From: a virus
DNA: 42,483 bases
Direction: 5' to 3' (one strand)
IMG/VR virus record: IMGVR_UViG_3300041409_000120
Location: 1-42,483 of that record
In this document: positions 1 to 42,483 of the stretch, piece after piece
How the letters are laid out: the number at the start of each line of letters is the position of its first letter
Numbering within the stretch: position 1 is the stretch's first letter
Program-made: the position numbers and the translations under genes
The notes under the pieces: generated by a model
What the model was told of the DNA's origin: nothing
Databases searched by the model: none
Seen by the model: only the letters and a program-made list of their open reading frames with translations

Positions 1-35
1 TATGCATCTGCGCCAAGGCCCTCCTTTTCATGGCA
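1..35. repeat. Left copy of 35-bp terminal direct repeat
   Basis: Bases 1-35 are identical to 42449-42483. A coupled gene pair is continuous across the join, so this is most simply the overlap of a circular assembly. A real short terminal redundancy is possible but less likely, since no other end signal is visible. Confidence 0.95.
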
Positions 36-40
36 GTTTT
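28..40 (-). promoter_or_regulatory. Copy A of start-codon motif AAAACTGCCATGA
   Basis: Read on the minus strand, this 13-mer carries the ATG of the gene that runs to 42264. Identical 13-mers occur at 20472..20484 and 42235..42247, again on the minus strand with the ATG as a start codon. See the finding on the predicted small RNA that could pair with it. Confidence 0.6.
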
Positions 41-360
41 AAAAAAGCGCCGCATATGGCTTGGCTGGGAGTGTCTGCTGTAAAAACAAAACTTCCATCA
101 AATCGTACGTGCCCATTTATTTCAGGAGTAAAATCAGCTATTGCTTGACCTTGCGGAAATATCTGAAGCGTAAATCGATATCCCATCACTTTTAATTTAT
201 CCACAATCTCCCACGCCGCCATGATGTCTGTGGAGTAGGCGGGAAGAGTGGAAACATAAACTCCATCACCTCTTGACCAAGCCACAGGCGTTAGTGATTC
301 ATACTTAAACCACCCCAAGCGTCTGGCGACTTGCTCGTTCAACTGGGAGAGGTCAGTCAT
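28..360 (-). CDS. Phage ABA-sandwich-like small protein
   Basis: A 110-residue cytosolic protein. The core reading AYSTDIMAAWEIVDKL and the C-terminal pattern TPSQAICGAFLKL resemble the phage ABA sandwich family: a Trp near the N-terminus, an aligned 'YSTD..AAW' block and a terminal 'A.T...AIC.A.L' block. The role of that family is unknown. The start overlaps the end of the preceding membrane ORF (353..469). The stop overlaps the ATG of the next gene, which lies across the circular join, so the genes look translationally coupled. Confidence 0.8.
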   Translation of the reverse strand: MTDLSQLNEQVARRLGWFKYESLTPVAWSRGDGVYVSTLPAYSTDIMAAWEIVDKLKVMGYRFTLQIFPQGQAIADFTPEINGHVRFDGSFVFTADTPSQAICGAFLKLP

Positions 361-469
361 GATGCGAGCTTAATATCAAAACAATAAGAATTAGCACAAA
401 AGAAATAACAAACGGCACCCACCACGGAATTGAAGATTCAATATATTGACGTAAATCCCAGCAGCTCAT
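353..469 (-). CDS. 38-residue single-span membrane protein
   Basis: The short ORF begins MSCWDLRQYIESS and continues into a hydrophobic span of about 20 residues (roughly 16-34, rich in V, I, L and F) before a short HHD tail. A GAGGTGG ribosome site lies 6 nt before the ATG. It overlaps both neighbours by a few bases, which supports it as a real coupled gene. The topology fits a small inner-membrane protein; a holin-like or exclusion role is possible but nothing shows it. Confidence 0.6.
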   Translation of the reverse strand: MSCWDLRQYIESSIPWWVPFVISFVLILIVLILSSHHD

Positions 470-609
470 TTGACCACCTCTCTTAAAATACCGTCAAGCT
501 CTTCGTTTGTTTCTCTTTGATTAGATGTTATCCCTGTTCGGCATTTGGGACATAAATAAATTAAATCGTCAGGTCGTTGTTTTAAAGACCATTCGTGTTG
601 ACAGTCCAT
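466..609 (-). CDS. 47-residue zinc-ribbon-like protein
   Basis: The short ORF begins MDCQHEWSLKQRP and has a C-x-H pair at the N-terminus and a CPKC knuckle near residue 20, enough for one zinc site. The C-terminal half is acidic. It starts on the stop of the upstream gene (TGATG) and its stop overlaps the start of 353..469. Function unknown; it is one of many zinc-binding mini-proteins here. Confidence 0.6.
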   Translation of the reverse strand: MDCQHEWSLKQRPDDLIYLCPKCRTGITSNQRETNEELDGILREVVK

Positions 610-848
610 CACGCCACACCCACAGACTTCAAATAAGAAAAAGCTTTCGCTACGGTCTCTTCAGGCACAGCGTTTTCCTTGCAGAATTGTTTCAGCTTCC
701 CACGACGAAATAAATCTTCCATCACCAGAAAGCATCTATTACATATGTCCTTAAAAGGCTCTGGACCTTTCCCAACATCCTCTCGATAAAGCCAGCACCT
801 GGCGCATTTAAGACCGTCGGCTCTCTCGATAGTAATTTCAACGCTCAT
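609..848 (-). CDS. Stand-alone IleRS-type (FPG/IleRS) zinc finger protein
   Basis: A 79-residue protein starting MSVEITIERADG. I chose this start because it overlaps the upstream stop (ATGA) behind AGGAGG; the open frame extends further to 929. Residues about 15-41 read KCARCW-x4-EDVG...ICNRC. That is the C-x2-C-W...VG...C-x2-C pattern of the zinc finger at the C-terminus of isoleucyl-tRNA synthetase. In that family the finger helps tRNA contact. Here it is detached from any synthetase and followed by a basic helical tail. RNA binding is an inference. Confidence 0.65.
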   Translation of the reverse strand: MSVEITIERADGLKCARCWLYREDVGKGPEPFKDICNRCFLVMEDLFRRGKLKQFCKENAVPEETVAKAFSYLKSVGVA

Positions 849-1003
849 GAGCCTCCTACAGGCTTCCCGCCCAGCCAGCTTCTTTCGTGACCCTTCAACT
901 GAATAGCTTCCGCCCCATTTATGCGCCAAATCGTGTGAGACTTCTCCCGCAACTTCATCACAATGTCTCGAATCTTCACAGCCTTACGGCGGCGTTCAGG
1001 CAT
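845..1003 (-). CDS. Small basic protein, unknown
   Basis: A 52-residue ORF beginning MPERRRKAVKIRDIV. It is strongly basic and has no cysteines. It overlaps the upstream gene by 8 nt and the downstream start by 4 nt (ATGA), which is the main evidence that it is real. No family recognised; the charge suggests nucleic acid binding, unproven. Confidence 0.55.
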   Translation of the reverse strand: MPERRRKAVKIRDIVMKLREKSHTIWRINGAEAIQLKGHERSWLGGKPVGGS

Positions 1004-1139
1004 CGGCTTCCTTCACGATCCTGTCCAGCAACCCTTTGATATCCTCCATCCTCTCCGCCAGACGCTTCGAGAAGGCCGCCAGCTCGTCGTACATGCAACG
1101 TTCTTTGTCAGAGAGGGAGTCGTAGATGTCTTTGTTCAT
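996..1139 (-). CDS. Small helical protein, unknown
   Basis: A 47-residue ORF beginning MNKDIYDSLSDKERCMYDEL. It is highly charged and predicted almost wholly helical (heptad-like L/I spacing). Its ATG overlaps the stop of 1136..1396 and its end overlaps the next start. No family recognised. Confidence 0.55.
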   Translation of the reverse strand: MNKDIYDSLSDKERCMYDELAAFSKRLAERMEDIKGLLDRIVKEADA

Positions 1140-1396
1140 TCGCATTCCTCACATTCATGCCGCCTGAAAATAGACTGCCAAAATTCAGACAGTCTCTTCT
1201 TTCGATCTCTCCAAATGAGTCGCTTTAATATGGCGGGTTCCTCTGATTCTTCAGGCTTATACTTCAAAACAAGAACACTCAAACGACCACCGGTAAGCTT
1301 CGCACAGCATCCGTAAGAAGTGTCGGTAATACGTGAAACATGAACTTCATTCTGCTTCCATGAATCTGTCACGTTTATTTGTTTATAAGTAGTCAT
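1136..1396 (-). CDS. Hypothetical protein, Cys-containing C-terminus
   Basis: An 86-residue protein, basic in the middle (RLIWRDRKKRL), with CC near residue 30 and a HECEECE tail that could help bind a metal. The only ribosome-site candidate is a weak GATAAAG. It ends on the ATG of the next gene. No family recognised. Confidence 0.5.
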   Translation of the reverse strand: MTTYKQINVTDSWKQNEVHVSRITDTSYGCCAKLTGGRLSVLVLKYKPEESEEPAILKRLIWRDRKKRLSEFWQSIFRRHECEECE

Positions 1397-1436
1397 TCTT
1401 TATCCGAATTTTTAAAATGACGCGGCGCGAAAAAAT

Positions 1437-1628
1437 TCATTTCAATTGCTCAACGACCAGAACCAGTGAAGCAAGGGCATTCTTGATTCTTTCCAAAGTC
1501 ACAGGCTTATTGATAACAACAACTATCCCCTCGTCCTCTTTATCATTCCTGTTTATGAATTTCTTATCAGGAATAAAGTGAAGCATATAGCGATCCGATT
1601 GTTCATTTATGAAAATGCCAGAGGTCAT
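1437..1628 (-). CDS. Hypothetical small protein
   Basis: A 63-residue ORF beginning MTSGIFINEQSDRYML. The ATG overlaps the upstream stop (ATGA). It has a beta-rich first half and a helical C-terminus (ERIKNALASLVLVVEQL). No family recognised. A 40-nt gap follows before the next gene. Confidence 0.5.
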   Translation of the reverse strand: MTSGIFINEQSDRYMLHFIPDKKFINRNDKEDEGIVVVINKPVTLERIKNALASLVLVVEQLK

Positions 1629-1879
1629 AAGATCCCCTGAGGTTGAAAAATATTCGCAGTCTGGAATGGGGTCTTATAATCATGATCAGCCCCCGTCAGG
1701 TGAATATTTTCCCTAGCCTCATAAGCATTCTTTTCATATTCATCTCTATTAATCAATACGTTCTTATCATTCATTGGTAGGTGATGGTGGGGGTGTGGGG
1801 GAGTGCCAGCTCTCATAAGGCCATGCAATATAATCAAGGTTAGCGGAAGCGTTCTCAGACGATGACCTCTTGTTATCAT
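1625..1879 (-). CDS. Hypothetical protein, start uncertain
   Basis: An 84-residue frame whose stop overlaps the next ATG. Neither the first ATG (1879) nor the internal one at 1774 has a clear ribosome site; the His/Pro-rich stretch between them looks unlike a folded domain, so the shorter 49-residue form is plausible. About 10-60 bp upstream lie a perfect 10-bp palindrome (agactagtct, about 1910) and a GATAT-N7-ATATC inverted repeat, possible operators. Confidence 0.4.
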   Translation of the reverse strand: MITRGHRLRTLPLTLIILHGLMRAGTPPHPHHHLPMNDKNVLINRDEYEKNAYEARENIHLTGADHDYKTPFQTANIFQPQGIL

Positions 1880-1942
1880 AAAAGTGATATACGAATCATA
1901 TCTACTTATAGACTAGTCTTAGAGTGCTAGTTATGACCATGT

Positions 1943-2323
1943 TTAAGCCTGTTCACCTGAATTCTGAGCTGGTTTACGATGAGTCGTGGAAGCATCCATT
2001 CCACACTTCACCTCACTCACGCTCCCCTTTACATCAGCCACACATTCAGCCAGCATTTGTTCGGCTTCTTCTTTGTTCACTTCGATGACCTTCCCGAATT
2101 GCTTATACACTTTAGCGATAGAGCCATGTTCATCGATGACGGTACGATAGAATGACATGTGGGCGCATTTCTTACAGAGGCCAAAGAAACCGTGATACGA
2201 TTTAAAGTCATGATGAAACCAACGATGACGATGACCGGCACGGGAACATTTACTGGAGCGGCGGGAATCGTATTTCCAGAGCCACGGATAAGCTTTCAAG
2301 GATGTCGAAGAATATATAGGCAT
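1943..2323 (-). CDS. His/Cys-rich hypothetical protein
   Basis: A 126-residue protein. The N-terminal half is unusually rich in His, Arg, Trp and Tyr, with a CKKC knuckle near residue 52 and several upstream histidines, compatible with a metal site. The C-terminal half is acidic and helical. It is the first gene after the promoter at 2363..2392. No family recognised. Confidence 0.5.
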   Translation of the reverse strand: MPIYSSTSLKAYPWLWKYDSRRSSKCSRAGHRHRWFHHDFKSYHGFFGLCKKCAHMSFYRTVIDEHGSIAKVYKQFGKVIEVNKEEAEQMLAECVADVKGSVSEVKCGMDASTTHRKPAQNSGEQA

Positions 2324-2331
2324 ACGTCAAG

Positions 2332-2362
2332 GCAGACCCTAGACTTGCAGTCTACGGCCTGC
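2332..2362. promoter_or_regulatory. 31-bp interrupted palindrome over the transcription start
   Basis: Arms GCAGACC/GGCCTGC (one G-T) and an inner perfect TAGAC/GTCTA pair flank a 5-base centre. It abuts the -10 box of the promoter at 2363..2392 and would span the start site. That position fits a repressor operator better than an RNA hairpin, because the transcript would begin inside the first arm. Confidence 0.5.
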
Positions 2363-2392
2363 TTTATCGCTCTTCACCCCTGTTTCTGTCAA
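2363..2392 (-). promoter_or_regulatory. Sigma70-like promoter for 1943..2323
   Basis: On the minus strand: TTGACA (2392-2387), an 18-nt spacer, then GATAAA (2368-2363). The -35 box is perfect and the -10 box moderate. It points at the gene starting at 2323. Confidence 0.5.
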
Positions 2393-2486
2393 TGGTGGTT
2401 TTGTTAGACGGAGAGATCGTACGCGCGTAGCGTTTATCGTTAGAATCGTTCAGGAAGGTGGGTATCTGACGACAGCCCCGCCCGTT

Positions 2487-2633
2487 CTATTTGCCAGTAC
2501 TTATCTCTTCTATTCCATCCTTGGTCACAACAAAGCTCTTATCTCCAACAAAATAATAAGCCTTCGAGAAATCCATCGTCACAAGGGCAAAACCTTGCTT
2601 AGGCATATGATCATCAACAATAAATCTGATCAT
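2487..2633 (-). CDS. 48-residue hypothetical protein
   Basis: The short ORF begins MIRFIVDDHMPKQGF and is mainly beta-like (ALVTMDFSKAYYFVGD). Its ATG overlaps the stop of the preceding gene (GCATGATC). About 100 nt of non-coding DNA with the promoter and palindrome follow. No family recognised. Confidence 0.5.
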   Translation of the reverse strand: MIRFIVDDHMPKQGFALVTMDFSKAYYFVGDKSFVVTKDGIEEISTGK

Positions 2634-2806
2634 GCCTTCCCCTTCCCCTCTTTGCGCTGTTCTCTCCTGTTCTTCTTAGCGATTGATTCAGAAATGATAA
2701 ATGTAGAGCCAGAGACTATACGAATACCCTCAACCATCAGTTGAACAGCAAATCGAGTCCGGTCACGCTTGCTCATTTTGCCTATTGATGTCCATCGAGG
2801 CTTCAT
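2630..2806 (-). CDS. 58-residue basic hypothetical protein
   Basis: The start MKPRWTSIGKMSKRD is chosen because AAGGGG lies 5 nt before it and its ATG overlaps the upstream stop; the open frame extends to 2869. The first half has a helix-strand pattern; the tail is Lys/Arg/Glu-rich and probably disordered. No family recognised. Confidence 0.5.
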   Translation of the reverse strand: MKPRWTSIGKMSKRDRTRFAVQLMVEGIRIVSGSTFIISESIAKKNRREQRKEGKGKA

Positions 2807-2949
2807 TTCGACCCCTTCCCTTGCTTGCGCTTCTTCTTCCCCTTCTCGTAATGCCAGTACTGCCGACAAAAGCCCGTAGAGCAGAATAGCTGGTCATACC
2901 TCGTCGGCATGAATTCCTTCTTGCACCGCTTGCATCTGGGTATCTTCAT
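2803..2949 (-). CDS. 48-residue zinc finger protein, leaderless candidate
   Basis: The protein has CKRC at residues 6-9 and C...C at 23 and 28, then a basic tail. The spacing C-x2-C-x13-C-x4-C resembles the small 'CxxC..F..CS..C' zinc folds of phage and mobile-element proteins. There is no ribosome site; the ATG sits 6 nt after a -10-like TACACT, so the mRNA may start at the ATG itself. It is the first gene of the long leftward chain. Confidence 0.6.
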   Translation of the reverse strand: MKIPRCKRCKKEFMPTRYDQLFCSTGFCRQYWHYEKGKKKRKQGKGSK

Positions 2950-2955
2950 ATAAGG

Positions 2956-2984
2956 AGTGTACTACCTAATGCGTCATAGCTCAA
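2956..2984 (-). promoter_or_regulatory. Leftward promoter of divergent pair
   Basis: On the minus strand: TTGAGC, 17 nt, TACACT, then six bases and ATG (2949). The expected start site falls on or next to the ATG. Confidence 0.5.
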
Positions 2985-3044
2985 TGGGCCTTTCGGCTAA
3001 ATCGTATTCCCATGTGAAATATACCTTGACGCAATGCGTAATAG
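2968..3044. repeat. Direct repeat AATGCGT(C/A)ATAG inside two divergent promoters
   Basis: The copies lie at 2968-2979 and 3033-3044. Each falls in the -35/-10 spacer of one of the two divergent promoters. At the second copy an 11-bp palindrome (ACGCA-A-TGCGT, 3029-3039) overlaps it. This is a likely shared operator. Confidence 0.55.
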
Positions 3045-3054
3045 GTGTTAGACT
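3026..3054 (+). promoter_or_regulatory. Rightward promoter of divergent pair
   Basis: TTGACG (3026-3031), 17 nt, TAGACT (3049-3054). Six bases later comes an ATG (3061) in the radC frame, the same geometry as the leftward promoter. A second in-frame ATG at 3103 has a proper AAAGGAG. Confidence 0.6.
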
Positions 3055-3102
3055 ATGACCATGAAACACAAACAATCTCAGACGGCAAAGGAGCATAAGA
3101 CA

Positions 3103-3543
3103 ATGTATCGACTAACTCAATATAAAGTATCTCTTGTTAGAGATTCCGCTGAAATGAAAGAAGGGGATAAGCGCATCTCCTCAGTGGATGACGTTGTGTC
3201 GGCAATGTCCGATATGAAACTGCTCGACCGCGAACAGCTCCGATGTATCTTTCTTGATTGCCGAAATAAAATCATCGGATGGGAGGTTGTATCTCAGGGT
3301 TCGCTTACGGCTTCTATCGCCCATCCTCGCGAAATCCTGAAAGGCGCGATCCTATCTAATGCCGCCGCGATTATCCTTGTCCATAATCATCCGTCAGGCG
3401 AATGTGCACCTTCCGATGAAGATATTCGATTAACCCAAAGGATAAAGCAGGCAGGGGAGATTATGGGAATACGGTTACAAGATCATGTAATTATTGCCGA
3501 AAAGGGATCATATTCTTTTCAGCGATCTGGGCAAATCGCTTAA
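3103..3543 (+). CDS. radC: RadC-like JAB/JAMM domain protein
   Basis: A 146-residue protein with the RadC/JAB signature H94-N-H96-P-S-G...P-S-x-x-D107, the metal-binding motif of the JAMM fold. It lacks the N-terminal helix-hairpin-helix of chromosomal RadC, as mobile-element versions often do. The biochemical role of RadC is unsettled; phage and plasmid forms are usually found among accessory or anti-restriction genes. I chose the ATG at 3103 for its AAAGGAG 9 nt upstream; a leaderless start at 3061 would add 14 residues. Confidence 0.85.
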   Translation: MYRLTQYKVSLVRDSAEMKEGDKRISSVDDVVSAMSDMKLLDREQLRCIFLDCRNKIIGWEVVSQGSLTASIAHPREILKGAILSNAAAIILVHNHPSGECAPSDEDIRLTQRIKQAGEIMGIRLQDHVIIAEKGSYSFQRSGQIA

Positions 3544-3571
3544 CATGCCCCCCACAAACACAGGAGGAACG

Positions 3572-3865
3572 GTGAAGACATTCTATGAATGGACCGTGGA
3601 GGAAATGGACGGCGAGGACGTTGTTGAAGCCAGCCATTTCGACACGTACAAAAAAGCCATGAATTTCTTCGAGCCGGGGAACCACATCGGCTTAGTACGC
3701 GATGAAGTTATTGAGGCTGAAGGCGTAATAGACCGTCAATGGGCCTACATCAAAGACGGCAAGCTTCCCGAGTATTTCAGCACAGCAATGGGGAAGGACG
3801 ACGGAGCTAAAGTGCCTCAGCGGTTCCATAAAGAATTCAACGCCCACAACCAAAAAGGAGAATGA
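3572..3865 (+). CDS. Hypothetical acidic protein
   Basis: A 97-residue protein. The GTG start (MKTFYEWTVEEMDG) is preferred because AGGAGG lies 4 nt upstream; an in-frame ATG at 3545 lacks one. Alternating charged beta/alpha pattern, no cysteines. The stop overlaps the ATG of the next gene. No family recognised. Confidence 0.65.
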   Translation: MKTFYEWTVEEMDGEDVVEASHFDTYKKAMNFFEPGNHIGLVRDEVIEAEGVIDRQWAYIKDGKLPEYFSTAMGKDDGAKVPQRFHKEFNAHNQKGE

Positions 3866-4068
3866 CTAACATGGGATGGTATTTTATCAGTGGAGAAGAT
3901 ATTGGAAAGGTGTGCGAAATCTGCCTTCAACCCTTCAAAGAGAAGGAGAAGTTCTATATGCACGAGTCACATAACGACGACAAGATCAAGAACCCGAAAT
4001 TGACCCATGCTCTTTGTGAATGGGAACAGGAAGAAAAGAGACAGTCAGAAATGCGGAAAGGAGCCTAA
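3862..4068 (+). CDS. 68-residue zinc-binding mini-protein
   Basis: CEIC at about residues 18-21 and, after a loop of about 30 residues, H...C make one plausible zinc site (C-x2-C...H-x2-C). The C-terminal tail is charged and helical. ATGA overlap with the upstream gene; a second ATG three codons in is possible. Function unknown. Confidence 0.6.
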   Translation: MTNMGWYFISGEDIGKVCEICLQPFKEKEKFYMHESHNDDKIKNPKLTHALCEWEQEEKRQSEMRKGA

Positions 4069-4069
4069 C

Positions 4070-4384
4070 ATGAATAAGAAACCAACCCCCACCCCGCAGG
4101 GACAGCGTACGCCGACGTTGATTAAAGATTGGAATCAGTTATGGGGTTGGGCCAACGGAAAGGGCTTAGACTTTGACACGATGGCGGAGCGTCAAGCCTT
4201 CATCGTCCGCGCGGTAAACGCGCATGAGGAATTGTTGGCGAACCTCAAAGAAATTACTAAGCGTTATGCAAATTTGGAAAAGATCTATGCCGAACGAACC
4301 GGAATGACCTATGACGCGCTTAATGGGTCAATCACAAGAGCAGAGCAAGCCATCGCCGGCGCCTCAGGAGAATCCCATGGTTGA
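4070..4384 (+). CDS. Hypothetical helical protein
   Basis: A 104-residue protein starting MNKKPTPTPQG behind AAAGGAG. A Pro/Thr-rich start is followed by long amphipathic helices (about 55-95), suggesting a coiled coil. It overlaps the next gene by 8 nt. No family recognised. Confidence 0.65.
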   Translation: MNKKPTPTPQGQRTPTLIKDWNQLWGWANGKGLDFDTMAERQAFIVRAVNAHEELLANLKEITKRYANLEKIYAERTGMTYDALNGSITRAEQAIAGASGESHG

Positions 4385-4553
4385 AGCCAATAGAGAGGTA
4401 CGAGAACTTTTAGATAAATATCAATCTCTCCGCGCCGAACGGAAGGAGCTGGTTAAGGTGATCGAACGATTAGTGAGGACATCCCCTGATTCAATAGCAT
4501 GTGGCATGGCTCAGCAGTTATTACAAGCCTCCCCCCAGAGAAAGGAGAAATAG
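4377..4553 (+). CDS. Small coiled-coil protein
   Basis: A 58-residue protein beginning MVEANREVRELLDKY with a clear heptad pattern (residues about 5-35). A CAGGAG ribosome site lies about 5 nt upstream. It is followed by the Cys-rich mini-ORF one base after its stop. No family recognised. Confidence 0.55.
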   Translation: MVEANREVRELLDKYQSLRAERKELVKVIERLVRTSPDSIACGMAQQLLQASPQRKEK

Positions 4554-4554
4554 G

Positions 4555-4653
4555 ATGGCAACAAAATACGCTTGCGCTATTGGCGAACATGAGCTATGCC
4601 AAGCTACTAAATGTAGTTGCGAATGCCACAAATACCACTCACCAAAGAAGTAA
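4555..4653 (+). CDS. 32-residue Cys-rich mini-protein
   Basis: The short ORF begins MATKYACAIGEHELC and ends in a CSCECH cluster; five cysteines and several histidines in 32 residues. AAAGGAG lies 7 nt before the ATG. The C-x-C-x-C-H cluster recurs in the larger protein at 19286..19867 (CGCDCH). Metal binding is likely, role unknown. Confidence 0.5.
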   Translation: MATKYACAIGEHELCQATKCSCECHKYHSPKK

Positions 4654-4662
4654 AGGAGAATT

Positions 4663-4872
4663 ATGGACGAGCTTGAGCCATTGACCATCCTTCAAATGAT
4701 TATGGGAATCCTCATGATAAGTGAGATTGTTTGGATGTCGTATTGGGGATTCAAGAATGAGCCGTTATTAGGTAATCCAGTCGAAACACAAGCGGTAATG
4801 ACGTCCCACGACAGAGAAGGTCATTTAGTTATCACCGTTCTAAAGTGCGAAGAAGTAAGGGGGAGAGAATGA
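4663..4872 (+). CDS. Small membrane protein
   Basis: A 69-residue protein; residues about 7-30 form one hydrophobic span (ILQMIMGILMISEIVWMSYWG) and the rest is polar. AAAGGAG precedes the ATG. The stop overlaps the next ATG. No family recognised. Confidence 0.6.
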   Translation: MDELEPLTILQMIMGILMISEIVWMSYWGFKNEPLLGNPVETQAVMTSHDREGHLVITVLKCEEVRGRE

Positions 4873-5051
4873 ACCCATTAGAGCAACTCTGTCTTGATAA
4901 AGCCGATGAACTTGCAATGGTTGCGGAGTTATTTCTTACCCAATTCAAAGACAACCCAGAAATAAAGTTGATCGCGCCCATAACTCTTCTGGTAGCTGAA
5001 TATAAAACAAACAGAAATGCGCTTGAAGCTCTGACAAAGGCTTTATCATGA
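4869..5051 (+). CDS. Small helical protein
   Basis: A 60-residue protein starting MNPLEQLCLDKADEL with AAGGGGGAGAG upstream; all-helical and acidic. It overlaps the neighbouring genes ATGA-style on both sides. No family recognised. Confidence 0.55.
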   Translation: MNPLEQLCLDKADELAMVAELFLTQFKDNPEIKLIAPITLLVAEYKTNRNALEALTKALS

Positions 5052-5311
5052 CTAACAACCCCTCCGGCGGGTGTGGGTGTAAGATGGTCATTAAAGATCA
5101 ACTCCCACCTGTACATAGAATCCAACTTCCCGCATATCCTGAACATTGGATCGAATACTGCCCACTTCATGCCTCAGCCCCACAGATGCTGGAGGCTCTG
5201 AAAGACCTCGTCATCTTTACCAAATCGCAAGGCTCCATTACTATTGATTTGGGCAGTCAAATCTATGAAGAATGGCGCAAGTTAATGGCCATCACACAGA
5301 GAAAAGCTTAG
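5048..5311 (+). CDS. Conserved-type phage early protein
   Basis: An 87-residue protein. An N-terminal CGC, a central CPLHASAPQMLEALKDL block and a short helical tail match a pattern common in small early proteins of temperate phages ('CPLH..A..ML.AL'). The role of such proteins is unknown. It is the last gene of the rightward operon before the integrase region. Confidence 0.6.
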   Translation: MTNNPSGGCGCKMVIKDQLPPVHRIQLPAYPEHWIEYCPLHASAPQMLEALKDLVIFTKSQGSITIDLGSQIYEEWRKLMAITQRKA

Positions 5312-5424
5312 CTGTGGCACAAGGATGGCACAAATTTATAAATCATAGACGGTGACTATGTACTATACAGACACAATTCGACGGAGAGCCCTTTTGCTGT
5401 CTGACAGCCATTAAATACCCCATC
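5312..5424. other. Integrase-proximal intergenic region, possible attP
   Basis: A non-coding stretch of 113 nt between the rightward operon and the 3' end of the integrase. It holds two GGCACAA copies 11 bp apart (5316-5333), a partial palindrome about 5353-5375 including TACTATACA, and a perfect 13-bp palindrome GCTGTCTGACAGC (5396-5408). No tRNA 3' end was recognised, so the attachment core cannot be placed. Confidence 0.4.
5316..5333 (+). repeat. GGCACAA pair 1 (candidate integrase arm site)
   Basis: Two GGCACAA copies start exactly 11 bp apart. The same arrangement recurs at 5484-5501, in the same orientation, 168 bp away. Confidence 0.45.
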
Positions 5425-6504
5425 TCAGACGGTAATATCATGCTTTACCATTCCTTCCGATTCCTTCGTTGGAGGAAATGTACGGCACAATTCCGGCACA
5501 AGGGCTGGCAGACGGGAAACGGCTCTCTTTCTAGCATGAGGCAGAAGGTGCGAATACATTTTTGTGGTGATAGGGTTAGTGTGACCCAGAAGTTCCCCCA
5601 CCTCTTCCAATGTAGCTCCATTGGAAATGAGATGGCTGGCGTAAGTGTGCCGGAAGCAATGCGCTGAGCCTTTCAGGAAGGCGTCTTTAATCAATCGTTG
5701 GAAATATTGAGCGTATGTACTGTCCGGGACCAGATCCGGCCCTAAAACGAATCCTTGGGGCCTCCTGATCGATTGTAGATGGGTTTGCAAGTCTTCTGGC
5801 ATGTCAATGCGCCGGTCATGAGGCTTTTGAGCGGTCCACCCCTTGGGTTTCCAGAAAGGTTTGGGGTGAATGTAGAGCGTGCCATCATCAAAAGCAATAT
5901 CCTGCCATTCCAGATGCCGTACTTCGCCGCTTCTGAGACCAGCCCGGGCCATAAGGAGTAAGGCCGTTTGCCATTTTCCCTTTGTCATGCTTATAAGCTT
6001 CTGAAGCTCTTCCATCATATAGTAAATGAGTCTGCCTGCTGAAACATGCCCCTTTACCATCCGCCATGGCTGAACCATCGTATATCGCCATGCTTCGGCG
6101 GTCTTCATCGCTACCTTGATTTGCATGACGTAAGAGCCTATGGCCGCATCCGTATATTCTTTCTTCTTCCATTTGAGCTTGGCATCTTCCAGAAGTTCAG
6201 GCGTAATCTGCTGAATGTGCTTGATGTAAAACACCTCGTCCAATCTTCGGAAGGCCAAGTCCGTGTGAGCATAGGTGTTTGGCCGCTTCTGGTCTTTGCG
6301 GATCTTCAGATACAGCGTCTTAAACACCTTGTAATCCGTGGACTGAGGCACAAGGCCATGCTTTCGGAACCGGCTGACAGACGCTAGTTCGTCCTGCATC
6401 ATCTGAGCTTCCCGCTTATTGGGTGAGAGAGGTTTCCTGACACGTTCCCCGTTCAACCAATAATTGGAATACCAAACTCGATTGCGAAGATAGATCTGAC
6501 CCAT
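5425..6504 (-). CDS. int: Tyrosine recombinase (integrase)
   Basis: A 359-residue protein. It has an N-terminal arm-type DNA-binding segment (about 1-50), a SAM-like core-binding domain (about 55-150) and a catalytic domain with R191, H282-x2-R285, H308 and nucleophile Y317. All expected catalytic residues except a confidently placed Lys are visible. It would join the phage and host attachment sites. The start overlaps the stop of the outer-membrane-type gene (TGATG), so the two are coupled. The gene's 3' end contains a second GGCACAA pair. Confidence 0.95.
   Translation of the reverse strand: MGQIYLRNRVWYSNYWLNGERVRKPLSPNKREAQMMQDELASVSRFRKHGLVPQSTDYKVFKTLYLKIRKDQKRPNTYAHTDLAFRRLDEVFYIKHIQQITPELLEDAKLKWKKKEYTDAAIGSYVMQIKVAMKTAEAWRYTMVQPWRMVKGHVSAGRLIYYMMEELQKLISMTKGKWQTALLLMARAGLRSGEVRHLEWQDIAFDDGTLYIHPKPFWKPKGWTAQKPHDRRIDMPEDLQTHLQSIRRPQGFVLGPDLVPDSTYAQYFQRLIKDAFLKGSAHCFRHTYASHLISNGATLEEVGELLGHTNPITTKMYSHLLPHARKRAVSRLPALVPELCRTFPPTKESEGMVKHDITV
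5484..5501 (+). repeat. GGCACAA pair 2 (candidate integrase arm site)
   Basis: GGCACAA at 5484-5490 and 5495-5501, 11 bp apart, inside the 3' coding part of the integrase. Confidence 0.45.
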
Positions 6505-6875
6505 CAGTGGAAATAGATTCTGGCTCCCAGCTTGTAGGTTGGACCGCTCATATCAGCTTTGGTGGTGTCATAAAACAGATTGTTGCCAACCACAGACCCA
6601 TCAATTCCCTCTATGGTGTGTTTAGCATACCCGATCCCGGCTTCGATTGTCAGCATATCGTTGATAGGGACTCGCGCGTCTCCCATAAACGAATTCAGCT
6701 TGTCTTTGGCTTCCGGTTGCGGCGTCCAGACAATTGTCCCATAGTTTAAATCCCCTTTCAGATTATGGCCTGAATAAATGATTCCTAAGCTTGGAAACCG
6801 GTCTGGGTTGTCCTTGATTTCATAGCCCAGCACCATTCCCGGCAACAACAAAAGCCCTAACCATGTCATTTTCAT
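6504..6875 (-). CDS. Small outer-membrane beta-barrel-like protein
   Basis: A 123-residue protein with an N-terminal signal peptide (Lys, then WLGLLLLPGMVLG, cleavage about residue 17), alternating polar/hydrophobic strands and a terminal strand YKLGARIYFH. The last strand, with aromatic residues near the end, suits outer-membrane barrel insertion. AAAGGAG lies 8 nt before the ATG. It lies directly upstream of and overlaps the integrase, as expected of a gene expressed in the lysogen or at integration. Surface alteration or exclusion is an inference. Confidence 0.7.
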   Translation of the reverse strand: MKMTWLGLLLLPGMVLGYEIKDNPDRFPSLGIIYSGHNLKGDLNYGTIVWTPQPEAKDKLNSFMGDARVPINDMLTIEAGIGYAKHTIEGIDGSVVGNNLFYDTTKADMSGPTYKLGARIYFH

Positions 6876-7008
6876 TGTTCAGCTCCTTTGAGTTTTATTT
6901 TGTTTCCTTGACAAAGATATCTCCAGAAGTAAAATCACTTTTTCCCATTTATGATCGAGACTAAATTCCTCACGCACAAAAATAAATGTCTTCTCCGCAT
7001 GAAAGACC

Positions 7009-7314
7009 CTATTCGCGCTCAGTCCGCCGACCTCTGGATGGACGCTCGTCAGCTCGCTCTTTTTGTGTCCTCGGCTTCTCTGGCTCTTGATAAACTCCAA
7101 CACTGGGAGGCAGAGGAACACCAGATAAATGAATACCCCGTCGTGGAGCTGAAGGCTCTTTAGCTCCCATCTTGCCTGTAGCGTAGTCCAGTAAAATTGA
7201 TTCCACCTTCTTCGTAATACCCCATGTCCACCCCTCCTCAGCCAGTTTGGCCTTGAAAGCGGCATGAACAGTCCCACCTATCCAGACAGCCTTTGAATCT
7301 TTCTTTCTAGCCAG
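7009..7314 (-). CDS. Ribbon-helix-helix-like protein, probable CTG start
   Basis: The frame reads LARKKDSKAVWIGGTVH and continues through AFKAKLAEEGWTW, then VESILLDYATGK. This strand-helix-helix pattern resembles Arc/MetJ-type ribbon-helix-helix DNA-binding proteins; the C-terminal third is Pro/Arg-rich and disordered. The frame has no ATG/GTG/TTG before a GTG at 7206, which would cut off the fold. A CTG at 7314 behind AAGGGA keeps it. It reads away from the palindrome at 7332..7352, the place for a phage regulator. Confidence 0.5.
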   Translation of the reverse strand: MARKKDSKAVWIGGTVHAAFKAKLAEEGWTWGITKKVESILLDYATGKMGAKEPSAPRRGIHLSGVPLPPSVGVYQEPEKPRTQKERADERPSRGRRTERE

Positions 7315-7324
7315 ATTATTTCCC

Positions 7325-7353
7325 TTGACATGTGTATAGTATTACTGTACACT
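7325..7353 (+). promoter_or_regulatory. Main rightward (early) promoter
   Basis: Perfect TTGACA (7325-7330), 17-nt spacer, TACACT (7348-7353). The start is expected near 7360, giving a leader of about 200 nt before the XRE gene. Confidence 0.75.
7332..7352. promoter_or_regulatory. Operator-like palindrome in the early promoter
   Basis: A 21-bp dyad with arms GTGTA-n-AGTA / TACT-n-TACAC; 18 of 21 positions are symmetric. It fills the -35/-10 spacer and overlaps the -10 box, a classic repressor position. Confidence 0.65.
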
Positions 7354-7413
7354 TACTCATCACCGTCGAGAAGTAAGCAAACGAACAGTATCTAAAACTT
7401 GGGAGAAACGCAA

Positions 7414-7455
7414 ATGAAAAACACACAAGGACAATATGAAGACCTCAAAATCTGA
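7414..7455 (+). CDS. 13-residue leader peptide
   Basis: ATG behind GGGAGA encodes MKNTQGQYEDLKI and stops 2 nt before the first terminator stem. The placement is that of an attenuator leader peptide. It has no run of one amino acid, so ordinary amino-acid attenuation is not indicated. Confidence 0.4.
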   Translation: MKNTQGQYEDLKI

Positions 7456-7457
7456 AG

Positions 7458-7480
7458 CCAGCCTAACGGTTGGTTTTTTC
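7458..7480 (+). terminator. Intrinsic terminator 1 of the early leader
   Basis: Stem CCAGCC/GGTTGG (one G-U) with a TAAC loop, then TTTTTT. It would end a transcript of about 120 nt from the promoter at 7325. Confidence 0.65.
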
Positions 7481-7485
7481 GTTTT

Positions 7486-7551
7486 GCCCCTTGCTGACCT
7501 TGTGTGTGCCGCTCCCAAGCGGAAAACATCTTCGGCAGGGGCATTTTTTTT
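7486..7551 (+). terminator. Intrinsic terminator 2 of the early leader
   Basis: An outer stem GCCCC-T-GC / GC-A-GGGGC encloses a CCGCT/AGCGG hairpin and is followed by ATTTTTTTT. This is a strong terminator placed 17 nt before the XRE gene. Confidence 0.75.
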
Positions 7552-7568
7552 ATGCCAAAGGTTATCCG

Positions 7569-7940
7569 ATGAAGCCTAAACAAGATAGCCCCCAAAATCC
7601 CGAACTGCCGGGTATTAAGGTTTCGAAACAGACCCCTTTTTTTGACCCTCTTATCGTGAATCAACGAAACCGCACGTATAAGGGGGGTCGGGTTTTAAGG
7701 TGTGCTGTTCGATTCCGCTATTGGCGAGAAACCGAGGGACTCAGCGTGGGACGCATAGCCGCGCGACTGGAAGAGCGCACTCGTGAATACGGTATGGATG
7801 CCCAATATGTCATGACGCGACTTTATGAGTTGGAGCAGGGCCGTTTTAAGCCCCCAATGTGGCTCATAGGTCTCTTAATGGAAGTTTATCAGATCAAATT
7901 TCCATGGTGGGAATTTCTCGATACAGGGAAAACCCAATGA
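7569..7940 (+). CDS. XRE/Cro-like DNA-binding protein
   Basis: A 123-residue protein beginning MKPKQDSPQNPELPG; the frame extends upstream through terminator 2, so the ATG at 7569 with AAAGG is preferred. Residues about 43-112 (LRCAVRFRYWRETEGLSV, later YELEQGRF) follow the helix pattern of lambda-repressor-type domains, with 'E.G.....W' between helices. No protease or oligomerisation domain. First gene behind the early promoter, so a Cro-like or early regulator; which operator it binds is unknown. Confidence 0.65.
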   Translation: MKPKQDSPQNPELPGIKVSKQTPFFDPLIVNQRNRTYKGGRVLRCAVRFRYWRETEGLSVGRIAARLEERTREYGMDAQYVMTRLYELEQGRFKPPMWLIGLLMEVYQIKFPWWEFLDTGKTQ

Positions 7941-8122
7941 TTACCACCATGTCGGATCGTCAGTTAGCTGAGATGGCCCTAGGCCCTGATTGCAAACCCA
8001 GTTCTTGGAAATTTATTCAACAAGCCATACGCCGGGGCGAACTCCGAGCCCGAAAGATCGGACGCAAATGGCGGATCTTGGAAGATGACGCCAAAGAATG
8101 GATTTCTTACAGGAATAAATGA
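7937..8122 (+). CDS. Excisionase-like winged-helix protein
   Basis: A 61-residue protein. The core SSWKFIQQAIRRGELRARK followed by GRKWRILEDDAKEWI is the MerR/excisionase-type winged helix (helix, 'I..G.L.a...G..wri', 'l..wi'). It could direct excision by the integrase or act as a regulator. The ATG overlaps the XRE stop (ATGA), consistent with an early operon control pair. Confidence 0.75.
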   Translation: MITTMSDRQLAEMALGPDCKPSSWKFIQQAIRRGELRARKIGRKWRILEDDAKEWISYRNK

Positions 8123-8195
8123 TGAATTTTTTTAGCCGATCTTGTCAGAAAAAGATGACTGTAACGTCAGAGAAAGTCCTAAGAGGTATGGCCCA

Positions 8196-8342
8196 ATGAC
8201 CCCTAACGAACGCGTCCTATCCATGGATCTTAAAAACATGACTGAAGAAGATCTGTTATGGATTCACGAATTAAAAAACCGTGCCCAAGCCATGAGCGGT
8301 CGACTTCAGCTGAAGCACTTAATGGAAGAGGAGGCGGCTTAG
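8196..8342 (+). CDS. Small hypothetical protein
   Basis: A 48-residue protein starting MTPNERVLSMDL behind AAGAGGT; a TTG at 8142 in the same frame has no ribosome site. Helical and acidic. The next gene starts one base after its stop. No family recognised. Confidence 0.55.
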   Translation: MTPNERVLSMDLKNMTEEDLLWIHELKNRAQAMSGRLQLKHLMEEEAA

Positions 8343-8537
8343 ATGAAAACCGCACTGAAAGCCGACGGATACGGGCCCACGCATAGGGCTCATATGAATT
8401 ATGAGGTCCAGCGTCAAAACCGGGAATGGCGGTTGAATGTCCGCCGCCGGGACCATGAAAGGTTGAAGGCCGCGCTCTGCGTGATCGGGACTTTCCTGCT
8501 TCTTTCGGGGCTACTTCACTGGGGTTTGAAAAAGTGA
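8343..8537 (+). CDS. Small single-span membrane protein
   Basis: A 64-residue protein. A basic, His-rich N-terminal half is followed by a hydrophobic span (about 44-61, AALCVIGTFLLLSGLLHWG) and KK. GAGGAGG lies upstream. It overlaps a second small membrane ORF (GTGA). No family recognised. Confidence 0.6.
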   Translation: MKTALKADGYGPTHRAHMNYEVQRQNREWRLNVRRRDHERLKAALCVIGTFLLLSGLLHWGLKK

Positions 8538-8644
8538 CCCGCAAGCAATTTGCCGCCAACATTCTGGTTATGCCTTTTGTCCTGATCGGGATCAGCTTGC
8601 TTGCGGCCTGGTGGCTGATCGCGGATATCTGGGAGGTGCTATGA
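8534..8644 (+). CDS. 36-residue membrane peptide
   Basis: The GTG-start ORF begins MTRKQFAANILVMPF; residues about 9-31 form one hydrophobic span. Overlap with both neighbours (GTGA, and CTATGA at the end) supports it. Two membrane peptides in tandem may act together. Confidence 0.5.
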   Translation: MTRKQFAANILVMPFVLIGISLLAAWWLIADIWEVL

Positions 8645-8871
8645 CTTCCTCCGCCATGCAAGGCCTGATTGAGCGCCGCCGAGAACTGACGACGCGCCGC
8701 ATGTATGCCGAACGGAATTACATCTTCCACGATGGCGAAGCGCAGAAGTTCATGCGCGTGATGGCGAAAGCGGACAACGATTTAATGGTACTGCAATTTG
8801 AAATCCAAAAAGCCCAAGTCCTCGATGCCATGCAAGCATCGGATGCGGTCGGAGAGAAGAAATGGTTTTGA
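8641..8871 (+). CDS. Helical hypothetical protein
   Basis: A 76-residue protein beginning MTSSAMQGLIERRREL with GGGAGG upstream. Long amphipathic helices, probably a coiled coil. It overlaps the following zinc protein by 10 nt. No family recognised. Confidence 0.6.
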   Translation: MTSSAMQGLIERRRELTTRRMYAERNYIFHDGEAQKFMRVMAKADNDLMVLQFEIQKAQVLDAMQASDAVGEKKWF

Positions 8872-8990
8872 GCCATTGCCAGGGATGCGGCAGGTCAACG
8901 TGCGCCTTCTACAAGCCACGCTATTCAAAGTTCCATTTGTGTTACGAATGTTACCGCCAAGATTATGGCGATGAAAACTGGGAGGAATAA
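8862..8990 (+). CDS. 42-residue zinc ribbon protein
   Basis: CQGC (about residues 6-9) and CYEC (27-30) give a four-cysteine zinc ribbon in a protein too short for anything else. GGAGAG precedes the ATG, and the next gene starts directly after its stop. Confidence 0.6.
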   Translation: MVLSHCQGCGRSTCAFYKPRYSKFHLCYECYRQDYGDENWEE

Positions 8991-9305
8991 ATGGACGATA
9001 AATTAAGCCACATCGAACAAAGATTAAAAGAAAGGGCTATGCAGAGATTGCGCGACCATGTGAACAAACAAACGCTCGGAGAAATACGGTATATCTCCGG
9101 AAGAATGTTCGCCCATTTCGAGGTTACGCGAGAAGATTTGGAGGGAGTTAGGGAGGTCGATGAACTTTTGGAAATAGCAGTTAAAAAGATAATCGACGGC
9201 CTTGCTGACGATTTCTACAAACAGGAGCTTGGCCAATTTATCGGACGGACAGATGACCTACAGAAGCAATTGGACGAGCTGAAGGACACTATACCGACTT
9301 GCTGA
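8991..9305 (+). CDS. Helical acidic protein, unknown
   Basis: A 104-residue protein beginning MDDKLSHIEQRLKER behind GGGAGG. Highly charged, with heptad segments at both ends. It lies directly before the recombination pair. No family recognised; a partner of those genes is possible. Confidence 0.65.
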   Translation: MDDKLSHIEQRLKERAMQRLRDHVNKQTLGEIRYISGRMFAHFEVTREDLEGVREVDELLEIAVKKIIDGLADDFYKQELGQFIGRTDDLQKQLDELKDTIPTC

Positions 9306-9331
9306 TTTAAGACAAAACTGGGAGGACAAAT

Positions 9332-10252
9332 ATGAGCACGGAACGCGTAGAAGTCGCTGAAAACGAAGTGGAGGTAGCGGACAGTCAAATGCTGGCCGTT
9401 TCAGATATCGCCAGCACGGAAGGTATGGATGCCATTATCGCGGTCGGCGCGAAGATGGAAGCCTTTACGAAGGCGATGGACACAATCCTCAATGCCGTCA
9501 TCAAGCGGAGCTATGTCGGGGATTGGGTCTGCCACAACCGGCAGGGCGATAAGCCGGAGAACTTCAAGGCCAATATCGGATCGGCAGCCGCTGAGCGGAT
9601 CGCTACGTTTCTTGGCATTCAGGAACGCAATTGGACTCCGGGCTTAAAGGTCAGGAGTGACGATGGCCAGTATTTCACCTGGAGTTTTGAGGCTGACTTC
9701 GGATTCGGGAAACGTTGGATACATTCCATCGGCCGGGCCAGCAGCCAAGACAAATTCTTCGGCTATGCGAACGGCGAATGGAAGGCGCTGGAAGACGTGA
9801 AGGAAGACGATATCCGCATGGCGGCGTTCCGGGCATGCCGTAAAGAGGGTGTTCGCGGGCTTCTGGGGCTTCGCTCCATCCCCATCTCGAAGCTTAAAGA
9901 GCTGGGCTACAACGTTGATTGCGTCCGGTATGTGAACTTCGAATCGAAGATGTCGGAGACCGACAAGAAAGCCGCCGGGACAGACGGCCTTATCTGGAAG
10001 GAAATCAAGGTCGCCAACATCACCAAGAAGTCCGAAAGCAAAGACCCTAAAAAGCCGTGGATTCTCTGGACCGTGAGCGATGGGAAGCTGAATTATTCCA
10101 TGTTCGCTTCCATCGATAGCCAGCGACTCGTGAAACTCCAACTCCATCAAGAGGACCAGACGCCGATCAAGATCGCGGTCAAGGTCGGCACCTATAACGG
10201 CCAGGAGCAGTATTCCATCGAGAAGGTGGAAGGCGAGGAAGCATCCAAATGA
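9332..10252 (+). CDS. Candidate phage single-strand annealing protein
   Basis: A 306-residue protein with GGGAGG upstream. I do not recognise a named family with certainty. A helical N-terminus of about 65 residues is followed by an alpha/beta core with 'SAAAERIATFLGI', 'RMAAFRACRKEGVRGLLGLR' and a beta-rich C-terminal domain (about 230-300). Conserved-looking 'RA..EG.R.LLGLR' helices and position fit a RecT/Rad52-like annealing protein: it overlaps the PD-(D/E)XK nuclease gene by 4 nt, as annealing protein/exonuclease pairs do. Annealing function is an inference from context. Confidence 0.65.
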   Translation: MSTERVEVAENEVEVADSQMLAVSDIASTEGMDAIIAVGAKMEAFTKAMDTILNAVIKRSYVGDWVCHNRQGDKPENFKANIGSAAAERIATFLGIQERNWTPGLKVRSDDGQYFTWSFEADFGFGKRWIHSIGRASSQDKFFGYANGEWKALEDVKEDDIRMAAFRACRKEGVRGLLGLRSIPISKLKELGYNVDCVRYVNFESKMSETDKKAAGTDGLIWKEIKVANITKKSESKDPKKPWILWTVSDGKLNYSMFASIDSQRLVKLQLHQEDQTPIKIAVKVGTYNGQEQYSIEKVEGEEASK

Positions 10253-11274
10253 ACCCCTACAAGGATGTCCAAGCCGCCGTCGCAAACACGACATTGGCCG
10301 GGGCTTTAGCCTTCGAAATTACGGAGCGCCGCCGCGCCGGCCTACGCGGCAAGAATACCCCCTACCCGCGATCCGTGAGCATCCTCTCCGATATTGGAGA
10401 GTGCGACCGCCAGATGGTCTATTCCATCACCAACTGGCAGGACAAGCCGCCCTTTGATGATGATCTTTTATATCGCTTCGAGGCGGGCAAGGATCAGGAA
10501 TTGCTCCTCGTAAGGGATCTGGTAGGCCTTGGCTACGAAGTGATAGGCGCCCAGGAAGTCATCGAGATCAAGAACCGAAAAGGCGAAACGATTGGGCGCG
10601 GCAAGATCGATGGAAAAATCGAATATCACCGCATCAAGATCCCATTCGAGATTAAATCGATGAATCCGATGGTGTTCGATAATATCGATTCGGTAGAGGA
10701 CTTCCAGAAAAAACCTTACCTCCGCAAGTATATCCGGCAGATCACGATGTACCTCTTCGGAAACAACATCGAAGAGGGGCTTCTGATTTGTACGGATTGT
10801 TTAGGCCATTGGAAGTTCTTCGTCATCACGCTCGATTATGGCCTGGCAGAGCAGATCCTACAGCGCTTAGAGCGTGTCCATGAGCACATCAAGTCGAAGA
10901 CTCAGCCGGACCGCATCGAGTTCCGTGATGAGATCTGCGGGAAATGCGCCTTCTACCACATCTGCCTTCCGGACATGATCCGTACTGAAATGGAAGTCCT
11001 AAATGATGAGGACTTTTTGATGAACCTTGAGGTCCGTGAATCGACCAAAGAGGCGCGCGCGGCATACGAGTCAGCGGACAAAAAGGCGAAGAACTTCATC
11101 AAGAAGTACGGAATCACCAAAGGCATCGCCGGAGATTTCGTCATTACATCTAAAACGATACCGACAAAAGAGCGAGCGGCTATTCCCGCCGGGACAATGA
11201 CGCGCATTGAGATCAGTAAATTGGAATCAATCTCACAAGGGGCCGGCATTCCCCCAGCACGGCTGGAGCAGTGA
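10249..11274 (+). CDS. Cas4/RecB-type PD-(D/E)XK nuclease with Fe-S cysteines
   Basis: A 341-residue protein. Motifs in order: C52 (GECDRQMVY), GKDQE (about 78), D121 (GKIDGKI), E134-I-K136 (PFEIKS), QITMYLF (QxxxY), then C230-x2-C233-x5-C239. D...ExK is the catalytic core; one early and three late cysteines are the 4Fe-4S staple of Cas4/AddB-type exonucleases. With the upstream candidate annealing protein it likely forms the phage recombination system, resecting DNA ends. The C-terminal 90 residues are helical and unassigned. Confidence 0.85.
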   Translation: MNPYKDVQAAVANTTLAGALAFEITERRRAGLRGKNTPYPRSVSILSDIGECDRQMVYSITNWQDKPPFDDDLLYRFEAGKDQELLLVRDLVGLGYEVIGAQEVIEIKNRKGETIGRGKIDGKIEYHRIKIPFEIKSMNPMVFDNIDSVEDFQKKPYLRKYIRQITMYLFGNNIEEGLLICTDCLGHWKFFVITLDYGLAEQILQRLERVHEHIKSKTQPDRIEFRDEICGKCAFYHICLPDMIRTEMEVLNDEDFLMNLEVRESTKEARAAYESADKKAKNFIKKYGITKGIAGDFVITSKTIPTKERAAIPAGTMTRIEISKLESISQGAGIPPARLEQ

Positions 11275-11293
11275 CCCCGAAACGGTAAAGCGC

Positions 11294-11473
11294 ATGGCCG
11301 CACAGAGCGGAATCACCAAGCGGGAATACTTCGCGGCGATGGCGATGCAGGGACTTGTTGCGAATTCTGAATTGAGCGAGAAACACGGAATCCCGCAAAC
11401 CGAAACCTCAGAGTTGGCGGTGAAGATGGCAGACGCCTTAATCGCCGAGCTGAACAAGGAGCCGAAGCCGTGA
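11294..11473 (+). CDS. Conserved-type small phage protein
   Basis: A 59-residue form starting MAAQSGITKREYFAAMAMQG; the frame extends upstream within the nuclease gene. The pattern 'sGit.ReYFAA.AmQGl...ADALIAEL' is familiar from small early proteins of temperate phages of unknown role. The ribosome site is weak. It ends on the GTG of the next gene. Confidence 0.6.
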   Translation: MAAQSGITKREYFAAMAMQGLVANSELSEKHGIPQTETSELAVKMADALIAELNKEPKP

Positions 11474-11616
11474 CAGACCTCGACTCCCGAGAACGAGCCC
11501 TGCTTCAGCGCCTGGCGAACATGGAAGCCGTCATCCATGAGGCAATAAAGCAGGAGGGGAAGATCCGGTACGACCTTCAGCAGATCTGGAATGAGAGGGC
11601 GAAGGTAGAAAGGTGA
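11470..11616 (+). CDS. 48-residue coiled-coil protein
   Basis: The GTG start overlaps the upstream stop (GTGA). The ORF begins MTDLDSRERALLQRL and is helical throughout with heptads. No family recognised. A 90-nt gap with no convincing promoter follows. Confidence 0.5.
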   Translation: MTDLDSRERALLQRLANMEAVIHEAIKQEGKIRYDLQQIWNERAKVER

Positions 11617-11706
11617 TTTTTTTGTTCAAGAAAAGTTGTAACGGAATACAGGTTAGTAATTAGACACGCGACGATTTGAGAAGTTACTGAACATTAAAGG
11701 AGACCT

Positions 11707-11979
11707 ATGAAAAACAAAGCGGTATTAGTGACGACGGAGTTTAGAGGAGTTTTCTTTGGATACGTAAAAGACGAAAAGCATTTGCCGGATGAGATTACGC
11801 TGACCAATGTGAAGAACTGTATCTATTGGTCTTCTGACTGTGGGGGATTTCTTGGATTGGCTTCAAGCGGCCCGACCAGTGGATGCAAAATCGGAACACA
11901 GGTTCCGGAATTGCGTCTGTTCAAGATCACCAGCGTCACGCCAGTTTCTGATGAGGCGGCGAAGAAATGGAACTCCTAA
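11707..11979 (+). CDS. Conserved phage protein (DUF6948-like)
   Basis: A 90-residue beta-rich protein starting behind AAAGGAG. The patterns 'VLVTTEFRGVFFGY', 'NCIYWSSDCGGFLGLA' and 'GP..G.KIG' match my recollection of the DUF6948 type found in phage early regions; function unknown. It overlaps the repeat-protein gene by 13 nt. Confidence 0.65.
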   Translation: MKNKAVLVTTEFRGVFFGYVKDEKHLPDEITLTNVKNCIYWSSDCGGFLGLASSGPTSGCKIGTQVPELRLFKITSVTPVSDEAAKKWNS

Positions 11980-12437
11980 AAGTAACAAAGGACATCGCCA
12001 TCAGGGCCATCCTCTTTGGGGCTTGTTCAATTCCGAAAGTGGGCCAATTGGTTAGCGAGTATTCAACCTCAAGCTTAATCTGGGCCGAAAAGATGTTTTC
12101 ACTCAAAGAGCTTAAAGCCTTTGGACGTCCGTTGTGGACGTTGTCCGGTTCCGGTTACGGTTCCGGTTACGGTTACGGTTACGGTTCCGGTTACGGTTCC
12201 GGTTACGGTTACGGTTACGGTTCCGGTGACGGTTACGGTTACGGTTCCGGTTACGGTTCCGGTGACGGTTACGGTTCCGGTGACGGTTACGGTTACGGTT
12301 CCGGTTCCGGTGACGGTTACGGTTACGGTTCCGGTTACGGTTCCGGTTCCGGTTCCGGTTACGGTTACGGTTCCGGTTACGGTGACGGTTACGGTTCCGG
12401 TAAAGACATCGGAGCAAGAATAATCGCTATCGGTTAA
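11967..12437 (+). CDS. Gly-Tyr/Ser/Asp repeat protein
   Basis: A 156-residue protein. Residues 1-60 form a folded-looking helical head; residues 61-144 are 42 dipeptides G-Y, G-S or G-D with no other residue, then a short tail KDIGARIIAIG. Such a tract is intrinsically disordered and, with evenly spaced Tyr, could drive self-association like aromatic low-complexity domains. That is inference. Start overlaps the upstream gene; no ribosome site stronger than AGAAATG. Confidence 0.7.
   Translation: MELLKVTKDIAIRAILFGACSIPKVGQLVSEYSTSSLIWAEKMFSLKELKAFGRPLWTLSGSGYGSGYGYGYGSGYGSGYGYGYGSGDGYGYGSGYGSGDGYGSGDGYGYGSGSGDGYGYGSGYGSGSGSGYGYGSGYGDGYGSGKDIGARIIAIG
12147..12398 (+). repeat. Array of 42 hexanucleotide units
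   Basis: Units are GGTTAC, GGTTCC or GGTGAC in irregular order; no other codons occur. Every Gly is GGT, every Tyr TAC, every Ser TCC and every Asp GAC. Slippage-prone, so length may vary between isolates or in assembly. Confidence 0.95.
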
Positions 12438-12443
12438 CGGTTC

Positions 12444-12463
12444 GCGGGTCATCCTAAACCCGC
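12444..12463 (+). other. Stem-loop between repeat gene and replication gene
   Basis: Perfect 6-bp stem GCGGGT/ACCCGC with an 8-nt loop. No T-run follows, so it is not a normal terminator; it may affect mRNA stability or translation of the next gene. Confidence 0.4.
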
Positions 12464-12500
12464 CCAAATTTGAGAAGAGAAGATTAAGGTAGGGGGTTTT

Positions 12501-13385
12501 CTGAGGTCAAGAAATTTGAAACCAGCATTCTTTAAGAACGAAGAACTTGCCACTTTGAGCCCGCTAAATCGCCTTCTCTTTGCCGCTTTGTGGTGTTTAG
12601 CAGACCGGGAAGGTCGGCTGGAAGATCGTCCTCTACGCATCAAGGCGGAGGCATTCCCTTACGATGCTTGCGACATAGACAAGATGCTAAATAAGCTCGC
12701 GGACTTCCAAGACCCCTTCATCATCCGCTACCAAGTGGGGGGTAAGCGGTACATCCAGGTAGTTAAGTCGGGGTCCCACTTCCACCCGCACCCTAATGAA
12801 AATAAAAGTCAAATACCATCACATCCACCGTCAACACTTCAACCAAAGGTAGAAGTCCTTCAACCAAAGGCTGAAGCACTCGGTCTTGTAGTTGATGTTA
12901 GGAAGTCTGTGCCTTCTGAAGCCCCTATACTGAAGTCTGAATCCCTCTCTTCCGCAAAACCACCCGCGGCTAAAGCCGCTGTTTTTGATTTTGAGGTCGT
13001 TTGGGCCAGATACCCCCGGAAGTTGGGGAAGGACGAAGCCGCCCGGCACTTCAAAGCCCAGGTCACGACTACGAAAGACTTTCTGGACATTCAGCACGCC
13101 CTAGACCGCTTTAAATCCAAACTTCAGAAGGACGCGACGGAGGAAAGGTTTATCCCCCACGGTTCGACGTGGTTCAACAAGCGTTGGCGGGACTGGATTA
13201 ATTACACGGAGGAATCTCATGCACCCAATGGCAGCGCGCGCAATCTTAATGACACAGATCTCGCCCGAAGGGCGCTCGAAGCTCAGGGCTTACGAAAGGT
13301 CGGCGATGGCGGGGCAGCAGGGAAGATATTTGACCGCTTTCGAGATGGCACGATGCATGAGGAACCCGCCAAAAAACCCGAGTGA
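12501..13385 (+). CDS. Phage replication initiation protein, probable CTG start
   Basis: The N-terminus (KPAFFKNEELATLSPLNRLLF, then WCLADREGRLEDRPLRIKAE) is the winged-helix head of phage replication proteins with 'IKPeFF...LSp..RLLF..LW..aDReGRLEDrP..IKa'. A linker (about 110-160) precedes a helical C-terminal domain ending HGSTWFNKRWRDWI, typical of helicase-loader-type phage proteins. Family members usually begin M-R-x-R-x-(I/L)-K-P; here CTG AGG TCA AGA AAT TTG AAA CCA fits only if CTG (12501) initiates behind TAGGGGG. A TTG at 12516 is the alternative. Confidence 0.8.
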   Translation: MRSRNLKPAFFKNEELATLSPLNRLLFAALWCLADREGRLEDRPLRIKAEAFPYDACDIDKMLNKLADFQDPFIIRYQVGGKRYIQVVKSGSHFHPHPNENKSQIPSHPPSTLQPKVEVLQPKAEALGLVVDVRKSVPSEAPILKSESLSSAKPPAAKAAVFDFEVVWARYPRKLGKDEAARHFKAQVTTTKDFLDIQHALDRFKSKLQKDATEERFIPHGSTWFNKRWRDWINYTEESHAPNGSARNLNDTDLARRALEAQGLRKVGDGGAAGKIFDRFRDGTMHEEPAKKPE

Positions 13386-13608
13386 CATGGAAATTGGAAG
13401 AATGGAATCACTCTTTTTTCAGTATGAGCGGGAGAATCTGGCGTCGGGCCGGAAGCTCGAAGAAGAAAACGCCGAAGTCGTTCCGCTGACGCCCCTTGAG
13501 GAAGTCTGGGCGTGGGAGGATTTCGCGGTTCGCCAGTATGTGCGGGGATTACAAGATTCATTTGTTCAACAGATCGACAACCCGGAACCGAGGGCGTATG
13601 CACAATAA
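13219..13608 (+). CDS. Hypothetical protein overlapping the replication gene
   Basis: A 129-residue frame starting MHPMAARAILMTQIS behind a strong GGAGG at 5-6 nt. If this start is right, 167 nt are shared with the replication gene in another frame. The C-terminal 75 residues after 13385 are acidic and helical. Internal ATGs at 13354 and 13387 would shorten or remove the overlap. No family recognised. Confidence 0.6.
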   Translation: MHPMAARAILMTQISPEGRSKLRAYERSAMAGQQGRYLTAFEMARCMRNPPKNPSDMEIGRMESLFFQYERENLASGRKLEEENAEVVPLTPLEEVWAWEDFAVRQYVRGLQDSFVQQIDNPEPRAYAQ

Positions 13609-13626
13609 ATTGAACGGGAGGACACA

Positions 13627-14040
13627 TTGAAGATCGGGAATGGGAAATCGTACACGAAGATTTATTGGGTTTGGAGAAACATGCTTTTGCGGTGTTCATC
13701 TAATCATAAAACTCACTTTTCCAAATATAAGGCGCGGGGAATTATCGTATGTGAACGATGGAAAGTATTTGAAAAATTTTATGCAGACATGGGCGATATT
13801 CCTAAAGGCTTAACATTGGATCGCATCAACAATAATGGGAATTACGAGCCCCTAAATTGTCGCTGGGCTGACAAGACTACACAAGCGCGAAATCGACGAT
13901 TCGTAAGACCATTAACATACAACGGAAAAACCCAACTTCTTACTGATTGGGCCAATGAGCTTGGTGTTGGAATTTCAACTCTTTGCATGAGACTTAATCA
14001 TTCGAAATGGAGTGTCGAACGAACTTTAGGAGGAAAATAA
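13627..14040 (+). CDS. HNH-type phage endonuclease-like protein
   Basis: A 137-residue protein with a TTG start behind GGGAGG. The block RGIIVCERWKVFEKFYADMG, then 'P.GLTLDRINNNGNYEPLNCRWA...Q.RN' is characteristic of phage HNH/AP2-associated homing-type endonucleases. The C-terminal segment (LTDWANELGVGISTLCMRL) looks like a helix-turn-helix. The central His of a classic HNH is not obvious, so activity is unsure. It could be a selfish homing gene or a recombination nuclease. Confidence 0.75.
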   Translation: MKIGNGKSYTKIYWVWRNMLLRCSSNHKTHFSKYKARGIIVCERWKVFEKFYADMGDIPKGLTLDRINNNGNYEPLNCRWADKTTQARNRRFVRPLTYNGKTQLLTDWANELGVGISTLCMRLNHSKWSVERTLGGK

Positions 14041-14041
14041 G

Positions 14042-14824
14042 ATGACAAAGATCGAGATTAAAAGCCGTTGGAGTGGATCGGTGTTATTCAGTCTGGAAAC
14101 GGAGTCGTTGAAGTTGTGCGTAGAGGCGGCCGTAGAACAAGGCGCGAACCTCAAAGGCGCGTACCTCAAAGGCGCGTACCTCGAAGGCGCGGACCTCAAA
14201 GGCGCGAACCTCGAAGGCGCGTACCTCAAAGGCGCGAACCTCGAAGGCGCGTACCTCAAAGGCGCGTACCTCAAAGGCGCGAACCTCGAAGGCGCGTACC
14301 TCGAAGGCGCGGACCTCAAAGGCGCGAACCTCGAAGGCGCGTACCTCAAAGGCGCGGACCTCAAAGGCGCGTACCTCGAAGGCGCGTACCTCGAAGGCGC
14401 GTACCTCAAAGGCGCGAACCTCAAAGGCGCGAACCTCGAAGGCGCGGACCTCAAAGGCGCGAACCTCGAAGGCGCGAACCTCCAGCCTATCCGCGACGAC
14501 CTATGGGCGGTCTTATCATCAGCTCCCCATGAAGTCGAAGGGCTTCGGCAAGCCGTTATTGACGGAAAGATAGATGGTTCAACCTACACTGGAATCTGCG
14601 CCTGTCTTGTCGGGACTATTGCGAAAGTGGCAAAGAAATCACACTTGGATCTGCCCACACTCAAGCCAAATTCACGACGACCCGCTGAAATATGGTTTCT
14701 GATGATCAAAGAGGGCGATAAGCCGAAAACCAACAACGCTTCAAAATTGGCTCTGCAATGGATTGACGAATGGCTTGAGAACATCACGGCTGCCTTCGGA
14801 GAAAAGCCATGCGCGAAGAAGTAA
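14042..14824 (+). CDS. Pentapeptide repeat protein
   Basis: A 260-residue protein with AGGAGG 7 nt upstream. Residues 34-148 are 23 pentapeptides G-A-(Y/N/D)-L-(K/E/Q), the A(D/N)LxX right-handed quadrilateral helix that can mimic DNA. Residues about 150-260 (IRDDLWAVLSSAPHEVEGL, 'DGSTYTGICACLVGTIA', 'RPAEIWFLMI.EGD') form a C-terminal domain seen in phage pentapeptide proteins. Some relatives in other systems bind gyrase; a role here is not shown. Confidence 0.85.
   Translation: MTKIEIKSRWSGSVLFSLETESLKLCVEAAVEQGANLKGAYLKGAYLEGADLKGANLEGAYLKGANLEGAYLKGAYLKGANLEGAYLEGADLKGANLEGAYLKGADLKGAYLEGAYLEGAYLKGANLKGANLEGADLKGANLEGANLQPIRDDLWAVLSSAPHEVEGLRQAVIDGKIDGSTYTGICACLVGTIAKVAKKSHLDLPTLKPNSRRPAEIWFLMIKEGDKPKTNNASKLALQWIDEWLENITAAFGEKPCAKK
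14141..14485 (+). repeat. 23 tandem 15-bp units
   Basis: The consensus unit is GGCGCGnACCTCnAA. Only the two n positions vary (T/A/G and A/G) except for a final CAG; all synonymous positions are invariant. Confidence 0.95.
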
Positions 14825-14883
14825 CGTGCTGCCCCTGCTGTCCGCATCCGACGGAATGCGTGTGCGGATGCTCAAACTTATGA
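14809..14883 (+). CDS. 24-residue Cys-rich micro-protein
   Basis: The short ORF begins MREEVTCCPCCPHPTEC and has seven cysteines in 24 residues (CCPCC...C.C.C). GGAG lies 8 nt upstream; it overlaps the pentapeptide gene's end and the next ATG (ATGA). The cysteine content suits a metal cluster; function unknown. Confidence 0.5.
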   Translation: MREEVTCCPCCPHPTECVCGCSNL

Positions 14884-15014
14884 GCATGATCGAATTTATT
14901 GACTACAGCTCATGGGGCGTAATCGACACGATTATTCAGGTTCACGAATCGTATGGCGATGAGCAGATGCCGATTGCAGAGGCGTTATATGCGGAATTCA
15001 GGGGATTAGCATGA
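14880..15014 (+). CDS. 44-residue hypothetical protein
   Basis: The short ORF begins MSMIEFIDYSSWGVI. Acidic and helical. ATGA overlaps on both sides connect it to the Cys-rich ORF and to rusA. No family recognised. Confidence 0.5.
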   Translation: MSMIEFIDYSSWGVIDTIIQVHESYGDEQMPIAEALYAEFRGLA

Positions 15015-15400
15015 CCCCATTCGCCTTCTCCATCCCCGGCAAACCCCAGCCACAAGAGCGCCCCATCGTTCGCCGCGCCGGATGGACAGTGGACCCGCCG
15101 AAGTCGTTCAAGGCCAAGAAAGTTGTTAAGTCCTACGCGCTGGTATGCCGTCAGGAGGCGTTGGCTTGCGTTTCCAGCGGCTCTTTTTCAGTAATGGCAA
15201 AGTTCTACGGCGCGAACCCTCTTTGCGACATAGACAACCTCCTGAAGCTCGTCCTGGACGGACTGAAAGGGGTGTTCTGGGTTGATGACCGGCAGGTAAC
15301 CCAGATCGGAGCCTTGAAATTCAAATGCGAGAAGGGCAGTGAACGGACGGAAGTATGGATCGAAGAAATTACCCACACAAAAACAAAGGAGAAAGCATAA
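15011..15400 (+). CDS. rusA: RusA-type Holliday junction resolvase
   Basis: A 129-residue protein with the RusA layout: N-terminal 'F.IPGKP.PQERP', central CDIDNLLKLVLDGLKGVFWVDD with the catalytic aspartates (D-x-D-N and V-D-D), then 'Q....K'. It cleaves four-way junctions, resolving recombination or replication intermediates before packaging. It sits downstream of the recombination and replication genes, as usual. Confidence 0.9.
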   Translation: MTPFAFSIPGKPQPQERPIVRRAGWTVDPPKSFKAKKVVKSYALVCRQEALACVSSGSFSVMAKFYGANPLCDIDNLLKLVLDGLKGVFWVDDRQVTQIGALKFKCEKGSERTEVWIEEITHTKTKEKA

Positions 15401-15739
15401 ATGGAAAAGCAAAAAGAAGTGAAGATCAACAAGATGGAAATTCAGTTAACGGATGAGAAGATCAGCCTTTCGATGAACGAAGCGAAGAAGCTCTACGAGG
15501 CGTTGGCTGAACTGTTCGGCAAGAAGACCGTCGAGCATGTCTATCACAACGATTATTGGTCGTATCGGCCCTATCTCGGGTATGGAGAAAGCTACGTTTC
15601 ATCGAAGTCTGCATTGAGTGACCAAAATCAAATGGTTGCACGACAGGCATCTTTTCAAGACCTGAACAAATTCACAGTTGGCAACGGCGTTTCATTTGAG
15701 GCGAAAGGTTCATCCCTTATGTGCGACCTGAGCAAGTAA
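15401..15739 (+). CDS. Hypothetical protein
   Basis: A 112-residue protein starting directly after rusA behind AAAGGAG. Residues about 15-50 form helices (MNEAKKLYEALAELFG); the middle is Tyr/Trp/Ser-rich (YHNDYWSYRPYLGYG). No family recognised. Confidence 0.6.
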   Translation: MEKQKEVKINKMEIQLTDEKISLSMNEAKKLYEALAELFGKKTVEHVYHNDYWSYRPYLGYGESYVSSKSALSDQNQMVARQASFQDLNKFTVGNGVSFEAKGSSLMCDLSK

Positions 15740-15754
15740 CCCACCGGAGGTTTT

Positions 15755-15982
15755 GTGATATCGAGAGAAAGATTAGAGGCTTTACGGAACGTTTCGTTGT
15801 GCGATGTTCACGATGAAGCATGGCAAGAAATTGTGGACACTATCGACGCTCTGCTGAAGGTGAAAGAGGCGGCGGCACAATGTCGTCCACCATGCGATGC
15901 CGATTGTGAAGGAGCCCATTTAGAGTCATGCGCGGCATGTGCCCTAGCGATTGCTCTCGCCGCCACGAAGTTAAAGCCATGA
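15755..15982 (+). CDS. Hypothetical protein with CxxxC-rich C-terminus
   Basis: A 75-residue protein, GTG start with GGAGG 4 nt upstream. Helical N-terminus; then CRPPCDADCEGAHLESCAAC, five closely spaced cysteines plus His, a probable metal site. ATGA overlap with the next gene. Confidence 0.55.
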   Translation: MISRERLEALRNVSLCDVHDEAWQEIVDTIDALLKVKEAAAQCRPPCDADCEGAHLESCAACALAIALAATKLKP

Positions 15983-16197
15983 GCTGTAAAGACAAAGAGG
16001 GCGGGACGCATTTCGCTTGCCAGTGCGTGCTAGATCGCATGGCGAAGTTGGAGAAGGCTCTCAAAGAAATTGCTGATAAAGAATTCGACTTCGGCACTGA
16101 TGCGTTTGGTAAGCCTATCGGATGCAGCGAATGTGGAGGGACGGAGATTGCTAGTGAGGCGCTCGCCGCCATGGAGCCGGGGGCTAATCATGATTGA
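15979..16197 (+). CDS. Zinc-binding mini-protein
   Basis: A 72-residue protein beginning MSCKDKEGGTHFACQC. An early C...H..C.C group and a later CSEC knuckle flank a coiled-coil segment. Overlaps the neighbouring genes by 4-8 nt. Function unknown. Confidence 0.55.
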   Translation: MSCKDKEGGTHFACQCVLDRMAKLEKALKEIADKEFDFGTDAFGKPIGCSECGGTEIASEALAAMEPGANHD

Positions 16198-16312
16198 AGT
16201 CTTTAGTTCCTCTGGCCCTATTGATGCGTGGATTTCCCCTGACGGCATGGAGAACAGCGAATTCCGATGGATTAACTCGCAATTGATGGCGATTGCGGAA
16301 GGCTGGGCCTGA
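16190..16312 (+). CDS. 40-residue hypothetical protein
   Basis: The short ORF begins MIEVFSSSGPIDAW. It overlaps the preceding gene by 8 nt behind GGGGG; it is Trp-rich for its size (three). A 9-codon ORF (16311..16340) follows with ATGA overlap but is too short to call. No family recognised. Confidence 0.45.
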   Translation: MIEVFSSSGPIDAWISPDGMENSEFRWINSQLMAIAEGWA

Positions 16313-16337
16313 TGATTACAGAGCCGGGGGTGTCCAA

Positions 16338-16580
16338 GTGAAGCACGATCTGAAGATCGGACCGATTTACTATCAGGCGATCATTGACGGGTATAAGACG
16401 TTTGAAATCCGGAAGGACGATAGGGGTTTTGCTATTGGGGACGAGGTAATTCTGAAAGAGTTTATCCCGGAGTCGGAGACGTATACGGGCCGCGAGTACA
16501 GATTCCCGATTCTCTATATGATTAAAGGGCCGCGCATGGGGCTACCCGTCGGTCTCTGTGTTATGGCGATCCCATCATGA
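16338..16580 (+). CDS. DUF3850 (ASCH/PUA-like) protein
   Basis: An 80-residue protein with a GTG start behind GGGGGT. The pattern 'HDLKIGPIYYQAIIDGYKTFEIRKDDRGFAIGDEV'-type (split here for length) with 'L.EF....ETYTGRE' is diagnostic of DUF3850 within the ASCH/PUA-like RNA-binding fold. Such proteins are common in phages; an RNA or modified-nucleotide ligand is supposed for the fold. ATGA overlap with the next gene. Confidence 0.85.
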   Translation: MKHDLKIGPIYYQAIIDGYKTFEIRKDDRGFAIGDEVILKEFIPESETYTGREYRFPILYMIKGPRMGLPVGLCVMAIPS

Positions 16581-16792
16581 CCCCGCGCGGCGGGAAGCGG
16601 GTGGTGCATCAAGCTGGGGTAATTGATGATTGGGGAGGAAGCCGTACACCATGTGGTACGCCAACCTACCACTATTCCCATGAAACATACGACGATAAAA
16701 AAGTCACCTGCAAACGATGTCTCACCCACAAGCCGAAGGCCAGTATTCGGCAACGACAGCCGAAGTCCGTTATTAAGGCGAGGGGTAGATGA
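16577..16792 (+). CDS. Zinc-ribbon protein A of paralog pair
   Basis: A 71-residue protein: CG near the middle, then 'VTCKRCLTHKP'. The 'H...TxCG.....VTCxxC' layout is common in small phage proteins with one zinc site. The next gene repeats the same motif, so the two are likely paralogs. Confidence 0.6.
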   Translation: MTPRGGKRVVHQAGVIDDWGGSRTPCGTPTYHYSHETYDDKKVTCKRCLTHKPKASIRQRQPKSVIKARGR

Positions 16793-16929
16793 AGCATCTG
16801 TTGGTTGATGGGGGCGGGTACTTGTGCGGACTCTACATAAATAACGCCGATGGGATCACCCATCAAATAGAGAACGTCACGTGTGAGTGGTGTCTCAAGG
16901 AGAAGCCGAAGGCCGGGAAGGGGGAGTAG
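16789..16929 (+). CDS. Zinc-ribbon protein B of paralog pair
   Basis: The 46-residue ORF begins MKHLLVDGGGYLCGLY and ends with 'VTCEWCLKEKPKAGK'. It shares the 'LCG...ENVTCxxCL...KPKA' framework with the previous gene. The ATG overlaps that gene's stop region; the following gene starts directly after TAG. Confidence 0.55.
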   Translation: MKHLLVDGGGYLCGLYINNADGITHQIENVTCEWCLKEKPKAGKGE

Positions 16930-17148
16930 ATGAAGAAGAAAAAGGATGTCACAGATAGGCTTTACGATGCCGTTATTGATTTCATCGAATCAAAGGGCGG
17001 CAAGGTTCTCGTTATTGGCGGCGTAGAGACTCAGCAATTCCCAGAAGACAGGAAGTTAAATTTTCGTCTGGCTATTCGATTTACAGGGAAGAAGCCACAT
17101 GCGCGTGAGCGTGGCGGACAGGCGAAGGCCGGGAAGGGGGTTAAATGA
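16930..17148 (+). CDS. Basic hypothetical protein
   Basis: A 72-residue protein starting MKKKKDVTDRLYDAV. A mixed alpha/beta core is followed by a basic tail (ARERGGQAKAGKG). It overlaps the next gene ATGA-style. Nucleic acid binding would suit the charge; unproven. Confidence 0.55.
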   Translation: MKKKKDVTDRLYDAVIDFIESKGGKVLVIGGVETQQFPEDRKLNFRLAIRFTGKKPHARERGGQAKAGKGVK

Positions 17149-17357
17149 GTAAAAGGATAAATAAATCCGAAATGTGGGAAATCATTTTGGATGCAAGTTT
17201 CCAAGCTGGGCGCACAACATGTGCCGCCACTTTCAATGAGGCGATGCAGATAATGCACAAAGCTCTCGTCGCTCTCGGAAAACGAAAACCTGAAGATAAA
17301 GTACCAGTTGCCTTAGCTTCTGACTGGTGCCAATCGTGTGGGACAAAGGTCCGATGA
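17145..17357 (+). CDS. Small protein with C-terminal CxxC
   Basis: A 70-residue protein. Helical, with Cys in the middle and CQSC near the end. ATGA overlaps at both ends. No family recognised. Confidence 0.55.
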   Translation: MSKRINKSEMWEIILDASFQAGRTTCAATFNEAMQIMHKALVALGKRKPEDKVPVALASDWCQSCGTKVR

Positions 17358-17593
17358 GCCTTGAAGGGAAGTGCCCATTATGTATGGAATTTAGTTGCCA
17401 ATGCATTCCTATGACCCCCGCCGACTCGAAGGGGAGTGACAAGCGCGCGGAGGAGATTGCGAGAGATCTAGCGCGCGAATGTAGCGACGATTACTCATGG
17501 GCTGATATGTCTAGTCTGTTCGTCATAGAAAAGATCGCCAAAGCTCTTGAAGATTATGCGCGGGAAGCTCGGTCAGAAGCAGGTGAAACTTAG
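17354..17593 (+). CDS. Zinc-knuckle helical protein ending at an in-frame TAG
   Basis: A 79-residue protein starting MSLEGKCPLCMEFSCQC; CPLC and C.C give a metal site, then helices. After TAG (17591-17593) the same frame stays open for 73 codons with similar helical, Ala/Glu-rich sequence to TGA at 17815. It may be the first part of a longer gene broken by an amber codon. Confidence 0.5.
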   Translation: MSLEGKCPLCMEFSCQCIPMTPADSKGSDKRAEEIARDLARECSDDYSWADMSSLFVIEKIAKALEDYAREARSEAGET

Positions 17594-17635
17594 GAACGCA
17601 TTACCGTTAAGGCATGGAAGGAAGGCGCGGCGGAG

Positions 17636-17815
17636 ATGCGTGAGAGAGCGGCGAAGCTCGGTGAAGAAGCTGTCAGAATTTTATTACTGCGAGATATACA
17701 ACGATACGAAGGTGATGATGGGCCGATAATCAAGCGTACCATCGAGGGATTAGGGAAAGGCATACGCGCCCTCCCCATCACCCCGTCTGAGGGCAATGGC
17801 AGAGGAGAGGGATGA
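17636..17815 (+). CDS. Helical ORF, probable second half of 17354..17593
   Basis: A 59-residue ORF beginning MRERAAKLGEEAVRIL, in the same frame as the gene before the TAG. A GGAG runs directly into the ATG, a poor position. The 'EMRERAA...IRALPI' pattern is typical of C-terminal halves of small phage early proteins, supporting a former fusion with the gene upstream. Confidence 0.4.
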   Translation: MRERAAKLGEEAVRILLLRDIQRYEGDDGPIIKRTIEGLGKGIRALPITPSEGNGRGEG

Positions 17816-18021
17816 TGCAATTCAAAGATGAGGATTTGAAGCATTTAAATTGGAGATTTACTCACGAAGGGAAATCTATTGAGGTTGATGTTGCTGAAGG
17901 AAAGGCTCTCCTCGCCCGTCTGGAAGCCGCTGAGAAGGTCCTCGCCGATTGTTGCTGTATTGATGAATGCCCAAAAGCAGACGAGGAACGAAAAGCATGG
18001 CTCAAATCGGCGGGGAGGTGA
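17812..18021 (+). CDS. Hypothetical protein with CCC motif
   Basis: A 69-residue protein with AGAGGAGAGGG upstream; ATG at 17812 or 17815. Charged N-terminus, central helix and DCCCIDECP. No family recognised. Confidence 0.55.
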   Translation: MMQFKDEDLKHLNWRFTHEGKSIEVDVAEGKALLARLEAAEKVLADCCCIDECPKADEERKAWLKSAGR

Positions 18022-18026
18022 GGGCT

Positions 18027-18407
18027 GTGGCTAGAGGATATGACGCTCTCGTGGAATCGTGGGTAAAACAAATCCAGGCGCTCGAAAAAGAAAACACCCG
18101 CATTCTCGGCCTCTTAGCCGCCGAGCGCGACAGGTTCGGGAAGATGAAGATAGAGATGATGGCAGAGAACCAAAGGCTTAAGACAGCGTGGGAAGCCGTG
18201 GCAAAGGAATATCTCCCCTATACGAAAAAGAATTGGGAAGAACTGGAATCCAAGCTGGCACGGTATCGGGAGGCTCTGAAAGATATCGCTAAAGGCGAAG
18301 GGTTAAAGCCGTCAGGAATGTCTGTACAGCCAACAGCGTATTCCCGCGATAGGCTCAGATTGAAGGCACAGGAAGCCCTCGCGGACTCCGGCAAAGAGGG
18401 CGAATGA
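18027..18407 (+). CDS. Coiled-coil protein
   Basis: A 126-residue form with the GTG at 18027 preferred because GGGAGGTGA ends 5 nt upstream; ATG 17997 would overlap the previous gene. Residues about 10-85 form one long coiled coil. C-terminal 'SRDRLRLKAQEAL'. No family recognised. Confidence 0.55.
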   Translation: MARGYDALVESWVKQIQALEKENTRILGLLAAERDRFGKMKIEMMAENQRLKTAWEAVAKEYLPYTKKNWEELESKLARYREALKDIAKGEGLKPSGMSVQPTAYSRDRLRLKAQEALADSGKEGE

Positions 18408-18428
18408 GTGAAGAATCGTTCTGAGTAG

Positions 18429-18482
18429 GTGACAAGATTTGAGAGAGCCGTATATGCGGCACAACGTATACGAAAAGCGTGA
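18429..18482 (+). CDS. 17-residue ORF, possible coupling peptide
   Basis: GTG-start ORF MTRFERAVYAAQRIRKA; its stop overlaps the GTG of the next ORF. It is preceded by an even shorter ORF (18404..18424). These may be remnants of a decayed gene. Confidence 0.25.
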   Translation: MTRFERAVYAAQRIRKA

Positions 18483-18652
18483 AAGTCCTACATCTCTCGA
18501 TTGATTTATGGGGATGGTCAGTGGATCAGACCACAAGGGTTCGGCTGGTTGCCGGAGGAGGATTGCCGTTCGATTCGGTATCCTCGGCCTGTCTGGGCCA
18601 TCCCCATTGTTTTAAGCCAGTGCGGCAGGGATACACCCTGTGCGGCTCATGA
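18479..18652 (+). CDS. 57-residue Cys/His mini-protein
   Basis: The GTG-start ORF begins MKVLHLSIDLWGWSVD and ends ACLGHPHCFKPVRQGYTLCGS. The C..H.HC....C pattern near the C-terminus suggests a zinc site. GTGA overlap with the short ORF before it. No family recognised. Confidence 0.45.
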   Translation: MKVLHLSIDLWGWSVDQTTRVRLVAGGGLPFDSVSSACLGHPHCFKPVRQGYTLCGS

Positions 18653-18790
18653 CCGCCAAATGACGGGGAAGGACCGATCCACTGGCCCAATTTGACTAGC
18701 CCTAGAAGCTGATCGAGTAGATTTATCGACGGAGACGGAGCAAACTAACGTGTTTATTTTTCTGCCAACAACTGTCCAACGGAGAATAAT
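18653..18790. other. Non-coding stretch before the DUF3307 gene
   Basis: No convincing ORF. It contains the first copy of the 13-bp repeat agccctagaagct and a GACGGAGACGGAG doublet, then a GGAG ribosome site for the next gene. Confidence 0.5.
18698..18710 (+). repeat. 13-bp direct repeat, copy 1
   Basis: agccctagaagct, repeated exactly at 19258-19270. The two copies flank the DUF3307 gene. Confidence 0.7.
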
Positions 18791-19135
18791 TTGAACTTTT
18801 CGCTACTGTTTTTGAAGCTACTCATGGGCCATGCTTTAGCTGATTTCGCGCTACAAAGTCCAGACATGGCTAAGGGCAAAAACCGGAACCGAAAACCGGA
18901 TATGTCCGTAGTGCCTCCCGGCCAAATTTATCAACCGACATGGGTTTACTGGCTTACGGCCCATGCGCTGATCCATGGCCTAGTGGTATGGCTCATTACA
19001 GGCCAATGGTGGTTTGCTGTAGCTGAAACCGTGGCCCATTGGCTGATTGATTTCGGCAAATGTGACAACTATTACGGCATCCACGTCGATCAGGGTTTGC
19101 ATGTCGCTTGTAAGGTGCTGTGGGCCATCGTCTGA
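18791..19135 (+). CDS. DUF3307 membrane protein
   Basis: A 114-residue protein with a TTG start behind GGAG. 'LLMGHALADFALQS..MAKGKN', 'LTAHALIHGLVVWLITG', 'AHWLIDFGK' and 'DQGLHVACKVLW' are the conserved blocks of DUF3307, a small multi-span membrane family found in phages and bacteria. Three hydrophobic segments are visible. Function unknown. It is flanked by 13-bp direct repeats. Confidence 0.85.
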   Translation: MNFSLLFLKLLMGHALADFALQSPDMAKGKNRNRKPDMSVVPPGQIYQPTWVYWLTAHALIHGLVVWLITGQWWFAVAETVAHWLIDFGKCDNYYGIHVDQGLHVACKVLWAIV

Positions 19136-19160
19136 GATTATCCCCCTTGGCTACTTGCAA

Positions 19161-19265
19161 ATGAAAATGGCCCCTCGTTGGCAACGTTTACCGTCTCAAG
19201 AAATCGACGAAGTTGGACCTACGTTGGCAGATTTACAAACACCGTCGGGCTCTGATGAGCCCTAG
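19161..19265 (+). CDS. 34-residue ORF, doubtful
   Basis: The ORF begins MKMAPRWQRLPSQEIDEV and has no ribosome site. It ends in the hairpin GGGCTC-TGAT-GAGCCC (19247-19262). It may simply be non-coding DNA of the DUF3307 cassette. Confidence 0.25.
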   Translation: MKMAPRWQRLPSQEIDEVGPTLADLQTPSGSDEP

Positions 19266-19270
19266 AAGCT
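19258..19270 (+). repeat. 13-bp direct repeat, copy 2
   Basis: agccctagaagct, identical to 18698-18710; the second copy lies just before the ribosome site of 19286. Confidence 0.7.
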
Positions 19271-19285
19271 AAGAGAGGAGAAAAA

Positions 19286-19867
19286 ATGCCTAAAAAAGAG
19301 AAGCCATGCCCTTGTTTGGAGAACGTATACGCTCATTTTGTCTGCGGTGGTACTGAAACGCAGAAATGTGGGTGCGACTGTCACGCGAAGAAGGGGTGCG
19401 AGCATGACGGCTATGTGCGTGGAAAATGTCCGTGCTACAAGCCAACTGCGCCAGCGGAAATGCGATGTGGACACCACGGCTATGAAAAGCGATGCACGGA
19501 GTGCAGCGAGGTTGAAATCAGGACGCCATGGATGGAATTTGGTAATGGCAAGCCAGCCAACCCTCATAGAACATGCGGAAGATTGGATCATAAGATGGGA
19601 TGCGATTGTGATTTGAAGAAGCCAGCCGAACAGGTGGCTACCGTTAGGTGCGTAGCCGGACATGATCTAGATCCCAATGAAGTCCACCCCTATTGCAAGC
19701 CCCCGCTCTCGGGGGAGGTGGAAACCAAGATTATCAAGATGGCAGACGAGGTGTCTCGTCATGCTCGAATGTTGGACATGGGAGCGAGTGCCTATTTTGA
19801 GCTTATTTGCCAAAGAGGACGCGAACTCTGCGCCCTCGTGCGCGATGAGATGAGGGGGCGGGAGTGA
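19286..19867 (+). CDS. Large Cys/His-rich multi-zinc protein
   Basis: A 193-residue protein; the first about 140 residues hold some twenty cysteines and many histidines in repeated modules (PCPC, KCGCDCH, KCPCYK, RCTEC, KMGCDC, 'VRCVAGHDL'). The C-terminal about 45 residues form helices. The CGCDCH module resembles the 32-residue protein at 4555..4653. It lies near the end of the early operon, a usual place for a late activator or antiterminator, some of which carry zinc; this is only positional. Confidence 0.6.
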   Translation: MPKKEKPCPCLENVYAHFVCGGTETQKCGCDCHAKKGCEHDGYVRGKCPCYKPTAPAEMRCGHHGYEKRCTECSEVEIRTPWMEFGNGKPANPHRTCGRLDHKMGCDCDLKKPAEQVATVRCVAGHDLDPNEVHPYCKPPLSGEVETKIIKMADEVSRHARMLDMGASAYFELICQRGRELCALVRDEMRGRE

Positions 19868-20094
19868 ACAGTATTCGAGTTGAAGACGTTAAAAAAGGCC
19901 AAGTTATATGGGAATGCGAAAGCGGGATTAACATGAAAGTAACAGCTCTCGAAAACTCTGTAAGAAATGGAGATTTTGTCTCATTCATGGCTATAGGAGA
20001 AACAGGCGGCCCATTTGAAATTGGGTATGACTGCGTGATAGGAAAAGCCTACCGCCCAAAGCTTTACGACGGCCCTGTTTATATGACGCGATGA
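19864..20094 (+). CDS. Hypothetical beta-rich protein
   Basis: A 76-residue protein; the GTG start overlaps the upstream stop (GTGA) behind GGGG. 'DVKKGQVIWECESGINMKVTALE' reads like a small beta-barrel. Last gene of the rightward operon. No family recognised. Confidence 0.55.
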   Translation: MNSIRVEDVKKGQVIWECESGINMKVTALENSVRNGDFVSFMAIGETGGPFEIGYDCVIGKAYRPKLYDGPVYMTR

Positions 20095-20119
20095 CCCCCC
20101 CCGCAAGCCGTTCTTCGGG

Positions 20120-20223
20120 AAATAGAAAGGGGGCGCAGTATTCCCCCGGTAACTGCCAAGTTAACCCGAAAGAGACCGTCGCCCCCATTGCTCGTACGCT
20201 TGGCAGTTTCGATTCCGTAAGAA
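20120..20223 (-). ncRNA. Predicted structured small RNA
   Basis: A promoter (20230..20258) would start this RNA near 20223. It contains AACTGCCAAG (20208-20199), GGGGGCG (20186-20180), CTTGGCAGTT (20160-20151) and CGCCCCC (20135-20129): two perfect helices in interleaved order, that is, a pseudoknot. Alternatively, GGGGG (20147-20143) pairs with CCCCC (20133-20129), followed by TTTCTATTT, a terminator-like end near 20120. No ORF with a ribosome site lies inside. Length is about 100 nt. Pairing with the AACTGCCATG motif at three gene starts is possible. Confidence 0.5.
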
Positions 20224-20229
20224 CAATCC

Positions 20230-20258
20230 CTTATATAAAGGTTAGGGGCGGCAGTCAA
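20230..20258 (-). promoter_or_regulatory. Sigma70-type promoter of the small RNA
   Basis: On the minus strand: TTGACT (20258-20253), exactly 17 nt, TATAAG (20235-20230). It lies after the last late gene and points to the intergenic region, away from any minus-strand gene, so an RNA product is the natural reading. Confidence 0.65.
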
Positions 20259-20259
20259 C

Positions 20260-20475
20260 TTATCTTAGACTTTTTGCATCTATCCTGTCCGCTAATCTTT
20301 CCACAACAGCAGTTAATTTCGCAATAGCGTCTGTATTCCGATTCAGACTCACATAACAGAGATAGGTCATAATCAGAAAAGCCAGAATTGGGAAGCCAAC
20401 ACGATTAATGGCCGTGAGCGTCCATTTCAGTTTCAGCGGGATGTCCCCATTAAATTCATTCTCGTCTCGGTTCAT
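20260..20475 (-). CDS. Small membrane protein of the lysis region
   Basis: A 71-residue protein: polar N-terminus, one span (about 24-45, INRVGFPILAFLIMTYLCYV) and a charged helical tail (AIAKLTAVVERLADRI). Its topology resembles small holin, anti-holin or spanin-like proteins. It starts at copy B of the 13-bp start-codon motif with AAAGGA upstream. Last gene of the late operon. Confidence 0.65.
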   Translation of the reverse strand: MNRDENEFNGDIPLKLKWTLTAINRVGFPILAFLIMTYLCYVSLNRNTDAIAKLTAVVERLADRIDAKSLR

Positions 20476-20484
20476 GGCAGTTTT
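20472..20484 (-). promoter_or_regulatory. Copy B of start-codon motif AAAACTGCCATGA
   Basis: Identical to 28..40 and 42235..42247; contains the ATG of the gene at 20260..20475. Confidence 0.6.
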
Positions 20485-20501
20485 TCCTTTAATCTATATG
20501 T

Positions 20502-20753
20502 TTACAGCCAGCTCGCCTCTGGATAATGAAGCTTCAGGGCATCATGGATCGCCTCTAAGCCAGCCGCTACGACAGCTCCAATCGCTATCTGAAGCTGTGC
20601 CTGCTGTTCAGGAGTCAGATGGGACGACAGAAGAGACGCCTTCTTAAACGCCAGAATGGCGGCTACGCCTTTCCCAGCCATGTATGCGGCTTTCTTTGCG
20701 GCTACGGACCAAGTCCAATCGGCTGGTATCAATTTGAGAAGTAAGTTCAGCAT
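20502..20753 (-). CDS. Holin-like small protein
   Basis: An 83-residue form starting MLNLLLKLIPADWTWSVAAK behind AGGAGG; the frame extends to 20783. Two moderately hydrophobic, Ala/Gly-rich helices (about 20-40 and 60-78). Position right after the endolysin suits a holin; the spans are weak, so the call is tentative. Confidence 0.55.
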   Translation of the reverse strand: MLNLLLKLIPADWTWSVAAKKAAYMAGKGVAAILAFKKASLLSSHLTPEQQAQLQIAIGAVVAAGLEAIHDALKLHYPEASWL

Positions 20754-20761
20754 GAGGCCTC

Positions 20762-21103
20762 CTAGTGTGATTGTCCGACCCAAAGTACATCGGGGTCTTT
20801 TGTGGCATCAACATCTGCGTGTACGTGCTTATCGTAGGCCCCTATCCTTGTGATTCCAGCGGCTAAAAGGCCTCGAATGATCAAGAACCTTGCCCGGCTG
20901 TCAGAAGCGGCCAAATCGACAGCTTTCCCGCTTAGATGCGAACTGCTTTCTACACCCATGGCCGCAGTGTTGGCAGAACATGTCCGTAGTCCAGAAGTGA
21001 TGACAAAAGGGATTCCGGCTACCGCTCTGGCGGTGTCCAGCTTCGACATCAGCTCGGGATCAAGTCCTTTTGCTTCTTCGTCAGAGAAATATTTATAGGT
21101 CAT
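20762..21103 (-). CDS. Endolysin, peptidase M15 family
   Basis: A 113-residue form starting MTYKYFSDEEAKGL. The start is chosen because its ATG overlaps the upstream stop; the frame extends to 21193. SGLRTCSAN, S-S-H56-x6-D63 (HLSGKAVD) and the H93-x-H95 pair (KHVHADVD) are the zinc ligands of VanY/M15-type carboxypeptidases and endolysins. It would cut peptidoglycan peptide links for lysis. No signal peptide or wall-binding domain, so release needs a holin. Confidence 0.85.
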   Translation of the reverse strand: MTYKYFSDEEAKGLDPELMSKLDTARAVAGIPFVITSGLRTCSANTAAMGVESSSHLSGKAVDLAASDSRARFLIIRGLLAAGITRIGAYDKHVHADVDATKDPDVLWVGQSH

Positions 21104-21285
21104 TGGCTTTGTGTATCCCGTCCACCTGAACTCCCAGGATCGTCCGAAGTACCATCTGCGTTCTTTGAGATAGTTGAGTAGCCACATAGGCACGTAATGC
21201 GATAGTCACCGCCCCCCCATCTTTGAACGGATAAGAGAAGACCGCATTTGGGACATTTACTTCGAGACCACCAGAGATCGGCCAT
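21100..21285 (-). CDS. Zinc ribbon protein
   Basis: A 61-residue form starting MADLWWSRSKCPKCGLL; a start five codons earlier (21300) is possible. CPKC and CLCG about 18 residues apart form a zinc ribbon; the tail is Ser/Gly-rich. It overlaps the endolysin start (ATGA) and the end of the spanin-like gene. Confidence 0.6.
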   Translation of the reverse strand: MADLWWSRSKCPKCGLLLSVQRWGGGDYRITCLCGYSTISKNADGTSDDPGSSGGRDTQSQ

Positions 21286-21613
21286 TTCTATATCTCTCAT
21301 TTAAGATAGCAACCTGTTCTGACGTCATTTCCATCTGTCCCCTAATCCGCTCAATTTCCCCTTCGTGTCGCTCAATCTTGTCTCTCTGACCCCTGAACTG
21401 CGTTTCAACCTCCACAAACTGCATCTTCTGAGCAGCCAGCTCACGTTCAGCGGAACTCGGAATAAGACCTCGCATATAGTCGTCCTGCCACTTCTCCACC
21501 TTCTCCTGACCCTTCTGCATGGGCACTAGGATGGCCGCTAAGCCACCTAGCAGGGCCACAATCGTGATGATCATGGACCAGGTCATACGACCGTTGCCGT
21601 TTGATTCAGACAT
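21257..21613 (-). CDS. Spanin-like membrane coiled-coil protein
   Basis: A 118-residue form starting MSESNGNGRMTWSM behind GAAGAAGG; the frame extends to 21646. One N-terminal span (about 12-33) is followed by about 80 residues of charged coiled coil. This is the layout of an inner-membrane spanin. No lipoprotein partner was seen, so the role is inferred. Confidence 0.55.
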   Translation of the reverse strand: MSESNGNGRMTWSMIITIVALLGGLAAILVPMQKGQEKVEKWQDDYMRGLIPSSAERELAAQKMQFVEVETQFRGQRDKIERHEGEIERIRGQMEMTSEQVAILNERYRNGRSLVVSK

Positions 21614-21646
21614 AGAGCCTTCTTCCGTGGCAGTTTGGGCAGACAT

Positions 21647-22837
21647 TTATTGAGATTGACCTTGCGTGATTTTCTGTAAAAGACCTAAAAGAATTTGGCG
21701 CGCCTGTGGATTTTGACCGATAACATTTAGTCCCTTATTCGCGGCTCCGGCCAAAGCAGTGGTGATGCCAGTCGTTATAGGAGCCCTCGCAACAGTTCCA
21801 GCTAAAACACTGGCTCCAGCTCCCGGAAGACCACCAACTGCTCCCCCGAGCCAAGCCAATCCAGAATTAAGGTAAAAGAGATTCGCTTTAGAAAGAGTTC
21901 CATTCTTATTGGCTGGAAATAGTTTCATAAATTTGTCCCTCTGAGCTAATGGCGCAAATTCTTGTCTTGCGTCCTGAACAGCGGGAGCTACTTTTTCGAG
22001 AGTGGAATTAAGATGGTTCTGGATATTGATCAGCTCGGAAACATCCTCGCCTTTTGACATTCCGGCTTTGATCTTCTTGCTGATAAATTTAAGGCCATCC
22101 CCAATGTCTTCAACCTCGGGAGTTGCCCCGCTCAAATTGGCTTGGGCAACTTTATGGATTGCTTCTTCTCCGAGGCTATCGGAATGAATAGCTTTTGTAA
22201 TATTCTCCGGTGTAAATGTAATGGCAGAATCTGTTATTCCAGGATCAACGCCAGCGGCGAGCTTGGCCTGCCCAATAGCTTCCCCTGCTTTGGCTTTTGA
22301 ACCAAGGGTTATGAGTGTCTCAGGGTTTTCATAGAGGTTTTGAATGTCTTTGGCAGGAACACCGCTCGCGGCCTCCATAACCCTTTTGGCTCCCACCCCA
22401 AGTTTTGATGCTACGGCTTTCAAAACTTGTGTTGCCTGGGGAACTCCCGGAAAAGCGGATGGTTCCTGCATTACACCTGCACTTAGCATCGAAGCTCCAC
22501 GACCCAATGCAGTTTTAGGAACAGTCTCTGGAGCAAAAGCAGTTCCTGTAATTTGTCTCAATGCCTCTCCGCCTATTGCGCCAGCGGGGCCAGCTAACGC
22601 ACCCCCTACTATAGGCAAAGCCGAGCCCCCTACTTTCTGGACAGTTGCAGGATCTGCCTGAAAGAAGTCTTTTGTTGCTGTTGCCGGCCCCATGACAGCG
22701 CTATTAACAGCATTTGAGATTATCTGATTTACAGGAAGTGGAGGAGCTTCTTCGGCAACTGGTTGGTCACTTCCGTTAACCATCTTTTGTTTGAGCTGAA
22801 GATAGCGGTATCGATCTAAGTCGTCTTGCTCGCTCAT
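21647..22837 (-). CDS. Probable ejection (internal virion) protein
   Basis: A 396-residue protein. The middle (about 50-110) and C-terminus (about 310-380) are Gly/Ala/Pro-rich and hydrophobic; helical segments lie between. No enzyme motif. It is the last of three adjacent Ala/Gly/Gln-rich proteins between tail and lysis genes, the place of DNA-ejection proteins in podoviruses. Start overlaps the upstream stop (ATGA). Confidence 0.6.
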   Translation of the reverse strand: MSEQDDLDRYRYLQLKQKMVNGSDQPVAEEAPPLPVNQIISNAVNSAVMGPATATKDFFQADPATVQKVGGSALPIVGGALAGPAGAIGGEALRQITGTAFAPETVPKTALGRGASMLSAGVMQEPSAFPGVPQATQVLKAVASKLGVGAKRVMEAASGVPAKDIQNLYENPETLITLGSKAKAGEAIGQAKLAAGVDPGITDSAITFTPENITKAIHSDSLGEEAIHKVAQANLSGATPEVEDIGDGLKFISKKIKAGMSKGEDVSELINIQNHLNSTLEKVAPAVQDARQEFAPLAQRDKFMKLFPANKNGTLSKANLFYLNSGLAWLGGAVGGLPGAGASVLAGTVARAPITTGITTALAGAANKGLNVIGQNPQARQILLGLLQKITQGQSQ

Positions 22838-23928
22838 TGACCACCAAACTTTTTATGTAAGCGGTTGAATTCTTCTTGCTCTTGCGGCGTTAAACCTGCC
22901 ACTTTTTGGGCTTTAAGATTCGGAAGCAATTGTTCCGGAGTAACCTTTTGCGGCTGATAATTTATCCCCAATGCTTTCAGTTTCATGGCCTTTTCTTCTT
23001 CATTTGAATTTATGCGTTCAGCCAATGAATTGACAGCGTTATAGGCCTTTGTTTCAGAGATGTTTAAGGGCTCTTTAGGTTGTGAAAGGTTTGCCACATT
23101 CAGGTACTGAACTTCCTGAGGATTGAATCGATTTACTTCCTGCGCGTGCTGAAGAAGTGGCGAACTTCTCATGTTGTGCTGAATGAGCTGATAGGTATTC
23201 GGAGCTAAAGCACCCCCCGAAACATTCGCGGCTAATGCTGAAGCAGTGCCAGAAATAGGACCAGACGTAGCCGCTCTCTTAAGATCAAGCGATTGGCCTA
23301 CAGCGTTTACAGCATTATTGATAGCAAGGTTTTTTTCAGCGAATTCCTTCTCAATCTGTTCCTGCTTTGAAGCCAGTTGAGTGGCTTTTGTTTGATCAAA
23401 CTGTTGCTGTTGAATGTCATGCGCTTGCGTAAATTGCTTCTGTTGCTTGACAGCTTCGGCGGCTTTTAAGAGAAATGCAGATGTATTTTTACCCGTCATG
23501 GCAGGAATTCCAGAAGGTAATACAGGCTGTCCGGATGAAGGATTGCCAACTGCTCCAGGCGTTTGCCCCTGTGATGTTACGCCAAAAGGAGCAGGATTGC
23601 CGGTAATAGCGGCAAGACCTTGAAGAAGCGTAGGAGTATCTAATCCTTCAGATTTAGCTTTATAGGCACTCACGACATTTTCAGGCGTCATCATGCTCTG
23701 AGATTGATTTGGATCAACTCCAAGATACTGGCCAGCTGCCAACGCCTGCGCCATGGAATTACGCCTGTCCACAAGCGACTGAACCCCTGTTCCAAAGGCC
23801 TTAAGGCCGCCAACTAACTGTTCCTGTTGAGCCTGACGCATCAAGGCTTCTTTGTAGGGTCTCTGCGCTAAGAGGTCAGCGACTCCCGCTATCGGGAAGT
23901 CGGTTTTCATGTCAAATTGTCCGGGCAT
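22834..23928 (-). CDS. Probable ejection (internal virion) protein
   Basis: A 364-residue protein with GGAGA upstream. Gln-rich helices (KAAEAVKQQKQFTQAHDIQQ and following) lie between polar, Pro/Gly-rich stretches; the C-terminus (LTPQEQEEFNRLHKKFGG) is helical. Composition and place match podoviral ejection proteins. No sequence-level family identified. Confidence 0.6.
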   Translation of the reverse strand: MPGQFDMKTDFPIAGVADLLAQRPYKEALMRQAQQEQLVGGLKAFGTGVQSLVDRRNSMAQALAAGQYLGVDPNQSQSMMTPENVVSAYKAKSEGLDTPTLLQGLAAITGNPAPFGVTSQGQTPGAVGNPSSGQPVLPSGIPAMTGKNTSAFLLKAAEAVKQQKQFTQAHDIQQQQFDQTKATQLASKQEQIEKEFAEKNLAINNAVNAVGQSLDLKRAATSGPISGTASALAANVSGGALAPNTYQLIQHNMRSSPLLQHAQEVNRFNPQEVQYLNVANLSQPKEPLNISETKAYNAVNSLAERINSNEEEKAMKLKALGINYQPQKVTPEQLLPNLKAQKVAGLTPQEQEEFNRLHKKFGGQ

Positions 23929-23937
23929 AAATTCTCC

Positions 23938-24813
23938 TTAAAATCCCGGCATGTTGCCTGGGGCATTCAGTGCACGGCTTGCCGCTTTTCCTGCCGCCCC
24001 ACCTGCTGGGCCACCCATTGCCATGCCAGCAATAGGAGCCAGCGATCCGACTCCGCTAAGAAGTGCCCCGGTCTGACCTTTTCCATTCCCTACTTGCGGA
24101 GCTGCCTGAGCGCCAATGGACTTTGCGATATTTGCCTGATTGATAAAATCTTCCAAGCTCAATCCTCTAGAAAGAGCGTTTGTTCCCCCTGCTTGCGTAG
24201 TGCCAAGAGCCTGAGATTGAGAACCCAGAAGGCCCTGCATGGCCGCCGCACGTTGATCCGAGGCTGTTGTATAATCTCTGGCTCCGGCTGTACCTACCTC
24301 ATTGGCGATATTGGTTGCAATATTTCCCTGTTGACGGCCTAATTCCTGACCTAGACCGCTACCATTCAGAAGATGTTGAGCATTTAATGTTTCCTCGGTA
24401 GCTGGAAGTCCTTGCTGGAATACGGCCTGATTCTGCTTGATAAGAGCATCTGAAAGCCGTTGGCGAGAAGCATCTCTGGATGCCTGGTCCCCTGTAATAA
24501 AGCTATTGGTCTGATCGTATTGTTTCTGACCAAGGTCGGTCTGTTGCTGACTCTGAGTGTTCCCGAGATTTAGAATGGATTGCTGATCGGCGGACACCTG
24601 ATTTGGATCAAGAGAAAAAGGTCCCGAAGTTCCACCATTGCTATTTCCAGTGGAAAAAGGGTTATACATTCCACCCGTCAAAATGGCCCCCGGAGTTTGG
24701 AGAGCTTGATTTACGACATTCTTAGAACTGAGATTATTTCTGGCAATTTCAGATCCGCCTAAAGTAAAAACACCACTTCCAATCCGTCCTATTGTTTTTG
24801 CCGCACCGCCCAT
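23938..24813 (-). CDS. Probable DNA transfer/ejection protein
   Basis: A 291-residue protein starting MGGAAKTIGRIGSGVFTLGG behind AGGAGG. Gly/Ala-rich ends and a Gln/Asn-rich helical middle ('SDALIKQNQAVFQQGLPAT', repeated QQ and tripeptide-like 'GLLGSQSQALG'). Resembles in outline P22-type DNA transfer proteins; no firm homology can be claimed from reading. Confidence 0.6.
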   Translation of the reverse strand: MGGAAKTIGRIGSGVFTLGGSEIARNNLSSKNVVNQALQTPGAILTGGMYNPFSTGNSNGGTSGPFSLDPNQVSADQQSILNLGNTQSQQQTDLGQKQYDQTNSFITGDQASRDASRQRLSDALIKQNQAVFQQGLPATEETLNAQHLLNGSGLGQELGRQQGNIATNIANEVGTAGARDYTTASDQRAAAMQGLLGSQSQALGTTQAGGTNALSRGLSLEDFINQANIAKSIGAQAAPQVGNGKGQTGALLSGVGSLAPIAGMAMGGPAGGAAGKAASRALNAPGNMPGF

Positions 24814-24822
24814 GTTGTCCTC

Positions 24823-25335
24823 CTAAATTTCTTCCTTCAAAATCTCGCCATATTTATGAAACCCTTTCCCTAAAAATCGACAATATGCCTCTGTCTTACC
24901 TCTGCTGGAAAGAACTACAAAGTGTTTACAGAAACAATCCTTAGCCCTCTGTCGTACCTGCTCCCACGCTTCTTTTACCCACTTCTGACCGCGCTGGTCT
25001 TTCCTCACCCAAGCTTGTTGGACCGTATACCCAAGCCTTCCGTCATAATCGTTCGAGACATGCGCCAGAATGTAGGTCACCAACTGTCCATCCATCGTCC
25101 CAATCCAAAGATCCCCCGGCGCATTCATGACAGAGATATTGGCTATCGCTTGAAGTGTTTGGTTGTAGAACCCGTTCAAATCAATCCCTTCTGGTACGTG
25201 CGAAGTTTTTATGAAGTCCTTCACCGCTTCTTCGATCTGAGGAGCAAGACCCTCTGGAATGGCGTTTATCAGCCTGAAATCAGGCTGTTTTTCAAAGATG
25301 CTGATGATGTTTGAAGCCACGGTTTGGGTGTTCAT
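24823..25335 (-). CDS. GNAT-fold-like protein in the tail module
   Basis: A 170-residue protein. The region about 70-160 (GDLWIGTMDGQLVTYILAHV; then WVRKDQRGQKWVKEAWEQV; then HFVVLSSRGK...Y.RFLGKGF) follows the strand-helix order of GNAT acetyltransferases, with 'Q/RGQKW' at the acetyl-CoA loop position. Similar proteins occur in virion gene clusters with unknown targets. It starts at the end of the preceding short ORF's opposite side with a 4-nt overlap to 25332. Confidence 0.5.
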   Translation of the reverse strand: MNTQTVASNIISIFEKQPDFRLINAIPEGLAPQIEEAVKDFIKTSHVPEGIDLNGFYNQTLQAIANISVMNAPGDLWIGTMDGQLVTYILAHVSNDYDGRLGYTVQQAWVRKDQRGQKWVKEAWEQVRQRAKDCFCKHFVVLSSRGKTEAYCRFLGKGFHKYGEILKEEI

Positions 25336-25538
25336 GCCAAGTTGTAGTAAGGCATCTGATAGGCAGTATTTCCAATCATGACAGTCACATATCCGACAGG
25401 ATTGGCCGTTAATGCTGAGGCCGCCCCATTACTTCCAACCGTTGTGAATGTCGTCGGACTTGCCAACGTCAAATCCCCGATAAGAATAGGCCGTTTTAAG
25501 ATAGGACTGTTATCGCTTGGGCTCTTTGGATCGTCCAT
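25332..25538 (-). CDS. Small virion-region protein
   Basis: A 68-residue protein. Polar Pro/Ser-rich first 20 residues; then a beta-rich half (VGYVTVMIGNTAYQMPYY). It overlaps the GNAT-like gene by 4 nt and follows the previous stop directly. Possibly a small structural protein. Confidence 0.5.
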   Translation of the reverse strand: MDDPKSPSDNSPILKRPILIGDLTLASPTTFTTVGSNGAASALTANPVGYVTVMIGNTAYQMPYYNLA

Positions 25539-25796
25539 TTATTTATAACCAAGCTTGTTCGCTAGGAAACTGATAATTGCATCAGATCCTTTTGTTTTAA
25601 TAGTGCTCCATTCCAGTTCGTCCGGTGATAGATGAGGAGTAGAATCAAAGGTGTCTTCGTCAACAATCTGATAACTAAATTCCAAATCATTCGCCGCTTT
25701 ATTCAGAATATGCGTCGTATTGGTTTGATCATCGCCAGCTAGACAATCTTTGCTCACTACAATCCCGTCTTTCGATACAATCACATGAATCATCAA
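25539..25796 (-). CDS. Hypothetical tail-region protein
   Basis: An 85-residue protein beginning MMIHVIVSKDGIVVSK. Alpha/beta, acidic. AGGAGAG upstream. Between the fibre-like gene and smaller ORFs; may be a chaperone or minor virion protein. No family recognised. Confidence 0.5.
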   Translation of the reverse strand: MMIHVIVSKDGIVVSKDCLAGDDQTNTTHILNKAANDLEFSYQIVDEDTFDSTPHLSPDELEWSTIKTKGSDAIISFLANKLGYK

Positions 25797-25804
25797 AATC
25801 TCTC

Positions 25805-26830
25805 CTATAAAATCGGGTTTGAGCCAACCCCTAGAACGCCATCAACATATCCGTGGAGGGCAATATCTTGTGCTTTTGATGCCGATGCCCCATTTGTAAT
25901 CTTTATCCCAAGAACCTGATCTACCCAGAGATTGGCTCCGCCACTATTTGATGTTGGGCAAGCGGTAGTAGCTATCTGACGTGACCCCGAAGAATCCTGT
26001 ATACGAAGTTCACCAGCGGCTGGAGCGCAAGCTAGATACCAGTTCACAAGAATAAAATGCAGCGGAAGCTGCGTGCCTACAGTCCCGCCAGTAGCCAGTG
26101 TATAGGTCAGAGTTGTGGCTCCAGCCGTTGTCGCATAAAGAAGACCTGTACATGTTCCAACGACGTTAAAACCTGTGGTGGTGGCTTGCTGAAGAAAAAC
26201 AGTATTTCCAACCATGACGAACTTCTTAATGACATTCGTTGCCCCGCTGTTATCGCCATTCGGGAGCGTTCCAAGATATACCCAACTATTTGTTCCGAAA
26301 TTTGTATTGAACGTCGAAAAGTTCGATTGATAGGGAAATAAAACGTCTGCCACTATGACGAAATTGGATGTGTTATCGGAGGTCTTGACGGCATAGAAAG
26401 AGTACCAGGTATTAGCTGTTTGTGATCCTGTACGAAGGCCCGATTGCGCTGTTCCTGACAAGGCTGCCACTTGGGCTAGATTGCATTGAATACGGCTTGT
26501 TGATGTATCCGTTCTCAGATTGCCATCTGGAAAAAGAATTCGACAATCACCGCTTGTACCATCAATCCCCGTTTCAACGATTACGACGGTGCCAGAGCTG
26601 TACTGGAGGACAGGACGGCGGTAGGTGCTGTAATGATCGACGTATTGCTTGGTCGCGACTTCAAGAGCTGTCGAAGGATCGACATCCACTTTCAGTTTTG
26701 CGAATGTTTTTGTAAGGGATTCGAGTCCAGTCCAGACTGCCGCATTCGTGGAAAAATTTGTATTTACTTGCGATGACGCAATAGTTGTCCCCGGGGCAAA
26801 TGTGTAATCAATAACGTAATTAATCGCCAC
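25805..26830 (-). CDS. Probable tail fibre or spike protein
   Basis: A 341-residue protein, Thr/Ser/Asn/Gly-rich and almost wholly beta-like, with an N-terminal 'INYVIDYTFAPGTTIASSQVN' block and 'ALEVATKQYVD', the sort of head seen in phage tail fibres. No enzyme residues can be identified. Position after the tail-assembly protein suggests receptor binding. Confidence 0.65.
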   Translation of the reverse strand: MAINYVIDYTFAPGTTIASSQVNTNFSTNAAVWTGLESLTKTFAKLKVDVDPSTALEVATKQYVDHYSTYRRPVLQYSSGTVVIVETGIDGTSGDCRILFPDGNLRTDTSTSRIQCNLAQVAALSGTAQSGLRTGSQTANTWYSFYAVKTSDNTSNFVIVADVLFPYQSNFSTFNTNFGTNSWVYLGTLPNGDNSGATNVIKKFVMVGNTVFLQQATTTGFNVVGTCTGLLYATTAGATTLTYTLATGGTVGTQLPLHFILVNWYLACAPAAGELRIQDSSGSRQIATTACPTSNSGGANLWVDQVLGIKITNGASASKAQDIALHGYVDGVLGVGSNPIL

Positions 26831-26849
26831 TAAAATTCTCCTTGTCGTG

Positions 26850-28370
26850 TCATACTGCCGTCAACTCTTTCCGAGCTTTATCAGATCTAAGGCGAATGGA
26901 AACACCCTGAATCGTGTAACCCTGCGAAGCTGTTGCGTTTCTCATCTTCAAGCTAAAAAGGTTTCCCCGGCCAGCAACATACATACGCTTGGCCACAGAA
27001 TTTTGACCGCCCCAGACGTCCGTATCCCAGATAGCCGTATCCCAGAGAGAACCTGAGGCCACTAGACTTGAACTCTGAGTTCTTTGAGTCGAACTGAAAT
27101 CGAAACCATATGAAAGTTCTAGAACCGTGGCCGTCTCATTCAAGGCCGAGACGGTAAAATAAAGAGGGTCAATTGTCGCGTCAAGACCGCCTGTGTTTTT
27201 AAAGGGGGTGCGCCAAAAGGCGTCAATGACTCCAGGAGAAGCAACAGAAGCATCAGAATAGATTGTCGATTTCATTTTCTCGTACATTTTCCCATCGTAA
27301 TGCCCGGCAAAGAACCTACGATTTTGAACGAGAAATGGCGTATTAACTTTGAAACCGGTCGTGAATCTCAGCCAGCATTCGTGCTTGATGTCCCAGATAA
27401 TGCAATAGTTGTTTGATGTGTTCGATCCCGTCGAAACAAACCACATAATCCATTCCAATGGTTGATAGTAGAAGCCCTGGATATACTGGATGCGGTTTGT
27501 GTTTATTGTGTCCCAGACGTCATTGATCGAATTTGGATAAATTTGGAAGTTGACGCCGTCACTCGTTGATCTCATGCGAAGACCTGGTGTAATGAAATAA
27601 CAGACCCCATTGGCATAAGCAAAGGCATATCGCCCGGCAATGCCAACTCCCTTCTGAAGTTGATAAATAGGGAAAGGTTGCCGCGTCAAGACCATCAGAT
27701 GCGTACTAGAATTCTTGAAAAGAATGGCTGTATCTGGGCCCATAACAACGCCGCATTGAAGAGCTTCGCCGTCAGATAAAGCCACGTCTGCGGTGCCTGA
27801 TCCAGCGCCCGTCCAATCTTCCGGATTGGAAACAATAGGCCAATAGATCCGGCTTGGATTGGCGGCCGTTCCTACTCCAAAAATGCGATTGTTGGCGGCA
27901 AATCCTGTATAAGCCGAAGGCGGGGAACCACCCAGAGCGGCGGCATTGCCTGATCCTGAATACTTAAAAGGAGCATCGGGAGTGCCCCCAAACCAGATTT
28001 GAAGGTTATTGAAATTAAGCGGCGTCCAGAGGTTATTCTGCCCGGACGTAATGGTGATGGCCCCAGTCGCATCAACCATCGTTCCAGATAACCCGGAATC
28101 CGTGAAGAACTTCGTTCCCGCAATGGCAGTTAAGAACTGCGTCCCGGAGTTCAGCTGGATATATCCGCCTCCCACGACAGCCGTTGCGCTGGATACCATA
28201 ACCGAAGAATTCCATGCCGAATCCCCATTTCGTTTCTTAAAGCCTTTGTCTAGAACAACAATATTGTCAAGATCAGCCGCTTCATTTAAATCGGACAGAT
28301 ATTCGGGATCGAACGTATTAAGACCGCCCGTGAAATCGCTGATGTCAACGTTCGGTCCCCTTGGCGGCAT
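26850..28370 (-). CDS. Podovirus-type tail/stabilisation protein
   Basis: A 506-residue protein. The start 'DISDFTGGLNTFDPEYLSDL' with 'LDNIVVLDKGFKKRNGD' matches the widespread 'D..GGLN......L.....A.D..N.....G.l.KR.G' opening of tail-tube/nozzle-type proteins of short-tailed phages. The rest is beta-rich, with repeated loop-strand units. It would sit below the adaptor in the tail hub. ATGA overlap with the adaptor gene. Confidence 0.7.
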   Translation of the reverse strand: MPPRGPNVDISDFTGGLNTFDPEYLSDLNEAADLDNIVVLDKGFKKRNGDSAWNSSVMVSSATAVVGGGYIQLNSGTQFLTAIAGTKFFTDSGLSGTMVDATGAITITSGQNNLWTPLNFNNLQIWFGGTPDAPFKYSGSGNAAALGGSPPSAYTGFAANNRIFGVGTAANPSRIYWPIVSNPEDWTGAGSGTADVALSDGEALQCGVVMGPDTAILFKNSSTHLMVLTRQPFPIYQLQKGVGIAGRYAFAYANGVCYFITPGLRMRSTSDGVNFQIYPNSINDVWDTINTNRIQYIQGFYYQPLEWIMWFVSTGSNTSNNYCIIWDIKHECWLRFTTGFKVNTPFLVQNRRFFAGHYDGKMYEKMKSTIYSDASVASPGVIDAFWRTPFKNTGGLDATIDPLYFTVSALNETATVLELSYGFDFSSTQRTQSSSLVASGSLWDTAIWDTDVWGGQNSVAKRMYVAGRGNLFSLKMRNATASQGYTIQGVSIRLRSDKARKELTAV

Positions 28371-29281
28371 TAGCTACCTCTCGGGTAATAGGAGGTCAGC
28401 GGCATATAGCCTAAGCTGCCGCCTATGGGTTGATTTTCAGCCGATGTCATAACGCGGTGTCTATGCATAGACGTCTCATATTCCGTCTTCATGTCTTCCA
28501 AGCCTCTCATGAAATCGGCTTGCGCTTCGTCGTCACGGCCATCATCAAGGAACTTATATCCTTCAATCGCGGCGGCATCGAGAAGGACGGAAGTGTGCCA
28601 TTTGGCGGGAATGACAGGGACGTCCGTGTTAGACGACATATCGATTGCCACTTTGAGGTAGTCAATGGAAAGATTGATCGCGGCATCTGGATTAGGCCAC
28701 AAACGAAACTGCGGGTATCCGTTGGAATCAAGACCGCAAGGCATATAGATACGAGGCGTACCACTCGACAGAAATCCAGGATTGACGGCCTGAAAGAACT
28801 CGGGCGTCGTTTCCGTAAGCTGATATGGCAAGACAGACTGCGAGACCTGAATAATACGGTCAACGGTAGCGTCCGTCGAGTAATAGAGCTTGCGGATTAT
28901 ATAGGTAGCGGCAGTCGCCGTATATAAAGCACCGATTTCAAGCGTGGCGGTAGCTGTTCCAGCCGTATGTGCCGTAATCTTGTACCAATCGTTTGAGCTG
29001 GATGTTTGAAGATACTGTCCGGCCTTGGAAGCGGCAATCGTGGCACTGAACGTAATAGACGTGCTTCCAGCCGTTGTTGCCACCGTTCCTGTGGTGTAAT
29101 CTGTCACCGTTTGCACAACCAAGGGCGTAGACGCCCTGTTAAACGGCCATTCAAAGGCTCTCAATATCTTCTGCTGACCTTTATTAATCCAGCGCTTTAG
29201 AAGCGTGTCATTAGAAGAAACAGTCTGATCAAGACCGACCTGGTCAGCCAAATCCTGCCTTAGTTGAAGGAATGTCGCCAT
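28370..29281 (-). CDS. Head-tail adaptor (gatekeeper) protein
   Basis: A 303-residue form starting MATFLQLRQDLADQVGLD (ATG overlaps the upstream TAA). 'LRQDLADQ.G......S.DTLLKRWINKGQQKILRAFEWPF' is the helical head shared by podovirus adaptor proteins; the centre is beta-rich and the C-terminus (about 240-290) helical. It would dock on the portal and hold the tail protein encoded next. Confidence 0.7.
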   Translation of the reverse strand: MATFLQLRQDLADQVGLDQTVSSNDTLLKRWINKGQQKILRAFEWPFNRASTPLVVQTVTDYTTGTVATTAGSTSITFSATIAASKAGQYLQTSSSNDWYKITAHTAGTATATLEIGALYTATAATYIIRKLYYSTDATVDRIIQVSQSVLPYQLTETTPEFFQAVNPGFLSSGTPRIYMPCGLDSNGYPQFRLWPNPDAAINLSIDYLKVAIDMSSNTDVPVIPAKWHTSVLLDAAAIEGYKFLDDGRDDEAQADFMRGLEDMKTEYETSMHRHRVMTSAENQPIGGSLGYMPLTSYYPRGS

Positions 29282-29577
29282 TAGCTTGCGTAGTTCCAAG
29301 TGACGGTGACGTTCGTTGTATTAGCATCTACATCAACAAAACATCCGGCTGGGAAAAGCAATCCTTGCGTCCCAAAATTGATCGTTTTCCCCGTACTGAT
29401 AGATCCCGTCTCGGTAATAAAGGCTACTCCGGCGGTAGATGTTCCATTACGAAGACTGACAACGGATGCCGTTCCACCACTGATAATATGAAGAGTGAAA
29501 ATCCGCACTGCTATTCCTGATGTCCCAACAGGACCGTCAGAGGTCGTAAAAGCTTGTGTGCCAGCGTTCTGAATCAT
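29281..29577 (-). CDS. Small beta-sandwich virion protein
   Basis: A 98-residue protein; all-beta pattern with Gly/Thr/Ser turns and no cysteine cluster. 'GTSGIAVRIFTLHIISGGTA' and 'FPAGCFVDVDANTTNVTVTW' resemble small decoration/tail proteins; it shares its style with 41836..42210. No family named. Confidence 0.6.
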   Translation of the reverse strand: MIQNAGTQAFTTSDGPVGTSGIAVRIFTLHIISGGTASVVSLRNGTSTAGVAFITETGSISTGKTINFGTQGLLFPAGCFVDVDANTTNVTVTWNYAS

Positions 29578-29578
29578 G

Positions 29579-30100
29579 TTATGCCTCCACCGCTATTTTC
29601 TTTGGTCGTCCAGTCTTTTTCTTGGGTGCAATTTCAATGGTTTCTTCGGGCGTGATGATGGATGTGGGTTCAGGAGCTTCAACAAGTTCGCTCGGAACCG
29701 GAATGACGGGAATATCTTCAGGATCAAGAGCAAGCTCCGTATAAGCATCTTTCGCCAGAGGCTTAGCCATCTCTTCAAGTCGGTCGGTCAGTCGCACTTT
29801 AAGGTCAACTGCCCGTCGCACATAAACTCCGATTTCCTGCCAACGTTCCTTGTCGGAATTGACGAGCTTGTAGTCCAGAACGTAGGTAAATGGCTGGATA
29901 AATTTATCCATTCGCTGATATTCCGCGTTCCATCTTCCCACTTCTTGAACAGATCCGTTGTCTTTCATCCATGCCAGCCAATAGCGCGGAAAACCGGACA
30001 TATCTTTTGTTTTAAGTCCCGAAACAAGACGTTTCGGTAGAGAATCGAAAGCGATAATCCGGTCTGGTTCTCCGCCATTTACTAAACGCATTACTTGCAT
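29579..30100 (-). CDS. Structural-region protein with AT-hook-like tail
   Basis: A 173-residue protein. Residues about 1-115 are mixed alpha/beta with 'GFPRYWLAWMKDNGS'; a Pro/Glu-rich acidic linker leads to KKKTGRPKKI, an AT-hook-like basic motif. Such a tail could touch DNA in the head or simply be charged. Overlaps the methyltransferase gene by 10 nt. Confidence 0.6.
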   Translation of the reverse strand: MQVMRLVNGGEPDRIIAFDSLPKRLVSGLKTKDMSGFPRYWLAWMKDNGSVQEVGRWNAEYQRMDKFIQPFTYVLDYKLVNSDKERWQEIGVYVRRAVDLKVRLTDRLEEMAKPLAKDAYTELALDPEDIPVIPVPSELVEAPEPTSIITPEETIEIAPKKKTGRPKKIAVEA

Positions 30101-30735
30101 AGTTCTAGCTCCTTTGTGGAATCGTTTGTGGGCGCAAAACCAGCTCCCGCGCCAGGGACGACAATCGTGAATTCTGTCTGGGTTTTCTTCTCTAAAATAG
30201 CCGCGCCATGGCTATGTCGGTCATAGGCCAGCATCTTCCAATGGAGAGAGTCAGAGGCCAGAAATTGGATCATGGCATCACCTAAACTTCCTTGATTGGC
30301 TACGGATTCAATCTCTTTGCGAGGGTATGGCTTATCGTTCCAGTAACTGAGCGCCATGCCCGTGTCGTGGTAGAAGGTTTCGACATCATGTAAAGCAATC
30401 AGACCGCCTTCCGTTATGCGGTCATTTAAGGCCCTCAGCTCTTCGCGTAGCGTCCAATAGTTGTGATCGGTGTCAATGATGCAAAGATCAATGGAATTGG
30501 GCTTAAAACGCTGAAGTTCTTCATAACTAAGACCCGTTATCCAGACGATCCGCTCATCTAGGCCATCAATCTTTTTATCTGAAATGACATTAAATTCGAA
30601 GGCGTAAGCATCCAGAAGCGAGGCAATCATTCTGGTCAAATCACCATTTCCAGCTCCACATTCGACAATCATCTGAGGCTTTCGCTCTAAGATGATTTCT
30701 TTGAGGTTCAGAAATTTATCGAAATGGTTATGCAA
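30091..30735 (-). CDS. Class I SAM methyltransferase
   Basis: A 214-residue protein. 'MIVECGAGNGDLTRMIASLL' is motif I (E-x-G-x-G-x-G); 'DLCIIDTDHNYWTLREEL' followed by 'LIALHDV' fits the Methyltransf_24/CmcI-like group, often acting on sugars. It is the last gene of the sugar-modification block. Probable O- or N-methylation of a glycan made with its neighbours. Confidence 0.7.
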   Translation of the reverse strand: MHNHFDKFLNLKEIILERKPQMIVECGAGNGDLTRMIASLLDAYAFEFNVISDKKIDGLDERIVWITGLSYEELQRFKPNSIDLCIIDTDHNYWTLREELRALNDRITEGGLIALHDVETFYHDTGMALSYWNDKPYPRKEIESVANQGSLGDAMIQFLASDSLHWKMLAYDRHSHGAAILEKKTQTEFTIVVPGAGAGFAPTNDSTKELELCK

Positions 30736-31738
30736 GAACAGGGACCCTCGACTTCATAAATTCGTTCAAAATGACATCAATTCGATGCTGTATCGTGTGT
30801 TTTGTCATCACTTCTTCGTATCCTGCCTGGGCAATGGCTTCCCGCTCTTCGTCGTGAGCGAGGTAGTACTTTGCTTTCTCCACCATGTCATCCAATCCGT
30901 CATAAATGACAAGGTGCTTTTTGTCCTCAAACAGTTCTTCGATATGAGAGATACGGTCTGTCAAAAGCATCGTTCCGGTCGCCATAGTCTCGAAGCAACG
31001 CATGTTGATGTCGTCTTTCATGGCAATGTTGAACCCAATCTTTGAATTACCAATCCGTTCAGCGCATTTTTCAAAGAGAGCCTGTCCGTAATCGAAATTT
31101 GGGAAGGCAGAAAATAGCCGGTCCAAGGCCTCTTCCCGGTTAACTGAGTTCACATGCCCGATAAAACAGACGTCATAGTTCTTCGTGAACTTCTCTTGTT
31201 TCGGATAGGCCATAGGTTCGACAGCATGGGGGAGCCAGATGGGGTTAGCCACGCCGTCGCGCTTCATGTCCTCAACAGCCTGTTTCTGAGCGCAGAAAGC
31301 AAAATCCGCTCTCTTTGCCATCTCTAGACGGTAGGGATAACCAAGATGCGTATCAGAGGCCCAATATGCCATCGGATGAGGGGTATCGAGAGGCTTATAA
31401 GGCAGAAACCCCGTTAAGCCATCTTCCCCCCAATCGACGTGCACGTTAAGGTCATACGTCCCGAACATAGACAGATCACCCGTCGGGTAAATATGGTCAA
31501 TCTCGAAAGAATCGCCATACTTCTTAAAGAATTCTTTGGCGGACACTTCAGCTCTCGGGTCTTTTTTGTAAGACTTTCCATCAGCCGTTCCAAACCAAGG
31601 CAATAAATCGTTATTTGGTTGTCGTCCGGCGGCAATATCCAAGTGATACTGCATCCGTTTCAGGCAAGCTTGGACATAAAGAGGGTTTCCATCATTTCGT
31701 CCGAGTCTGCTCTCGAAATAGTTACCGATTCTAAGCAT
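30728..31738 (-). CDS. GT4/CgeB-like glycosyltransferase
   Basis: A 336-residue form starting MLRIGNYFESRLG with GGAGAG 5 nt upstream; the frame extends to 31855 inside the previous gene. 'YDVCFIGHVN', 'KIGFNIAMKDDINMRCFETMATGTMLLTD'-type blocks and 'AREAIAQAGYEEVMTKHT' are the C-terminal donor-binding half of GT-B enzymes (Glyco_trans_1-like). It likely transfers a nucleotide-activated sugar. Overlaps the next gene by 8 nt. Confidence 0.7.
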   Translation of the reverse strand: MLRIGNYFESRLGRNDGNPLYVQACLKRMQYHLDIAAGRQPNNDLLPWFGTADGKSYKKDPRAEVSAKEFFKKYGDSFEIDHIYPTGDLSMFGTYDLNVHVDWGEDGLTGFLPYKPLDTPHPMAYWASDTHLGYPYRLEMAKRADFAFCAQKQAVEDMKRDGVANPIWLPHAVEPMAYPKQEKFTKNYDVCFIGHVNSVNREEALDRLFSAFPNFDYGQALFEKCAERIGNSKIGFNIAMKDDINMRCFETMATGTMLLTDRISHIEELFEDKKHLVIYDGLDDMVEKAKYYLAHDEEREAIAQAGYEEVMTKHTIQHRIDVILNEFMKSRVPVLA

Positions 31739-33014
31739 TGATACTCTCCAATATCTTTCCGTTCTCAATCGGGGCCATATGCAATACCTTCTCAAAACAA
31801 CTGACAAAACTGATTCCGTTATGGGGGTCTTGCGATTCGATCTGCTTAAAACCACATAATTCGGCCAGATTCTTCAATGAACTTGGCGTGAAGGCATGAA
31901 GATGTTCTGGATTTAGAGGAATCGAATTGATCTTGTCCTGATTCGGAACAGCGATGACGAGACGCCCCTCTAACTTCAAGGCTTCATTCCAATTCTTCAA
32001 CGTTTCGACAGGATCAATTGAATGTTCGAGGATATGGCGGGCAATTACCGTATCCGATTCAAATAGCTGTCTCGGTAATTTCTTTGTAACATCCGCCTGA
32101 ACGTCAGCTACAGATTTCAGTCCTTCATGCAAATTGCTTGGGGCTTCCCCTTTTGCCGCCTGATCCACGCCAATCGCCTGGGGAACTGTTTTTCTAAACC
32201 CGCATCCCAGTTCAACAATCTTGGGTCCTCGAATAAACTGCCGTACCGTTTCCGCTTCTAAATCTGGCATATCAACGTTTTGGTGAGAGAATCCTCTGAT
32301 CGTTTCCATGTAAGTCTTAAACCCATGCTTCTGAATGAGCCAACGAGCCGTTCGGTCTGACATTTCTTTTGAATTCCAGCCACCCGGTTTGTCAGTCCCA
32401 CCTTTGACGCGCTCTCCCGTCTTAAAAGCGTGATGAATAATGAAAGCATCTGGATTTATAACAACGCTTTTACCGAGTTTTCGAAGTCGCATGCACATAT
32501 CAAGGTCGTCACCGCCGGGCGCACTCGTATCAATGCCGCCAGCCGCTTCTAGATCTGACTTTCTAACCATGACTGCGAAGAAAATCAGGTAACTTACTTC
32601 GGCAAGAAATCTCGGAGTGGCACGGCTGAAAACGCTGTGCCAACCGGCCGCTACGGTAGTGGCAGGACCCACAGCCGCTATGTTCTTATTGTTAAAGGGC
32701 CAGAGAAGTTGACTGTAGAAGTCCTGCGTAGCTTTTGGAATGAGCGTATCGTCGTTCTGAAAGCAGACAAAATCGCCCTGGGCGTGCTTTAGTCCGAGTT
32801 CAAGGCCACCTTCCCAGCCCAGATTCTTCCCCGGCGTCAATACTTTCGTATTAGGCCAGTCTTTCAGGAAGGTCATGTCCTGAATGCCATTATTGACAAC
32901 GATCAGTTCGCACAATCCGTCTAAAACACCTGTCTTGGCGATAGAATCGACGCAGGGAGTAAAAAACTGTTCGTTATTCCAGGTCGGAATTATAATGGAT
33001 GCCGTAGGTTTCAA
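31731..33014 (-). CDS. Bifunctional glycosyltransferase (GT2) - methyltransferase
   Basis: A 427-residue protein. Residues 1-240: GT2 fold, 'ASIIIPTWNNEQFFTPCVDS', 'GKNLGWEGGLE', 'DFVCFQNDDT' (DxD-type site) and 'GGDDLDMCMRLRKLGK'. Residues about 255-427: class I methyltransferase, 'KIVELGCGFRKTVPQAIGVD' and 'VIARHILEHSIDPVETLKNW', 'GRLVIAVPN'. The fusion suggests a sugar added and methylated in one step. Central in the four-gene sugar block. Confidence 0.8.
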   Translation of the reverse strand: MKPTASIIIPTWNNEQFFTPCVDSIAKTGVLDGLCELIVVNNGIQDMTFLKDWPNTKVLTPGKNLGWEGGLELGLKHAQGDFVCFQNDDTLIPKATQDFYSQLLWPFNNKNIAAVGPATTVAAGWHSVFSRATPRFLAEVSYLIFFAVMVRKSDLEAAGGIDTSAPGGDDLDMCMRLRKLGKSVVINPDAFIIHHAFKTGERVKGGTDKPGGWNSKEMSDRTARWLIQKHGFKTYMETIRGFSHQNVDMPDLEAETVRQFIRGPKIVELGCGFRKTVPQAIGVDQAAKGEAPSNLHEGLKSVADVQADVTKKLPRQLFESDTVIARHILEHSIDPVETLKNWNEALKLEGRLVIAVPNQDKINSIPLNPEHLHAFTPSSLKNLAELCGFKQIESQDPHNGISFVSCFEKVLHMAPIENGKILESINA

Positions 33015-33015
33015 A

Positions 33016-33828
33016 TTATTCTCCTAAAACTAAAACTGGTTCTTTGGAATCGTCGCCATTGCCTTGATATTTCTTGTACTCGCCGCACCGTTTCTCAATT
33101 TCCATGTCATATTCCTGACGTTGACGGAGCACATATTCTTCCGTGACGACTATCGGATGACTCACATGACCGAGTTTCACCCGCGTATCCATCCATGTCG
33201 TAAACCCGTACTTCTTGGCCTCATAACAGAAATTGATGTCTTCGCCGGTCTTATATGGGTTCATAAACCACGGATTTGGCATCTTTCGAAGAACGTCCAT
33301 CTTGATAAGAACAGCCCCAAACCCAACAGCATCCACTTGGACGAGCTTGTCTTTTGGATAGTTCATAATCGGGAAATTGGTAAAGGTGTCGCAGTTGCTG
33401 AGTGAATCCCAACCCTCAACGCATCGATACATCACGGGCTTATGCGGAAAGTTACGCGTGAAGGCGAGTGGAGCCACAATGTCTTTGTCGTCGGCGTACA
33501 GCTTCTCGAACAGATCATCTGGACACGTCATGTCATCATCGATCATGAACAGGTAATCGGCATTGGCAAACAGAGCCTTCTTCGCCATCTCTTCTCTTGC
33601 TACATGGACGTGCATACGGCCAATAACCACCTGAAGAAATTCAAAGCGCGGGTTGGCATTTTGTAGTTTCATCCTTTCTTCTAAATGTCCTAAATGCTTG
33701 AAATTGGAAAGACGATTGGTATAAGCCTCGCATCCCGTCATTCCTTCGTGAGGAAGTCCGACAATGACACGAATTATGTTCGGGTCTTTCTCGTTCGCCA
33801 GCACTTCCGGTTTAACGTATTCGCTCAT
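33016..33828 (-). CDS. GT-A glycosyltransferase
   Basis: A 270-residue protein. 'IRVIVGLPHEGMTGCEAYTN' starts a nucleotide-sugar fold, 'ADYLFMIDDDMTCPDDLFEK' holds the D-D-D metal/donor site and 'GEDINFCYEAKKYGF' the acceptor-side acidic motif. Found in phage genomes near capsid genes. First gene of the sugar block; ATGA overlap with 33825..34136 upstream. Confidence 0.7.
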   Translation of the reverse strand: MSEYVKPEVLANEKDPNIIRVIVGLPHEGMTGCEAYTNRLSNFKHLGHLEERMKLQNANPRFEFLQVVIGRMHVHVAREEMAKKALFANADYLFMIDDDMTCPDDLFEKLYADDKDIVAPLAFTRNFPHKPVMYRCVEGWDSLSNCDTFTNFPIMNYPKDKLVQVDAVGFGAVLIKMDVLRKMPNPWFMNPYKTGEDINFCYEAKKYGFTTWMDTRVKLGHVSHPIVVTEEYVLRQRQEYDMEIEKRCGEYKKYQGNGDDSKEPVLVLGE

Positions 33829-34136
33829 CCGTACACTCGCAGTTGCACTTTAATGAACTCCCACCACGTAAACATCTTCGGAGTTCCTATACGATGACCT
33901 GAATGCAAAGAACGGAGGCGTTGCGACATAACCTTCGTCACAACGCCCCCATCCACATTGCACTTTGAAATGTCCAACAAGATAAATCGCAAAGGATTCT
34001 TAAACGTAGGAGCCCATTGGAGCATTAAGCTCGTAGGCCAACGTCCGGTCCCCTTCATAAAAGCCGTAACCCATTGCATGAAGATGTCCCCTTCATTTAT
34101 GGGTTGAGGCATTTGCGCGATTTCTTGTTGTTCCAT
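33825..34136 (-). CDS. Hypothetical head-region protein
   Basis: A 103-residue protein starting MEQQEIAQMPQPINEGD. Trp-rich, mixed alpha/beta ('FMQWVTAFMKGTGRWPTSL'). It follows the stop of 34137..34595 directly and overlaps the glycosyltransferase start. No family recognised. Confidence 0.55.
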   Translation of the reverse strand: MEQQEIAQMPQPINEGDIFMQWVTAFMKGTGRWPTSLMLQWAPTFKNPLRFILLDISKCNVDGGVVTKVMSQRLRSLHSGHRIGTPKMFTWWEFIKVQLRVYG

Positions 34137-34595
34137 TTAGATAGCCCGAACGATTCCGGAGACGAAGCTCTGGTTCAGGTTCGAGATATCAACAGGAACC
34201 GTGGTGGCCGCATAGACGAACCGGTAAAGGAGCGTCGAAGCAGTTTCCGCGTTGTTGATGCCCGAGAAGAACGTTCCAGCCGCCGCGCCGGGGCGAAGAA
34301 TATCGCCGCCAGTGATGGTGATGGACGTTCCAACGTTCGAGATCTGCACGGAGTTCACAAAACCCCATGCCGTCACGAGACCGAACCCGTTGATAGCAAT
34401 GTCCTGAGTCGCCACGCCAACAAACCCTCTTGCAAGAGCCGTCGTCGCTCGGACCGCGCTGATTCCATCAATAGAAGCGGCCGCAATCGGGAAAGCGGCT
34501 CCCAATCCGGTCGTGATAGAACCACCACCATCAACGTTTTTAACCATAAGCTGAATCTTTTCTGGATCTGTACGATTAAGTTGCTGAATTAACAT
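34137..34595 (-). CDS. Probable head decoration/structural protein
   Basis: A 152-residue protein, Ala/Gly/Thr/Ile-rich and beta-like ('GTSITITGGDILRPGAAAGT'), typical of small capsid accessory proteins. GGAGAT upstream. Lies among head genes. No named family. Confidence 0.6.
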   Translation of the reverse strand: MLIQQLNRTDPEKIQLMVKNVDGGGSITTGLGAAFPIAAASIDGISAVRATTALARGFVGVATQDIAINGFGLVTAWGFVNSVQISNVGTSITITGGDILRPGAAAGTFFSGINNAETASTLLYRFVYAATTVPVDISNLNQSFVSGIVRAI

Positions 34596-34677
34596 TTTGA
34601 ATCTCCTTCAGGCTATTGCCTGTGTGCTAGATTGCTGTAACTTGGGAGGCATTGCCCCCACCAGTCCTTCGCGTCCT

Positions 34678-34959
34678 CTAGGCACTGATAATGATGAACC
34701 GACCCGTTGTAACCACCTGACGATTAGCCACACTGAGCGTGATCGTTCCAGTCCCGGCGTTCGTTGAAATGAACACGGGAATTTCCTGATCGGGGCCATT
34801 GCCCGAATCCTGTGAATCGAACCGCGCAAAGTACACGCGGCCTCCTTCGACAGTAAACGTCGCATTGGCTTGTCCCGCCACAGTTTCTGACCAATCACCA
34901 GCCGTGTACTTCAGGTCTCCAAAGGCTCCTCTACGAACATTGGCTGTTGCAAATGCCAT
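34678..34959 (-). CDS. Probable head decoration protein
   Basis: A 93-residue protein, all-beta, beginning MAFATANVRRGAFGDLKYTAG. Directly after the major capsid gene, as decoration proteins often are. GGAGGG precedes the ATG. About 80 nt without a gene follow. Confidence 0.6.
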   Translation of the reverse strand: MAFATANVRRGAFGDLKYTAGDWSETVAGQANATFTVEGGRVYFARFDSQDSGNGPDQEIPVFISTNAGTGTITLSVANRQVVTTGRFIIISA

Positions 34960-34971
34960 AAAAGACCCTCC

Positions 34972-35943
34972 TTACGCCGTCACAGACGTCAGTTTTCCCA
35001 GTTTGCGGCGATTACCACTCGTCATACAGCAAGCCAAGAGAAGCTTGGATGTCTTGGCATCTTGATTGGTGGGCGTCACAAACGGAGTCGCAATAAAGTC
35101 CGTGTCGGTATTCACAATAAACTCTAACCCGCCGGAATGAATGGCATAGATCGTCCCCGTTGTCGCCTGAGGGCTCCATGTCCACGGAATTCCTTTGAAT
35201 TCGAGGTTCTTGATTCCAATGTCAGCTAATTTATTCGTGTTGAAACGTTCCTGCGAAACAAGCGAAGACTCGTAATACTGAAACTCGCTTTGAGACGAGA
35301 TCAGCATTTCCGGCATTCCCGCTGGGTTCAGCATGGAGAGCGTGTTGCAGAGCGCGGTCAAGTCTGACCGCCCCTGTGCCGCGAAAGAGCCAGAGGTTGT
35401 CGAAGTCGAGGCCCACCAGGTGTTGGTAGTGCCGTTAATCGATCCAATGGTTCCGCTTGAAGCAATGATGGCAGGCAAGGATTGAATATCTTTCGGACCT
35501 GGAGTTCCCGCGAACATATGCTGTTCCAGCTTCAGGTTTAAAGATTCTTCCGCCTGCATCTTTTTGGTTTCCAGAATTTCTTCGATCTTGGAATCCCCGG
35601 CATTGGCTACGCGTTCGGTAAAGCCGTCAATAGTAACGGTGGCGGCATACTGAGCCCAGGGCCAATTGTCACGCGTCATTCCATCCTGCGGAGTCATCGA
35701 TAACGTATCGTATCGCTGATAGGACTGAGCCGTATCATTGATCGCATAAATCTCGCCATGAGACAAGGACACTCCGCCGCGTTTTCGCATCTTCCCGCCG
35801 TATTTCCCCTGATAGAAGAAATTAAGAACGGGATTCACTTTAAAGACGTTATCTCGAATGCCGGGAATTAAGTTGTACCAGCTCGTTGTTAAAAGCTCGT
35901 CAACGTTTCCGGGACCGAAACTTTGGGTAACTGGTGCTGACAT
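34972..35943 (-). CDS. Major capsid protein
   Basis: A 323-residue protein starting behind AGGAGG. The N-terminal arm ('DELLTTSWYNLIPGIRDNVF'), 'GKMRKRGGVSLSHGEI', a long helix ('AEESLNLKLEQHMFAG'), 'DLTALCNTLSMLNPAGMPEM' and a C-terminal 'NRRKLGKLTSV' follow HK97-fold capsid proteins in length and order. Position between scaffold and decoration genes agrees. No protease is visible, so maturation may be cleavage-free. Confidence 0.8.
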   Translation of the reverse strand: MSAPVTQSFGPGNVDELLTTSWYNLIPGIRDNVFKVNPVLNFFYQGKYGGKMRKRGGVSLSHGEIYAINDTAQSYQRYDTLSMTPQDGMTRDNWPWAQYAATVTIDGFTERVANAGDSKIEEILETKKMQAEESLNLKLEQHMFAGTPGPKDIQSLPAIIASSGTIGSINGTTNTWWASTSTTSGSFAAQGRSDLTALCNTLSMLNPAGMPEMLISSQSEFQYYESSLVSQERFNTNKLADIGIKNLEFKGIPWTWSPQATTGTIYAIHSGGLEFIVNTDTDFIATPFVTPTNQDAKTSKLLLACCMTSGNRRKLGKLTSVTA

Positions 35944-35954
35944 AAAAGTTCCTC

Positions 35955-36869
35955 CTAGAAGTTATGTGGCACGCGCTGTCCTTTGCGCGCCATCGCAATG
36001 GCTTCCGAGACATCAACCTTTTTAGGGTCTGGCCCGCTGTAAGCGTTCTTGGGAGTAACCGTTGGGGCTTGCGTGGACTGTCCGGCTCTTTGCTCAATCA
36101 CCTTCAAGGCTTCTTGACGTCCTTTTTCGTAATACTTGGACGTCACATTCTTGACGAAGTCATAGGCTTCCCTAACTCGGGAAGCGTATTCCTGCGGATT
36201 CTTCGAAGGATTCAATTGTAAAAAACCCGTAATGAGACCATCCTCATTCTGGGCATAAAAGTCAGGACGAACGAGCTGTCCATCCTTCCCCGTCTCCGTC
36301 GCAATTCCGTCAATAATGTCTTTAGCCTCGCTTAAGCCAACCTTTTCCTTAAGGTTCTCGATTTCTTTCTGGTCTTTTGTCCGTGCTTCGTTAGCCACCT
36401 TCTCCATAAGAGACAGAAAACCATCTTTACTCTCGAAAGCCTTCGCAAATTCCTCTTCGGTTATTTTTTCTCCAATACGCTTCTCAGCTTCTGCCTTCTC
36501 GCGTTTAAATTCAGCTTTTTCGCCACGACTTAAAGCCGACCAATAGTCTTTAAACTGCTGATTATTGGCGAGCTTGTCGTACTCATCGGCCTTCTTTAAC
36601 CGCTCGGCATTGGCTTTTTTCTCTTCAGCTATGCTTGTCGTTTTCTTCTGATAATCCGAATACAGGTTCTTGTAGACTGCCTGTAGTTCAGGAGGCAAAG
36701 TTTTTGGATCAATCGAACTAAAAGTGTCCTCAGCGGGTGCGCTTTGCGCCTGAGTGGACGCTTGCCCGTTTTGGTTAGAGCTTCCAGAAGAAATAGGAGC
36801 CGCTTGCCCGGGAATGGGTTCGGCTACTGCCGCTCCTCCTGATGTGGCTCCATTTTGATCTTGTGGCAT
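35955..36869 (-). CDS. Capsid scaffold protein
   Basis: A 304-residue protein. Disordered Ala/Gln/Ser-rich first 50 residues, a long charged coiled coil (about 65-190), then a C-terminal helical basic segment (DVSEAIAMARKGQRVPHNF), typical of scaffold proteins whose tail binds the capsid inner surface. Directly upstream of the capsid gene. Confidence 0.75.
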   Translation of the reverse strand: MPQDQNGATSGGAAVAEPIPGQAAPISSGSSNQNGQASTQAQSAPAEDTFSSIDPKTLPPELQAVYKNLYSDYQKKTTSIAEEKKANAERLKKADEYDKLANNQQFKDYWSALSRGEKAEFKREKAEAEKRIGEKITEEEFAKAFESKDGFLSLMEKVANEARTKDQKEIENLKEKVGLSEAKDIIDGIATETGKDGQLVRPDFYAQNEDGLITGFLQLNPSKNPQEYASRVREAYDFVKNVTSKYYEKGRQEALKVIEQRAGQSTQAPTVTPKNAYSGPDPKKVDVSEAIAMARKGQRVPHNF

Positions 36870-36878
36870 AAATTCTCC

Positions 36879-37268
36879 TTAGGACTGACGCGATCGCCAG
36901 TCTTTGTATATCTGCCTTAGTTTTGGCCGCTCTTTATCGAACTGCTTGCGTCGATAATCTCGCGTGTCTTTAATCCATCCTTCAGACGGCGTATAGGGAG
37001 CCCCATGAATGCGGTCTCCGGCTTCTGAAACACCCAGCTCTTTCATGACCTGCGCCTTATGCTGACGGCTTCTAAGTAAAATCGGGTTTCCGTTGGTGTC
37101 GCACAAGTTCTCGCTCTTATATTCATGCCCGGGCCAGTAAACATCAGGATTCGATTGGCCTGCGCCAATCTGGGAACATTTATTACACGAATCCCACAAT
37201 TGCCCTTCGTCATAAATCGTTCTCACGTGATACGCTTCTTTATTCCCGCACGCCCGGCATTCCATCAT
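36879..37268 (-). CDS. Zinc ribbon protein of the head module
   Basis: A 129-residue protein. CRAC at residues 4-7 and CNKC at about 28-31 form a zinc ribbon; then a basic region with 'GDRIHGAPYTPSEGWI' and charged C-terminus. Overlaps the portal stop (ATGA). Similar proteins lie between portal and scaffold in related phages; role unknown. Confidence 0.6.
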   Translation of the reverse strand: MMECRACGNKEAYHVRTIYDEGQLWDSCNKCSQIGAGQSNPDVYWPGHEYKSENLCDTNGNPILLRSRQHKAQVMKELGVSEAGDRIHGAPYTPSEGWIKDTRDYRRKQFDKERPKLRQIYKDWRSRQS

Positions 37269-39067
37269 TTGAGAATTGAGGCTTCGTGATGAATGTCACC
37301 AGAAGCTTTCCCCAGGGCGTTGGCCGTCTTAATAATCGTTTCCGTATGAATCTGCTGAGCCTGCGCCTGGCGTTTCTGCGTCTCAGATTCAACCTTTGCC
37401 ATTTCCGCTTCCTGCGTCATAGCGTTTCCTTGGTCTTTCTGGGCAATGGCATCCTGCTGGGCCTTAAAGGCGGCATCCAAACTCTTAATCTCGTAGTCCT
37501 TAACTAGTTCGCCCATAATGGCGCTGATGAACGGTGGAAGAGTTGGAGCAGAAGCCAAAGGGATCGCCATTTGAAGAACTTCTTTTAAAGTAGCGTCCCG
37601 CGTTGTCTTATCGAGGGGCAGAGTAGATCCCGCCTTTACGCCTACGTCATACTCACCTTGAATATCTTCTTTGGAATAGTGAATCGTTCGCGTAACAGGA
37701 TCAAACTTGCCTTCTTTCTGAAGGGCGGCCAATATTTCCTGCGGTTCGTTGCCTGTAATCCGCACCACTTCATCCAAACTGAGAGAGTTCTTGCGATTGA
37801 ACATGTGATGACGGGCAATGTTCTCGCAATGGCGTTCAATGCGGTCCAGCTTTCGTCCTGAGCGGCCTTGCGCGCCACCCTGAATCATCTGAAGCTCGCC
37901 CAAAGTCCGCGTCTGCGTCTTAGTATTGGCCCCCTGTTCAAAGTCCGGCTGACCACGCACTTTATTCATCACCTGATCGATACGATCTAAAATGAGGTAG
38001 TAATCGGCCGGCATCTGACCGTAATCCAGAAACTTGAATGCAGTTTGGATATCGGCATTCATCGGAATCTTGGCGTCTAAAATAGAGCCGTCAATGCCCT
38101 TCTCATACTTATCTTTTTCCTGCTCGGTCATGACGCCTTTTTTCATGACCAGCTGACGGTTGCCGCGCTTGACGTGGTTCAGAATCATCGTGAAAATCTT
38201 GATTTTCTCTAGGATCTGGACGTTCCACGACGCAATGTCAGACATCGGATAGGCTTCGTCGGGGATCTCATTGAAGGAAAGCATCTGGAAAGGAAATTCA
38301 TCCAGATAATCAGGCCATGGTTTTGGATCTTCTAAAAAGTCACCGAGTGTTTCATCCGCTAGAAGATAAATCTGGCGTTTTCGTGCATCCCAGATTTCAT
38401 AGATGGCACTAAAATTGACATCGTCTTTATAAAGCATGTCCTTCCGTACTTTTTCACCAAGAGCCGGATAGGGAGACCCTTTCAGCTTGGCGGCTCTGGC
38501 CCCATACTCTTCCTTCAAATCATCCGTAGGCAGATAGATTCTTTGCGCCATCCAGAGAGCATCCACGGATGGCCGTTTTGCGCCAATATTGAAAAACATG
38601 TCACGCCAAGACACACGATTGGAATAAAGCTTTTCGGAAGCCAGGCGAAGTTGACTTCCAGAACCGGAGGTCTGAACATTCGTCCCTACTTTATGCCAAC
38701 CATGCCCGACAAGAATGGTGTCATCAATTTCCAGCTCCACATCATCTTTAACGTGCATCTCCGCCCAGTCATGGTTTAAGATCGCTTCCCAGATATAAGA
38801 ACCAAGGATGGTCCCTGTTTTTTTGGCATTCACTGCAATATAGGGATTGCGCTGGAAAAGCGTGGCCTTAGAAGATTCCACATAGGCATATACTTCATTG
38901 ATCGGTGGGACGTATTGATTTCCAAGGACAACATCGTATTTGCCCTTGAATTCATCGATATAGGTTTCCCATTTGTTTTCGTCAATGATGGCGTTCTTAT
39001 ATTTCTTGACCGTGCCCATGCGGTCGTTCCAAAGAGATAAGAGCTTCTTTCTGGATTCGTCAGGCAT
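37265..39067 (-). CDS. Portal protein
   Basis: A 600-residue protein. Size, position after terminase and segments 'YEIWDARKRQIYLLADE', 'EFPFQMLSFNEIPDEAYPMSD', 'IKIFTMILNHVKRGNRQL' and a charged Gln-rich C-terminus match portal proteins of short-tailed phages. It forms the DNA channel at one capsid vertex. The ATG overlaps the terminase stop by 8 nt. Confidence 0.8.
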   Translation of the reverse strand: MPDESRKKLLSLWNDRMGTVKKYKNAIIDENKWETYIDEFKGKYDVVLGNQYVPPINEVYAYVESSKATLFQRNPYIAVNAKKTGTILGSYIWEAILNHDWAEMHVKDDVELEIDDTILVGHGWHKVGTNVQTSGSGSQLRLASEKLYSNRVSWRDMFFNIGAKRPSVDALWMAQRIYLPTDDLKEEYGARAAKLKGSPYPALGEKVRKDMLYKDDVNFSAIYEIWDARKRQIYLLADETLGDFLEDPKPWPDYLDEFPFQMLSFNEIPDEAYPMSDIASWNVQILEKIKIFTMILNHVKRGNRQLVMKKGVMTEQEKDKYEKGIDGSILDAKIPMNADIQTAFKFLDYGQMPADYYLILDRIDQVMNKVRGQPDFEQGANTKTQTRTLGELQMIQGGAQGRSGRKLDRIERHCENIARHHMFNRKNSLSLDEVVRITGNEPQEILAALQKEGKFDPVTRTIHYSKEDIQGEYDVGVKAGSTLPLDKTTRDATLKEVLQMAIPLASAPTLPPFISAIMGELVKDYEIKSLDAAFKAQQDAIAQKDQGNAMTQEAEMAKVESETQKRQAQAQQIHTETIIKTANALGKASGDIHHEASILK

Positions 39068-40544
39068 AGCGTCCTACTTTCTCATGAAAGAAATCGCCAT
39101 ATCGTTTGTTAGCCGCCTGAGATTCAAGGAGAGCGGCTTCCCAGGACCCTTCCGGAACATCTTTGATAGACTCGGTATCACCCGGAACCAAGAGTTCAAG
39201 CTGTGAAGCCATGCAATCCAGCTCATCGTCATGCTTGCCTCGGGGGAATGTGGTGGCTTCTTCTTCCAAACTCTTCATCCAAGGCGCATGAAATATCTTG
39301 CCTTCCCGATAGAAAGGCTCTAAGGACTTGATGCGGAATTCCTTCGTCTCGTTGGTGTTGCGCTTTAATTCCGTAATCGGGAAATAAATGTTCTTGTCCC
39401 GCATCTTCTCTTCAATCCATGATTTCAAGGCTTTCTGATAAGCCACGGTTTCAAGACCAATTACATCCGGATGCCATTTCTGATACATGGAAAAGATGTT
39501 GTCAATGGCATCGGAGAGCTTCCAGTGGCCCTTTAACGTGTCTAAAACATAAATGTCATAGTTCTTGTCCATGCCGGACACATTGATGGCAAAATAGTCC
39601 GCGCTCTGCTTCTCAGAGATGGCCGGATCAATCGTCATGGAGACAAAGAGTCCTTCGGGGCGATTCTGGTAGTAGCGGAAATATTCTTTCTTGATAATCT
39701 GATGCTCGGCGTCGACAGGGTCATTCATATACTGCGAATAGAATTCTTCTGACGGACGTTTCTTCAGATAGGTGATGAAATCCATGCAATGATCTTTAAC
39801 GGCCACCCAGCATTTACGGACGGCGTCAAACTTCTTCTGAAACTTGCGCGGGAAAATAATCTTACCGTCTTCAATTACTTTTCTGACCGTGATATCGAAA
39901 TACTCGGCTTCGTTTTCCATGATGTAGGCATAAACGTCATCCAAGTGCCAGCGGGTCCCGATGACAATAAGTAACCCTCCCGGCTCAAGTAAGTCCATCA
40001 TGGAACGGTAGTAGCGCTTTACTTTTTCCCTCTGCTCGGGCGTCTGGAAGTTCTTTTCGCCCTGCAAGTCGTCCAAGAAGATGACGTCATAGTGCGAGCT
40101 GGTAAGTTCGGCTTCAACGCCGGAAGTGCCAATAGTAGGAGCGGCAAGAGCCTTTGTTCTCTGCCGAATAACAATATCGTCTTCCCGCCAGCGGTCACTG
40201 ACAAAGGACCCGAATATTTTGGGGAGGTCTGACTTTGTTTCCAGCCACTGTTTGATTTCATAGAGCATTTCCCGCGCTTTATCCCAGACCTGATTGGCAA
40301 TCAAGATACGGATGTTGGGATCTCGAAGCATGAGCTGAATGGAATAGGCTTTTGTGACAACGGCGGTTTTCAAATGACCGCGCGGGATGAGAATCAGTTT
40401 CTTGCGGCTAGGACGCGCCAAGACCTTTTCTAAATCGTCATGAACAGTGTCCCAATCCTGAAAACCCAGCACTTGCGTACAAAGAAAGTGCAGGCTTGTT
40501 TTGCAGGCTTCTTGCACCTGCTCGATGGAGACTGTCTCAGGCAA
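39060..40544 (-). CDS. terL: Terminase large subunit
   Basis: A 494-residue form; TTG at 40544 is preferred because AAGGAGG ends 6 nt before it (a TTG at 40550 abuts the site). Walker A-like 'PRGHLKTAVV' (about 54-63), Walker B 'YDVIFLDDLQG' (about 150), 'VIGTRWHLDDVYAYI' coupling motif, nuclease aspartates in 'TIDPAISEKQSADYFAI' and 'HDDELDCMASQLELL'. It drives DNA packaging and cuts the concatemer. Confidence 0.93.
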   Translation of the reverse strand: MPETVSIEQVQEACKTSLHFLCTQVLGFQDWDTVHDDLEKVLARPSRKKLILIPRGHLKTAVVTKAYSIQLMLRDPNIRILIANQVWDKAREMLYEIKQWLETKSDLPKIFGSFVSDRWREDDIVIRQRTKALAAPTIGTSGVEAELTSSHYDVIFLDDLQGEKNFQTPEQREKVKRYYRSMMDLLEPGGLLIVIGTRWHLDDVYAYIMENEAEYFDITVRKVIEDGKIIFPRKFQKKFDAVRKCWVAVKDHCMDFITYLKKRPSEEFYSQYMNDPVDAEHQIIKKEYFRYYQNRPEGLFVSMTIDPAISEKQSADYFAINVSGMDKNYDIYVLDTLKGHWKLSDAIDNIFSMYQKWHPDVIGLETVAYQKALKSWIEEKMRDKNIYFPITELKRNTNETKEFRIKSLEPFYREGKIFHAPWMKSLEEEATTFPRGKHDDELDCMASQLELLVPGDTESIKDVPEGSWEAALLESQAANKRYGDFFHEKVGRYA

Positions 40545-40836
40545 TGACAACCTCCTTGTCGTATTTACCGCCCTGTTTGTCCCATTGGTCCCAGACGGCC
40601 TGTGTGAGAGCTTTCTTATCGCAAACCCAGACGGGACCTTTAGAACAGGGGATACAGACGGGAATGGTCATGCGGGAACCGTTCGTCCACGGCATTTCAA
40701 CCGTCGTGTAGTGCTCATTGGGCTTGTACGAATTGCCGCAATCACTGCATTTCGTCGCAATCTCAGTTTCACAATGAACACAGATGCCGGGAGCGCATTT
40801 CATGCGAGTTCCCACTTCTGGCATTCCTCGCACCAT
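40537..40836 (-). CDS. Zinc-finger protein between terminase genes
   Basis: A 99-residue frame beginning MVRGMPEVGTRMKC; the start is uncertain. Four knuckles, CVHC, CSDC, CIPC and a C...C pair, suggest two zinc sites. It lies between the small and large terminase genes and overlaps the latter by 8 nt, so it may aid packaging. No family recognised. Confidence 0.6.
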   Translation of the reverse strand: MVRGMPEVGTRMKCAPGICVHCETEIATKCSDCGNSYKPNEHYTTVEMPWTNGSRMTIPVCIPCSKGPVWVCDKKALTQAVWDQWDKQGGKYDKEVVIA

Positions 40837-40852
40837 ACTCTCGTGCGCCTCT

Positions 40853-41380
40853 TCATGCGGCTACCTCGGCGTCAATGGCCTTCTGCCGGTCAAAGGCGGC
40901 TTTAACCGCATCCACGCCGAAGTTGAAGGTGTAGCTCGGAGACCCCTGGCCGTCCGTAGACCTTCTGGGAGGCGCAACCCGTTCGGCCAGGAGTTTAAGA
41001 GCTTCCATCTGAGACTTGCGTTCCAATACCTTCCGGCCTTCATACACGTCATCCAGCTCTTTGTAGAGCTTCCCCGGAACTTCCCATTCCTGTTTGATGT
41101 AGGACTTAAGCGCGCGGTCGGCCAACCATTCTCGGACGTCTTTACGGTCTAGGAACCGTTCAGCCTGTTCGACGGTAAGTTCGGCTTTTTCGGCGGCGTC
41201 TTCTAGCGGAGTTTCGAGGGAGTAATGACGAAGAAAGACATAGTGGCGAGAACTGAAGTTGGGAAGCTTTTCAGAGAATGTATGGGGAGTAAAGACGCGC
41301 CCGGCAATACAAAGGCCACGGCCACCGTCTTCGGTTTTGAGAAGCGCCTTGGCTTCTTCGTTGAATGGATTCTGACTCAA
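40853..41380 (-). CDS. Probable terminase small subunit, start uncertain
   Basis: The C-terminal 130 residues are convincing: 'LRHYSLETPLEDAAEKAELTVEQAERFLD' is a helix-turn-helix of the TerS type, then 'REWLADRALKSYIKQEWEVPGKLYKELDDVY' and a basic tail. It would recognise the packaging site. The frame has no ATG; the upstream TTG at 41452 lies inside a terminator stem, so a TTG at 41380 or a later non-ATG start is likelier. No good ribosome site is visible. Confidence 0.6.
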   Translation of the reverse strand: MSQNPFNEEAKALLKTEDGGRGLCIAGRVFTPHTFSEKLPNFSSRHYVFLRHYSLETPLEDAAEKAELTVEQAERFLDRKDVREWLADRALKSYIKQEWEVPGKLYKELDDVYEGRKVLERKSQMEALKLLAERVAPPRRSTDGQGSPSYTFNFGVDAVKAAFDRQKAIDAEVAA

Positions 41381-41417
41381 AAAACGAGACGGTATAGAAC
41401 CCTTTCGGGCTACCGTC
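41379..41417 (-). terminator. Late leader terminator T2
   Basis: On the minus strand a perfect 7-bp stem GACGGTA/TACCGTC encloses a CCC-GAAA-GGG hairpin and is followed by TCGTTTTTT. It lies just upstream of the small terminase coding region. Confidence 0.7.
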
Positions 41418-41440
41418 CGGCTGTCCCGGCCAGGGAACAG

Positions 41441-41485
41441 GAAAAAGGCCAAAGAGCAACCAGTAGATTTGGTTGTCCCTTGGCC
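41441..41485 (-). terminator. Late leader terminator T1
   Basis: On the minus strand a 15-bp stem (14 pairs including two G-U; arms 41485-41471 and 41461-41447) with a 9-nt loop, then TTTTTC. It begins about 30 nt after the predicted start of the late promoter. Confidence 0.8.
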
Positions 41486-41520
41486 GGGTGGGTAGTGATA
41501 CTGTACTGTACGACGCGCTA

Positions 41521-41549
41521 CTTATAACCCTAAAACAATAATATGTCAA
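41521..41549 (-). promoter_or_regulatory. Late promoter
   Basis: On the minus strand: TTGACA (41549-41544), exactly 17 nt, TATAAG (41526-41521). It is the best sigma70 match in the window. Start expected near 41514, directly followed by T1 and T2, then the terminase to lysis genes. Confidence 0.8.
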
Positions 41550-41563
41550 GAGATCGACGGTAA

Positions 41564-41686
41564 TTACGCTACCATCATAATCTTGATCCAACATAACTTA
41601 CAAAGAATGTCATCATGCAAAAGACATTCGGGATTATCACAATCCACGTCCACCCCGCATCTAGGGCAGTCGTGAATATGATCCAT
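41564..41686 (-). CDS. 40-residue zinc ribbon protein
   Basis: The short ORF begins MDHIHDCPRCGVDVD and has CPRC, C...C and CKLC groups, seven cysteines with His. It is preceded by AAAAGAACTGCCA rather than a clear ribosome site. Stop lies 15 nt before the late -35 box. Confidence 0.5.
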   Translation of the reverse strand: MDHIHDCPRCGVDVDCDNPECLLHDDILCKLCWIKIMMVA

Positions 41687-41701
41687 TGGCAGTTCTTTTA
41701 G

Positions 41702-41839
41702 TCAATCCGCGCCTTCGTATTCGATGTCTTCTTTGTCCCGACTCTCTCGAATAATTTTAGTAGCCACCGGTTTATCGGGAGCAACTAACACTGCTTCTCT
41801 GGCCCACGCCAATGCGTCTTTAATAGATAGCCTCTTCAC
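41702..41839 (-). CDS. 45-residue hypothetical protein
   Basis: The GTG start overlaps the stop of 41836..42210 (GTGA). The ORF begins MKRLSIKDALAWAREAVL; helical with an acidic tail. No family recognised. Confidence 0.5.
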   Translation of the reverse strand: MKRLSIKDALAWAREAVLVAPDKPVATKIIRESRDKEDIEYEGAD

Positions 41840-42210
41840 CAATACACCACCGTCATGTCAAAAGCGACGCTCGTCACGATTGTAAGCCCTGTGGCAAAGT
41901 TGAGGTTATACTCGATTGATCCATTTGAAGAAAGAAGTGCGGCTGGCAATGTGATTGTAGCCAGCACTGTCCCACTCCCTGCCGTATTGTCATAGATCGT
42001 CGCTACGCCTAACGCCACGAATTTGTTGAATGCGATCCGCCGCAATATCCCGGCTCCTGTCTTGACCGTTGTCGTTGCGGCTCCCGTAATGTTCACGGAC
42101 TTGTTGCCGCTCTGCATGTGGTAATTCGCATACGTCCCGTCGCCTAAGTCGATCAGTTTGATCGGTGCTGTCACCCTGAGAGAGGGTTCGTTCATTGTGA
42201 TGTCTGCCAT
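41836..42210 (-). CDS. Beta-rich, structural-type protein
   Basis: A 124-residue protein starting MADITMNEPSLRVT behind AAAGGAG. All-beta, Gly/Thr/Ala-rich with 'GAGILRRIAFNKFVALGVATIYDNTAGSGTV', similar in style to 29281..29577; such folds occur in small virion proteins. Oddly, it lies upstream of the late promoter. An upstream ATG with the 13-bp motif (42238) opens a different frame. Confidence 0.65.
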   Translation of the reverse strand: MADITMNEPSLRVTAPIKLIDLGDGTYANYHMQSGNKSVNITGAATTTVKTGAGILRRIAFNKFVALGVATIYDNTAGSGTVLATITLPAALLSSNGSIEYNLNFATGLTIVTSVAFDMTVVYW

Positions 42211-42234
42211 GTGAGTCTCCTTTGAGGTTCTTAG

Positions 42235-42247
42235 TCATGGCAGTTTT
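42235..42247 (-). promoter_or_regulatory. Copy C of start-codon motif AAAACTGCCATGA
   Basis: Identical to 28..40 and 20472..20484. Its ATG (42238) begins a frame that overlaps the start of 41836..42210 in another frame, so it could act as a leader ORF. Confidence 0.6.
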
Positions 42248-42263
42248 TTTTCCGCTATAAAAA

Positions 42264-42479
42264 TTAGTGTTCTTTCATCCATGGCAAATACCATTTTGTT
42301 TTATTAGGAATAAAAGTGTAAATATTCAAATAAGGACGCCCTTTGGGATTCCAATTTTTTCTGATATACCCAAGGGCTTTCTTTCTAGTTACAAAAGCTC
42401 CAATCACCTTAACACCATTGCAGAAACAGGAAGATGTTTCAACAATGATATGCATCTGCGCCAAGGCCCTCCTTTTCAT
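42264..42479 (-). CDS. Small basic protein across the circular join
   Basis: A 71-residue protein. Start at the ATG that overlaps the stop of the gene at 28..360 on the circle; a second ATG (42455) follows AAGGAGG at 12 nt. Sequence 'VKVIGAFVTRKKALGYIRKNWNPKG' is basic alpha/beta. Flanked on both sides by copies of the 13-bp motif. No family recognised. Confidence 0.6.
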   Translation of the reverse strand: MKRRALAQMHIIVETSSCFCNGVKVIGAFVTRKKALGYIRKNWNPKGRPYLNIYTFIPNKTKWYLPWMKEH

Positions 42480-42483
42480 GGCA
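42449..42483. repeat. Right copy of 35-bp terminal direct repeat
   Basis: Identical to bases 1-35; see the left copy. Confidence 0.95.

Follow-up and report, generated by a model that had tools for sequence, protein, structure and literature searches.

A candidate attenuator-like RNA with crossing helices where early and late genes converge in an uncultivated temperate phage

What, if anything, is encoded in the short spacer at which the early and late genes of this phage converge? The window (the whole 42,483-nt stretch of DNA analysed) consists of 42,448 bp and a 35-bp overlap, with bases 1-35 identical to bases 42449-42483; because of this terminal identity, it closes to a complete circular genome. 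The window thus represents a complete circular temperate phage that is uncultivated. A 165-nt spacer, which houses the RNA unit described here, separates the convergent early (plus) and late (minus) blocks. The setting is as follows:

5425-6504, minus strand: integrase
up to 20094, plus strand: early block, with exonuclease, replication initiation protein and RusA
down to 20260, minus strand: late block, from terminase and portal to endolysin and the holin-like gene
19864-20094, plus strand: last early gene, 76 aa, of no family, convergent with the RNA unit
20260-20475, minus strand: holin-like gene (phrog_4898, E 1.6e-5), last in the late operon and immediately ahead of the unit

A search for relatives of the last early gene gave none, no lysogens were found in GTDB genomes using the terminase or tail protein, no named phage had DNA similarity to the element, and an exact DNA search of IMG/VR did not find it. 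Repeats occur elsewhere in the genome: the hexamer CGGTTA is repeated ∼43 times in tandem at 12146-12401 inside ORF 11967-12437, and 15-bp tandem repeats at 14139-14482 encode a pentapeptide-repeat protein (PF00805, E 1.1e-44). In another record, L026 (IMGVR_UViG_3300025936_000051, 1440-3040), the words CCTAGAAGCTA and TGTTGGCA are repeated in intergenic regions between early genes and are possibly repeated operators or promoters.

The spacer contains the following elements, listed in the order of leftward transcription:

20253-20258, minus strand: -35 hexamer TTGACT, immediately downstream of the holin-like stop codon
20230-20235, minus strand: -10 hexamer TATAAG, spacer of 17, with a probable transcript start near 20223
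20199-20208, minus strand: 5' arm of helix P1, AACTGCCAAG, +16 to +25 of the putative RNA
20180-20186, minus strand: 5' arm of helix P2, GGGGGCG, within the P1 loop
20151-20160, minus strand: 3' arm of P1, CTTGGCAGTT, forming a perfect 10-bp helix with AACTGCCAAG
20143-20147, minus strand: 5' arm GGGGG of a small alternative terminator hairpin that can form alongside P1
20129-20135, minus strand: 3' arm of P2, CGCCCCC, forming a perfect 7-bp helix; its CCCCC is shared with the small hairpin
20129-20133, minus strand: 3' arm CCCCC of the small hairpin
20120-20128, minus strand: U-tract TTTCTATTT, the probable RNA 3' end

The leftward promoter TTGACT-N17-TATAAG reported in the initial annotation is present at 20258-20230, where it matches the consensus at 10 of 12 positions with optimal spacing. 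The accompanying claim that no minus-strand gene lies here also holds, in that the minus-strand ORFs crossing the spacer (20079-20258 and 19991-20188) have low codon scores and no support as genes, and the overlapping spacer ORF tested matches no family. The plus-strand ORF 20091-20327, which overlaps the early stop codon as ATGA, was rejected as a gene based on its negative codon score and the lack of a Pfam match. Judged by its sequence, the unit appears to have the properties of a noncoding sRNA, i.e., its own promoter, a 3' intrinsic terminator and no encoded protein. In a search of Rfam 15, no family reached its gathering score.

Is this more than an ordinary intrinsic terminator that closes the late operon, with a promoter match and a P1 that are coincidental and no separate RNA? 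A terminator is expected at the end of a late operon, the number of promoter-like sites with at least 10 of 12 matches in the window is that expected by chance (9 versus 10 ± 3 in shuffles), and the overall fold stability of the unit is unremarkable compared to shuffles (z −0.57). Three observations argue against this explanation. First, same-strand pairs of a promoter followed by a terminator are enriched in the window (4 versus a mean of 0.12 in shuffles). Second, the crossing helix pair arises in 0.025% of spacer shuffles. Third, four relatives carry the same architecture. Altogether, we regard the ordinary terminator as a rather unlikely explanation. The other three promoter-terminator pairs start at the early promoter (7325, plus), the late promoter (41549, minus) and 33698 (plus); the last lies within structural genes and is probably accidental. 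At 7325-7545 (plus), the early promoter TTGACA-N17-TACACT is followed by the short ORF MKNTQGQYEDLKI and then by a terminator hairpin with TTTTTTCGTTTT, which is enclosed by ACACACAAGG/CCTTGTGTGT; by sequence, this is a possible leader-peptide attenuator.

Two perfect helices in interleaved order had been proposed, together with a GGGGG/CCCCC hairpin followed by TTTCTATTT, and all of these were found: P1 of 10 bp, P2 of 7 bp, and the hairpin and U-tract at 20147-20120. The 3' arm of P2 runs straight into the U-tract. Two crossing helix pairs are present in the whole window versus 0.3 expected, and the score for a crossing helix next to P1 reaches its window maximum (1210 tiles) at the spacer unit. 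For the full-length RNA, almost equal energies are predicted for the P1 fold (−33.7 kcal/mol) and the P2 fold (−35.0 kcal/mol); the predicted minimum-energy fold is nested and contains P2, and 1.3 kcal/mol separates it from the weaker fold with P1 and the small hairpin. Until the 3' arm of P2 emerges, P1 dominates in the window RNA with a predicted probability of 0.96-0.98; a comparison of all five units described below, including that of the window, gave 0.98-1.0. Modeling of the folding order predicts that P1 folds before P2 during transcription. Linkers of 12, 19 and 15 nt would leave steric room for a pseudoknot containing P1 and P2 together. Because both window folds (P1 with the small hairpin, or P2) place a G/C stem against the U-tract, the fold switch need not change termination in the window copy. 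In the folding model, the small hairpin may permit termination with P1 formed, and gating may be lost in this copy.

The architecture of the proposed ∼100-nt RNA unit, comprising promoter, terminator and interleaved helices, recurs by sequence in four other phages. Relatives were IMG/VR records linked to the window by capsid, tail, endolysin or holin proteins in protein searches. The descriptor called for a promoter with at least 9 of 12 matches, P1 at the RNA 5' end, an interleaved P2 joined to a U-tract and a score of at least 17; the window unit scores 17 and satisfies it. A promoter-first scan covered 862 kb in 35 IMG/VR records including the window, MW202554 and positions 30-48.5 kb of lambda. 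Five units in five phages scored at least 17 versus 0.05 expected from shuffles, a ratio to be read in the light of a descriptor refined on examples that include the window unit, of compared phages that are mutually related and of shuffles as an imperfect null. The five units are as follows:

window, from 20258, minus strand: followed by no gene in the same direction
G001 (L067), 7498-7640, plus strand: replication genes come next
G002 (L070), 11762-11600, minus strand: replication genes come next; two further terminator-like hairpins in tandem follow the unit, then a DnaD-like gene
G011 (L073), 1937-2030, plus strand: no clear gene for >300 bases downstream
G032 (L098), 769-680, minus strand: small gene with a ribosome-binding site downstream

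These units are alike in size (P1 of 9-11 bp starting from +1 to +16, P2 of 7-10 bp, U-tract at +79 to +96), and their sequences are unrelated to each other. In a scan of 523 kb that dispensed with the promoter (P1, crossing P2 and U-tract), six sites were found versus 1.2 in shuffles, and four of the six have a promoter at the right distance versus 0.025 expected. The parts of the unit and their recurrence relative to shuffles are observed in the sequence itself. The descriptor was absent from lambda 30-48.5 kb, HK022 and MW202554. Weaker scan matches with scores of 14-16 (G018, G023, G024 and G025) were A/T-rich or repeat-like and were left out of the count. Because the early/late junctions of the nearest relatives lack the element (a 54-nt spacer in G004, and a 1-nt gap in both G008 and G028/L043), the position of the unit is not conserved. 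A lead, and no more than that, comes from G002: the unit promoter lies 9 nt beyond the end of a small ORF that carries an RIGFP motif and has weak similarity to the holin-like gene of the window (E 0.003 in a single comparison).

Because four related phages carry units of like build and unrelated sequence, the spacer element is probably a real regulatory RNA. The proposed targeting of late genes is not supported as its function. The initial annotation had suggested that the RNA pairs with late-gene starts and so times late or lysis genes. The target motif itself is confirmed, with exactly three minus-strand occurrences of AACTGCCATG, each ending in ATG:

29-38, minus strand: the start at 42479, repeated in the 35-bp overlap
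20473-20482, minus strand: start of the holin-like gene at 20475
42236-42245, minus strand: start at 42238

The near variant AACTGCCAATG forms the start of a fourth small gene at ∼41685. A trans-acting sRNA that uses CUUGGCAGUU to pair with AACUGCCAUG, repressing translation of late or lysis genes, would account for a motif on start codons at these places and for its variant. However, interaction prediction at the three sites, with internal structure included, gave binding equalled or beaten by 18%, 47% and 90% of the 811 minus-strand ATGs, i.e., no better than background. Moreover, the segment proposed to pair forms the 3' arm of P1, which already has a perfect 10-mer as its partner, and the only lysis gene among the three starts is that at 20475, the other two lying upstream of terminase genes. 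We consider such a trans-acting sRNA very improbable, and the proposed timing control is not supported by these results. The AACTGCCATG motif is a real start-codon context of the window phage, and it is the inference of pairing that fails. The context AACTGCC(A)ATG is common to four late-strand genes (42479, 42238, 41685 and 20475), above chance. No enrichment was found for GTATTACTGTAC, a candidate common operator.

Do helices of the P1 type follow other promoters in this phage group? In the window and five relatives, the first late gene is preceded by a sigma-70-like promoter and then a leader with strong folding (z −3.2 to −4.6):

window, 41549-41385, minus strand: late leader
L005, from 2476: late leader
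L012, from 3901: late leader
L008, ∼2278: late leader
L007, ∼3595: late leader
L004, 3100: late leader

A MAFFT alignment of these six leaders was too poor for column-wise covariation, and P1 was instead tested against a positional background. All six have a perfect P1 of 8-11 bp; its start falls in the first 27 nt, its span is 50-78 nt and its sequence is wholly different in each phage. The random-position background is 1.95% at ≥8 bp and 0.25% at ≥10 bp. P1 at the window spacer promoter (10 bp, +16, span 58) compares with helices of only 3-6 bp at the seven other promoter-like sites of the window. Read from sequence, this points to a P1 helix that is kept after promoters without conserved sequence. 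P1 in the late leaders encloses, or shares its 5' arm with, a terminator-like hairpin and U-tract, and a second hairpin comes next; a U-rich tract lies inside the leader in five of the six phages. The late leader resembles a gate for the late genes made of a promoter and a terminator. In all six phages, the first late gene seems to start with TTG or GTG inside the U-tract after the second leader hairpin (GTTTTG context), and this start (∼41385, minus, in the window) has no clear Shine-Dalgarno sequence.

Known systems offer partial parallels. In riboswitch and attenuator leaders with pseudoknotted expression platforms, an early 5' helix crosses the terminator helix. The units share this early-forming, crossing 5' helix; however, they have neither a conserved core or loop sequence nor an Rfam match. 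In lambda pR'-tR' (6S RNA), an intrinsic terminator within ∼100 nt of the promoter gives rise to a short constitutive RNA. The window unit has the same arrangement of a promoter and an intrinsic terminator within ∼100 nt but differs in having the crossing P1/P2 and no late genes downstream. The lambda leader is subject to Q-dependent antitermination, and Q-dependent late control is also described in PMC7171158; no Q-like protein was recognised among the late-early genes tested in the window. The nearest mechanistic parallel is the HK022 put RNA (putL and putR), a ∼70-nt structured, cis-acting RNA near promoters that alters termination (PMC9378689). As the unit would, put acts on termination; however, it consists of two consecutive stem-loops and putL and putR share sequence, whereas the unit helices are interleaved, with a stem joined to the U-tract and copies without shared sequence. 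An antiterminator RNA of the put type was rejected on these grounds.

Could the RNA instead act in cis as an antisense RNA on the early operon? Lambda OOP, a short antisense RNA with its own promoter that acts through RNase III (PMC12197685), provides the precedent for an RNA with complementarity to the untranslated 3' end of the early mRNA, whose decay it would promote late in infection. Like OOP, the unit would use a promoter and a terminator of its own to make a short RNA transcribed against a convergent gene block, and no strong plus-strand terminator of the early operon was found ahead of it, such that read-through early mRNA would be perfectly complementary. In contrast to OOP, which overlaps the coding region of its target, the unit RNA would stop short of the early coding region (20094), and its overlap with the early mRNA would be confined to what may be the 3' untranslated end. 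Nor do the other four units face a gene end as this one does, and antisense action would leave the recurrence unexplained. While antisense action on the early mRNA is compatible with the unit, we find it improbable as the explanation.

The reading we prefer, to which we assign a probability of about one in two, is an attenuator-like, promoter-proximal terminator made of crossing helices that yields a ∼100-nt noncoding RNA. In this model, a sigma-70-type promoter directly after the holin-like gene would transcribe the RNA leftward, and its 5' segment would pair over 10 bp with a segment ∼40 nt further on to form P1, enclosing the 5' arm of P2. P1 would form first; subsequently, P2 or the small GGGGG/CCCCC hairpin would form before the U-tract, with termination near 20120. 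To halt the polymerase, P2 would have to thread through P1 or displace it, as in an attenuator: P1 would delay or block P2, and whatever stabilises P1, if anything does (a phage protein or a ligand, perhaps), would permit read-through. From this architecture, we infer transcription, termination and gating. In relatives, the unit mostly lies ahead of genes. In the window, it would mainly produce a stand-alone short RNA because no gene in the same direction lies downstream, and it should also close the late operon and reduce the antisense transcription that enters the early operon.

It is possible, if doubtful, that these units represent a new class of phage regulatory RNA in which a promoter-proximal terminator stem is threaded through a 5'-end helix and pairing is selected without conserved sequence, found at operon starts in this phage group and also as a stand-alone RNA at the end of the late operon of the window. 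If real, such a unit would be a transcription gate without a sequence signature, and thus missed by family searches such as Rfam. It would also provide a simple descriptor (promoter, 5' helix and crossing terminator stem) applicable to any phage collection, and a way to test how operons are controlled in this uncultivated group of temperate phages.
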